Shown here piece by piece: positions 1 to 38,429 of a stretch of 38,429 nucleotides of DNA. Numbering within the stretch: the first letter of the stretch is position 1; each line of letters opens with the position of its first letter. A program made the translations under genes and the position numbers. Source of the DNA: a virus; IMG/VR virus record IMGVR_UViG_3300017779_000035, positions 1 through 38,429 of that record; one strand, given 5' to 3'. The notes beneath the pieces are model-generated. The model worked only from the letters and a program-made list of their open reading frames with translations. It was not told where the DNA came from and did not search any database.

Positions 1-123
1 GACGCTGATGAGCTTGACGACGAAATTCTTACTGAAATATTACAAGATGAAGAGACAGTTGAAGTCTTTCTGGAAGAAGTCTTAGAGGACAACCCGGACT
101 TCTTTGAAGAAGCCACAGATGAA
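1..123. repeat. Terminal direct repeat (left copy)
   Basis: These 123 bases are identical to the last 123 bases of the window (38307..38429). The reading frame of the acidic secreted protein continues without a break from the right end into the left end. This shows a circular assembly or a terminally redundant linear genome. Which of these it is cannot be decided from sequence; exact repeats of this size at contig ends are also what de Bruijn assemblers leave on circularly permuted phage genomes. Confidence 0.97.
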
Positions 124-453
124 CAGATAACTGTTATTTTTGAAGCAGCACCAGAGATATTTAACGAAGCATCTGACGAGGTTAAAGAAGAACTTGAAGC
201 TGAAATAAACGTGTTCGCTGGTGGCTTTGAAGAGTATGTGCCAGAAGATTCAAACATCAACGTCGATGATCGACGCTCTATCATTGCTGTAACATCAACT
301 GCTATAGTAGCTACTACAGCAGTAGCGACAAGACCGTCACCACCGCAACCAAGACCTACAACTCCAACCCCTCCAAGACCTAGCAGTCCACAATCTGCTT
401 CTCCCAGTGGTCCCGAAACCCCAAGGAGAAAAACTAGAGATGATAAAGCGTAA
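1..453 (+). CDS. Junction-spanning secreted acidic protein, C-terminal part
   Basis: This is the 3' part of the gene that starts at 37263; joined across the terminal repeat the product is about 498 residues. The frame is open from base 1 to the TAA at 451-453. This part is very acidic (many Glu/Asp). It then has a hydrophobic stretch of Ile/Ala/Val/Thr residues after a double arginine (about bases 271-330), which could be a membrane anchor, and ends in a Pro/Ser/Arg/Lys-rich basic tail. With the N-terminal signal peptide encoded at the other end, this suggests a protein exported and anchored in the cell envelope, or displayed on the virion. The GTG at 211 could be called as a start, but the continuous upstream frame shows it is internal. 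Function unknown. Confidence 0.85.
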   Translation, partial: DADELDDEILTEILQDEETVEVFLEEVLEDNPDFFEEATDEQITVIFEAAPEIFNEASDEVKEELEAEINVFAGGFEEYVPEDSNINVDDRRSIIAVTSTAIVATTAVATRPSPPQPRPTTPTPPRPSSPQSASPSGPETPRRKTRDDKA

Positions 454-622
454 AGTTAAACGACTAACTCACGAAGTGTTTATCCTTAGCCTTACTGCTG
501 GGTCAACCGGAATCGTGCTTATCACGTTGTCAGGTGAGACAAGAGAGTACGGTATTTGGATTACCGCAGCTAGCTTTGTATGCCACATGGTAGGTGTATG
601 GATAGATTGGAAAGAAGAGTGA
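440..622 (+). CDS. Small two-helix membrane protein
   Basis: This 60-residue protein begins with a basic stretch (MIKRKVKRL) and has two predicted membrane segments, around residues 13-31 and 38-56. It ends in a charged WKEE. I chose the ATG at 440 because an AAGGAG ribosome site lies about 11 bases upstream; the longer start at 407 would bury that site. The start overlaps the end of the junction-spanning gene by 14 bases, and the stop overlaps the GTG of the next gene, so the three are probably translated together. Size and topology resemble small phage holin-like or envelope proteins, but the dedicated r1t-like holin is elsewhere (31189), so the role is open. Confidence 0.75.
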   Translation: MIKRKVKRLTHEVFILSLTAGSTGIVLITLSGETREYGIWITAASFVCHMVGVWIDWKEE

Positions 623-804
623 CTCTTGAAGCATTGTTCTTAGTTATCCTTACAGCTTGCCTTGTCCCGTGGATGGCTTGGATCTCCACCGTGTTAATTA
701 AAATTGAGATACGTTTAGCTAAAGGTGATGAAGCTTTAGAGACTGCTGAGGAACGTTTAGCTGACCATGAACAAAGGCTTCGAGCTTTAGAATCTAGACA
801 ATAA
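619..804 (+). CDS. Small membrane protein with coiled-coil tail
   Basis: This 61-residue protein has one hydrophobic N-terminal helix (about residues 4-24), followed by a charged heptad-like helix rich in Glu/Leu/Arg ending ALESRQ, which should form a coiled coil. The GTG start at 619 overlaps the previous stop (GTGA), which indicates coupling. Such membrane-anchor-plus-coiled-coil architecture is common in lysis accessory proteins (holin partners, spanin-like) and in superinfection exclusion proteins. The 3' end overlaps the end of the leftward methyltransferase gene by 18 bases, so the early and late transcripts converge here with no room for a separate terminator. Function not established. 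Confidence 0.72.
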   Translation: MTLEALFLVILTACLVPWMAWISTVLIKIEIRLAKGDEALETAEERLADHEQRLRALESRQ

Positions 805-1797
805 CGTTGATATAGCTACGGCCGCCTGCTGAGGAATTACTCCATTACCAAGCATTTTAAGACAAGCCGTACGACTAATACCTAATTCTTCTCCGCACAC
901 CCAACCAGGTGGAAGCCCCATCATCCACTCAACAAACCAATGATTCAATCGAAAATCGTTGCTTGGTTGTGGAGATCGTCTTCCAATGATTTGTTCCCAG
1001 TGTTTGATTGCTTGTTCGTATTTGCTAAACGATCCAGAAATACTACGTCGTTCAGGGTAGTCCCCAGCATCCCAGTTGACCCCGGCTTTCTCCCATCTCC
1101 TGTCGCCATACCCGAAGTCAAACTCCTGCCCTGTTCTACAGTTGGAGTTGGCAACAAATCCTGAGCTTTGTTCCGAAGATCCTCGTAACTGTGTATCTCG
1201 TCTAGTCGTAAAGCTATCACGTTTAACGGCTGACTGTTCCTGGTCCACTGAGATTCCCCTGCCGTGTTTTCGCCATCCTGAACTGTTGGTGTTGGTAGCA
1301 ATGCAGAACCATCTGTCTCGTTTGTGGGGCGCTCCAATGTCTGACGCTCGAAGAGTCCCCCATTCCCATCTGCTGAAACCGTTGTATGCCATTGCTGCAC
1401 AGACCCTGGCAATAGCGTCCCCACTGTTAGCGGTAAGTATTCCTCTAACGTTTTCGAGGATGAGCCATTTTGCTTCCGTAATCCGGGCAATTCGGCAAAC
1501 ATCGTCAATGATCCATCTTTCATCGTTTACTCCTTTACGATTTCCAGCCACTGAGAATGGCTGGCAGGGAAACCCTGCTGTAATAATGTCAACTGGTTCA
1601 ATGCTTTCTGTAAACAAAACTTCATCTTCAACTCCTATTTTAGTTAGGTCACCGTGGTTAGGCACACCATAGCGGTGCTGTAGTAATCGGCTTGCGTTGG
1701 GTTCTATTTCAGACACCCAAGCTAACTCAGTTTTAACGATTTTAGATAAACCTAGTTCTATGCCTCCGTAGCCAGCGCATAAAGCACCTACTTTCAT
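787..1797 (-). CDS. dcm: C5-cytosine DNA methyltransferase
   Basis: This 336-residue protein transfers a methyl group from S-adenosylmethionine to carbon 5 of cytosine in DNA. All core motifs are visible: motif I GALCAGYGGIELGL (residues 4-17, SAM binding), motif IV GFPCQPFS with catalytic Cys78, motif VI ENVRG (115-119), motif VIII KRDRWF (159-164), a variable target-recognition region (about 170-280), and motif X GNGVIPQQAA near the end. I start it at the ATG at 1797, which forms an ATGA overlap with the upstream stop and puts motif I at the very N-terminus as usual; the frame is open a little further upstream, inside the neighbour. No cognate restriction enzyme is adjacent, so it probably protects phage DNA from host restriction. 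The target sequence cannot be read from the protein. Confidence 0.95.
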   Translation of the reverse strand: MKVGALCAGYGGIELGLSKIVKTELAWVSEIEPNASRLLQHRYGVPNHGDLTKIGVEDEVLFTESIEPVDIITAGFPCQPFSVAGNRKGVNDERWIIDDVCRIARITEAKWLILENVRGILTANSGDAIARVCAAMAYNGFSRWEWGTLRASDIGAPHKRDRWFCIATNTNSSGWRKHGRGISVDQEQSAVKRDSFTTRRDTQLRGSSEQSSGFVANSNCRTGQEFDFGYGDRRWEKAGVNWDAGDYPERRSISGSFSKYEQAIKHWEQIIGRRSPQPSNDFRLNHWFVEWMMGLPPGWVCGEELGISRTACLKMLGNGVIPQQAAVAISTLLSRF

Positions 1798-2375
1798 GAG
1801 CAAACCCAGTGTTGCCAGCCACCGCCTGTAGCCCTGTAAATAAGCCAAGCAGAAACCCTGATATTATCTTGCCCATTATAGATGTCCCCTACATACCCTA
1901 AAGCAGTACGACTTCTAGCATCCCAATACGTTCTCAAATGCTGCATCAAACCACTAGCAGTGCTAACACTTGATCGTGCTTGAGGATCGCCCCCACTCTC
2001 GCAAGAAATAATTGAGAGGAACCTGGCAGTATCACGCAAGTCTCCACCCATTTCAACAATGGCAGATTCCACAGTGGATCTCCATTGTTCTACGGCTGGT
2101 GAGAACTGTGCATCAGGGGAAACGGTTGAGTAAAGACGCACAGGTATACTTCGTTCCATAGCCCATTGTCGATGCCACTTGTGAGTGTTACGACCATATA
2201 TGCCGTCTTGGTCAATGCCCATCCACCATTGCAACCATTTGACTCTAGGGCTTTCTTCCATCCATTCGTATTCTGTTGACAATGTTGTTTCTTCTAACAG
2301 ATCCCATTGTATGTAGGGTTCCGCAGGTGTCACTGTTAGCGAACACATATATATAAAACAACCGACTATCCCCAT
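1794..2375 (-). CDS. Lytic transglycosylase-like protein, probably exported
   Basis: This 193-residue protein probably cleaves peptidoglycan glycan strands. The C-terminal half carries a lysozyme/SLT-like signature: ISCESGGDP with putative catalytic Glu126, then a Ser/Ala/Ser-Gly-Leu-Met-Gln turn (139-145) and a closing GWQHWVC that matches actinobacterial transglycosylase-like domains. Residues 47-70 (GIDQDGIYGRNT) resemble a fragment of a PG_binding_1 repeat. The N-terminus is hydrophobic (about residues 1-17) but lacks the usual basic residues, so it is a weak signal peptide or anchor. The gene is coupled inside the DNA-modification run: it overlaps its upstream neighbour by 10 bases and the downstream methyltransferase by 4. 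A wall hydrolase here, away from the lysis cassette at 30398..31434, is unexpected. Family assignment is by motif only. Confidence 0.7.
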   Translation of the reverse strand: MGIVGCFIYMCSLTVTPAEPYIQWDLLEETTLSTEYEWMEESPRVKWLQWWMGIDQDGIYGRNTHKWHRQWAMERSIPVRLYSTVSPDAQFSPAVEQWRSTVESAIVEMGGDLRDTARFLSIISCESGGDPQARSSVSTASGLMQHLRTYWDARSRTALGYVGDIYNGQDNIRVSAWLIYRATGGGWQHWVCS

Positions 2376-2956
2376 TGGTCCGCCATTGCATCAGCCCAAC
2401 CCTGAAAAAACTTGGCACGATTCTTTTGCCGGTCAAGGCCGCCCTTGTTGAACCAGTTACCAGGAATCTTTGTGCTTTGAGCCTTATCGACAACGTTAGT
2501 TGGCTCTAACGCAGGTAAGTTCTTTAACCACAACCTAGTTGCTTTGGTAAATGGATGACCGTACTGCCATGGTTGAATTGTTTGAGTGTGCGGAGGCATT
2601 TCATACACCAAACTAGATATTGGATTCTCAACACAAACTTTCGGGATGTGTGAAACTTCCCATAGTTTCATAAAGAACGCCTTGCCTTCCATACCTTTCT
2701 CATATCGTTCCATGTTTATGCCTTTGTCTTTACCGCCGGGGTACAAGAATCTTGCGCCAGCGTTTGATAGGTAAGTGCATGGTGGGTGTGCGATCATCAT
2801 GTCCCAGTCATCATATAAGATGTCAAAGATGTCGCCTTCGTAATGTGGTCCATCTATTTCTGTTGGGATAATGTCGCAAGAGATAGCGTCATGACCTTTC
2901 TTTCTGAAAGCTTCTCGAACTGTTCCTGAGTACTCACAAGCCACTAATACTTTCAT
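2366..2956 (-). CDS. C5-methyltransferase-like SAM protein (phage type)
   Basis: This 196-residue protein is shorter than a standard C5-cytosine methyltransferase but has the same opening and core: MKVLVACEYSGTVREAF (SAM-binding motif I), AHPPCTYLSNAG with a Pro-Pro-Cys60 in the motif IV position, and VENPISS (109-115) in place of the ENV motif. There is no obvious target-recognition domain and no motif X. Such proteins are common in phages and are usually annotated as DNA cytosine methyltransferases, with little biochemical proof. I use the ATG at 2956, which makes an ATGA overlap with the nuclease gene upstream. It may methylate DNA with relaxed specificity or act on another pyrimidine substrate; the sequence alone does not decide. 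Confidence 0.75.
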   Translation of the reverse strand: MKVLVACEYSGTVREAFRKKGHDAISCDIIPTEIDGPHYEGDIFDILYDDWDMMIAHPPCTYLSNAGARFLYPGGKDKGINMERYEKGMEGKAFFMKLWEVSHIPKVCVENPISSLVYEMPPHTQTIQPWQYGHPFTKATRLWLKNLPALEPTNVVDKAQSTKIPGNWFNKGGLDRQKNRAKFFQGWADAMADQWG

Positions 2957-3315
2957 AGGTAAGTGTCCTTTTCTTGCCAGTGCCTCCATAACAATAATAG
3001 TTCAGCAGCAAACTCCGCATCCATAACAGCTACTTTACCTACTTGTTTCCCGGATACGCTTCTTCGATCTCCGTGTATGGCGAAGATAACCCATTCGTCA
3101 TTGTCGGATACGTTGCGTATCTTTGAGATCCATTTGAACAGTGACCATGCTTTTCGGTACTTGACTTCCACAGTTACGCCTGTGTCCCCCAACCAGATAT
3201 CATGCGATTCTGTGGAAGCCGAAGTACGCTTTACGTCGTTGTGTCCATGCTTGATGAGCATGTCACGGATTTCGTTCTCGCCTATCGTACCCTTTTGCTT
3301 TGCTTTATTACTCAA
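2953..3315 (-). CDS. PD-(D/E)XK nuclease, Holliday-junction-resolvase-like
   Basis: This 120-residue protein has the layout of archaeal-Hjc/VRR-type nucleases: an N-terminal KQKGTIGENEI helix with the first acidic residue, then HDIW with the Asp, and VEVKYRK as the (D/E)XK half of the catalytic site. It would cut branched DNA to resolve recombination or packaging intermediates, or degrade DNA in another role. The start is a TTG at 3315 that overlaps the stop of the DpdA-like gene (TTGA), and the end overlaps the next gene by four bases. Position among SSB, annealing protein and exonuclease genes supports a recombination role. The frame also fits a small restriction-type endonuclease, so specificity is uncertain. 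Confidence 0.7.
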   Translation of the reverse strand: MSNKAKQKGTIGENEIRDMLIKHGHNDVKRTSASTESHDIWLGDTGVTVEVKYRKAWSLFKWISKIRNVSDNDEWVIFAIHGDRRSVSGKQVGKVAVMDAEFAAELLLLWRHWQEKDTYL

Positions 3316-4067
3316 AATAAACTCAATTCTTCTTTATATTTTATATTAATTACACTGTTGTACCAATCAATCGCAAAGTGTTCGCAATTAGCACACGATT
3401 TCTTAGGGCAATTAGGATCAGGTTTCATACGCCCACCGTAAGACCAAGCCATTGAATCAGAAGAAGAAAGCAACGAACCAAAATTTTGAATAGCAGTTTT
3501 TTTCATACCAAAACCATGCAACCGTAAAGGCTGTAAGCTCTTGACAATCCATTCAGCTTCTTTAGTTGCTTGCCTTCGACACACACTACCTAAACCAACA
3601 ATAGATTCGCTTTCTAAATTAAACCCAGCCTGTTCGTACATTTCCCAATGCCGTAAATAATCATCACGTTCCCAACCCTGCAAAACAGGAACCCAATGGA
3701 TATCGCTAGACAATGTTCTTAAATTAGCCAACGATTTAATTGACAACTCTTGATGTTCAGTCACAGTCTTGCCAGTTTTTTCCAGTATCCAAGGTTCACA
3801 CATCCAATCTTGAGGACTAGCCCATTGGAAACCATAAATGTTGTCCATGTATCTACGAACTCTTGCTGCGTACCGATGTGGTGTAGTTTTCCATTCTCCA
3901 TACGTTGAAAGTTCTGTAAACCCACCTGAGTCGCAAGCCCATTCAGTAATTGACTCCGGCAAATTTTTGTATTTACGCAGAGTCCTATCGCTTACAAACA
4001 AAGGTATGTCTTTAAACTGAGAGTAACGCAACCAATATGGTCTATGTGTCCCAAGATAAAATTTCAT
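3312..4067 (-). CDS. dpdA: DpdA-like 7-deazaguanine DNA transglycosylase
   Basis: This 251-residue protein matches the phage branch of tRNA-guanine-transglycosylase-like enzymes that swap guanine in DNA for a 7-deazaguanine such as preQ0. Landmarks are GTHRPYWL near the start, ACDSGGFTEL with Asp46 in the place of the TGT DSGGF active site, SPQDWMCEP (84-92), VPVLQGW (126-132), GLGSVCRRQ (158-166), LHGFG (183-187), and SSDSMAWSY (202-210). A cysteine cluster Cys220/Cys225/Cys228 with His230 probably binds zinc. This pattern is that of the DpdA2 type known from actinophages. It is co-transcribed with SSB and recombination genes and two methyltransferase-like genes, suggesting anti-restriction DNA modification. 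No folE, queD, queE or queC gene is visible, so the base must come from the host. Confidence 0.85.
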   Translation of the reverse strand: MKFYLGTHRPYWLRYSQFKDIPLFVSDRTLRKYKNLPESITEWACDSGGFTELSTYGEWKTTPHRYAARVRRYMDNIYGFQWASPQDWMCEPWILEKTGKTVTEHQELSIKSLANLRTLSSDIHWVPVLQGWERDDYLRHWEMYEQAGFNLESESIVGLGSVCRRQATKEAEWIVKSLQPLRLHGFGMKKTAIQNFGSLLSSSDSMAWSYGGRMKPDPNCPKKSCANCEHFAIDWYNSVINIKYKEELSLF

Positions 4068-4073
4068 TGTGTT

Positions 4074-4235
4074 CTATTCTCGGATGCCTCTGGCGAAGGC
4101 AGCAGGATACCTATCAACCATCTCTCGAATCATCCCAGACCTAGACTTACCAGCCTCCAAAGCCGTTACATCTATCTTGTACACCAGTTCTTTAGGTAGG
4201 CGCACACTAACCATTACTTCTTTCTTATCCGTCAT
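4074..4235 (-). CDS. Ribbon-helix-helix DNA-binding protein
   Basis: This 53-residue protein is a compact CopG/Arc-type ribbon-helix-helix domain: a beta strand VMVSVRLP (7-14), helix KELVYKIDVTALEAG, the turn KSRSGMI and a second helix REMVDRY. Such proteins dimerise and bind operator DNA through the paired strands. It starts at 4235, overlapping the zinc-ribbon gene by 11 bases, and ends 6 bases before the DpdA-like start. It may regulate the early operon, perhaps through the 28-bp repeats at 7675 and 9456, but nothing here links protein and site directly. Confidence 0.85.
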   Translation of the reverse strand: MTDKKEVMVSVRLPKELVYKIDVTALEAGKSRSGMIREMVDRYPAAFARGIRE

Positions 4236-4380
4236 CTTTCATCTTTCCATTACAGTTAGGGCAACGACCCCTTGACCTAACCAACACAACCCCAATGTAG
4301 AATTTACATTTGGTGCATTGAATTAGGTAAGGGGATTTGTTGCGGAGCTTACTTTTCTTGCGATTAAAGTCGTCAAACAA
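4225..4380 (-). CDS. Small zinc-ribbon protein
   Basis: This 51-residue protein has two CxxC knuckles, CTKC (residues 22-25) and CPNC (40-43), 14 residues apart, the standard spacing of a small zinc ribbon, with a basic N-terminus. The start is a TTG at 4380 directly abutting the SSB stop codon, and the end overlaps the ribbon-helix-helix gene in another frame. Tight packing on both sides supports it being real despite its size and rare start codon. It could bind nucleic acid or act as an adaptor; no specific role can be given. Confidence 0.7.
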   Translation of the reverse strand: MFDDFNRKKSKLRNKSPYLIQCTKCKFYIGVVLVRSRGRCPNCNGKMKDDG

Positions 4381-4791
4381 TTAAAACCAGTCTTCACCTG
4401 GCTGTACTGGTTTGCCGTCTATTATCGCCGTTGCCCCCTGATATGGATCTTTCTTCATCGAAGGTCTAATGACCTTAGCAATATTCCATACAGAACAGTT
4501 CCACCCTTTCTTGGATGTGCCGTCTTTAGCTGTGTAATCTCTTGCCTTGAATCTTCCTTGCACCATGACTCTGCTACCTTTGCTGGTTTCGTCAATGATG
4601 GCATCGAAGTGATCTGTTTTGCCTTCTCTGTCCTCCCACACCGTGATGTCAACGAATGTCGTTTCCGAATCCTTGGTGGGTTGGTAGGCTAACGCATTTT
4701 CTATTACTTGTTTGCCGGTTGATTCAATAGTCTTGGTAGACCATTCACGACAAAGGTTGCCGTGTAAATATATTGTTTCTTCATTTAGCAT
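4381..4791 (-). CDS. ssb: Single-stranded DNA-binding protein
   Basis: This 136-residue protein has an OB-fold SSB pattern: an early beta strand with LHGNL, the central FVDITVWED strand, and KGSRVMVQGRFKARDYTAKDG, a close match to the SSB family. The C-terminus is acidic and ends EDWF, comparable to the acidic Asp/Pro-Phe tip that recruits partner proteins in bacterial SSBs. It would coat single-stranded phage DNA during replication and recombination. It follows the 111-aa gene with a single base between stop and start. It is short relative to host SSBs, as usual for phages. Confidence 0.92.
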   Translation of the reverse strand: MLNEETIYLHGNLCREWSTKTIESTGKQVIENALAYQPTKDSETTFVDITVWEDREGKTDHFDAIIDETSKGSRVMVQGRFKARDYTAKDGTSKKGWNCSVWNIAKVIRPSMKKDPYQGATAIIDGKPVQPGEDWF

Positions 4792-4792
4792 G

Positions 4793-5128
4793 TTACTGCT
4801 CCTTTACTTTTTGTTGTTCTTCTATTTCTTCTAACCAATCTTCACCTACAAGGCTGTAATAATTCATCAAGCCCATAATCCAATCTTTTAAAATGTCAAG
4901 TCGCATAAGCGTAGGCAAACTAAGAAACTTGGTGGTTGGAACAAAGTATGCTTTTCCGCTGTCGGTATAAGCTACAAATAAACCTTCAGTGTCTAGCGTT
5001 TCTTCACGCCTTCTCCTTAAGAATTCCTTACCTTTATCTGTTAATTGTAGTTTGTCTGGGAAATTGGACAAGAAAACTTCTTTGAAGCTATCAAAGTCGT
5101 AGTATTCTTCTTCTTCATTCAGACTCAT
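4793..5128 (-). CDS. Hypothetical acidic early protein
   Basis: This 111-residue protein is not recognised. It starts with an acidic stretch (NEEEEYYDFD), has a Lys/Arg-rich middle (KGKEFLRRRREE) and ends in a Glu/Lys-rich helix that may be coiled coil. No cysteine or metal motif is visible. The start at 5128 overlaps the end of the annealing-protein gene by 14 bases, and the stop lies one base before the ssb start. Its place between the annealing protein and SSB suggests a helper in recombination or replication, but only by position. Confidence 0.75.
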   Translation of the reverse strand: MSLNEEEEYYDFDSFKEVFLSNFPDKLQLTDKGKEFLRRRREETLDTEGLFVAYTDSGKAYFVPTTKFLSLPTLMRLDILKDWIMGLMNYYSLVGEDWLEEIEEQQKVKEQ

Positions 5129-5537
5129 CTTGTGAATCTCCTTCCTTTTTATCTAACGCTTTATCAAGAACATAAGACTCTTGACACCAAAGCTCCAATG
5201 CCACACCAACACGCATGGCACACCTTTTCAACCCATCAGAAACACTGTTCTTCAAATTCAAACCTTCATTCTTGCCGGGTCGTTCAACTTCACCTGCTTC
5301 TTGGATCACTACTTCTTTGCCATCAATGACAAACGTGCATTCCAAAACGCAGCCATGCACAACGCCCTCAGCGTTACGAATAACATCAATTATTCGCTGG
5401 CTGAAAGGACCATGCTTCGATAATAGTATTTGCGTTACGTCGCCATGCCCCACATATTCTGCTTTGTAGGATAAACCGGGTTTCTGATGAATGTACGCAG
5501 GCGGTACACGCTTTGCTAGGTCTTGTAACATACTCAT
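5115..5537 (-). CDS. Probable Rad52-like single-strand annealing protein
   Basis: This 140-residue protein has features of the Rad52/Erf-like annealing superfamily: a central beta-hairpin region (VHGCVLECTFVIDGKEVVIQ), then EAGEVERPGKNEGLNLKNSVSDGLKRCAMRVGVAL, where the helix with SDxLKRxAxxxG resembles the Rad52 signature. Such proteins pair complementary single strands during recombination-driven replication. It lies next to a Cas4/RecB-like exonuclease and SSB, the classic exonuclease plus annealing pair. It overlaps the exonuclease gene by 4 bases (ATGA); ATG codons at 5537 and 5531 could both initiate. No identity to a characterised member is claimed. Confidence 0.6.
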   Translation of the reverse strand: MSMLQDLAKRVPPAYIHQKPGLSYKAEYVGHGDVTQILLSKHGPFSQRIIDVIRNAEGVVHGCVLECTFVIDGKEVVIQEAGEVERPGKNEGLNLKNSVSDGLKRCAMRVGVALELWCQESYVLDKALDKKEGDSQDESE

Positions 5538-6388
5538 ACTGTTTCCTCCTCAGTTAACCAACCAGCATGAACCTTAGCCGTCTGCAACGACACCTCAGTA
5601 GGACCACACGCCTCACAGATACTCTGGTATCTGCAATAGCGACAGTTCCAAGGCTGTCCTTTACCAGCACCATACGCAGGTGGCTTTTCCACAAGCATAT
5701 CCACACCGTTGTCATCGAATACAACAGCGTCAGGTAGCATTTCTTCTGACAATGATTGTTGTACGCTACGGAAGTTGTCTAGTTCTTGTTCTGCTATTTG
5801 TCGTGGTGTAAACCCATCAAACAGTTCTTCGTCTAACTCAATGACAAACTCAAGCATGTCCCCAGCTTTATGCGCTCCACGAAAACCCGACTCTTTCGCT
5901 AAATACACCATCCATAAATGCGTAACTTCTGGTGTTCCCATAGCGTACAAAGCTGCTTGTGCAACGTGTTGTCGTTTAGGTATTCCAGTTTCTTTAGCGA
6001 TCTTAAATGGGTAGCTTCCCATTGTTTTGATCTCAAGCAACCTGGTTTGCCCATCGACTTCAACTACTCCGTCTGATGAACCGCTGAGGCTGACACCCAA
6101 AGGCGACAAATCTACCACTTTTTCGTACTCGCCGCCATACACATGCCCTATCGCATTTTGGAGCAATTCGTGCATGCTTGTTCCCAGTGAGAAACTGATT
6201 AATGTGCTTGTATCAAAGCTATGAGCCTCCGGGAACTTAGCAGCAGCAAAGCCACGCTGACGCAAACAGTTCAACGCATCTGAACAACGCATCAAAGTGC
6301 CAGCAGCAGTAGGCTTCGCACCATTCTCCTCATTATCATCAGCCAAAAACCGCTCAAACGATTCCCTAGCCGTATTACTATATTGCAT
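5534..6388 (-). CDS. Cas4/RecB-like exonuclease (PD-(D/E)XK)
   Basis: This 284-residue protein has a RecB-family nuclease core: MHELLQ with His73, LSGSSDGVVE with Asp106, LLEIKT with Glu119 and Lys121, and QAALYA around residues 144-149 (motif QxxxY). Near the C-terminus is a Cys249-x2-Cys252-x5-Cys258 cluster followed by Cys261, and cysteines 35/41 lie near the N-terminus. Together these match the 4Fe-4S arrangement of Cas4/AddB-type nucleases. It would resect DNA ends to produce single strands for the neighbouring annealing protein. No CRISPR array or other cas gene is present, so this is a recombination rather than adaptation gene. It overlaps genes on both sides (11 and 4 bases). Confidence 0.85.
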   Translation of the reverse strand: MQYSNTARESFERFLADDNEENGAKPTAAGTLMRCSDALNCLRQRGFAAAKFPEAHSFDTSTLISFSLGTSMHELLQNAIGHVYGGEYEKVVDLSPLGVSLSGSSDGVVEVDGQTRLLEIKTMGSYPFKIAKETGIPKRQHVAQAALYAMGTPEVTHLWMVYLAKESGFRGAHKAGDMLEFVIELDEELFDGFTPRQIAEQELDNFRSVQQSLSEEMLPDAVVFDDNGVDMLVEKPPAYGAGKGQPWNCRYCRYQSICEACGPTEVSLQTAKVHAGWLTEEETV

Positions 6389-6821
6389 ATTCTTCCCCTA
6401 ATCTATAAAAGGCAACCTTACGCTTGCCACCACTCGGATAATCCATCTTCCGATCTACCTTCACACCAAACTCCTCACTGAGCTGACGCACTCGACGTTG
6501 CCAATCACCCTCACCCAAGTTCTCCCTGAAATCAGTAGCAGAACACCAGCCATCATTCAACGTGTACCCAGAACGGTGACTACGCTTTAACGCCATGTGT
6601 AGCTCCCAACGAAGAAAGTCATACACACGCTTACAATTATTACTAGCATCTTTCAGCTCTTTCGCTGCTTCTTTTTCTAAACCTGGCTGGTCACCTGATC
6701 TAGCTTTTATTTGGTTACGGAAAGGTCGATGGCAGGTAGGACATTTCCCACCTGCCACCTTGGTAACCGCATCAAAGCGATCAATGACCATTTGCATCCC
6801 AGTGCTATATGGATTCTGCAT
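6378..6821 (-). CDS. Hypothetical protein with CPTC zinc knuckle
   Basis: This 147-residue protein is not recognised. It has one CPTC knuckle followed by HRPFRNQIKAR near residues 25-40, a helical middle (KEAAKELKDASNNCKRVYDFL), and a C-terminal part that looks like a small winged-helix or basic DNA-binding region (DWQRRVRQLSEEFG, then KRKVAFYRL). Of the possible starts I favour the ATG at 6821, which has a GGAG six bases upstream; an ATG at 6827 and a longer frame to 6848 also exist. It sits directly upstream of the exonuclease gene with an 11-base overlap. A DNA-binding role is a guess from composition. Confidence 0.72.
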   Translation of the reverse strand: MQNPYSTGMQMVIDRFDAVTKVAGGKCPTCHRPFRNQIKARSGDQPGLEKEAAKELKDASNNCKRVYDFLRWELHMALKRSHRSGYTLNDGWCSATDFRENLGEGDWQRRVRQLSEEFGVKVDRKMDYPSGGKRKVAFYRLGEEYAI

Positions 6822-6948
6822 CGGCATCTCCGTGAATAAAATCAACAAACGCTTGCTGTTGAGTCACTACTAAATTAACCATCGCATACAACGGCTTATG
6901 ATACTCATTATCCGTTTCAAATGGTTTCCTATTTTCTGGTGTTGTCAC
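6805..6948 (-). CDS. Small hypothetical protein
   Basis: This 47-residue protein starts at a GTG (6948) that has an excellent AAGGAGG ribosome site five bases upstream; a longer frame beginning with TTG at 6999 has no such site and is less likely. It contains no recognisable domain; the C-terminal half is mildly hydrophobic (YAMVNLVVTQQQAFVDFI) and the end is acidic. It overlaps the next gene start by 17 bases, so it belongs to the coupled early operon. Function unknown. Confidence 0.7.
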   Translation of the reverse strand: MTTPENRKPFETDNEYHKPLYAMVNLVVTQQQAFVDFIHGDADAESI

Positions 6949-7012
6949 TGTTTCCTCCTTGTAACTTACACATAGCTTCCCGAAACTTTCGGAAAGCAAT
7001 CAATGATTTCAT
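6929..7012 (-). CDS. Possible 27-residue coupled peptide
   Basis: An ATG at 7012 opens a 27-codon frame (MKSLIAFRKFREAMCKLQ...) that runs through the ribosome site and the start of the next gene and ends at 6929. It is basic and could form an amphipathic helix. The only support is its fit in the gap between genes and its overlap with the next gene; the upstream ribosome site is weak (AAGGAT right before the ATG). It may be a translational relay instead of a functional peptide. Confidence 0.3.
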   Translation of the reverse strand: MKSLIAFRKFREAMCKLQGGNSDNTRK

Positions 7013-7019
7013 ATCCTTA

Positions 7020-7283
7020 CTAGAACGGCTCAGAAGTTTTTTTATCATCGCCATGAAAGTCTGGGTCTGTCATTGAAGCAAACAAAGCATCATCGAACAG
7101 TGCCTCCTGCAATAACCATCGCAGATGCTCACCATCCTCAGTGCTTATGTCTACACGCACTTCATTGTTTGACACAATAAAGTCACGATTCTTTATTTGT
7201 ATATACATCCGACCATTATCAAGGATAAGACCTATGTCTTTTTCCGTGACTGCCGGATGCTGGGATTTATCATTAAATGTCAT
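7020..7283 (-). CDS. Hypothetical early protein
   Basis: This 87-residue protein is not recognised. It looks like a small alpha/beta protein, with two strands in the middle (GRMYIQIKNRDFIVS, NEVRVDIS) and a helix (EHLRWLLQEALFDDALF), then a charged tail. It lies 36 bases downstream of whiB in the same direction and is the second gene of the whiB-led run. No metal-binding residues stand out. Function unknown. Confidence 0.75.
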   Translation of the reverse strand: MTFNDKSQHPAVTEKDIGLILDNGRMYIQIKNRDFIVSNNEVRVDISTEDGEHLRWLLQEALFDDALFASMTDPDFHGDDKKTSEPF

Positions 7284-7319
7284 ACACCAATCATAACACC
7301 AGGGTGCGACAATTACACG

Positions 7320-7541
7320 CTATTGCATGATTCTACGACGATACCGGAAACGCTCCGACGCAGTCATACCAGCACGAACCCCATAAATCGGAAAATCAAT
7401 ATTCTCCTCAACAATAGAGGCCGCCAAACATTCCCTTTCGACACGACAATGTTGACACACACGACGAGCTTTCTTATGCTGATCAGAATACATCAACCTG
7501 GTCAAACCACGACAATTTGCTAATTCACGCCAAGCACCCAT
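7320..7541 (-). CDS. whiB: WhiB-family Fe-S transcriptional regulator
   Basis: This 73-residue protein carries the four invariant WhiB cysteines: Cys10, then Cys29-x2-Cys32-x5-Cys38, which hold a redox-sensitive 4Fe-4S cluster. The turn IYGVRAGMT (residues 53-61) replaces the usual GVWGG, followed by SERFRYRRR, the basic DNA-contacting tail. WhiB proteins bind the host primary sigma factor and steer transcription; phage members can mimic or block host WhiB regulators. No ribosome site precedes the ATG, but a TAGTGT hexamer sits exactly six bases upstream, consistent with leaderless expression. It heads the leftward early operon. This gene is the main evidence for an actinobacterial host. Confidence 0.93.
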   Translation of the reverse strand: MGAWRELANCRGLTRLMYSDQHKKARRVCQHCRVERECLAASIVEENIDFPIYGVRAGMTASERFRYRRRIMQ

Positions 7542-7547
7542 ACATAA

Positions 7548-7553
7548 ACACTA
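7548..7553 (-). promoter_or_regulatory. Possible leaderless -10 element of whiB
   Basis: On the minus strand TAGTGT matches the actinobacterial -10 form TANNNT and is followed by six bases and then the whiB ATG, placing the predicted transcription start at the start codon. No Shine-Dalgarno sequence is present and an in-frame stop (TAG) lies just upstream, so this ATG is the first available. No clear -35 is visible. Confidence 0.45.
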
Positions 7554-7631
7554 CAACACGTTGCAAACAAAGTGTGGAACTAGTACCATAGCTTATGAAG
7601 GAATCCTCCTTTCATTGTTGACACACAGAAC

Positions 7632-7664
7632 AATCCGCACCTTGTCCTATCGGGTGCGGATTTT
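7632..7664. terminator. Hairpin with T-run between early genes
   Basis: A 10-bp perfect inverted repeat (AATCCGCACC / GGTGCGGATT, 7632..7641 and 7653..7662) encloses an 11-base loop. On the plus strand it is followed by a short T-run, and on the minus strand by a weaker one. It lies between the stop of the leftward gene 7795..8685 and whiB. It could end transcription from upstream or act as an attenuator for the whiB operon. Confidence 0.5.
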
Positions 7665-7674
7665 CTGATTGCGA

Positions 7675-7702
7675 ATAGGTATAGGTAGCGTTGATAGTGA
7701 AA
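7675..7702. repeat. 28-bp intergenic repeat, copy 1
   Basis: These 28 bases begin ATAGGTATAGGTA (a tandem ATAGGT) and end GTTGATAGTGAAA. They recur with only two differences at 9456..9483. Both copies are intergenic and in the same orientation, upstream of leftward genes. This copy is about 134 bases upstream of whiB, beyond the hairpin at 7632. Likely an operator, an activator site or a phage promoter element; no protein can be assigned. Confidence 0.8.
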
Positions 7703-7736
7703 CGATTTGGGCTGCAGCTTGGGAGTCCGCAGGGCG

Positions 7737-7787
7737 TGCGAAAGCCCCAACCGGGGAGGGGTCCAGTTGGGGCTTCGCAGGGGGGGG
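7737..7787. terminator. GC-rich hairpin after the 296-aa gene
   Basis: The arms 7737..7751 and 7766..7779 pair as TGCGA + AGCCCCAAC against GTTGGGGCT + TCGCA with a single bulged base, around a 14-base loop; a run of eight G follows at 7780..7787. It starts 8-20 bases after the stop of the leftward gene ending at 7795, so it probably terminates or stabilises that transcript. There is no strong T-run on the minus strand, so classical termination is uncertain. The local GC content is far above the surroundings. Confidence 0.5.
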
Positions 7788-7794
7788 CTGAAGA

Positions 7795-8685
7795 TTAGTC
7801 AATATTTCTAATATTGATTTCTCCTCCTAAAGGCTCACCTGTATTTTTAGCTAATGGCACATCAGGTAAAGTACGAACATGATGCACATCAGCTTTTTCG
7901 CCAAGGTTCATGTGTGTTGCACATTTGCCTTGGTAGTTTACCCAAGCTACTGCGTCATCCCATTCGCTGAATGTCATGTATGTATCTTTAATGATGCTTG
8001 AATTATTTGTTGTGAAGTAAAACCAATATCCACCAAACCAAGCAACCGAACCAACATAATTATCATGCATATTTTTGAAATCAAAACTCGTGTACAAAGG
8101 CAAGTCATTGCTATCAGTTGATTCACAAAAACCCGAGTCGGTTTTCCATTCAAACATCGTACTGTCTTCAAGGTCAACTGATTTTTTCAAAACGTTTCTA
8201 GCAATATCGACAGCAGACTCAAGCTGTTGTTGGTCTTCGTTGTCTTCTCTCCAAGCCCAATACCAATCATTTTCATCCCATGCCAAAATCTTGACATATT
8301 CCGGATCATCTTCATGTATGCCTTCAACAGTATGGTCTTGATACCATTCTGGACATTCATCACCTTGATGTTCAAATGATGCAATTTCCGTTAATGCAGT
8401 TTCAAGTAATTCAATTCTTTTAACTAATGCATTTTCTTGGATAGCTACTTTGAAATCAGGAATTAAATTCCACATTGGCTGGAGTATTAAAGCTTCTGTT
8501 GTGTGGTCATAATCAATATTGGTGACGTTAACAACGTAGCCGTCAACATCTTTTAATGGTGCTACTACGGTTACTTGCGTATCATCGTGTATTTCATAAT
8601 CGTGTAACCACTTTTTAAGATCGGCTACTGTTGTTAATTTATCTTGTTGAGTCATACCTGGCTCTCTTTCATTGTTGTATTTCAT
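7795..8685 (-). CDS. Hypothetical 296-aa acidic protein
   Basis: This protein is not recognised. It is acidic and rich in Trp, Asp and Glu, with an N-terminal helix-strand unit (VADLKKWLHDYEIHDDTQVTVV) that resembles small host-takeover or DUF-type modules, a central helix (LVKRIELLETALTEIA), and a Trp-rich C-terminal part (YVGSVAWFGGYWFYFTT, WDDAVAWVNYQ). No signal or membrane segment is visible. The ATG at 8685 overlaps the TGA of the 36-residue gene (ATGA), so I use it; a second ATG lies ten codons inside. It is the last gene of the three-gene unit 9387 to 7795, ahead of a GC-rich hairpin. Acidic early proteins of this kind sometimes bind host factors or mimic DNA, but that is speculation. 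Confidence 0.8.
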   Translation of the reverse strand: MKYNNEREPGMTQQDKLTTVADLKKWLHDYEIHDDTQVTVVAPLKDVDGYVVNVTNIDYDHTTEALILQPMWNLIPDFKVAIQENALVKRIELLETALTEIASFEHQGDECPEWYQDHTVEGIHEDDPEYVKILAWDENDWYWAWREDNEDQQQLESAVDIARNVLKKSVDLEDSTMFEWKTDSGFCESTDSNDLPLYTSFDFKNMHDNYVGSVAWFGGYWFYFTTNNSSIIKDTYMTFSEWDDAVAWVNYQGKCATHMNLGEKADVHHVRTLPDVPLAKNTGEPLGGEINIRNID

Positions 8686-8792
8686 TGTTGTTTCCTTTCA
8701 TGTTTGTTCTTTTTGCCAAACCAAAAGTCTGTCCAAAAAGAGGGAATGATAAGCAACAGTATTGTCACTGTTGCGTGTGTAAATTGCTTCAT
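8682..8792 (-). CDS. 36-residue membrane peptide
   Basis: The product starts MKQFTHATVTILLLIIPSFW and has one hydrophobic segment (residues 8-19), an aromatic stretch (FWTDFWFG) and a basic tail (KKNKHERKQQ). It starts one base after the stop of the 197-aa gene (TAACATG) and its TGA overlaps the ATG of the 296-aa gene (ATGA). This double junction fills the gap exactly and is strong evidence for a real coupled gene. Topology would be N-out or N-in with one helix. Possible roles are membrane targeting of a neighbour or superinfection exclusion; unproven. Confidence 0.65.
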   Translation of the reverse strand: MKQFTHATVTILLLIIPSFWTDFWFGKKNKHERKQQ

Positions 8793-8793
8793 G

Positions 8794-9387
8794 TTATGAA
8801 TAACTCCAATCCCATTCGCCATTAACGAATTGCGGATCATGAGTTATCTCTTGACCATTTATAAATGCATAACCCCATGTTGCTAACGCTAAGACTTTGC
8901 GCTCATCGTAAGCATTACCGGGGTCTGATGTATGCAAGTTCCACATGTGGTCATGGCTACCTAACACATCAATAGATCGGTCAATCTGATTATTGACGTA
9001 CACTGCTTCAGCGTGAGTAAATAATTCTTTGTTGGTTCTACCGTTCACAATTTCGTGCGGATTCTCATCCCAATGGAAATCGACACCAAACCTTTTCATA
9101 CCAAGTAGCCACATGATCACGTCTTTCTCAGTTTTCACCGGAGTATTTAACAGACTCCAGTAACTAGGAAAGCGGTCTTGCTCATCTAAAATTATTCCTA
9201 CCTCGTCACCTACAGATGTAGCAACAAGTTCAGGCACAGACTTTTTATAGTTTGCTAAGAAAGCACCTTGATAGAAACAATGCACACATAAGCGAATGCT
9301 GTCATTAGTTAGCACATCCCATTCTTTCGGAATTGGTTTGTGATGCCATTGGCTATCGCATATAAAGTCAAATTCAATATCGGACAT
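8794..9387 (-). CDS. Hypothetical 197-aa early protein
   Basis: This protein is not recognised. It begins MSDIEFDFICDSQWHHKPIP and has LCVHC around residues 33-37; with Cys10 and His15/16 these could form a zinc site. The remainder is Trp/Asp-rich, like the 296-aa neighbour, ending NGEWDWSYS. A strong AGGAGG ribosome site lies five bases before the ATG at 9387. It is the first gene of the leftward unit beyond the divergent region that carries repeat copy 2, so it is probably expressed very early. Function unknown. Confidence 0.8.
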   Translation of the reverse strand: MSDIEFDFICDSQWHHKPIPKEWDVLTNDSIRLCVHCFYQGAFLANYKKSVPELVATSVGDEVGIILDEQDRFPSYWSLLNTPVKTEKDVIMWLLGMKRFGVDFHWDENPHEIVNGRTNKELFTHAEAVYVNNQIDRSIDVLGSHDHMWNLHTSDPGNAYDERKVLALATWGYAFINGQEITHDPQFVNGEWDWSYS

Positions 9388-9423
9388 TTAGTCCTCCTTT
9401 TCTTATAGTTGTTGACACCATTA

Positions 9424-9429
9424 ATTCTA
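9424..9429 (-). promoter_or_regulatory. Possible leftward early promoter -10
   Basis: On the minus strand TAGAAT fits TANNNT and lies 37 bases upstream of the ATG at 9387, which has its own AGGAGG site. The 28-bp repeat begins 26 bases further upstream, that is about where an activator would bind relative to the predicted start. No good -35 is visible. Confidence 0.35.
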
Positions 9430-9455
9430 GCCGATTAGCAAAACAAACACACGTT

Positions 9456-9483
9456 ATAGGTATAGGTACTGTTGATAGTGAAA
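9456..9483. repeat. 28-bp intergenic repeat, copy 2
   Basis: This differs from 7675..7702 only in the two bases after ATAGGTATAGGTA (CT instead of GC); the flanks of the two copies are unrelated, so the repeat has a defined edge. It sits 69 bases upstream of the leftward gene starting at 9387 and about 215 bases from the rightward cassette. It is probably a conserved regulatory site. Confidence 0.8.
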
Positions 9484-9656
9484 ACCTTGAGGATTCAACC
9501 GATCTTCGAAGTGGCGGCACTCTGGAAAACCTGCGGGATAGTGAATTTTATAGGGTCCATGGGTAAGGGTCAATGCTGATTTTTTGCTTAGGATGGTTCT
9601 ACGGTGGATGCTTTTTAACGTTTTTGGTGTGTTGTGCTGTGTCTTGCTATCTGCGA

Positions 9657-9662
9657 TATACT
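9657..9662 (+). promoter_or_regulatory. Promoter -10 of the GP88 cassette
   Basis: TATACT is a near-consensus -10 hexamer 35 bases upstream of the ATG at 9698. TGTGCT about 18 bases further upstream could serve as a weak -35. This placement gives a leader of roughly 28 bases carrying the AAGGAGG ribosome site. Confidence 0.5.
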
Positions 9663-9697
9663 TAAAGAGTCAACAATTAAACCTTTAAGGAGGATTC

Positions 9698-9853
9698 ATG
9701 ACCATTAATTATCGTCAATATCGTGACAGTTCAAACGAACTATCCGACTATGTGACGGCACTAGAAAATGAAATGCAAAGACATTTAGGAGAGTTACATT
9801 TCCTGGCATTCTTTGAAGCTTTCCAAGATGACAATTCAAGGAGGGTTAATTAA
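9698..9853 (+). CDS. Small helical protein, first gene of GP88 cassette
   Basis: This 51-residue protein (MTINYRQYRDSSNELSDYVT...) is acidic, mostly helical and has no recognised domain. An ideal AAGGAGG ribosome site lies 6 bases before the ATG. Its TAA overlaps the ATG of the next gene (TAATG), and its last codons contain the AAGGAGG site of that gene, so the two are coupled. Function unknown; a partner or regulator of the GP88-like protein is plausible. Confidence 0.75.
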   Translation: MTINYRQYRDSSNELSDYVTALENEMQRHLGELHFLAFFEAFQDDNSRRVN

Positions 9854-10797
9854 TGACTAGTGTCAGTATTAAAAAGCGTGCCGGTACTTTGCCGGACTTG
9901 TCGCCTAATTTTATTTGGACAGCTCGCAAGAGATCCGAAGATTTGAAAACAGTCGGTGCTATCCGTTCGGCTTTTTATGGGCTATCTAATAGACCGGCTC
10001 CGTTGCTAACTTTGGACACTACGAAAATTAAAAAGGGTGACGGGTTAAAGATTGTTAATTTGTCTTTGGCTCCTCATTCAATGAGCGGTTTTAATGTTTG
10101 CCCATCATCAACTAAAGAGTGTCGGGAAAATTGTATTGGACATAGTGCCGGTTTAAATAAATTTGAGACACAGCAAACCGCTAAGCTGTGGAGGACTCAA
10201 TTATTGTTTACCGACTTTGATTGTTTTATGCGTTTGCTACTTGCGGAACTTAACGCAGTGGTTCGGAATAATGGACCTATAGCTTTTAGGGCGAATACTT
10301 ACTCAGACTGCGATTGGTCCCGATATGAAGACTTGATTCGTGAGGCGATTGGTCCGCAATCAATACGTTTTGAGTACAGCAAAAGAAAAGCCTTTGTTTC
10401 TGGCAATCGCTCTGTAAGCCATTCTCCCGAAAAAAATGACTTTCACCCTAGTAATAGTCCATGGAAAAACGCTGTTTTTTATGCTTTTTCTGGTCGTGGA
10501 CCTAAGTTTGATTCACCAGAGTTTTTAAATTCTGTAATTGAACGGGGACATAATTGCGCCTTGGTCGTGGATCAGCTCCCGACTACGAAAACGCTATGGG
10601 GTAAGCCTTGGATATCCGGAGACGCTAACGATAGGAACGTTTATCTAGTTGATGGTCATTATTTGTTACTAACGCCTAAGGGTACTTTGTCGGATAGTTC
10701 AAACTTTGTCTACCCTACTCGTAATGTTGATAGTGATTCTCTTCGGCGGCTAAGGCATCAAAAAAAAATTTCTGGGATAGTGAATAATGAAAACTGA
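9853..10797 (+). CDS. GP88-like cysteine-cluster phage protein
   Basis: This 314-residue protein matches the phage GP88-type family of unknown function. Landmarks are KIVNLSLAPHSMSGFNVCP, a cysteine cluster Cys83-x6-Cys90-x3-Cys94, FRANTYSDCDW (an Arg-x-Asn-x-x-Ser-Asp motif), a later FEYSKR and YAFSG segment, and a C-terminal LVDGHYLLLTPKG. The cysteines suggest a bound metal or Fe-S cluster, but the spacing is not that of radical-SAM enzymes. It is the main gene of a cassette with its own promoter and terminator, standing apart from both the early and late operons and followed by two tiny membrane proteins. No enzymatic activity is established for the family. Confidence 0.75.
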   Translation: MTSVSIKKRAGTLPDLSPNFIWTARKRSEDLKTVGAIRSAFYGLSNRPAPLLTLDTTKIKKGDGLKIVNLSLAPHSMSGFNVCPSSTKECRENCIGHSAGLNKFETQQTAKLWRTQLLFTDFDCFMRLLLAELNAVVRNNGPIAFRANTYSDCDWSRYEDLIREAIGPQSIRFEYSKRKAFVSGNRSVSHSPEKNDFHPSNSPWKNAVFYAFSGRGPKFDSPEFLNSVIERGHNCALVVDQLPTTKTLWGKPWISGDANDRNVYLVDGHYLLLTPKGTLSDSSNFVYPTRNVDSDSLRRLRHQKKISGIVNNEN

Positions 10798-10879
10798 CGG
10801 TTTGCAGTTGCTTAGTATCTTGTTTATATTATGGGCAATAACTAGAAAAGGATTATTAAAGATTGGAGGTGACCAATGA
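10787..10879 (+). CDS. 30-residue membrane peptide
   Basis: The product, MKTDGLQLLSILFILWAITR followed by ten mostly polar residues, is one hydrophobic helix. It starts inside the end of the GP88-like gene (11-base overlap) and its TGA overlaps the next ATG (ATGA), so it is placed between two coupled genes without a gap. No strong ribosome site is seen, as expected for a coupled start. It is too short for ordinary gene callers. Function unknown. Confidence 0.55.
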   Translation: MKTDGLQLLSILFILWAITRKGLLKIGGDQ

Positions 10880-11028
10880 TAGACCTATTCAACTTAATCA
10901 TGTTCGGAATTATGGGCGCATACTTTATAATGATCCTATACATTTTTGGACGTGCGGTTTGGCAGTGGGCAAGCGAACCTTTTCGCATTGCCTATGAACT
11001 AGAGGAAAAATTCAAAATCCAAAAATAG
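10876..11028 (+). CDS. 50-residue membrane protein
   Basis: This protein starts MIDLFNLIMFGIMGAYFIMI, giving a membrane helix at about residues 4-25, followed by an amphipathic helix with Trp/Arg and an acidic-to-basic tail (ELEEKFKIQK). A strong GGAGGTGA ribosome site precedes the ATG. It overlaps the previous peptide by four bases and is followed by a strong terminator 27 bases later, closing the cassette. It may anchor the GP88-like protein at the membrane or act in superinfection exclusion or lysis timing; this is inference from topology and position. Confidence 0.7.
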   Translation: MIDLFNLIMFGIMGAYFIMILYIFGRAVWQWASEPFRIAYELEEKFKIQK

Positions 11029-11055
11029 GGTTTTTAATCGAATCACACTCTACGG

Positions 11056-11095
11056 AATTCCTCCGGCTACTTAGTCGGGGGAATTTCCCTTTTAT
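11056..11095 (+). terminator. Rho-independent terminator after GP88 cassette
   Basis: AATTCCTCCGGCTA (11056..11069) pairs with TAGTCGGGGGAATT (11072..11085) over 14 positions with two G-T wobbles and a very short loop, followed by TCCCTTTTAT. This is the strongest terminator-like structure in the window and marks the end of the cassette. Confidence 0.8.
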
Positions 11096-11418
11096 AAATC
11101 AAACGCAATAGAAAACGACGATAGTGAAAAAAGCAACAATACAAAAACCTGGCAACTAAAACCTAGTCTCGCCTATCTTAATTTATTTAATAGGTGACCT
11201 TGGTTTATTATCGGGAAATCAGATAACGGCATCTATTGGGGCGATGTGCCGAGGCACGGGGTCTATTAGTATATGATATTGGTGTTTTGGGGGTTTTGGT
11301 TTTGTTGTTCGAGTGTGTTTGGGGGGTGTGGGTGCTTGTTTTTTGATGTTTTTTTGTTCGGGTTTGTTTGGTGTTTGGTTGGTGCGTGTTTTGTTGGTTT
11401 GGGGTATGTTCTGGGAAG

Positions 11419-11440
11419 GTTACAAAAGTTACAAAGTTAC
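11419..11440. repeat. Triple GTTAC short repeat
   Basis: GTTAC occurs three times in 22 bases (11419, 11428, 11436), separated by AAAA and AAA. It is the only A-rich interruption of the G+T tract. It could be a small iteron-like or protein-binding cluster; the unequal 9/8-base spacing makes this uncertain. Confidence 0.4.
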
Positions 11441-11698
11441 TTTTATGGAGTTTTGTTGTGTTCGGGGTTGTTTTGTGTTTGGTGCGTGTGTTTACAGTTG
11501 TCCCTGGGTTCCTCCCAAGCATTGAGGTTGCTTTGACCTTGTAATCGCTTTGTCCTGTGCGTTACGCCGTTATGCACGCATTCCCTTGTTTGTGTTGTCA
11601 TAACGGTCCGTTAGCCCTTTGACGGCTGACACACCCAGGGTTAGTGGGGCGCTTCTTTCGAGCGTTGCTGCAATGGGTCGAGGGATTGCAGTTCCCTG

Positions 11699-11726
11699 TT
11701 GTGTGTTTCTGGTATTGTGTTAGTAT
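11699..11726 (+). promoter_or_regulatory. Candidate late-operon promoter
   Basis: TTGTGT (11699..11704) and TAGTAT (11721..11726) are 16 bases apart and precede the first late gene, whose GTG at 11761 has an AAAGGGG ribosome site. The TTAGTATAT core also occurs at 11266. If used, this would drive the terminase and structural genes. Confidence 0.4.
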
Positions 11727-11760
11727 ATCGTGGCTTATGGTTTTTGAAAGGGGCTTTTTT

Positions 11761-11859
11761 GTGTTTTGTGAAGATTTTGATGAAATAATTGATGACGATA
11801 ATGACGAGGTGTTACAGTGTGGGTTAGAGAATCCTGATATTTGTGAGAGCTGTCAGTAA
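11761..11859 (+). CDS. Small acidic protein with CxxC tail
   Basis: This 32-residue protein is strongly acidic (CEDFDEIIDDDNDE) and ends CGLENPDICESCQ, with a CxxC pair and a third and fourth cysteine that could hold a metal. I use the GTG at 11761 because an AAAGGGG ribosome site lies seven bases upstream; an in-frame ATG at 11737 has no ribosome site. It heads the late gene run and is followed after 11 bases by the lysine-rich peptide. Role unknown. Confidence 0.5.
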   Translation: MFCEDFDEIIDDDNDEVLQCGLENPDICESCQ

Positions 11860-11870
11860 AGGAGATTGTT

Positions 11871-11936
11871 GTGGCGTATGGTTATGGTAAGCCTATGAAA
11901 GCTAAGAAGAAACGTAAACCTAAGAAAAAGCGTTGA
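11871..11936 (+). CDS. 21-residue lysine/arginine-rich peptide
   Basis: The peptide opens MAYGYGKPMKAKKKRKPKK and is more than half basic. The GTG start at 11871 has an AAAGGAGA ribosome site five bases upstream, and the TGA abuts the next ATG directly. The good ribosome site and packing favour a real gene. Such peptides could bind DNA or RNA or join the virion as a DNA-condensing component, which is inference from charge. Confidence 0.55.
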   Translation: MAYGYGKPMKAKKKRKPKKKR

Positions 11937-12200
11937 ATGGCTCCTCGCAAAGTGGCAAAGCCTAAGTCTACGGCCGCCTATTATCGAAAGAACCCTAAAG
12001 CTAGGGCTAAGAAGAAAGCGTATGATACGAAGTATCATAAGTCTGCAAAGCGTAAGAAGTATCGTGCTGATCTTAATAAAGAACGCCGTAAACGTGGTAT
12101 TGCTGGTAAAGGCGGCAAAGATGTGTCACATAAGAAGGGTGGTGGGTATACTTTAGAGAGTCCTTCTAAGAATAGGGCTAGAAACAGAGGTAAAAAATGA
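11937..12200 (+). CDS. Small basic conserved phage protein
   Basis: This 87-residue protein is very basic. It has YYRKNPKARAKKKAYDTKY, then RKKYRADLNKERRKRGIAG, then a conserved-looking core GKDVSHKKGG and a C-terminal SPSKNRARNRGKK. Proteins with this Asp-x-Ser-His and Asn-Arg-Ala-x-Asn pattern recur in marine phages and large viruses and are sometimes compared with degenerate HNH-type modules, but no activity is known. It likely binds nucleic acid. The gene follows the lysine-rich peptide with no gap and overlaps the next gene (ATGA). Confidence 0.75.
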   Translation: MAPRKVAKPKSTAAYYRKNPKARAKKKAYDTKYHKSAKRKKYRADLNKERRKRGIAGKGGKDVSHKKGGGYTLESPSKNRARNRGKK

Positions 12201-12430
12201 GTGTCAATAATAAAAAGGTTAGGAAGCCGACAAAGAATCCTACTGAAAACGATTTTTGGGCATGGCTTACAGAAGGCGTTAATAAAGGCTACTGTTCAGA
12301 CATGTATTGCGAAAACCATAATGCCGTAGCTCAATCAGACTTTGAAGAATTTGATGAATTAATGCAAAAATATGATGGGCGTGATTTTTGTTGGTCAATA
12401 GTGCATGTATATTACGGTGTTAATGGCTAA
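12197..12430 (+). CDS. Conserved actinophage-type small protein
   Basis: This 77-residue protein has the pattern GYCSDMYCENHN...FDELMQKYDGRDFCW followed by a beta strand IVHVYYG. It resembles a small protein family common in actinobacteriophages (aromatic, Cys/His, acidic helix, then Asp-x-Cys). It could bind a metal through Cys/Cys/His. It overlaps both neighbours (ATGA and TAATG), directly upstream of the terminase. It is not a recognisable small terminase, although it occupies the place where one is often found. Confidence 0.7.
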   Translation: MSVNNKKVRKPTKNPTENDFWAWLTEGVNKGYCSDMYCENHNAVAQSDFEEFDELMQKYDGRDFCWSIVHVYYGVNG

Positions 12431-14334
12431 TGGCATCAGGAAAAGCTACACCAATAGAAAAATGGGTTGAATATCTTATTCTTAGACGTAGCAACAGCAT
12501 GTGGAAAGCATCGCAGAAAGCTCAAGTCAATTATCACTCTGCCAGAGACAACGAATCCGGCAAAATATCAACTCGTAACTATGTAATTGCTAAAGAACAA
12601 GTCGATGCTATAGGCGTATCCGACATACCCAGCTATGAACAATTAGATCCTGAAATACAAGAATGCTGGGACAACATAGAGAAATTTGCGTTACGCTATT
12701 TCGGAATTATCCTGCAACCGTGGCAAATAGAAGCCACTGAGAAAATTTTTTCGCTTTTTGAAACACCTTTAGAAGAATACGTTGTTATAAATGCACCGCC
12801 GGGCAGCGGTAAGTCAACGTTTTTTGCTAAGGTGCTTCCGGCATGGGCGACAGTCCGCAATAGAGCAATTCGTGGAATGCTTGGTTCCTCGACTCAACGT
12901 CTCGCTGAATGGTACACACGGCGTTTGAGGGCGGAGTTTGAACGAGAGCATGTCGCTCGTGCCGAACTAAACGACACTAAATTAGGGTTAGCGGTTGACG
13001 CTGAACGCACACTACAGCAAGACTTCGGGCAGTTTAAGCCTGACGCTAAAGAAATTTGGCGTGCAGAAGCATTTACCATTGTGCAACCAGGTGACGTAGC
13101 CTTATCGCAGAAAGAACCGTCATGGTCAGCGTTCGGTATGGACTCTGGTTTCCTAGGTGGTCGTTTTGATCTTATTATTTGGGATGACGTATGGGATCCT
13201 CGCAAGATGCGGAACAGTGAGTCTCGTTCTGATATGTATCGTTGGTGGGATGAAGTAGCTGAAACACGGTTAGAGCCTGGTGGTTTGCTTGTGTTGCAAG
13301 GTCAACGTATGGCTTCTGATGATATTTATAGGTATGCGTTAGATAAATTCGCTCCTGTTGATGAAGATTACGACGAGGTTGACGAGGATAAGGTAGATGG
13401 TGAAGGCGAACGCAAGTACAGCCACCTTAAATACAAGGCTCATTATGAGGATAAATGCGAACAGTTACATAGCGTAGATTCTCCCCCATATCCTGAAGGG
13501 TGTTTGTTGTATCCTCGACGGTTGCCGTGGCGAAAAATACGGCATGTGAAAGCGCAAACACCTGACCGATACGAAATACTGTACCAGCAAGAGGACTCTG
13601 ACCCTGCGTCTGTGCTTGTAGATCCGCTTTGGATTACTGGCGGGCAAGGCAAAAACGGCGTTGACTACATTGGGTGCTGGGACACTGACCGTGATTTATG
13701 GGAAGTGCCACGCTATTTGCCTGGTGATGTAATGGTTGTAGCGTCTGCTGACCCTTCTCCATCTAATTTTTGGGCGTTGCAATGCTGGGCTTACTGTCCT
13801 GACAGCGAATACAGGTACTTGTTGGAATCGTATCGTCGCAAAATGGATGCACCATCGTTCCTTGACTGGAACCATGACACGCAACGCTTTACTGGCATAG
13901 CTGAAGAATGGTGGCAGATAAGTAATGAGATAGGTCATCCTATTACGCATTGGATAGTTGAAGCTAACGCTGCTCAAAAGTTTATTTTGCAGTACGATCA
14001 TTTCCGAAGGTGGTCAGCGTTGCGAGGTGTAGAGCTAGTACCGCATTACACGCACTCTCGTAACAAGGGTGACCCTAAGTATGGTGTGCAAATGTTAGCT
14101 CCGTTGTACCGGCTTGGTCGTATTCGACTTCCTGGCAAGCAACGAACTGATGCTAGACCTCATTCTTTGCTTTTAGTAAATGAGGTAACAAAATGGAACC
14201 CAGAAGGCACAGGGTCTAGAACTGATGACTGTGTGATGGCACAATGGTTCGTAGAACATAACCTTGAAAAATTATATACGCCTATGTCTGAGCCTCTCAA
14301 ACTATGGCGACCTTCGTGGGTGACAGAAAGCTAA
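12430..14334 (+). CDS. terL: Terminase large subunit
   Basis: This 634-residue protein is the ATP-driven DNA packaging motor. The N-terminal ATPase has Walker A APPGSGKST (residues 122-130) and Walker B FDLIIWDD (246-253, catalytic acidic pair 252/253), followed by a coupling-type motif VLQGQR. The C-terminal nuclease half (about 430-615) has the RNase-H-like landmarks VVASADPSPSNFW with its Asp, HWIVEANAAQKF with Glu, and SRTDDCVMA with the final Asp pair. The N-terminal 100 residues before the ATPase are basic and helical. It begins in a TAATG overlap with the upstream gene and is followed by the portal after three bases. No separate small subunit was recognised. No intein or frameshift is seen. 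Confidence 0.95.
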   Translation: MASGKATPIEKWVEYLILRRSNSMWKASQKAQVNYHSARDNESGKISTRNYVIAKEQVDAIGVSDIPSYEQLDPEIQECWDNIEKFALRYFGIILQPWQIEATEKIFSLFETPLEEYVVINAPPGSGKSTFFAKVLPAWATVRNRAIRGMLGSSTQRLAEWYTRRLRAEFEREHVARAELNDTKLGLAVDAERTLQQDFGQFKPDAKEIWRAEAFTIVQPGDVALSQKEPSWSAFGMDSGFLGGRFDLIIWDDVWDPRKMRNSESRSDMYRWWDEVAETRLEPGGLLVLQGQRMASDDIYRYALDKFAPVDEDYDEVDEDKVDGEGERKYSHLKYKAHYEDKCEQLHSVDSPPYPEGCLLYPRRLPWRKIRHVKAQTPDRYEILYQQEDSDPASVLVDPLWITGGQGKNGVDYIGCWDTDRDLWEVPRYLPGDVMVVASADPSPSNFWALQCWAYCPDSEYRYLLESYRRKMDAPSFLDWNHDTQRFTGIAEEWWQISNEIGHPITHWIVEANAAQKFILQYDHFRRWSALRGVELVPHYTHSRNKGDPKYGVQMLAPLYRLGRIRLPGKQRTDARPHSLLLVNEVTKWNPEGTGSRTDDCVMAQWFVEHNLEKLYTPMSEPLKLWRPSWVTES

Positions 14335-14337
14335 TAC

Positions 14338-16107
14338 ATGAAAAGCGCTGAAGAAATTGTAGACCTGTACTATACCAGGTCATCTAATCATGCTGGTGTG
14401 AAAGAACGAATGCGTCATATTCGTGACCATTACAACGGTGACGTTATTGTCCCATTACCTGAAATAGATACAACAGAGGCTTCTGCTGTTGCTAATTTGT
14501 TAGCGCAGGGTTTAGATCAGACTGCTATGCGTATAGCGTCTGTTACTCCTGATATTGTTTGCCCACCTGAAGATGAGTCATCGAAGCAAGCGCAAAAGTT
14601 TGCGTCTATTCGTCGTAAAGCATTGTTTGGTTGGTGGCAGCATTCTCGTATTGATATGCAGCTTGCTAAACGTGCAAGACATCTTATTGGATATGCCAAT
14701 ACTATTGTGCAAATACGATTTGACCATGAAAAGAATTGTCCAACGTGGCATGTGCGTGATCCGTTAACTGCGTATCCGTCTAATTTGCGTGGGTCTGATG
14801 ACATGACTCCAGCAGATTGCGTGTTTGGTTATGAACGTTCATACGGTTGGATACGAAAAACATATCCTGAAGCTGCGTTACGGTTTGCTGGTGGCGTATC
14901 TGATGCTCCGTATGATACTGACAGACCTATAGAACTTATTGAATACGTTGACCATAACGAGTATGTGCTTGTCGCTGTACGCCATCCGGCTACTAGCGTA
15001 GGTATGCACTCAATGACTGATAATCATTTACCAATTATTGCAGAACTAGAACGTGTACCTAACTTGACAGGTGTTTGCCCTGTTGTCATGTCACAGCGAA
15101 TATCGTTAGATGAACCTAACGGACAGTTTGACGGCATACTAGGAATGTATCAGCAACAAGCTAAGCTCATGGCGTTAGAAGTCATAGCTGTGCAAAAGGG
15201 TATTTTCCCTGATACATGGTTAGTGGGTCGTGCTGGTGAACAACCAACTATTATTAACCCTGCAAATGGGTTGACAGGTGAAGTTGGTGTTCTCCGTGGC
15301 GGTGATTTGCGAGACATGCAATTACAGCCAGGGTTTATGACGAACCCTGCTATAGATCGTTTGGAAAGAGCGCAACGTTTAACTGCTGGTGTCCCTGCCG
15401 AGTTCGGTGGAGAATCTACTAGCAACATTCGTACTGGTCGCCGTGGCGACGCTGTGCTTTCCGCTGTTGTTGATTTCGCTGTTCAGGAATCGCAACGTAT
15501 CCTTGCTCGCTCGTTAGAAACAGAAAACAAGATAGCTATTGCTATGGCTAAATCTCATGCCGGTGGCAAGTCTAAGTCGTTCTATGTTTCTATGGGCAAG
15601 GTGAAAGGCAAGGTAGATTATGTTCCGAACAAGCACTTTACGACAGATGACAATGTGGTCAGTTATAGTCACGCTGGGGCTGACATTAATAATCTTGTTA
15701 TCGCTGGCGGTCAAAGGCTTTCAATGGGAACGATGTCAAAAGAATCCTTTATGAAAATAGATCCTCTTGTTGAGGATGTTGAAGCTGAACGTGACGCTGT
15801 AACTGCTGAACAATTAGAACAAAGTTTGTTAGCTGGTTTGCAACAACAAGCAGCGACAGGGGCAATACCGCCTGCGGATATTGCTCGTATCATTGATCTT
15901 GTTAAATCAGATAGAGCTGAACTTGCCGACGCTGTTGAGAAAGTACAGCGTGAAGCGCAAGAACGTCAAGCCGAAATGGTCCCTCCTACATCCCCTGAAG
16001 CACAACCTGGCATAGCCCAGCCCGGAGCAGGAGCAGAAGCAATGGTAGCACCGCCTCCTGCCGAGGGTGGGGCAGCCGGTTTGCGTGAACTTCTTGGAGC
16101 GTTGTAA
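14338..16107 (+). CDS. Portal protein
   Basis: This 589-residue protein would form the ring at the head vertex through which DNA is packed and ejected. Support comes from length, place directly after terL, and portal-like sequence: an N-terminal helical clip region, a wing with beta segments (WHVRDPLTAYPSNL), a long stem/helix segment (MYQQQAKLMALEVIAVQ...), and a later loop VPAEFGGESTSNIRTGRRG then a long helix (VLSAVVDFAVQESQRILARS). The last 60 residues are Pro/Ala/Gly-rich and probably disordered. Its TAA overlaps the next ATG. No closer family name can be given from motifs alone. Confidence 0.88.
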   Translation: MKSAEEIVDLYYTRSSNHAGVKERMRHIRDHYNGDVIVPLPEIDTTEASAVANLLAQGLDQTAMRIASVTPDIVCPPEDESSKQAQKFASIRRKALFGWWQHSRIDMQLAKRARHLIGYANTIVQIRFDHEKNCPTWHVRDPLTAYPSNLRGSDDMTPADCVFGYERSYGWIRKTYPEAALRFAGGVSDAPYDTDRPIELIEYVDHNEYVLVAVRHPATSVGMHSMTDNHLPIIAELERVPNLTGVCPVVMSQRISLDEPNGQFDGILGMYQQQAKLMALEVIAVQKGIFPDTWLVGRAGEQPTIINPANGLTGEVGVLRGGDLRDMQLQPGFMTNPAIDRLERAQRLTAGVPAEFGGESTSNIRTGRRGDAVLSAVVDFAVQESQRILARSLETENKIAIAMAKSHAGGKSKSFYVSMGKVKGKVDYVPNKHFTTDDNVVSYSHAGADINNLVIAGGQRLSMGTMSKESFMKIDPLVEDVEAERDAVTAEQLEQSLLAGLQQQAATGAIPPADIARIIDLVKSDRAELADAVEKVQREAQERQAEMVPPTSPEAQPGIAQPGAGAEAMVAPPPAEGGAAGLRELLGAL

Positions 16108-16484
16108 TGCCACGAAAAGGTATGGGACAAAAAGTGCAGACCGCTACTGATCAAGAGTATGGTCAAGCAAAAATGCAGGAAGAGGCGCAAGAAACTATTC
16201 CTTTGCCTGAGTTACAGCAGATGCCGTCAATGCGACCAGGTGAAACTGCTTTTAATCGACCTACTGAAAGACCGATAGAGCCTATTGATACACCTGGCAA
16301 TTTGGGGGACATGCAATCCCCTGAAGATTTAAGGCAACGTAAATTAAAAGTCCTTAACTTTATTCCGATGATGGAACAGATGTCTTCGCAACCATACGCA
16401 AATCCTAAATTTCGTAATGCAGTACGGCAAATGAAAGCGTTTGTTGGCGACATGGAAGAGTTGTACCAAGACGAGGAACAGTAA
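16107..16484 (+). CDS. Hypothetical virion-associated protein
   Basis: This 125-residue protein is Gln/Glu/Pro-rich at the N-terminus, with a low-complexity segment FNRPTERPIEPIDTPGNL, and has a helical C-terminal half (RQRKLKVLNFIPMMEQMSS... RNAVRQMKAFVGDMEELYQDEEQ). It is coupled to the portal (TAATG) and to the 1,921-residue gene (TAATG). Location suggests a head-tail or internal virion component or assembly helper. No family recognised. Confidence 0.75.
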   Translation: MPRKGMGQKVQTATDQEYGQAKMQEEAQETIPLPELQQMPSMRPGETAFNRPTERPIEPIDTPGNLGDMQSPEDLRQRKLKVLNFIPMMEQMSSQPYANPKFRNAVRQMKAFVGDMEELYQDEEQ

Positions 16485-19400
16485 TGAATCTCTTTAAAAT
16501 GGCTGAAGGCGTTGTTAAAGGCGTTTTTGACATTGGTTTTGGAGCAGGCGAGTTTGTTGTCGATACTGTTAAAGCAGGAACGCAACTGTTAACTGACGGA
16601 CCCGACGTAGCCGCTCAAACTTTTATTTCATCAATACAAGAAGATCTTTTAGGAAGAAGCCTACAAGGAGCTTTTGGACCGCAAGGTGTCATAGGTTCTG
16701 TTATTGGTGAATTACCTGAATTTATTCGTGAACCAGGTCGTGCTGTTCTCCAACCAACGTTTAAAGCTTGGGATTGGACTATACAAAACGTTGTTGACAG
16801 ACCTTTAGGAACATTTGCGACAATGATAAATGTCGGGTTCAAAGACGGTTTAAGAACTGTTTTTGATGGCTCAACGTGGGCTGCTGCTTGGGAAATAAAC
16901 GATAAACGAACGTTTGGTCAATCTGTTGCTGCGTTAGTAAATTTTATTGACCCATTCGATGACGACGAATACGACGATATACAAGATGATCCGTTGTTTA
17001 ATTTGCTGTCAGGAACAGTTGACTTTTTCCAAGAGTTTTTAGATCCTGTTGGCATTGGTTTAGGTGGCAGCGTCAATCTTCTTAGAGGAAGAACAGTTAT
17101 TGGAAAATTTGATGAGGCTGGCAATTTCAAAGGCGTTGGTCGGGAAGCTTACGATAAAGTAGGTGGACTTATACAGCCTGAAAAAGTGTACACTCCTGGT
17201 GGCGGTATTTTCCGACGAGGTTTGCGAATGGATGATCGTTTAACTGACGCTCAGAAAAACGCTCGTAACATGGTTGCTAAACGGTTTGTGACGCAAAGAG
17301 CTGAAAGGGTTATTGAAAGTAAACGTTGGAAATCGCTTGAAAAAGAATGGGAAACGTTAGAAAATGTTTTTATATCTGAAAATCCTGCGTATGGGTACGC
17401 TCAAGGCATAAACAAAATATTAGACCCGGAAGCGTCACAAAAATTAATTAATCAGCGTTACGCTGTGTTGCGTAATATGGCTGGGACTCGTGGTATGAAA
17501 CTTAGCGACAAAGCAGCGTATGCTATCGCTAAGGGACCATCGAAAGAAGCTCGTCGTATGACGGCTAGGTACATGATGGGTGATATGAGTGTTCTTGCTG
17601 AGGCTGGGGATGCAGCTAGGAAAGCTAGGCAAGTGTTAGATGAGACTGACATTTTTGACAAAATTGATGAGTTTGAAGGTCTTAGTAAACAATACGAAGA
17701 AATGATGGCTTCTACAGAAGGTTACTTTAATCCTCGTCAAGCTAAAAAACGTATTAATGATTTAGGTTCAGAAATAGCTGAAACTACTAAAATTTTAAAC
17801 AACGTTGATTGGGAAACCATGTTTGACGGGTACATGGGATTTATGGAATCCAGGGGTCGTCAAATGGTAGACATTAACGGTAACCCAACAACGCAATGGA
17901 CAGATTTACTTAATTCAAATCCTGACATAAAAGCGTTGCAACGAATCACTCTTGAAAAAATAGTTGCGTTAGATTCTTTGTCTCCTCAACAATTAGCGAG
18001 GATACAAGCTGGTAAAGGCGCTGGAGAGTTTACAAAAATTTGGTCTGATCCGTTTGGTGTGCATTACGCAAAACGCACAAGAGCAATGCAAGCTAGAGAA
18101 GCAGCAACTGGCGTTAAGAAAGAGTTTTTTGAAGAAACGTATCAAGTGCCGTCAGTAATTACTCCGTTAGGTGTCCGTAAATTTAGGATGTCTACGCAAA
18201 GGTTGCCTCAGTCGTTAATTAATTTTGCTTCTGACACATCGACAATTATGTGGGAAAGAATGCTGGCTCAAGCAACAACTGTGCGTATTGGTGGCAAAAG
18301 AATTATAGGCGTTGAAGAAGTAAATGATTTGTTGGGTGAGTGGGAAAAGATATCAAGAATGCCTGTTGACTCAGCAGCTCAACGAAAGAATTTGTATACA
18401 ACTACTGTTGATCGTTTGATTAAAACAGCGGATGAGTTGTTGGCAGAAGATGGGATAATAATGGAAGGCGGTACTTTAGCTGAACAATTATTGACTGCCA
18501 GGACTATTAAAGATGAAGCAATTCTGCATCCTAGTAAAAGAGCAGCTACTGATCGTAAGTCTCGAAGGGCTACGTCAACAAGTGAGGAAAGAGGAACATA
18601 TCAATTTACAGACGCAGAAACAAAAGAAGTTACTACTATAACGTTGCCTATGACTCCTAGCGCTATGAAAGCAGCGGAAATTTTGCCACGTTGGGATTTG
18701 ATAAATATTCAATTGGGTCGTTTGTCTAGAAGAGCAAGTCGTGAGGGCGGTACGGTAACAAAGCGAGTGTTGCAAGGCACTGAAGATGGCTTTCGTTTAG
18801 TTGCTGGCAAAGGCGGTTCTGCTGCTACGAAAGTTATGAAGGTTTGGCGACCTATGGTGTTGTTGACACCTAAATGGCCGCTAAGAGTCCAGTTAGATGA
18901 AACAATGCGTCGTGCTGCTGATTTGGGTGTCATAACTGAAATTAGAAACTTTGCTAAAGGCTTTAACGATATGCGTGACGCTCAAGTCACTTACGGTGTA
19001 AACATGAAACTTGAAGATGTTTCGGCAAGCATTATTAGAGAAGCTAAAGAAAAAGCAGGTTTAGCTGATGATGCTGCTGACCCTAATTTAGGTGACGCAT
19101 TACGAACGTTAGAAAAAGACGGCATCGTTATTGAAAACGTTATTCAAAGACACGCAGATTCTGTTTTGGAAGATGTTCGCAAGTCATATAACTTTGTTCC
19201 TGGTCCGTTAAAGGGAACAGACGTTGGAAGTAAAGTCGGTAGGATACCTTCGTATTTCTTATCGAAAGGTTCATTAGCACGATTTGGAATGGGCAGTTTG
19301 TTAATAGGTATGCCTGCCGGGTTAGCTTTAGCTGGTGCTTATGGTGCTAGACGGTTTATGCGAATTAGAAATGTGGCGCAAAAAAAAGCAGCAGCGTCAG

Positions 19401-22249
19401 TAGCTGATTCGTTAGTAGAGGAATCTAGAAAACTATTTAAAGAAGCGTTAGGAGAAGACGCTCCTGTTGGCATGAAACAACAAGCTGACATGATGAAGTC
19501 CAGGGGTGAAGCTATCCGTGACGCTGTGTACGCTGTTGAAGACGATGTGTATGCGACGCTTCCTGACGGCGGTAATTTAGATGACATTGTTGACAACATT
19601 GAAAAAGCGCATGCGTTGCTAGAAAAAATAGGTTTAGCTAACCAAACAATTTACGGTGCTACAATTCGTAACGCTTACGGGGACAACAATGATTTTAGAG
19701 AAATAATTTCTAGCGAAGTTTCTTCTGTGAAATCAGTGTCCAGTATTTTGCGAGGTGTTCGTGAAGGGCAAGAAAGAAACTTGTTGCGTTATGTTGACGC
19801 TGACTATGAACGCTGGGATTTCCTAGTCGATGACAGGACAGCGTTTACAACAGGCTTTAACGACACTATGAACCGTTACTCAGATTTTGGAGGAACATAT
19901 AAAGAGTTTTTTCAAACTGTTTTTGATGACACGCTTGAATTTACAGATCAAGTTATTGCTGTAGAAAAGCTTATTAAATCTAACACTGATCTTCGGTATA
20001 GGCTTGGCGCTGACAATTTGCTAGATCAACCACAAGCGTTAAATAAGTATGCTGAAGACATAGTTGACGAATACTACGACCTTTTACCACCAGAAGAATT
20101 TGCAGATTTGCGTGTCAAAATGGTAAATGGTGAAGCTGTTGTTTGGGCAGACGTAGAAAAAGCATTGTTAAAAAATGAAAAACGTAGAGCTAAAGAAGCA
20201 AACCGAGAAGCAAGGACTAATGTTAAAGAACTTGTAGGTGAAGTTCGTGAAAGTCATCCAAGTTTTGCACGTTCAATAGCAGCAAACGAAAGAACAGTTG
20301 ATTTAGGCAGAGATGTATACACAGGCGCTATTGGCAAAATGGTCAACGACGTATACAGGACTCTCGGTCAAATGCCAGCAGATCACTTATCTAGAAACCC
20401 GTATTTTAAAACTAAATATGATCGAGAAGTCGCTCGCAGGTTAGCGTTGTTTACTGATGAAAGCGGAATGGTAAATCTTAACCAAAACGCTTTAAACGCT
20501 ATTGAAGAAGAAGCAAGACAGTTTGCTTTACGAGAAACAAGAGATTTGTTATATGACTTAGCTGAAGAAACAAGAATAGCTGAAATATTTGGTCACGTTA
20601 TGCCGTTCTTTAACGCTTGGCAAGAAGTGTTAGGAAGATGGGCAAAGCTATCAGTGCAGAATCCTTACTTTGTTGCCAAAGCAGCGAAACTGTATACCGC
20701 TGAATGGGATGCAGAGTTTTTAGGAATTAACGAAGTGCATCAATACAATGAAGCTGGAATAGCAAACAAAGAAACTGAATTAGGTCGCCCACTAACTAAA
20801 GAAGAATTAAAAGAATTTGAAGTAGCAAAGTACCTTGTTTGGAGATTACCTGAACCAGTCAAAGGCGCATTATCGACAACCTTGACACCTGGTCCTCTTG
20901 CTGAAATCTTACGAGAACAAGACATACGGTTCAGTAAAGAAGGTTTAGCTTCAATGCTGCAATCAACAACACCAGGGTTTGGTCCTTTAGTAAGTATCCC
21001 TGTTAACGAAGCGTTGTTAAAAGATCCTTCTTTAGAAAGCACTGTAAAGTTTATGTTCCCGTTTGGACCTCCTGAAGGCGGTTTTACAAACAGGTTGATA
21101 CAAAGTTATTTACCTGCTTGGCAACAGAACGTTGTTAACCGATTTATGGACACGCCAACAAAAGAACGCATGGTCCAATATTTTTCTCAACAATTGTATG
21201 TGCAAGCAGCCGAAAATGGTATGCCTGTTGATTTGGCAGACGAAGCTGATGTGGCTAGATGGATAAAGCAAGCCGAAGACCGGGCAGAGTCGTTTTTCTT
21301 GTTTAGAGCAGCGCAGGGTTTGTTTGTGCCTACGTCAACAACAGCAATTTCGCCTTATGCAGAAGTAATGCTTGAGTACAAAAAGTTAGAACTTAAACAC
21401 GGTTCTAAAATAGCGGATTCAATGTTTTTGGAAAGATACGGTGAAGACTTGTTTGGGTTAACTGCTCGAATGACGAAACTAAACGATGGTGTTGCTGCGT
21501 CTGTAGAATCTGAAGAAGCATTTATGGCGAATCAAGAGCTAGTGCAACAGTTCCCAGAGTTGGGTGCTTGGATAACTGGAAGCATCGGTCCTGCTGATGA
21601 AAAGTTTGCGTTTAGTCAAGCGGTTTATCGTCGGCAAACACAAATGGATGTTAGCGAGTTAACTCCTGGTTTGAAACGTCGTGAACGTTTCTCTCCGTTA
21701 GAGACTATGGCTGCTACCGATATTAAACTTGGGTGGATGAAATACACTAAATTAAACGACAATATTAGGTCGTATCAGGCTGAACGAGAAAGCCTTGGTT
21801 TAGCGTATAGTTTGAATAGTCAACCTATGGCAGCGACTGCTGTTATGAAAGCTAAAGCTATTGATCGTATTAAAGCGGAGCATCCTGCTTGGGGCGCTGA
21901 GTTTGTTTCTGGGCAGAAAGAAGATCGGATGCTTAAGGTTGTTGAAGGCTTTATGCACATTTTCAATAATCAAGATATGTATTCTGGTTTGATGGCGAAG
22001 CCATCGACTGAATTGATTTTGCATTATTTTAAAATCCGTGGCGCTGTTGAACAAGAATTGGTTCGTAGGTTTACTGAGTTAAATGGTAGCTTGAGTCTAG
22101 ATGCTAATGGCAATTCTGATCTAAAGTTGTTGTGGGAGAACCAAAAAGAATTTATGGGGCAGATGCCAGGGTTTAGTGAAATTTATGACAGGTTTTTTGA
22201 GAACGATTCAATTCCAAGAGGAAGTTTTGTTTCTTTAGCAAGGGTTTAA
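16484..22249 (+). CDS. Giant internal virion (ejection) protein
   Basis: At 1,921 residues this is the largest gene, 15% of the genome. It is largely helical and charged, without signal peptide. The N-terminus contains repeated hydrophobic/glycine segments (FDIGFGAGEFVVDTV) and FIDPFDDDEYDDIQDD; a possible membrane helix rich in Gly/Ala/Leu lies around residues 930-955 (GMGSLLIGMPAGLALAGAYG). The last third has aromatic/Pro-rich conserved-looking blocks (LSTTLTPGPLAEIL, STTPGFGPLVSIPVNEALL, MFPFGPPEGGFTNRL). With no tape measure in the genome, and this position after the portal, the best interpretation is a large protein packed in the capsid and ejected into the host, like the large internal proteins of T7 and N4. 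An enzymatic domain could be hidden but I see no catalytic motif. Confidence 0.8.
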   Translation: MNLFKMAEGVVKGVFDIGFGAGEFVVDTVKAGTQLLTDGPDVAAQTFISSIQEDLLGRSLQGAFGPQGVIGSVIGELPEFIREPGRAVLQPTFKAWDWTIQNVVDRPLGTFATMINVGFKDGLRTVFDGSTWAAAWEINDKRTFGQSVAALVNFIDPFDDDEYDDIQDDPLFNLLSGTVDFFQEFLDPVGIGLGGSVNLLRGRTVIGKFDEAGNFKGVGREAYDKVGGLIQPEKVYTPGGGIFRRGLRMDDRLTDAQKNARNMVAKRFVTQRAERVIESKRWKSLEKEWETLENVFISENPAYGYAQGINKILDPEASQKLINQRYAVLRNMAGTRGMKLSDKAAYAIAKGPSKEARRMTARYMMGDMSVLAEAGDAARKARQVLDETDIFDKIDEFEGLSKQYEEMMASTEGYFNPRQAKKRINDLGSEIAETTKILNNVDWETMFDGYMGFMESRGRQMVDINGNPTTQWTDLLNSNPDIKALQRITLEKIVALDSLSPQQLARIQAGKGAGEFTKIWSDPFGVHYAKRTRAMQAREAATGVKKEFFEETYQVPSVITPLGVRKFRMSTQRLPQSLINFASDTSTIMWERMLAQATTVRIGGKRIIGVEEVNDLLGEWEKISRMPVDSAAQRKNLYTTTVDRLIKTADELLAEDGIIMEGGTLAEQLLTARTIKDEAILHPSKRAATDRKSRRATSTSEERGTYQFTDAETKEVTTITLPMTPSAMKAAEILPRWDLINIQLGRLSRRASREGGTVTKRVLQGTEDGFRLVAGKGGSAATKVMKVWRPMVLLTPKWPLRVQLDETMRRAADLGVITEIRNFAKGFNDMRDAQVTYGVNMKLEDVSASIIREAKEKAGLADDAADPNLGDALRTLEKDGIVIENVIQRHADSVLEDVRKSYNFVPGPLKGTDVGSKVGRIPSYFLSKGSLARFGMGSLLIGMPAGLALAGAYGARRFMRIRNVAQKKAAASVADSLVEESRKLFKEALGEDAPVGMKQQADMMKSRGEAIRDAVYAVEDDVYATLPDGGNLDDIVDNIEKAHALLEKIGLANQTIYGATIRNAYGDNNDFREIISSEVSSVKSVSSILRGVREGQERNLLRYVDADYERWDFLVDDRTAFTTGFNDTMNRYSDFGGTYKEFFQTVFDDTLEFTDQVIAVEKLIKSNTDLRYRLGADNLLDQPQALNKYAEDIVDEYYDLLPPEEFADLRVKMVNGEAVVWADVEKALLKNEKRRAKEANREARTNVKELVGEVRESHPSFARSIAANERTVDLGRDVYTGAIGKMVNDVYRTLGQMPADHLSRNPYFKTKYDREVARRLALFTDESGMVNLNQNALNAIEEEARQFALRETRDLLYDLAEETRIAEIFGHVMPFFNAWQEVLGRWAKLSVQNPYFVAKAAKLYTAEWDAEFLGINEVHQYNEAGIANKETELGRPLTKEELKEFEVAKYLVWRLPEPVKGALSTTLTPGPLAEILREQDIRFSKEGLASMLQSTTPGFGPLVSIPVNEALLKDPSLESTVKFMFPFGPPEGGFTNRLIQSYLPAWQQNVVNRFMDTPTKERMVQYFSQQLYVQAAENGMPVDLADEADVARWIKQAEDRAESFFLFRAAQGLFVPTSTTAISPYAEVMLEYKKLELKHGSKIADSMFLERYGEDLFGLTARMTKLNDGVAASVESEEAFMANQELVQQFPELGAWITGSIGPADEKFAFSQAVYRRQTQMDVSELTPGLKRRERFSPLETMAATDIKLGWMKYTKLNDNIRSYQAERESLGLAYSLNSQPMAATAVMKAKAIDRIKAEHPAWGAEFVSGQKEDRMLKVVEGFMHIFNNQDMYSGLMAKPSTELILHYFKIRGAVEQELVRRFTELNGSLSLDANGNSDLKLLWENQKEFMGQMPGFSEIYDRFFENDSIPRGSFVSLARV

Positions 22250-22250
22250 T

Positions 22251-23972
22251 ATGGCGACAACAGAATTGCAATTAGTAGATGAGGATGGTGTAGTAGAAAC
22301 TTTTGCTACCCAACAAGATCTTAATACGGCGCTAGTTGAGCGAGAAGTTCAAAATCGTTTAGCTGCTGAAAGAGGACAATCCCTAACTCTTGGTACAAGA
22401 GATCGTCGATTAGTTGATATTAAAGTAACTGATTTAGGCATTGATTGGGATTTGACCCAATACGCTGTTATCGCAAAAGGCGAAGCGTGGGATGATTTCT
22501 ATTTATCTGACTTAGTAGGATTAGCTGGTTTACCTCAAATTAGTTTAGACAACCTAGACCCGAACATGATTTTAAATCAGGTTAAGGGAATTGATTGGAA
22601 GTGGACTAATTTAGGTCCATTCGGTTATGTGGACATTGTTCCTGTTGACGGTAGCGCTGACGCTGCTTTTAACGAATTTTTAAACATTACAAAAGTTGGG
22701 GATCTTCAAGGACCAATAATTATTGATCCTATGATTAAAGATTTACCGTCAATTAAAGGATCGTATTTAGAAAACAACGCTCTAATTGTCGGGGAAAGCC
22801 CGTTACCTATTGACGAAAACACTGGTTTTTATGATGCGATGATGATTTGGGCAGAATCTAATCTTGGTGAAGCAGAGTTAGCTGATTTTAAAGAAAACTT
22901 TGTTAAAGGCGATAATTCTATAACTCTTGCTGAAGCCATTGCCGAAGCTGAAGAATTGACAGAAGCAACTCGTAAACGTAAAGGCGATTTGCCTGATGTT
23001 GCGTATGAGTTTACAGAAATGGTTGAAGATTTTGTAAGTCTTGAGCCTAAAGAGTTAGGCGAATTTTCAGCGCCATCAGGTGGTGCTGTAGCGACAATAA
23101 TTAGAGGCGTTGGAGGTCTTGATTTCGGTAACGAAAACAACTCTGCGATGTTACCAATAAAAGTTATAACAGGATTGTTTGATTTAATTGATGGCGGTGG
23201 GCTTGGAGATCCAGACCAAGAAGAAATAGAAGGAGTAGGCACAACAAAACTACGACCTAGGTCACAAGAACCTTTACGTTTCTCTGATTACGGCACAGGA
23301 ACTCAAACAATAGAAGAAGACGTTAAAAAGCAAGACGTTATTGACGCTATGATGGATTTGACTGAAACAGAGCAAAAAATACTTGCAGAAAACATTTTCT
23401 TAAATATGCCTGATGTTTATGGATCTTGGGAAGATATTTATAACGATGATAATTCAATAAACATGGACACATTCGTGCCTGCATTTATAAGCGCTTTAAA
23501 CTTTGCAGAAACAGCAGCAGCTATTGGTCAAAGCGACGAATACATTGAAATGTTCTTAATTGATGACTTAACGCAATTAGAAAAAAATGATATTCGGGAC
23601 AGGTTCCAGCAAAGGATAGCTGAGTTAATAGCTATTGATAATTCTAAAAATGTTAGTTTGACGGACCCGGCTACTATCGCAAAACAAATTGATAACAAAT
23701 TTAAGGAAGTAACTGGTCGTGGAGCCACTGACGAAGACGTTCGAGCGTTTACTGAATTGTTTTATGATTTGCAACGTGAAGCGACACCAACAGTTAAAGA
23801 AGTTAGAGAACGAGCCGAAGGACAAACGATGGGGCAGGAAAGATTAGGTACGTTAGATTTGACTGCCAGGGCTGAACAATACGCTGAGGACCAAGCACCT
23901 GTTGAGGCAGGCGCTATGCAAACAGCGAACAAAGCTAGTCTTATTATGCAAGCGTTAGGGATGGGGCAGTAA
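22251..23972 (+). CDS. Hypothetical internal virion protein
   Basis: This 573-residue acidic protein is not recognised. Alternating helical segments are predicted, with Asp/Glu-rich loops and a short glycine stretch (IRGVGGLDFG). The C-terminal region (TDEDVRAFTELFYDLQREATPTVKEVRERAEG... NKASLIMQALGMGQ) is helical. It starts one base after the giant gene and its TAA overlaps the next ATG (TAATG). The shared coupling with the giant protein and the lysozyme-domain protein suggests these are parts of one ejection apparatus. Confidence 0.78.
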   Translation: MATTELQLVDEDGVVETFATQQDLNTALVEREVQNRLAAERGQSLTLGTRDRRLVDIKVTDLGIDWDLTQYAVIAKGEAWDDFYLSDLVGLAGLPQISLDNLDPNMILNQVKGIDWKWTNLGPFGYVDIVPVDGSADAAFNEFLNITKVGDLQGPIIIDPMIKDLPSIKGSYLENNALIVGESPLPIDENTGFYDAMMIWAESNLGEAELADFKENFVKGDNSITLAEAIAEAEELTEATRKRKGDLPDVAYEFTEMVEDFVSLEPKELGEFSAPSGGAVATIIRGVGGLDFGNENNSAMLPIKVITGLFDLIDGGGLGDPDQEEIEGVGTTKLRPRSQEPLRFSDYGTGTQTIEEDVKKQDVIDAMMDLTETEQKILAENIFLNMPDVYGSWEDIYNDDNSINMDTFVPAFISALNFAETAAAIGQSDEYIEMFLIDDLTQLEKNDIRDRFQQRIAELIAIDNSKNVSLTDPATIAKQIDNKFKEVTGRGATDEDVRAFTELFYDLQREATPTVKEVRERAEGQTMGQERLGTLDLTARAEQYAEDQAPVEAGAMQTANKASLIMQALGMGQ

Positions 23973-25936
23973 TGGTAGAAAGAATGGCGAAAGAGTACGG
24001 TCCTGAAGCAGGACCAGACGGAAATTTAATAAATGTGCAAGAACGACCAGAAAATACGATGACACAAGATGGTGTTCAAATAGGTGACGCTTTTTACAAA
24101 TTCAAACAAGTCCCAATTCGTGATTTAATTGCAATGATGGCAGATCTTTTGTTAAAAGATGTGCCTATTAATTGGTCAGAAACAGCGTATCCAGAAATGG
24201 AACAGAACCTTAAGAAAAACAGTTTTAATACTTTAACTTTTGGAACTTTTGCATCAGAAGTAGATGACTTTACAGGCATATTCGGGACAAACGATCCGTT
24301 CCTTATTGAGTTAGATATACCGTGGGACCAGACGCAATGGGCTGGCATGGAAGAAAAATTTGCTAGCGGAGAAAATTTAGAATTGCGGTTTAGCGAAATA
24401 GATGAAGACCCACCTGTTGTTCAACAAGAAAACAATACAGAAACAGAAGGTGCAACGTTCAGCGGAGATGCTGTAACTGACGAATTTGACCCTGAAAGCG
24501 GATACAAATACACAAGAGCAGCTTTCGCCAACGCAGTTCTTAAAGCTATGGGAGCTGACACTTCAAGAAGCACTACTGAAGCGTTAGTTGCGTGGATGGG
24601 TAAAGAAAACACTAAAGCAGGATTTAACCCGTTAGCTACTACGTTAGATTACGGAGAAAATACTTGGTTTAATACTTTCGGAGATCAAGGTCAATACCAT
24701 GTTCGTAACTTTGCTGATTTTCAAACAGGTGTCGAAGCTACAGTAAGGACTTTGCGTGGAGGTTACTATCCAAAAATAATACAAGCTTTAATGAATGGCA
24801 CTGACGCTGACACATTAGGAACTAGTGAAGAATTTCGTAAAGAAAGAAACACTTGGGGCGGGGTGCAAGAAGGACAAACAGATTACACATTTAATTCTTC
24901 TTTATCTTCACCGCAATACATGAACACTACTCTTGGCACACAAAGCCCTGGTTCTAGTTTTACTGATGACCAAGGCGGTTTAGAAACCAACAACATTTAC
25001 GCTGAAGATGTATACACATTACTTCAAGAACAATTTGGTGGAGCAGCATATTTCTTTCAAAAAAACAAACAAGACATGCGAATCGGCATATTAGCCGACG
25101 GTTCACCAACAAGTTACCGTGACCCAGATGCCGTCGATTTAGAAGACATTACTGAATACTTAGTGCAAAACGACATTACAGCTCTTACAAGAGTTTCCGG
25201 TCTACTAAAACTAACAGAATGGTGGCAAACAACTGACGTTCAAATGAGAGAGTTTGACATTGCAGTAGCCGACATGAACGACCTTATGCTAGAAGAATAC
25301 CTAGAACCAACCATTGACGTTCTACGCAAAGAAGCACAATTCTTAGGAATACAATTAGAAGCAAGCGAACTATTTGACTTGGCTTACAGCCTTAAACGTT
25401 TTGGTGATAGTGAAGATGCTGAAGCTATACGAATAGCTATGGCAGGACAATTACGATACCAAGACACTATTAACGAAATATCTTCATTCCAAGCAAACAT
25501 TGATACTGTGCAGAAAGAAGCATACAAGTATTACACACCTATGGATGATGAAGCAGCGCAAGAATGGGCAGAGTTACTGTACACAGGCGAAGCGACAGAA
25601 ACAGAGTTAGATCAATATTTGAAAGCTACAGCAGTTGCCAGGTTCCCAACGCTTGACAGAGTTATTAACGAAATGGGTGTAACGCCTACACAATATTTCT
25701 CACCGTACAAATATCAGATAGAACAAATGCTTGGCAGATCCAATATAGACATGTTAGAAGAGTTCCCAGATGTTATTGAATTTATGCCTGACAATGGCAA
25801 TGCTAGACCAATGACTCTTTCTGAAGTTCGTGAATTTGTTCGTGGACTTCCAGAATGGCAACAATCTGAAGATGGCAAATCGCAAGCGAGAGCTTTAGCG
25901 TTCTCGATAGGTCAAACGTTTGGAGAAGTAGGTTAA
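23972..25936 (+). CDS. Virion protein with lysozyme-like domain
   Basis: This 654-residue protein has an embedded peptidoglycan-cleaving-type domain at about residues 178-280: a helix, then AWMGKENTKAGFNPLATTL with putative catalytic Glu212, WFNTFG, FADFQTGVEATVRTL and GYYPKIIQALMNG. This order (Glu, Asn-Pro-Leu-x-Thr-Thr, Gly-Val-x-Ala-Thr-x-x-Thr-Leu) matches lysozyme-like domains found in phage structural proteins. It would open the cell wall locally so that DNA can enter. Flanking regions are helical, as in ejection proteins. It sits between two unknown virion proteins with TAATG couplings on both sides, and is distinct from the lysis amidase at 30398. Confidence 0.75.
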   Translation: MVERMAKEYGPEAGPDGNLINVQERPENTMTQDGVQIGDAFYKFKQVPIRDLIAMMADLLLKDVPINWSETAYPEMEQNLKKNSFNTLTFGTFASEVDDFTGIFGTNDPFLIELDIPWDQTQWAGMEEKFASGENLELRFSEIDEDPPVVQQENNTETEGATFSGDAVTDEFDPESGYKYTRAAFANAVLKAMGADTSRSTTEALVAWMGKENTKAGFNPLATTLDYGENTWFNTFGDQGQYHVRNFADFQTGVEATVRTLRGGYYPKIIQALMNGTDADTLGTSEEFRKERNTWGGVQEGQTDYTFNSSLSSPQYMNTTLGTQSPGSSFTDDQGGLETNNIYAEDVYTLLQEQFGGAAYFFQKNKQDMRIGILADGSPTSYRDPDAVDLEDITEYLVQNDITALTRVSGLLKLTEWWQTTDVQMREFDIAVADMNDLMLEEYLEPTIDVLRKEAQFLGIQLEASELFDLAYSLKRFGDSEDAEAIRIAMAGQLRYQDTINEISSFQANIDTVQKEAYKYYTPMDDEAAQEWAELLYTGEATETELDQYLKATAVARFPTLDRVINEMGVTPTQYFSPYKYQIEQMLGRSNIDMLEEFPDVIEFMPDNGNARPMTLSEVREFVRGLPEWQQSEDGKSQARALAFSIGQTFGEVG

Positions 25937-26829
25937 TGGCAACAATACTTGATGACGAAATTATACAAGCAGCGCAACAAACAAAAGATGAACGTACCGC
26001 TTTACAAATAATTCAAGACCAACTAGCTATGTATGGTTTAGCTGATTTAGCTCCTGAAGCTGTCAGATATTTGATAGAGGGCGAATCAGCAGATGGCATT
26101 ATGATTCAGTTGCGTGAAACAGAAACTTTTAAAAAACGTTTTCCTGGTTTAGCGCTTAGAGATGCACAACCTGGCATGGTTCAAATAAGCCCTGAAAAAT
26201 ATCTTAAAATAGAACGCCAGTATCGTGACATTATGGCTACCGCAGGGTTGCCACCAGGTTTTTATGACAGCCCTGATGATTTTGCTCAATTTATAGGAAA
26301 CGATGTTTCTCCTGATGAAGTAGCGCAACGTGTTTCAATGGCATCGTCAGCAGTATCTAATATTAACCCTTTTCTTAAAGACCAATTAAATGAGTTATAC
26401 GGGATTGGTGTCGAGAACGACGGGGAACTCATAGCGTATTTTCTTGACCCTGAACGTGGTGTAAGTGTTATTGAGCAAAGGCTACGAATAGAATCCGCTG
26501 GCTTATCTGCTTCTGCTATTCAAGCAACAGGGCAAGGCATTGACGCTCCTGTCGGAAGGCAATTAGTAGCTGACCAAAATGTTCAACAACGTGAAATATC
26601 TCAACGTTTAGCTCCAATAGCTGGGTTAACACAAGCAACGTTAAGCGACGAGGGAGTTACAACAACTGAGTTAGCTGCATCATCGTTTGGATTAGATTCA
26701 GAAGCTACGGCAAACATTAGAAGATTGCGTCAACGCAGGCAAGCGTCAGCAGAACGCAGGTCTGGTGGTTTGATGACTGGTACGGGTGCTGTGGGCTTAG
26801 GAAGCGCTCCTGGGCAGTTAGATTCGTAG
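25936..26829 (+). CDS. Hypothetical virion protein
   Basis: This 297-residue protein has a helical N-terminal half with GLPPGFYDSPDDFAQFIGNDVSPDEV, and an Ala/Gln-rich C-terminal half ending in an Arg-rich segment (RRLRQRRQASAERR) and a Gly-rich tail. The FYDSPDDF and VSPDEV block looks like a conserved feature of short-tailed marine phage structural genes, but I know no function. It is the last of the four ejection-type genes; the late operon then has a 136-base gap before the scaffold. Confidence 0.72.
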   Translation: MATILDDEIIQAAQQTKDERTALQIIQDQLAMYGLADLAPEAVRYLIEGESADGIMIQLRETETFKKRFPGLALRDAQPGMVQISPEKYLKIERQYRDIMATAGLPPGFYDSPDDFAQFIGNDVSPDEVAQRVSMASSAVSNINPFLKDQLNELYGIGVENDGELIAYFLDPERGVSVIEQRLRIESAGLSASAIQATGQGIDAPVGRQLVADQNVQQREISQRLAPIAGLTQATLSDEGVTTTELAASSFGLDSEATANIRRLRQRRQASAERRSGGLMTGTGAVGLGSAPGQLDS

Positions 26830-26965
26830 GTTCTAGACGCAAACCCTAAATTTGCCTATATTTAATTATGTGATCTGCCCCATTAAGAGGGTGAGCCGTT
26901 CACAACAAATTAAACTCCGCTAGCATTCCACCGTTGTTAGCGTGTAAGAGAAGGTGAGTGACATA
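26830..26965 (+). promoter_or_regulatory. Intergenic leader before scaffold and capsid genes
   Basis: This gap contains an AT-rich stretch at 26851..26871 with TATATT and TTATGT hexamers that could be a -10 region, a small hairpin (CGCTA at 26918..26922 against TAGCG at 26938..26942), and an AAGGTGA ribosome site before the ATG at 26966. A separate promoter for capsid genes, which are needed in large amounts, would fit. Direct evidence is weak. Confidence 0.35.
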
Positions 26966-27418
26966 ATGGAAAATGAGTCTACAGAAACTGAAGTTTCTAG
27001 TACTGAATCCAAACCAAATTGGCGTAGAGAACTCGAAGCGAAAGCTAAGAGGGCTGATGAGCTTGAAACGCAAGTTCAACAGATGCAACGCAAAGAGGTG
27101 TTTCGTGATGCTGGCTTAGACCCATCTAATAAGATGACTGAGTATTTCATGAAAGGCTACGATGGCGAGCTATCTGTTGAAGCAATTCAATCTGAGGCTA
27201 ATAGTGCCGGGTTGTCAACTATGACGACTACGGCAAGTATCGGCAATTTGGAGCAACAGGCACAGTTTGAAGCTGAACGTCGAATACAGCAGGCTTCTGA
27301 TGATGCTGGTCCTGTGTCAGATCCCTCTCTTAATGAGTTGATAAGACAAACCAATAATGCTGATGAATTACGGCAAATTTGGGAAGCTAACGGCGGTACT
27401 TGGAACGCAGCAGTTTAG
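26966..27418 (+). CDS. Capsid assembly scaffold protein (putative)
   Basis: This 150-residue protein is acidic at the N-terminus, has a charged coiled-coil segment (NWRRELEAKAKRADELETQVQQMQ), then a linker and a helical C-terminus (SLNELIRQTNNADELRQIWEA). Length, coiled coil and place directly before the major capsid gene are typical of phage scaffolds, which guide shell assembly and leave. I use the ATG at 26966 because AAGGTGA is suitably spaced; the GTG at 26954 overlaps that ribosome site. Confidence 0.78.
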   Translation: MENESTETEVSSTESKPNWRRELEAKAKRADELETQVQQMQRKEVFRDAGLDPSNKMTEYFMKGYDGELSVEAIQSEANSAGLSTMTTTASIGNLEQQAQFEAERRIQQASDDAGPVSDPSLNELIRQTNNADELRQIWEANGGTWNAAV

Positions 27419-27452
27419 GTAGGCTCCAAACACAAATTGGAGATAGCCTAAA

Positions 27453-28391
27453 ATGGCATATACACAAACAAGTTCGGTAAGCTCCGACACCACTGCATTT
27501 GAGCAGTTGGCGTACTTTGCTCTCCGTTCACAACCTATGTTTGAGATGGTATGTGACGTAAAGTCAACTAACCAGTCTCATCCTGGTGCTGCTGTCCAAT
27601 TCAACATTTACAATGACCTTTCTCAAGCTACAGGAGCGCTTACTGAAGCCAGTGACGTAACCGCTGTTGCGCTTGCAGATTCAACGGTCACTGTAACTCT
27701 TGCTGAATATGGTAACGCAGTAACCACAACCGCTAAACTTCGTGGAACCAGCTTCTTAAACGTAGACGCTGACGCTGCGAACATTATTGGTTACAACATG
27801 GCTAACAGCCTCGACAACATCGTTCACGGTGTTCTTGTTGGTGGTAGCAACGTACTATACGGTGGCGATGCCACAGCTACAGGAGAATTAGCAGCAGGTG
27901 ACATTATCACCGCTAGTCTTCTTCGTAAAGCTGTTGCTAACGCTCGTTCAGCTTCTGCACCTACGTTTGACGGTGGCGTTTATGTTGGATTTATCCATCC
28001 TGACGTTTCCTATGATCTTCGTTCAGCGGCTGCCGTAACTGACGTTATTCAACATCAAATCCGTCAAGACGCTGGCGCTGTCCGAAATGGTAGCATCGGT
28101 ACATTCGGTGGAGTTGACTTCATTGAAACCCCACGTTTAGACATCGGCGAAAACGCTGGTGCTTCTAACGTTGACGAGTATGAAACCATCATCTGCGGTA
28201 AGCAAGCTATGGCGAAAGCCGCTAGCCGGGCAGCCGGATTTGGTGAAGATCCTAGCGTGGTATTCGGTCCCGTAACCGACAGCCTCCGTCGATTCCAGAC
28301 GGTTGGTTGGTATCACCTAGTTGGATATAGCCGCTTCCGTGAAGCCTCTATCCGAAGGATTGAAACATCATCCTCAATAGGCGCTAACTGA
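27453..28391 (+). CDS. Major capsid protein, N4-gp56-like
   Basis: This 312-residue protein has the pattern of the N4-gp56 group of HK97-fold capsid proteins: an N-terminal helix (TTAFEQLAYFALRSQPMFEMV), PGAAVQFNIYNDLSQATGALTEASDV (the loop before the beta segments), VTVTLAEYGNAVTTT, then a long spine-type helix (NIIGYNMANSLDNIVHGVLVGG) and a domain with YVGFIHPDVSYDLRS and GTFGGVDFIETP. A GGAG ribosome site precedes the ATG, and a strong terminator follows the stop. It would form the icosahedral shell. No cleavage protease gene was recognised nearby. Confidence 0.92.
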   Translation: MAYTQTSSVSSDTTAFEQLAYFALRSQPMFEMVCDVKSTNQSHPGAAVQFNIYNDLSQATGALTEASDVTAVALADSTVTVTLAEYGNAVTTTAKLRGTSFLNVDADAANIIGYNMANSLDNIVHGVLVGGSNVLYGGDATATGELAAGDIITASLLRKAVANARSASAPTFDGGVYVGFIHPDVSYDLRSAAAVTDVIQHQIRQDAGAVRNGSIGTFGGVDFIETPRLDIGENAGASNVDEYETIICGKQAMAKAASRAAGFGEDPSVVFGPVTDSLRRFQTVGWYHLVGYSRFREASIRRIETSSSIGAN

Positions 28392-28403
28392 TAGCTCCTA
28401 ATT

Positions 28404-28456
28404 AGATAGCAGGGTAGGCTGACTGTACTGGGAGGTTAGCCTACCCTCTATCTTTC
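28404..28456 (+). terminator. Terminator after the capsid gene
   Basis: AGATAG + AGGGTAGGCT (28404..28420, one bulged C) pairs with AGCCTACCCT + CTATCT (28438..28453) around a 17-base loop, followed by a short TTT. The 16-bp stem begins 12 bases after the capsid stop codon and would end or attenuate the capsid transcript. Confidence 0.75.
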
Positions 28457-28485
28457 CGCATTCAATTATATTATTATTGTGAATC

Positions 28486-28572
28486 ATGGAAGATGAACAA
28501 GTAGATGTAGTTATAACTGCTGAGACAATAGAAGCCAGCGTTGTAACTGACGAGGAGAACGCTGATGGCTAG
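28486..28572 (+). CDS. 28-residue acidic coupled peptide
   Basis: The product, MEDEQVDVVITAETIEASVV and eight further acidic/neutral residues, ends in TAG just inside the start of the next gene. No ribosome site precedes it, but a TATTAT hexamer lies eight bases upstream, close to a leaderless arrangement. Its own 3' end contains the GAGGAG ribosome site of the structural gene at 28565. It may simply serve to bring ribosomes to that gene after the terminator. Confidence 0.4.
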   Translation: MEDEQVDVVITAETIEASVVTDEENADG

Positions 28573-28993
28573 TGGTCTTTATGGAATAACTTTTCTTAAC
28601 GCTTTGAAAAACACTCTTGCGTTAGACCTGGACAGTGACACGATCAAGATTATGTTGGTTACGTCGTCGTACACCCCTGACTTTGGGGCGCATGACTTCA
28701 AAGCCGATGTATCTAACGAAGTTTCTGGAACTAATTATACTGCTGGTGGTAACACGCTAAGTAGTTTGGCTTTAACCCAGACAGGTGGCACAATCAAATT
28801 TGATGCTGCCGACACATCATGGTCATCTGCAACCATCACGAACGCCAGGGGCGCTGTGATTTATGATGATTCTTTAACTGATGATCCGCTTATTGCGTAC
28901 ATTGATTTTGGTTCTGATTTCTCATCGAGTAACGGAACGTTCACGATTGCGTTTAATGCTGGCGGTATTTTTACGATTGATCTAACTCCGTAG
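28565..28993 (+). CDS. Conserved phage structural protein
   Basis: This 142-residue beta-rich protein matches a widespread phage structural family: it starts with MASGLYGITFLNAL, then DTIKIMLVTSSYTPDFGAHDF, SNEVSGTNYTAGGNTL, a Trp segment (DTSWSSATITNARGAVIYDD) and ends with GTFTIAFNAGGIFTIDL. Members are virion components, probably in the tail or head surface, but the precise role is not settled. It is the first gene after the capsid terminator and directly precedes the tail-fibre gene, suggesting tail or fibre association. Confidence 0.75.
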   Translation: MASGLYGITFLNALKNTLALDLDSDTIKIMLVTSSYTPDFGAHDFKADVSNEVSGTNYTAGGNTLSSLALTQTGGTIKFDAADTSWSSATITNARGAVIYDDSLTDDPLIAYIDFGSDFSSSNGTFTIAFNAGGIFTIDLTP

Positions 28994-29001
28994 GAGGGTA
29001 A

Positions 29002-30336
29002 ATGCCTGAATCTAATTTTCCGTCTAGTCTTGATACAGACGCTAATAGTAGCCTTCCTAAAACTATTTCTAATACTGCTGGGTTGAATAACCCTAACCAT
29101 GCTGAGATGCATGGTAGGAGCAACGATGCAATTATAGAAGTTGAAACTAAGTTAGGTACTGGTAGCAGTTCTGCTTCTGCTGGTGCTGTGCTTATAGGTA
29201 CAGGTTCAGGTGCTTCTTCTTGGGATACGACACCTACGTTTGTTGGTGACGTAACAATCCCGGAGGGGGATTTGATTCTTGGTTCTACTGCGGTGACTTC
29301 GACTGCTGCTGAGTTGAACATTCTTGATGGGTGTACTGCTACAGTGTCGGAGCTTAACATCATGGATGGTGTTACTGCTTCGACATCAGAGTTAAACATT
29401 CTTGATGGTTGTACGGCTACTGCTGCTGAGATTAATGTTCTTGATGATGTTACAGGCGGTACTGTTGCTGCTTCTAAAGCTGTTGTTGTTGACGGTAATA
29501 AGGATATTGCTAGTTTCCGTAATGTTACGCTGACTGGTGAGTTGGATGCAGCTACGCTTGATATATCTGGTGATGTAGATATTGATGGAGCTGCTGATAT
29601 TGCTGGGGATTTAGTGTTGTCTGGTGGCGCTGATGGTGCGTTGCAGTTTACGAATGCTGGTGAGAACTCTATTAAAATTCCTGATAACCAGGCTTCTGCT
29701 TTGATTATTGAGGAAGCTGATAATGCGTATATTACGTTTGTGACTACTAATGGTTCTGAGGCTATTACGGTTGCTAAGACAACTAATTTTACTGGTGATA
29801 TAGATGTTGATGGCACAACTGATTTAGATGATGTTGATATTGATGGCACGCTAACAATCGCTGATGGTTCTGATGGCAGTCCTTCTTTAGCGTTTGGTAG
29901 CGACCCAAATCTTGGGTTTTTCAAAGCAGCAGCAGACAACATGGGGTTTAACGCTACTTTACCTGTGGTTACAAGTTTTACAACGTTGCGTCGAGGAACT
30001 AACGGCGGTAACGATAACCTTATAGGTGCTGACAGTTCATCAAAACGATACAAAGAAAACATTGAAAACTTTACCAAATCAGATTGGGAAAACGTTTACA
30101 ATTTACAAGCCGTAAAGTTTAACTGGAAAGAAGAAGTTAACGCACAACGCACAAGAGATTTTGGTTTAATAGCAGAAGACGTAGCAGACCAAATCCCAGA
30201 ACTAGGCGTATACCGTATTGTTGATAGTGAAGGCGACACACCTGTTGTTGACTCAGTGAACTACGAACAACTATGCGTGTATTTGCTTGAAGTTGTTAAG
30301 GATCTAAATAACCGTTTAGAAGCATTAGAAGGATAG
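29002..30336 (+). CDS. Tail fibre with S74 intramolecular chaperone
   Basis: This 444-residue protein is a trimeric-type fibre. Residues 1-100 form a virion-attachment part shared with the 243-residue fibre at 31442. Residues 101-150 carry repeated ELNILDG-type units (TAAELNILDG, SELNIMDG, SELNILDG, AEINVLDD), typical of phage fibre shafts. A beta-rich region with Asp-Gly-rich repeats follows. The last 100 residues are an endosialidase-type S74 chaperone domain: SSKRYKENI, DFGLIAEDVADQIPEL and VNYEQLCVYLLEVVKDLNNRLEALE. That domain guides folding and usually cuts itself off. A strong GGAGG ribosome site precedes the ATG. Third-position base use shifts sharply within the gene near 29880. Confidence 0.88.
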   Translation: MPESNFPSSLDTDANSSLPKTISNTAGLNNPNHAEMHGRSNDAIIEVETKLGTGSSSASAGAVLIGTGSGASSWDTTPTFVGDVTIPEGDLILGSTAVTSTAAELNILDGCTATVSELNIMDGVTASTSELNILDGCTATAAEINVLDDVTGGTVAASKAVVVDGNKDIASFRNVTLTGELDAATLDISGDVDIDGAADIAGDLVLSGGADGALQFTNAGENSIKIPDNQASALIIEEADNAYITFVTTNGSEAITVAKTTNFTGDIDVDGTTDLDDVDIDGTLTIADGSDGSPSLAFGSDPNLGFFKAAADNMGFNATLPVVTSFTTLRRGTNGGNDNLIGADSSSKRYKENIENFTKSDWENVYNLQAVKFNWKEEVNAQRTRDFGLIAEDVADQIPELGVYRIVDSEGDTPVVDSVNYEQLCVYLLEVVKDLNNRLEALEG

Positions 30337-30338
30337 AA

Positions 30339-30401
30339 ATGATCCCAACTACCAGTAAACACGTTAACATCGAACTACTACACATTGGGACACTGTTATG
30401 A
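30339..30401 (+). CDS. Possible 20-residue coupling peptide
   Basis: An ATG at 30339 with a GAAGG site about seven bases upstream opens a frame for MIPTTSKHVNIELLHIGTLL, ending in a TGA that overlaps the endolysin start (ATGA). It fills the gap between fibre and endolysin exactly. Because the endolysin ATG has no ribosome site of its own, this short frame may exist to couple its translation to the fibre gene. Confidence 0.4.
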   Translation: MIPTTSKHVNIELLHIGTLL

Positions 30402-31192
30402 GTACTATTATTTCTCGTGCAGGCTGGAACAGCAGAGGACCAAAAAGCCCATTTAGTTACCTAAATAAGAAACGTGTTGTAGGCATTGCCATACATCATT
30501 CAGGCGTAAAAAACGGACCTAAAGGCGTAACAGCAGTCAGAGCATTTGAACGACATCACATGCTCGCTAACGGCTGGAACGCAATAGCATACAACTGGTT
30601 AATAGACGAGCAAGGCGTTATCTACGAAGGTCGAGGCGCTGGTGTCGTATCAGCGGCAACACGCCCGTACAACAGTCGCACAGAAAGCATTTGTTACACA
30701 GGTGACGGCGACAAAAAGATACCAGCAAAAACACGAGCAAGCCTTACTTGGTTAATTGGTGACATACAAAAACGTTACAACAAAAAACTATGGGTAAAAG
30801 GACACAGAGAACTAGCAAGCACTAGTTGTCCGGGCAATGTGTTATTTGATTGGGTGAAGGATCATCGTAACGGCATTACGAAAGCGCAACCAAAAAGCAA
30901 GCCAGCAACAAAGAAATCAACAAAAACAGTTAAGCAAGGAGCTAAAGGTATTGTTGATGCGTTTGCTGAAATAGAAGCTCTAGTTACTTCCCGCCCTTTG
31001 AAAAAAGGTTCTAAAGGAGCAGCGGTTAAAGTGGTGCAACAGTTGTTGGCTGCTAAGGGATTGTATCGGTACAAAATAGATTCTGATTATGGCAGACTTA
31101 CTCGAAAGGCTGTTGTGGAGTTCCAGAAGCGTCGGCTACTATATGTTGACGGCATAGTTGGACCGAATACTTGGAAGGCTTTACTTAGATGA
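30398..31192 (+). CDS. Endolysin: N-acetylmuramoyl-L-alanine amidase
   Basis: This 264-residue protein cuts the bond between the sugar and stem peptide of peptidoglycan to release progeny. The N-terminal Amidase_2/PGRP domain (about residues 1-150) has GIAIHHSG with zinc ligand His33/34, NAIAYNWLID with the conserved Tyr65, and KGHRELASTSCPG with zinc ligands His136 and Cys144. A Lys/Thr-rich linker (163-180) leads to a PG_binding_1 wall-binding domain (203-264: LKKGSKGAAVKVVQQLL ... YGRLTRKAVVEFQ ... VDGIVGPNTWKALL). No signal peptide is present, so release depends on a holin, which is encoded in the next, overlapping gene. Confidence 0.93.
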   Translation: MSTIISRAGWNSRGPKSPFSYLNKKRVVGIAIHHSGVKNGPKGVTAVRAFERHHMLANGWNAIAYNWLIDEQGVIYEGRGAGVVSAATRPYNSRTESICYTGDGDKKIPAKTRASLTWLIGDIQKRYNKKLWVKGHRELASTSCPGNVLFDWVKDHRNGITKAQPKSKPATKKSTKTVKQGAKGIVDAFAEIEALVTSRPLKKGSKGAAVKVVQQLLAAKGLYRYKIDSDYGRLTRKAVVEFQKRRLLYVDGIVGPNTWKALLR

Positions 31193-31434
31193 GAGAATAT
31201 TTAGATTTATTTGAAAGATGCGGAGCAACATTCGTACAAGCAGCAGTAGCCACAATCAGTGGTAACAGCTTCCTTGACATGGGAGTAAGTAACTGGAAAC
31301 TAGTAGCAGCTTCAGGGTTCGCTGCTGTGTTGTCAGTTCTTAAAAGTTGGGCTGCTACCAAGGTTGGCGATAAGTCATGTTCCTTGGCTAGTAAAAATGT
31401 TCCATTTGAGGAGTCCCTGTACGGCGACGAATAG
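31189..31434 (+). CDS. Holin, r1t-like
   Basis: This 81-residue protein matches the r1t-type holin pattern common in phages of Gram-positive and actinobacterial hosts: an N-terminal DLFERCGATFVQAAVATI helix, a short loop, then WKLVAASGFAAVLSVLKSWAATKVGDKSCSLAS as the second hydrophobic helix and its signature tail. It should oligomerise in the membrane and let the amidase out at a set time. It overlaps the amidase stop by four bases, giving a coupled amidase-holin pair located unusually between two tail-fibre genes. Confidence 0.85.
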   Translation: MREYLDLFERCGATFVQAAVATISGNSFLDMGVSNWKLVAASGFAAVLSVLKSWAATKVGDKSCSLASKNVPFEESLYGDE

Positions 31435-31441
31435 AGGTTAA

Positions 31442-32173
31442 ATGGCTACAAATTTTCCTGGTAGTTTAGATACTTCGACTCAGCAACCTACTATTGCTTC
31501 TTCGGATGAGATGGATGATTCTGGTAAGGAGCATGATGTTGTTCATACGAATCATTCTGGTGCGATTATTGCGTTAGAGACGAAGTTGGGTAGTACTGAT
31601 TCTAATCCTTCTTCTGGTGCTGTGCTTATGGGTACTGGTTCTGGTACGTCTGCGTGGGATGCTACTCCTACGTTTACTGGGGATGTTACGATTCCTGACG
31701 GTGATTTGATTTTGGGGTCTACGGCTGTTACGTCTACTGCTGCTGAGTTAAATATACTTGATGGTTCTGGAACTTCTTGGACTGAAGGTACGCCATCATG
31801 GACTAACTTAGATCCGGGTAACGCAACGGCTAATACCATAAGACATATTGTAATTGGTAAAGTTTGTGTTGCACAATTTAAGATAACTCATGGAAGTAGT
31901 ACTAACGTTACTGGGACTGTTTCATTAGCGCCTCCTGTAAATGCTGACTACAGTCATTGGCAAATGGCTGGTAACGCTTGGTTCCATGACACAAGCGGAG
32001 GAAAGTTGTATCAAGGTCAATGTGTAATAACTAGCTCAACAAAAGTTTCTTTCTATGGGATATACCATGGTGTAGGTACTTATTCTTATTCAGGGGGGCT
32101 TGGAGCCACAAACATTGCGACTTGGAACACAGGTGATAGTTTCACAGGTCAAATAGTGTACAGGGTGGCATAA
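31442..32173 (+). CDS. Second tail fibre / receptor-binding protein
   Basis: This 243-residue protein shares its N-terminal 110 residues with the fibre at 29002, including DVTIPDGDLILGSTAVTSTA and ELNILDG, but then departs completely. The C-terminal 130 residues (NATANTIRHIVIGKVCVAQFKI... SSTKVSFYGIYHGVGTYSY... DSFTGQIVYRVA) are beta-rich and Gly/Tyr-rich, as expected for a receptor-binding tip, and there is no S74 domain. A shared base with different tips suggests duplication followed by exchange. It is coupled to the following chaperone gene (TAATG). Confidence 0.8.
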   Translation: MATNFPGSLDTSTQQPTIASSDEMDDSGKEHDVVHTNHSGAIIALETKLGSTDSNPSSGAVLMGTGSGTSAWDATPTFTGDVTIPDGDLILGSTAVTSTAAELNILDGSGTSWTEGTPSWTNLDPGNATANTIRHIVIGKVCVAQFKITHGSSTNVTGTVSLAPPVNADYSHWQMAGNAWFHDTSGGKLYQGQCVITSSTKVSFYGIYHGVGTYSYSGGLGATNIATWNTGDSFTGQIVYRVA

Positions 32174-32409
32174 TGAATTTACGAAACGAATTGCTAGATC
32201 CAGAAACTATCCCAAATGAATGGTTAATTGAACGGATGAAAGATCAACGTAATCTATTATTGATGCAAAGTGATTGGACTCAAGTAGTTGACAGTGCTTT
32301 AACCGACAGCAAGAAAGCTGAATGGGCTACATACAGGCAACAACTACGAGACTTCCCAGAAACATGGACTCCTGCCGATACCGTTAACTTCCCAGATCAA
32401 CCAAGTTAG
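32173..32409 (+). CDS. Phage tail assembly chaperone (APC-like)
   Basis: This 78-residue protein matches the Phage_tail_APC pattern: IERMKDQRNLLLMQSDWTQVVDSALTD, AEWATYRQQLRDFP and a closing VNFPDQP. Such proteins assist fibre folding or attachment and usually follow the fibre gene they serve, which is the case here (TAATG overlap with the second fibre). An alternative is a minor fibre component. Confidence 0.78.
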   Translation: MNLRNELLDPETIPNEWLIERMKDQRNLLLMQSDWTQVVDSALTDSKKAEWATYRQQLRDFPETWTPADTVNFPDQPS

Positions 32410-32420
32410 GAAGGTTATGC

Positions 32421-33236
32421 GTGGCTGGTATAGCGTACCGCACTTCCAGAGACTACAGGACTTCTGGACTTTACCGTTTAGTAGAAGCAAATGCGACAGT
32501 AAACGCATCGACAATAGCGTGTACTGCGACTGCACCGGCTGTAACCGTAACAGCCTCTGCGAATGCTGCCGTTGCGGTAATTGCAGGATCAACAACTGTT
32601 CCTGCTACGACTGTATCCGGGACAGCTAGTGTAGCTCCTAGCGTTATAGCGACTAGCGCTACTACGCCGTCGGCGACAATATCAGGTGATGCAGGGGTTA
32701 GTCCTGGTGTCATTGCTGGTGTTACGACTACGCCGTCAGCGACTATATCTGGCACAGCGAGTGTAGCCCCTAGTCTTATTTCTACGGCTGCTACAACGCC
32801 GTCTGCGACGATTTTAGGCACAGCTAGTGTAGAGCCATCAGTTATAGCTGGAACGTCTACAACGCCTTCTGTGACTGTCAGCATGGATCAAGAAATATCT
32901 GTTGACACAATACTTGGCGCAACGTCAATGAGCGATTTAACGTTACAAAGAAAATTTGTTCCTGTTACAGAAAATATATTGCCGACTTTAGATGTACCTA
33001 AATATCCAATTATTAGCCCTACAAGGAACCTGCGGAGATTCTATACTCCGACAGCAAAAGGGCGTAATATATTTATATTAACCGATGGGTCGGTAACGAC
33101 CCGGCAACCGGCAGATGCAAATACAATTTCTCGAACGTTACTTGGTGGGCATGAATCCCCTACTGATCTAACAAATGATGAATTAAACGCTTTGGCAAAT
33201 GCTGGATATAGTACGGAAGTAGTTACAAGTGCCTAG
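32421..33236 (+). CDS. Virion surface protein with 22-residue repeats
   Basis: This 271-residue protein has five tandem 22-residue units (residues 44-153) of the type SGTASVAPSVIA...TTPSATI, rich in Ala/Ser/Thr/Val and suited to a beta-solenoid or fibre shaft. An N-terminal basic segment (YRTSRDYRTSGLYRL) may attach it to the virion. The C-terminal 110 residues form a separate domain (YPIISPTRNLRRFYTPTAKGRNIFILTDG... NDELNALANAGYSTEVVTSA). The GTG start at 32421 has an AAGG site upstream. Probably a fibre or decoration protein. It overlaps the FmdB-type gene by eight bases. Confidence 0.7.
   Translation: MAGIAYRTSRDYRTSGLYRLVEANATVNASTIACTATAPAVTVTASANAAVAVIAGSTTVPATTVSGTASVAPSVIATSATTPSATISGDAGVSPGVIAGVTTTPSATISGTASVAPSLISTAATTPSATILGTASVEPSVIAGTSTTPSVTVSMDQEISVDTILGATSMSDLTLQRKFVPVTENILPTLDVPKYPIISPTRNLRRFYTPTAKGRNIFILTDGSVTTRQPADANTISRTLLGGHESPTDLTNDELNALANAGYSTEVVTSA
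32550..32879 (+). repeat. Five coding 66-bp tandem repeats
   Basis: The stretch encodes five 22-residue units without gaps (5 x 66 bases). The middle three are closest at the DNA level, with shared blocks such as ACGCCGTC and GCGACAATAT, while the outer two have drifted. Such arrays can expand or contract by recombination and change fibre length. Confidence 0.75.
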
Positions 33237-33621
33237 ATATGATTACAAATGTAAACAATGCGGAAACGTTGAAGAAATAATACATGGCTTTAATGATGAG
33301 CATTCGTTTCATTGCGTTGATTGTGGGCAAGCAATGAGCAAACTTATTTCAGGTGTCAACATTGCGCCTTCTGCTACGCCTTCTCGTAATTCTGTAATTG
33401 ATTTGGAAGCTACGAAGAAAGCTGACAAGGCTAAAGACGCTGATATGGCTGCGTATAAACGTTTGCGTAAAAGCGGAGTTCAGCCTCCTAAAATTAATGG
33501 TTCAGCTCATTTAGAGCAACACGCTGAAACTACAAACGAAATTACTACTGGGCATATTTATTCTAGTGACTACAGTAGACGAGAGAACGAGAAGTTCTTA
33601 AATGACATTGGAGTAGGATGA
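33229..33621 (+). CDS. FmdB-type zinc-ribbon protein
   Basis: This 130-residue protein begins MPRYDYKCKQCGNVEEIIHGF and continues HCVDCGQAMSKLISG, a zinc ribbon of the FmdB regulatory type with CxxC pairs at residues 8-11 and 29-32. The remaining 80 residues are polar, with Lys/Ala-rich helix (LEATKKADKAKDADMAAYKRL) and a tail (TGHIYSSDYSRRENEKFL). Proteins of this kind are regularly found among structural genes of short-tailed phages; whether they regulate late genes or join the virion is unclear. The GTG start overlaps the previous gene, and the stop overlaps the next (ATGA). Confidence 0.8.
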   Translation: MPRYDYKCKQCGNVEEIIHGFNDEHSFHCVDCGQAMSKLISGVNIAPSATPSRNSVIDLEATKKADKAKDADMAAYKRLRKSGVQPPKINGSAHLEQHAETTNEITTGHIYSSDYSRRENEKFLNDIGVG

Positions 33622-34547
33622 CAGCTCAAACGTGGATAGATGAAACAAAGAACTTGTTGTTAACTGATTATGTTGAGGAATGCGACACGTTAGGCACATT
33701 GTTAAACGACAGCGAAACCACTGTTAACTTTACGCATGACACGCCAGGTATTGTACCAGGAGCAATTATTGAGATCGGCACTGAGCTTATGTATGTGTTT
33801 AGCGTTAACGCTACTACTAATGATGCTACTGTTCAGCGTGGCTTTCGAGGCACAACTGCTGCCTCGCACAGCGCAGGTAATTTAGTTACTATTAATCCTA
33901 AGTTCCCTGCACAGCTTGTGTTAAACGCTATTAACGATGAGTTAGCTGACTTATCGTCACCACAGAACGGTTTGTATCAGATGAAAACCGTTGAGTTTAC
34001 TTTTAATTCTGCACAAGACGGTTACAACTTAACTGGTGTCACTGACGATATTTTGTCTGTATACCAAGTAACGTATTCTGATCTTGGTTCTGAGGCTTCA
34101 GAACCAGTGATTCCTACATGGACTTTACGACGAGATCGTAATACTGCCTCGTTTGCGTCAGGGTATGCTTTGATTTTGCATGATGACGCTAACTCTGGGC
34201 AAGCAGTCAGAGTGCAATACAAGACAGGGTTTACTGCATTAGCAGCTACTTCAACAGCGTTAAGCACTGTTGGGTTACACTCATCAGCGTATGATTTACC
34301 CACTATTGGAGCAGCGTTACGGCTAATGTCTACTCGACCTGTCCGGCGTGAGTTTATAGATGAGCAAGGGTCTAGTCGTAGAGCGGATGAGGTTCCTGCC
34401 GGTGCTATATCTGCTTCTATGCGTGACCTTCGAGCGTTGCGTGAAACCAGGATAAACGCTGAGGCCGCTAGGTTAGATCAGCAGTATCCGACGTATTGGA
34501 TGAGGTCAGGTGGCAAGACACAAAACTCCGTGTATAGAGGAGTTTAA
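33618..34547 (+). CDS. Probable tail adaptor (head-tail connector) protein
   Basis: This 309-residue protein has a helical N-terminus, an Ig-like beta region (NDSETTVNFTHDTPGIVPGAIIEIGTELMYVFSV ... VQRGFRGTTAASHSAG), a helix FPAQLVLNAINDELADL, a beta middle part and a helical C-terminus (ALRLMSTRPVRREF ... SMRDLRALRETRINAEAARLDQQYP). Layout and location just before a beta-propeller-like gene suit the adaptor ring below the portal in podoviruses (analogous to T7 gp11). This is inference from architecture and gene order; no direct family match is claimed. Confidence 0.6.
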   Translation: MTAQTWIDETKNLLLTDYVEECDTLGTLLNDSETTVNFTHDTPGIVPGAIIEIGTELMYVFSVNATTNDATVQRGFRGTTAASHSAGNLVTINPKFPAQLVLNAINDELADLSSPQNGLYQMKTVEFTFNSAQDGYNLTGVTDDILSVYQVTYSDLGSEASEPVIPTWTLRRDRNTASFASGYALILHDDANSGQAVRVQYKTGFTALAATSTALSTVGLHSSAYDLPTIGAALRLMSTRPVRREFIDEQGSSRRADEVPAGAISASMRDLRALRETRINAEAARLDQQYPTYWMRSGGKTQNSVYRGV

Positions 34548-36473
34548 ATGGTTCACAGAGCTGAACGGCTACCAGTAACAATTACAGTCGGAGCTACAGC
34601 CCACCCATACAATATTGATATTGAGCAATATCGTCGGACTACTGTGCCTACGTTGCGTGAGCAGAGGGATACGTCTGATGAGCCTGGTGAGCAGTCAATA
34701 GATAACCAGTTCTGGGTTAGGTCGCAGACTGATTGGTCGTTTGGTGCTGGGCAGAAACACTTTGACCATGTTGATTCTAATAGGGGCAGGTTTCATACGT
34801 CTGTTGGTATTGATCCGTGGACTAAAGGTCAGATTAGTTTGTTGCCTTTAGCTGAGACTAAGAATAATGCTAATTCTTGGACTAATCTTATTATGAGAGT
34901 TTTTAGGGCTAATTCTGGTACGGAGTACATGTATGTTGCTACTGGCACTAACGTGTATTTTTCAACTAATTTTAGTGCTGCTGATGGTTCTGTGAGTTGG
35001 TCAACTGTTACTGCTTTGGCTAGTCCTCAAAATGTTACTGATATTGCGTCTGATGGTACTACCGTGTTTATTGCGTATGGGTCGTCTAGGGCTACTGCAA
35101 GCGTAGCCATTGGTAATTCGTCAGATCAACCGGGATCGCTAGGGTCGTTGAACCCTGACCGCATTCGAGTTGTTGGTGGCAGACTATTTTTCTTAGACGG
35201 TTCCAACATCGCTGAAATAGCGTCAAACGGTAACAAGGTTTCTAGCAGTCTTAACAACACGTTACCGCACGCTGGCACATGGGTCACTGTATGTTCAGGA
35301 CCAGTAGGTTTCTATGCAGCAGAGAACACGGCAGGCACAGGTTCTATCAAGTTCATGTCTGTTCTTGCTGCCGATGGTTTAATTGACGAACCACAACAAG
35401 TAGCTGAACTACCCAGAGGTGAAGAAATTAATGACATGATTTCTTACGGAGGGTTTCTAGCATTAGCAACTACCAAAGGTTTACGACTCGCTGCGATGGA
35501 TGCATCATCAGGAGCAGTAACATTTGGTCCTGTCATCGACGACCCTGGCGAAGTGCATAGCTTGGCTGCCGATGAACGCTTCGTATGGTTTGGTGGCAGT
35601 TCAGGCAAAGTATACAGAGCTGATCTATCAACCTTTACAGAAACATTAATCCCTGCTTGGGCATCAGACATGGTGTCCGTAGGAGATGGCAACGCTTTAA
35701 GCGACATAACATACGTTGCGAGAGTTAGCGGAAAAACATACTTTATTGATTCAGGTAACGGTGTGCAAGGACCACAATACCAAGATCATTTAGTTGCTTC
35801 TGGAACATTAACGGTAGGTAGTATCCGATGGAACAGCCATTTCGATAAGATCCTGCGAACCGTTGAAATACGTTCTGCTCCTGATTCCGTAACAGAAACA
35901 GTTAAACAGTGGGCTGATTCTTCAGTTGCGTACAGTAGCGCTGACGAGTTCTGGGTTGGGCAAACATCAACAGTTGGTGGAACAGTCAAAGCTACTGTCA
36001 CTAATGATGACAATAACTCAATTACGACAGCTACGTTAAGTAACAAAGTGCAGGCAGATGCCGTCGATGAAACTAGCGGTAGCGGTTTAACACCTAACCT
36101 GTCAGAATCGTTTATATTAACGTTGACATTGACCAGGGATGGAAGCACGCTTACTGCTGGTCCACGATTAGAGTCATGGAAAATACAGGCGTTCCCTGCA
36201 CCTGTCAGAGTTGACGAAATCATTGTGCCTATTATTTTGAAATCTAGGGTTGGCACATCCAGAGGTCTAGGTTCAGCTATAGCGTATGACACCAAAGAAG
36301 AATACTTGGCGTTACGCACCGCTATGGCTGGCAAAGAAGTAGTTACCTATCAAGAAGGGTCAAGATCTGACACTTGCGTGATAGATCAGATTGCTATGAC
36401 AGCAGAAAAAATGTCTGATGATGGCAACTGGTGGGAAGGGGTATGCACCCTTCGACTACTGACTGTCCCCTAG
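34548..36473 (+). CDS. Probable tail nozzle / beta-propeller tail protein
   Basis: This 641-residue beta-rich protein has a conserved-looking start, REQRDTSDEPGEQS then WVRSQTDWSFGAGQKHFD and RFHTSVGIDPWTKGQISLL, and a middle part of repeated four-strand units with short Gly/Asp turns, as in beta-propellers (YMYVATGTNVYFSTN, DGTTVFIAYG, RIRVVGGRLFFLDG, FVWFGGSSGKVYRAD). A C-terminal domain (from about 520) contains a metal-free beta sandwich. The size and place after the adaptor match the nozzle of short tails (T7 gp12-like), which is a propeller. The ATG follows the previous stop directly. Confidence 0.6.
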   Translation: MVHRAERLPVTITVGATAHPYNIDIEQYRRTTVPTLREQRDTSDEPGEQSIDNQFWVRSQTDWSFGAGQKHFDHVDSNRGRFHTSVGIDPWTKGQISLLPLAETKNNANSWTNLIMRVFRANSGTEYMYVATGTNVYFSTNFSAADGSVSWSTVTALASPQNVTDIASDGTTVFIAYGSSRATASVAIGNSSDQPGSLGSLNPDRIRVVGGRLFFLDGSNIAEIASNGNKVSSSLNNTLPHAGTWVTVCSGPVGFYAAENTAGTGSIKFMSVLAADGLIDEPQQVAELPRGEEINDMISYGGFLALATTKGLRLAAMDASSGAVTFGPVIDDPGEVHSLAADERFVWFGGSSGKVYRADLSTFTETLIPAWASDMVSVGDGNALSDITYVARVSGKTYFIDSGNGVQGPQYQDHLVASGTLTVGSIRWNSHFDKILRTVEIRSAPDSVTETVKQWADSSVAYSSADEFWVGQTSTVGGTVKATVTNDDNNSITTATLSNKVQADAVDETSGSGLTPNLSESFILTLTLTRDGSTLTAGPRLESWKIQAFPAPVRVDEIIVPIILKSRVGTSRGLGSAIAYDTKEEYLALRTAMAGKEVVTYQEGSRSDTCVIDQIAMTAEKMSDDGNWWEGVCTLRLLTVP

Positions 36474-36481
36474 AATGGTAT

Positions 36482-37240
36482 ATGACCAAAATACTGTATT
36501 ACGACATTGAAACAGCGCCTAACTTAGCGTATGTGTGGGGGCAGTACCAGCAAGACGTTATAGCGCATGAGCGTGAATGGTACATGATGTGTGTGTCATA
36601 CCGTTGGGAGCATCAGAAACGCACGCATGTATGTGCAATGGTTGATTTTCCTGAAGCCTACATGAAAGACCCGGAGAATGATTACCATGTTGTTAAGAAA
36701 TTGTGGGAATTAATTGATGAAGCTGACATTGTTATAGCGCATAACGGTGACAAGTTTGATATGCGTAAAGCTAACGCCAGGTTCGTGAAGCATGGGTTAG
36801 GTCCGTCTTCACCTGTTAAGTCTGTTGATACGTTGAAAGTAGCTCGCAGATATTTCATGTTTAACTCGAATCGTTTGAATCATGTGGGGCAACACTTGGG
36901 GCTTGGTCAGAAGGTAGATACTGGTGGCTTTCAGACATGGGCTGGGTGTATGCGTGGCGATATGAAAGCTTGGAAGACTATGATTAAGTACGCCCGGCAG
37001 GATGTGGATTTGTTGCGTGATGTGTATTTGGCGTTGCGACCTTGGATGAAGAACCATCCTAACCTCAACATTCATACAAAGGAACATGCGTGTCCTACTT
37101 GCGGTTCATATAACTTGCAACGTCGGGGTTACAAAACAACTCAAACTACTTCGTATCAGCAATGGCAATGTAATGATTGTAGGTCGTATAGCAGAAGTCG
37201 ATTAGCTGAGAAAACGGAAAAGCCCTCTATAGTTCCATAA
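36482..37240 (+). CDS. DEDDy 3'-5' exonuclease with zinc ribbon
   Basis: This 252-residue protein has the RNase-H-like exonuclease motifs: Exo I YYDIETAP with Asp8/Glu10, Exo II IAHNGDKFDMRKANAR with Asp93, and Exo III Y170-A-R-Q-D174, i.e. the DEDDy class used by DNA-polymerase proofreading domains and related enzymes. SVDTL (Asp116) and FNSNRLNHVGQHLGLG also fit. The C-terminus has a zinc ribbon with CPTC (204-207) and CNDC (230-233), similar to those of transposase-type DNA-binding domains. No polymerase is attached or nearby, so it is a stand-alone nuclease in DNA repair, recombination or host DNA breakdown. I use the ATG at 36482 because the frame upstream lies inside the nozzle gene. 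Its late position among structural genes is odd. Confidence 0.85.
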   Translation: MTKILYYDIETAPNLAYVWGQYQQDVIAHEREWYMMCVSYRWEHQKRTHVCAMVDFPEAYMKDPENDYHVVKKLWELIDEADIVIAHNGDKFDMRKANARFVKHGLGPSSPVKSVDTLKVARRYFMFNSNRLNHVGQHLGLGQKVDTGGFQTWAGCMRGDMKAWKTMIKYARQDVDLLRDVYLALRPWMKNHPNLNIHTKEHACPTCGSYNLQRRGYKTTQTTSYQQWQCNDCRSYSRSRLAEKTEKPSIVP

Positions 37241-37250
37241 CGTTTAGTTG

Positions 37251-37256
37251 TAATCT
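37251..37256 (+). promoter_or_regulatory. Possible leaderless -10 of the secreted acidic protein
   Basis: TAATCT fits TANNNT and is followed by exactly six bases and the ATG at 37263, the same geometry as the whiB start. No Shine-Dalgarno sequence is present. No clear -35 was found. The matched geometry at two unrelated genes lacking ribosome sites supports leaderless expression. Confidence 0.45.
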
Positions 37257-37262
37257 TAGCCT

Positions 37263-38429
37263 ATGGCTAGGTTCTTTTTTGTGCTGTCTCGAATACTTTT
37301 TGCGTCAATGCTTGTCATGGCTTTGTTAAGCCCTGCATCAGCGCAAGAGAACGAGCCTGAAACAACGTGTGTAGATCAGGAAGATGAGGACAATACTGCG
37401 TGTACTGTGCATGTAAATGATTACAATGACTCACCTATTGTGTACATGACTGTGGAAGAGGATCAGACTGCTGTGGAAATCATTACCTATACGTCATTGA
37501 CATGCGATGACCATGAGACAGGGGAAGGCACAGACACTTACGCAGCAGACCCCTATCTTAAACTATACGACAGCGATGGGACAATTATTGGTGAGGATGA
37601 TGACAGTGCTGCTCACAATGTTAACGGCATGTGTTGGGATAGTTACTTGACCCTTACGTTAGATTCAGGGGACTATGAACTATTAGCTACTTCTTACAGT
37701 GATACGACTATTGGAACGTATACGTTAGAGTTCTCTGGTGTGAGCTGGTCGTTGTCTAATAATCCTGAGCCTGCGCCTGATCCTGAACCTACTCCAGAAC
37801 CACAGCCTACGCCCGAAGTAACTCCTGAGCCAGACCCTACTCCTGAAGAAACGCCTACGCCTGAAGAGGAAATTGAACCTCCCGTAGATGATCCTATTCA
37901 AGATCCCACTCCTCTCCCGCCAGAACCAGAAGTAACGCCAGAACCAGACCCGCCGTGGGAACCCCCCACAGTACAGCCATCGCCACCCCCAGTGCTAATT
38001 CTGCCATCACCAATTGGAGAAAACCTACAGATACCAGTGACAACAGACATAGAGGGATTAGAAGAAGAGCCATTTGAAGATGATATCATGTGGGACTTCG
38101 ACGATGTAGAATGGGAAGAGTTCGAGTTAGATGAGTTACCAGAAATTGAATTTATTGCAGAAGAATTTGAGGAAGAAGAGGAAGAAGAAACAACTTTCCT
38201 TGATGATGGAGAACAAGAACAGCCAGATGAAGTACAATCAGATGTGGAACTAGACTTTGTTCTTGAAGAGTTTGAGGACATTGAAGAGATAGACTTTGAG
38301 GAGTTAGACGCTGATGAGCTTGACGACGAAATTCTTACTGAAATATTACAAGATGAAGAGACAGTTGAAGTCTTTCTGGAAGAAGTCTTAGAGGACAACC
38401 CGGACTTCTTTGAAGAAGCCACAGATGAA
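37263..38429 (+). CDS. Secreted acidic protein with PPC-like domain, N-terminal part
   Basis: This is the start of the gene that continues at base 1 (about 498 residues in total). A classic signal peptide is visible: MARFFFVLSRILFASMLVMA followed by LLSPASA, with cleavage expected after Ala-Ser-Ala. The mature protein begins with a small beta domain (residues about 75-160) with YLKLYDSDGTIIGEDDDS and DSYLTLTLDSGDYELLATSY, resembling the bacterial pre-peptidase C-terminal (PPC) fold. A Pro/Glu/Thr linker (PEPTPEPQPTPEV) and a very acidic stretch follow. Export by the host Sec system is expected. A phage protein of this design could sit in the envelope to block superinfection or interact with the surface, or help lysis; no function is known. 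Confidence 0.85.
   Translation, partial: MARFFFVLSRILFASMLVMALLSPASAQENEPETTCVDQEDEDNTACTVHVNDYNDSPIVYMTVEEDQTAVEIITYTSLTCDDHETGEGTDTYAADPYLKLYDSDGTIIGEDDDSAAHNVNGMCWDSYLTLTLDSGDYELLATSYSDTTIGTYTLEFSGVSWSLSNNPEPAPDPEPTPEPQPTPEVTPEPDPTPEETPTPEEEIEPPVDDPIQDPTPLPPEPEVTPEPDPPWEPPTVQPSPPPVLILPSPIGENLQIPVTTDIEGLEEEPFEDDIMWDFDDVEWEEFELDELPEIEFIAEEFEEEEEEETTFLDDGEQEQPDEVQSDVELDFVLEEFEDIEEIDFEELDADELDDEILTEILQDEETVEVFLEEVLEDNPDFFEEATDE
38307..38429. repeat. Terminal direct repeat (right copy)
   Basis: This is identical to 1..123 and lies within the acidic part of the junction-spanning gene. A single copy should be kept when the genome is closed. Confidence 0.97.

Follow-up and report, generated by a model that had tools for sequence, protein, structure and literature searches.

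The window (the whole 38,429-bp IMG/VR record analyzed here) carries a DpdA homologue that, on sequence evidence, falls into the orphan (Orion-type) family, which is distributed over phages and integrative elements of actinobacteria, and two genes of the C5-cytosine methyltransferase type lie in the same gene run. We consider it fairly probable that this orphan DpdA exchanges guanine for a 7-deazaguanine and, together with the C5 genes, forms a loose anti-restriction cassette.

The record is flanked by an exact 123-bp direct terminal repeat, and thus the genome is probably complete; the presence of a WhiB-family regulator makes an actinobacterial host likely (Table 1). The early, or replication, side of the genome consists of minus-strand genes (9387 down to 787), and the structural genes occupy the plus strand. 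The plus strand also encodes, at 9853–10797, a protein of the Gene product 88 family (PF17338) that has cysteine-rich motifs and, at 16484–22249, a 1921-aa protein matching PHROG 10618 in its last third. No Rfam matches were found.

The run containing the DpdA and C5 genes is co-directional, with 4-nt start/stop overlaps at 3312–3315 (TTGA), 2953–2956 (ATGA), and 1794–1797 (ATGA), and the DpdA start lies six bases past the ribbon-helix-helix gene. These overlaps and the common direction agree with the original prediction of a single translationally coupled run, which, however, missed the SLT lytic transglycosylase gene separating the two C5 genes. The ribbon-helix-helix protein in the run was predicted correctly. 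Less certain are the proposed zinc ribbon, which has CxxC pairs and a weak match not reaching the curated cut-off, and the proposed PD-(D/E)XK protein, where the PHROG match is accompanied by a PDDEXK_15 match (E = 0.04) under the Pfam cut-off.

Table 1. Features of the minus-strand gene run and the evidence for their assignment.
Coordinates	Strand	Predicted product	Evidence
787–1797	−	C5-cytosine DNA methyltransferase	PF00145, 2e-40; TIGR00675, 2e-33; GFPCQPFS, ENV, KRDR
1794–2375	−	SLT transglycosylase domain protein (lysis-type)	PF01464, 8e-5 (above cut-off)
2366–2956	−	Short C5-MTase-fold protein	PHROG 757, 9e-54
2953–3315	−	Small PD-(D/E)XK-like protein, resolvase-like	PHROG 244 "RusA-like resolvase," 1.1e-10
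3312–4067	−	Orphan-type DpdA (PF23859), 251 aa, DNA-guanine transglycosylase-like	PF23859, 1.1e-70
4074–4235	−	Ribbon-helix-helix (CopG-like) protein	PF01402, 2.6e-7
4225–4380	−	Putative zinc-ribbon protein	CxxC pairs; Pfam matches all sub-threshold
4381–6388	−	SSB, small ORF, single-strand annealing protein, Cas4-like exonuclease (upstream in the DpdA run)	PF00436, 5.8e-10; PF12705, 1.2e-6; PHROG 3290, 2e-10; PHROG 1706, 1e-22
7320–7541	−	WhiB-family regulator	PF02467, 1.8e-10

The presence of a DpdA homologue, as originally predicted, is strongly supported: the PF23859 match scores 238 bits against a gathering cut-off of 27 and covers residues 2–240, and PHROG 1279 is matched at 1.7e-78. Structure prediction agrees with this assignment. 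The AlphaFold2 model (pLDDT 94.4, pTM 0.90) has a TGT-type barrel, as Foldseek retrieves from the PDB both 7UI4 and TGT structures at E ≤ 1e-3, the best match being the DNA preQ0 insertase DpdA 7UI4 (E = 2e-5), followed by the Z. mobilis TGT. The barrel fold is thus common to these proteins, whereas the window DpdA is considerably shorter (251 aa vs. 413 aa in 7UI4, 14% identity, and 360 aa in the Z. mobilis TGT, 13% identity); a PDB search with the DpdA sequence gave no match.

In the alignment with 36 relatives, residues D46 (of DSGGF), D87, Q130, H184, and D204 are invariant, and the motifs DSGGF, QDWMCEP, QGW, VGxGS, HGFG, and SDSxAW are invariant or nearly so. Judging from the motif order and from what is known of TGT, D46, D87, Q130, and D204 presumably correspond to TGT residues D102, D156, Q203, and D280, respectively. 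A candidate for the zinc site of the superfamily (three Cys and a His) is CPKKSCANC (residues 220–228) with its three cysteines, which some relatives lack. The fold and the active-site motifs, along with the QueE-QueD-QueC genes adjoining a related DpdA (locus L019, see below), make a DNA-guanine transglycosylase reaction plausible for this enzyme.

The original prediction assigned the protein to the DpdA2 type, which is defined by the loss of His196 of the 9g enzyme (Hutinet et al., 2019; PMC6884629). In our alignment, His196 corresponds to the histidine of HGFG, that is, H184, present in the window DpdA and in 36 out of 36 relatives. Moreover, the profile of PF23859-type DpdA aligns with the 9g DpdA (hhalign, E = 5.7e-6), while the DpdA2 of nt-1 gives no alignment with the window DpdA (E = 0.26). 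Hence, the protein should be reassigned from DpdA2 to the orphan type; the nt-1 enzyme, devoid of the diagnostic histidine (PMC6884629), resembles it in role by name only. The 9g DpdA has the same motifs, including His196/HGFG and CDSxxW, but it does not match PF23859, and phage 9g, unlike the window, has its own FolE, QueD, QueE-type, and QueC genes. The closest named homologues, 43–47% identical, come from mycobacteriophages of clusters B1 and K and Streptomyces phage Gilgamesh. Seven phages with proven deazaguanine DNA or closely related to such phages (9g, CAjan, nt-1, Salmonella 7-11, HVTV-1, Dp-1, and the Rosebush-like Ares) were searched, and PF23859 was found in none of them; five (9g, CAjan, nt-1, Dp-1, and Ares) have QueC. 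In these searches, Pops (B1) stood in for Orion, and Ares (B2) for Rosebush; Orion itself presumably belongs to the orphan family, since its cluster B1 relatives carry PF23859.

To our knowledge, the orphan branch has never been shown to modify DNA. Phage Orion, which has DpdA only and is the one presumed member of the family with LC-MS data in the literature, contains no 7-deazaguanine in its virion DNA, and its host cannot make preQ0 (PMC6884629). DpdA-only phages are the most numerous class in that 2019 survey, which left their modification status open. As the Orion host makes no preQ0, the unmodified phage DNA is no proof of an inactive enzyme. Still, the premise that DpdA enzymes are established to insert 7-deazaguanines does not hold for the orphan branch, given the Orion data and the frequent lack of QueC and Tgt in the carriers. 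Similar to the Orion-type (group 3) singleton, or orphan, DpdA phages (PMC6884629), the window has DpdA without preQ0 genes; it differs from them in being another type of phage and in having C5-type genes in the DpdA run.

The absence of preQ0 genes, noted originally, was confirmed: the FolE, QueD, QueE, and QueC families are missing from the Pfam matches of the 44 main ORFs (17 families found), QueC was not found in any of the six frames of the whole record, and FolE was not found in the record by tblastn. The proposed supply of preQ0 by the host follows from this absence, and QueC, present in 60 out of 296 sampled Actinomycetota, makes a host source possible; against it, among 49 searched genomes carrying PF23859, 29 have no strong QueC (20 have one) and 46 have no full-length Tgt match (three have one). 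The QueC frequencies in carriers and in the sample (20/49 vs. 60/296) are compared here regardless of kinship and genome size. In three genomes (G086, G083, and G069, harboring loci L131, L126, and L099, respectively), QueC is located within about 5 kb of a weak TGT-family match, and these pairs are possibly bacterial dpd islands co-resident with an orphan DpdA element.

The shortage of QueC and Tgt among the carriers and the unmodified DNA of Orion would also be expected if the orphan DpdA did not insert 7-deazaguanine into DNA at all, but acted with another base, on tRNA, or by releasing guanine as an anti-host step. About 18 loci have a PAPS-reductase-like PP-loop gene in the vicinity of DpdA, and in several it occupies the position of QueC in L019; this points in the same direction. 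We regard such a role as distinctly improbable, since the motif set agrees with that of TGT and DpdA, L019 couples the PF23859 family to QueE-QueD-QueC, and preQ0 or queuine could be salvaged from outside.

The census of the PF23859 family yielded 41 viral loci and 215 genomic matches; 80 of the latter were retained, nearly all of them actinobacterial. Many genomic copies reside within integrated elements with tyrosine integrases, and this distribution over phages and integrase-bearing elements fits an anti-restriction role. Only one of the 41 viral relatives, many of which are fragmentary contigs, has QueC on the same contig. In this relative, L019 (IMGVR_UViG_3300025296_002372, positions 3244–6798), a C5 methyltransferase gene, a small ORF, and the genes for QueE, QueD, QueC, and DpdA overlap on one strand, the Que proteins having NCBIfam matches (1.6e-31, 9.7e-19, and 4.5e-35, respectively) that are all below NCBI's equivalog cut-offs. 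In a quick tree, the L019 DpdA falls within the main PF23859 clade, its position there being unresolved. This combination of an orphan-family DpdA with QueE, QueD, and QueC makes a preQ0-type substrate plausible for the branch.

In six loci (L099, L104, L124, L127, L128, and L134, in the region of approximately 4–6 kb), the PAPS-reductase-like PP-loop ATPase gene is located between the genes for the C5 methyltransferase and DpdA, thus taking the place that QueC has in L019. One may speculate that the large orphan DpdA branch, the C5 methyltransferase, and a PP-loop ATPase form a modular cassette inserting an undescribed guanine replacement whose synthesis or salvage would bypass the queuosine pathway; this joint reading, including its proposal that the ATPase would be QueC in L019 and the PAPS-reductase-like protein elsewhere, seems quite unlikely to us.

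As for the C5 genes of the window, both predictions agree with our data. The full-length enzyme has motifs I, IV (PCQ), VI (ENV), VIII, and X, and is canonical; its longest ORF starts from TTG at 1848 (787–1848), ATG at 1797 being the likelier start. The short protein (196 aa) has neither a target-recognition domain nor a Pfam match, and yet the catalytic PPC(T) and EN/ENP are invariant in the alignment of 40 homologues, and its AlphaFold2 model (pLDDT 88) has a C5-MTase fold with DNMT3A and DNMT3B as the top PDB matches in Foldseek. The same fold is found in the cytosine carboxymethyltransferase CmoX (PMC12783734), from which the window case differs in having no CmoA among its Pfam matches; the full-length enzyme has PCQ and the short one PPC. 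For want of a CmoA match, cytosine carboxymethylation was rejected as a candidate.

A C5 methyltransferase gene occurs within 6 kb of DpdA in 21 out of 125 loci, within 3 kb in 19 of them (tblastn; a raw count over the DpdA loci alone), and these loci are spread over separate branches of the quick tree. In all 21 loci the gene is on the DpdA strand; we consider this weak evidence, as such elements are mostly co-directional, the tyrosine integrase being on the DpdA strand in 36 out of 37. Along with the start/stop overlaps in the window and the C5 gene directly upstream of QueE-QueD-QueC-DpdA in L019, these neighborhoods could suggest a coupled module in which DpdA and the C5 enzymes would equip the genome with modified cytosine as well as 7-deazaguanine and so block many types of restriction. 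However, the nearest phage relative, G388 (terminase 65% and capsid protein 58% identical), has both C5 genes, while DpdA was not found there. Conversely, no C5 gene was found in the available sequence of L002 and L003, which have the nearest DpdA relatives (62 and 61% identity, respectively), located beside a DPPY amino-methyltransferase in L002 and abutting the terminase gene in L003. Hence, the window set is not a conserved unit but is built from separately moving parts, which weakens the notion of a coupled DNA-modification operon.

The proposed simultaneous resistance to many restriction types is not supported by the genome composition. In positions 1–38306 of the window, CGCG is absent (66 expected), GGCC occurs six times (62 expected), and 6-bp palindromes, 299 times (493 expected). 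The avoidance is as strong in DpdA-less relatives (one GGCC with 55 expected in G388; no CGCG with 45 expected in G386), while 9g and CAjan, proven deazaguanine phages, do not avoid CGCG and GGCC to such a degree. These data speak against the lineage having a densely modified, protected genome, or at any rate having had one for long, and are compatible with sparse or recent modification. Taking all this into account, a coupled module modifying both bases is unlikely. The similarity to DpdA-less relatives in site avoidance and the absence of DpdA from G388 would also conform to dpdA being a recent or non-functional passenger that leaves the virion DNA unaffected. We find this highly improbable, as the ORF is intact, all conserved residues are retained, and the gene overlaps its neighbor in the run.

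Thus, we favor the loose anti-restriction cassette. A complete, probably actinobacterial phage would carry an orphan-family DpdA within its recombination and replication genes, the two adjacent C5 genes having presumably been acquired independently. DpdA would replace guanine in DNA by a preQ0-type 7-deazaguanine taken from the host or the medium, at a limited or conditional level, and the C5 enzyme would methylate cytosine at its own site, so that one transcription unit would serve as a loose cassette rather than as a dedicated two-base pathway. This explanation is based on the PF23859 match and the fold, the motifs conserved in 36 relatives, the alignment with the 9g enzyme, the L019 gene run, the C5 neighbors on separate branches, the integrase-bearing elements, and the frequency of QueC in Actinomycetota; counted against it are the unmodified Orion DNA, the absence of PF23859 from the seven deazaguanine-type phages, the carriers without QueC or Tgt, the palindrome avoidance, and the separation of the modules in relatives.

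For the phage itself the finding is modest, being a known type of gene in a new context, with the genome evidence speaking against broad restriction resistance. For the family, the census demonstrates a wide distribution of orphan DpdA among the mobile elements of actinobacteria, often in hosts lacking preQ0 synthesis, and L019, combining an orphan-family DpdA with QueE-QueD-QueC and a C5 methyltransferase, offers a concrete test of which base this branch inserts.
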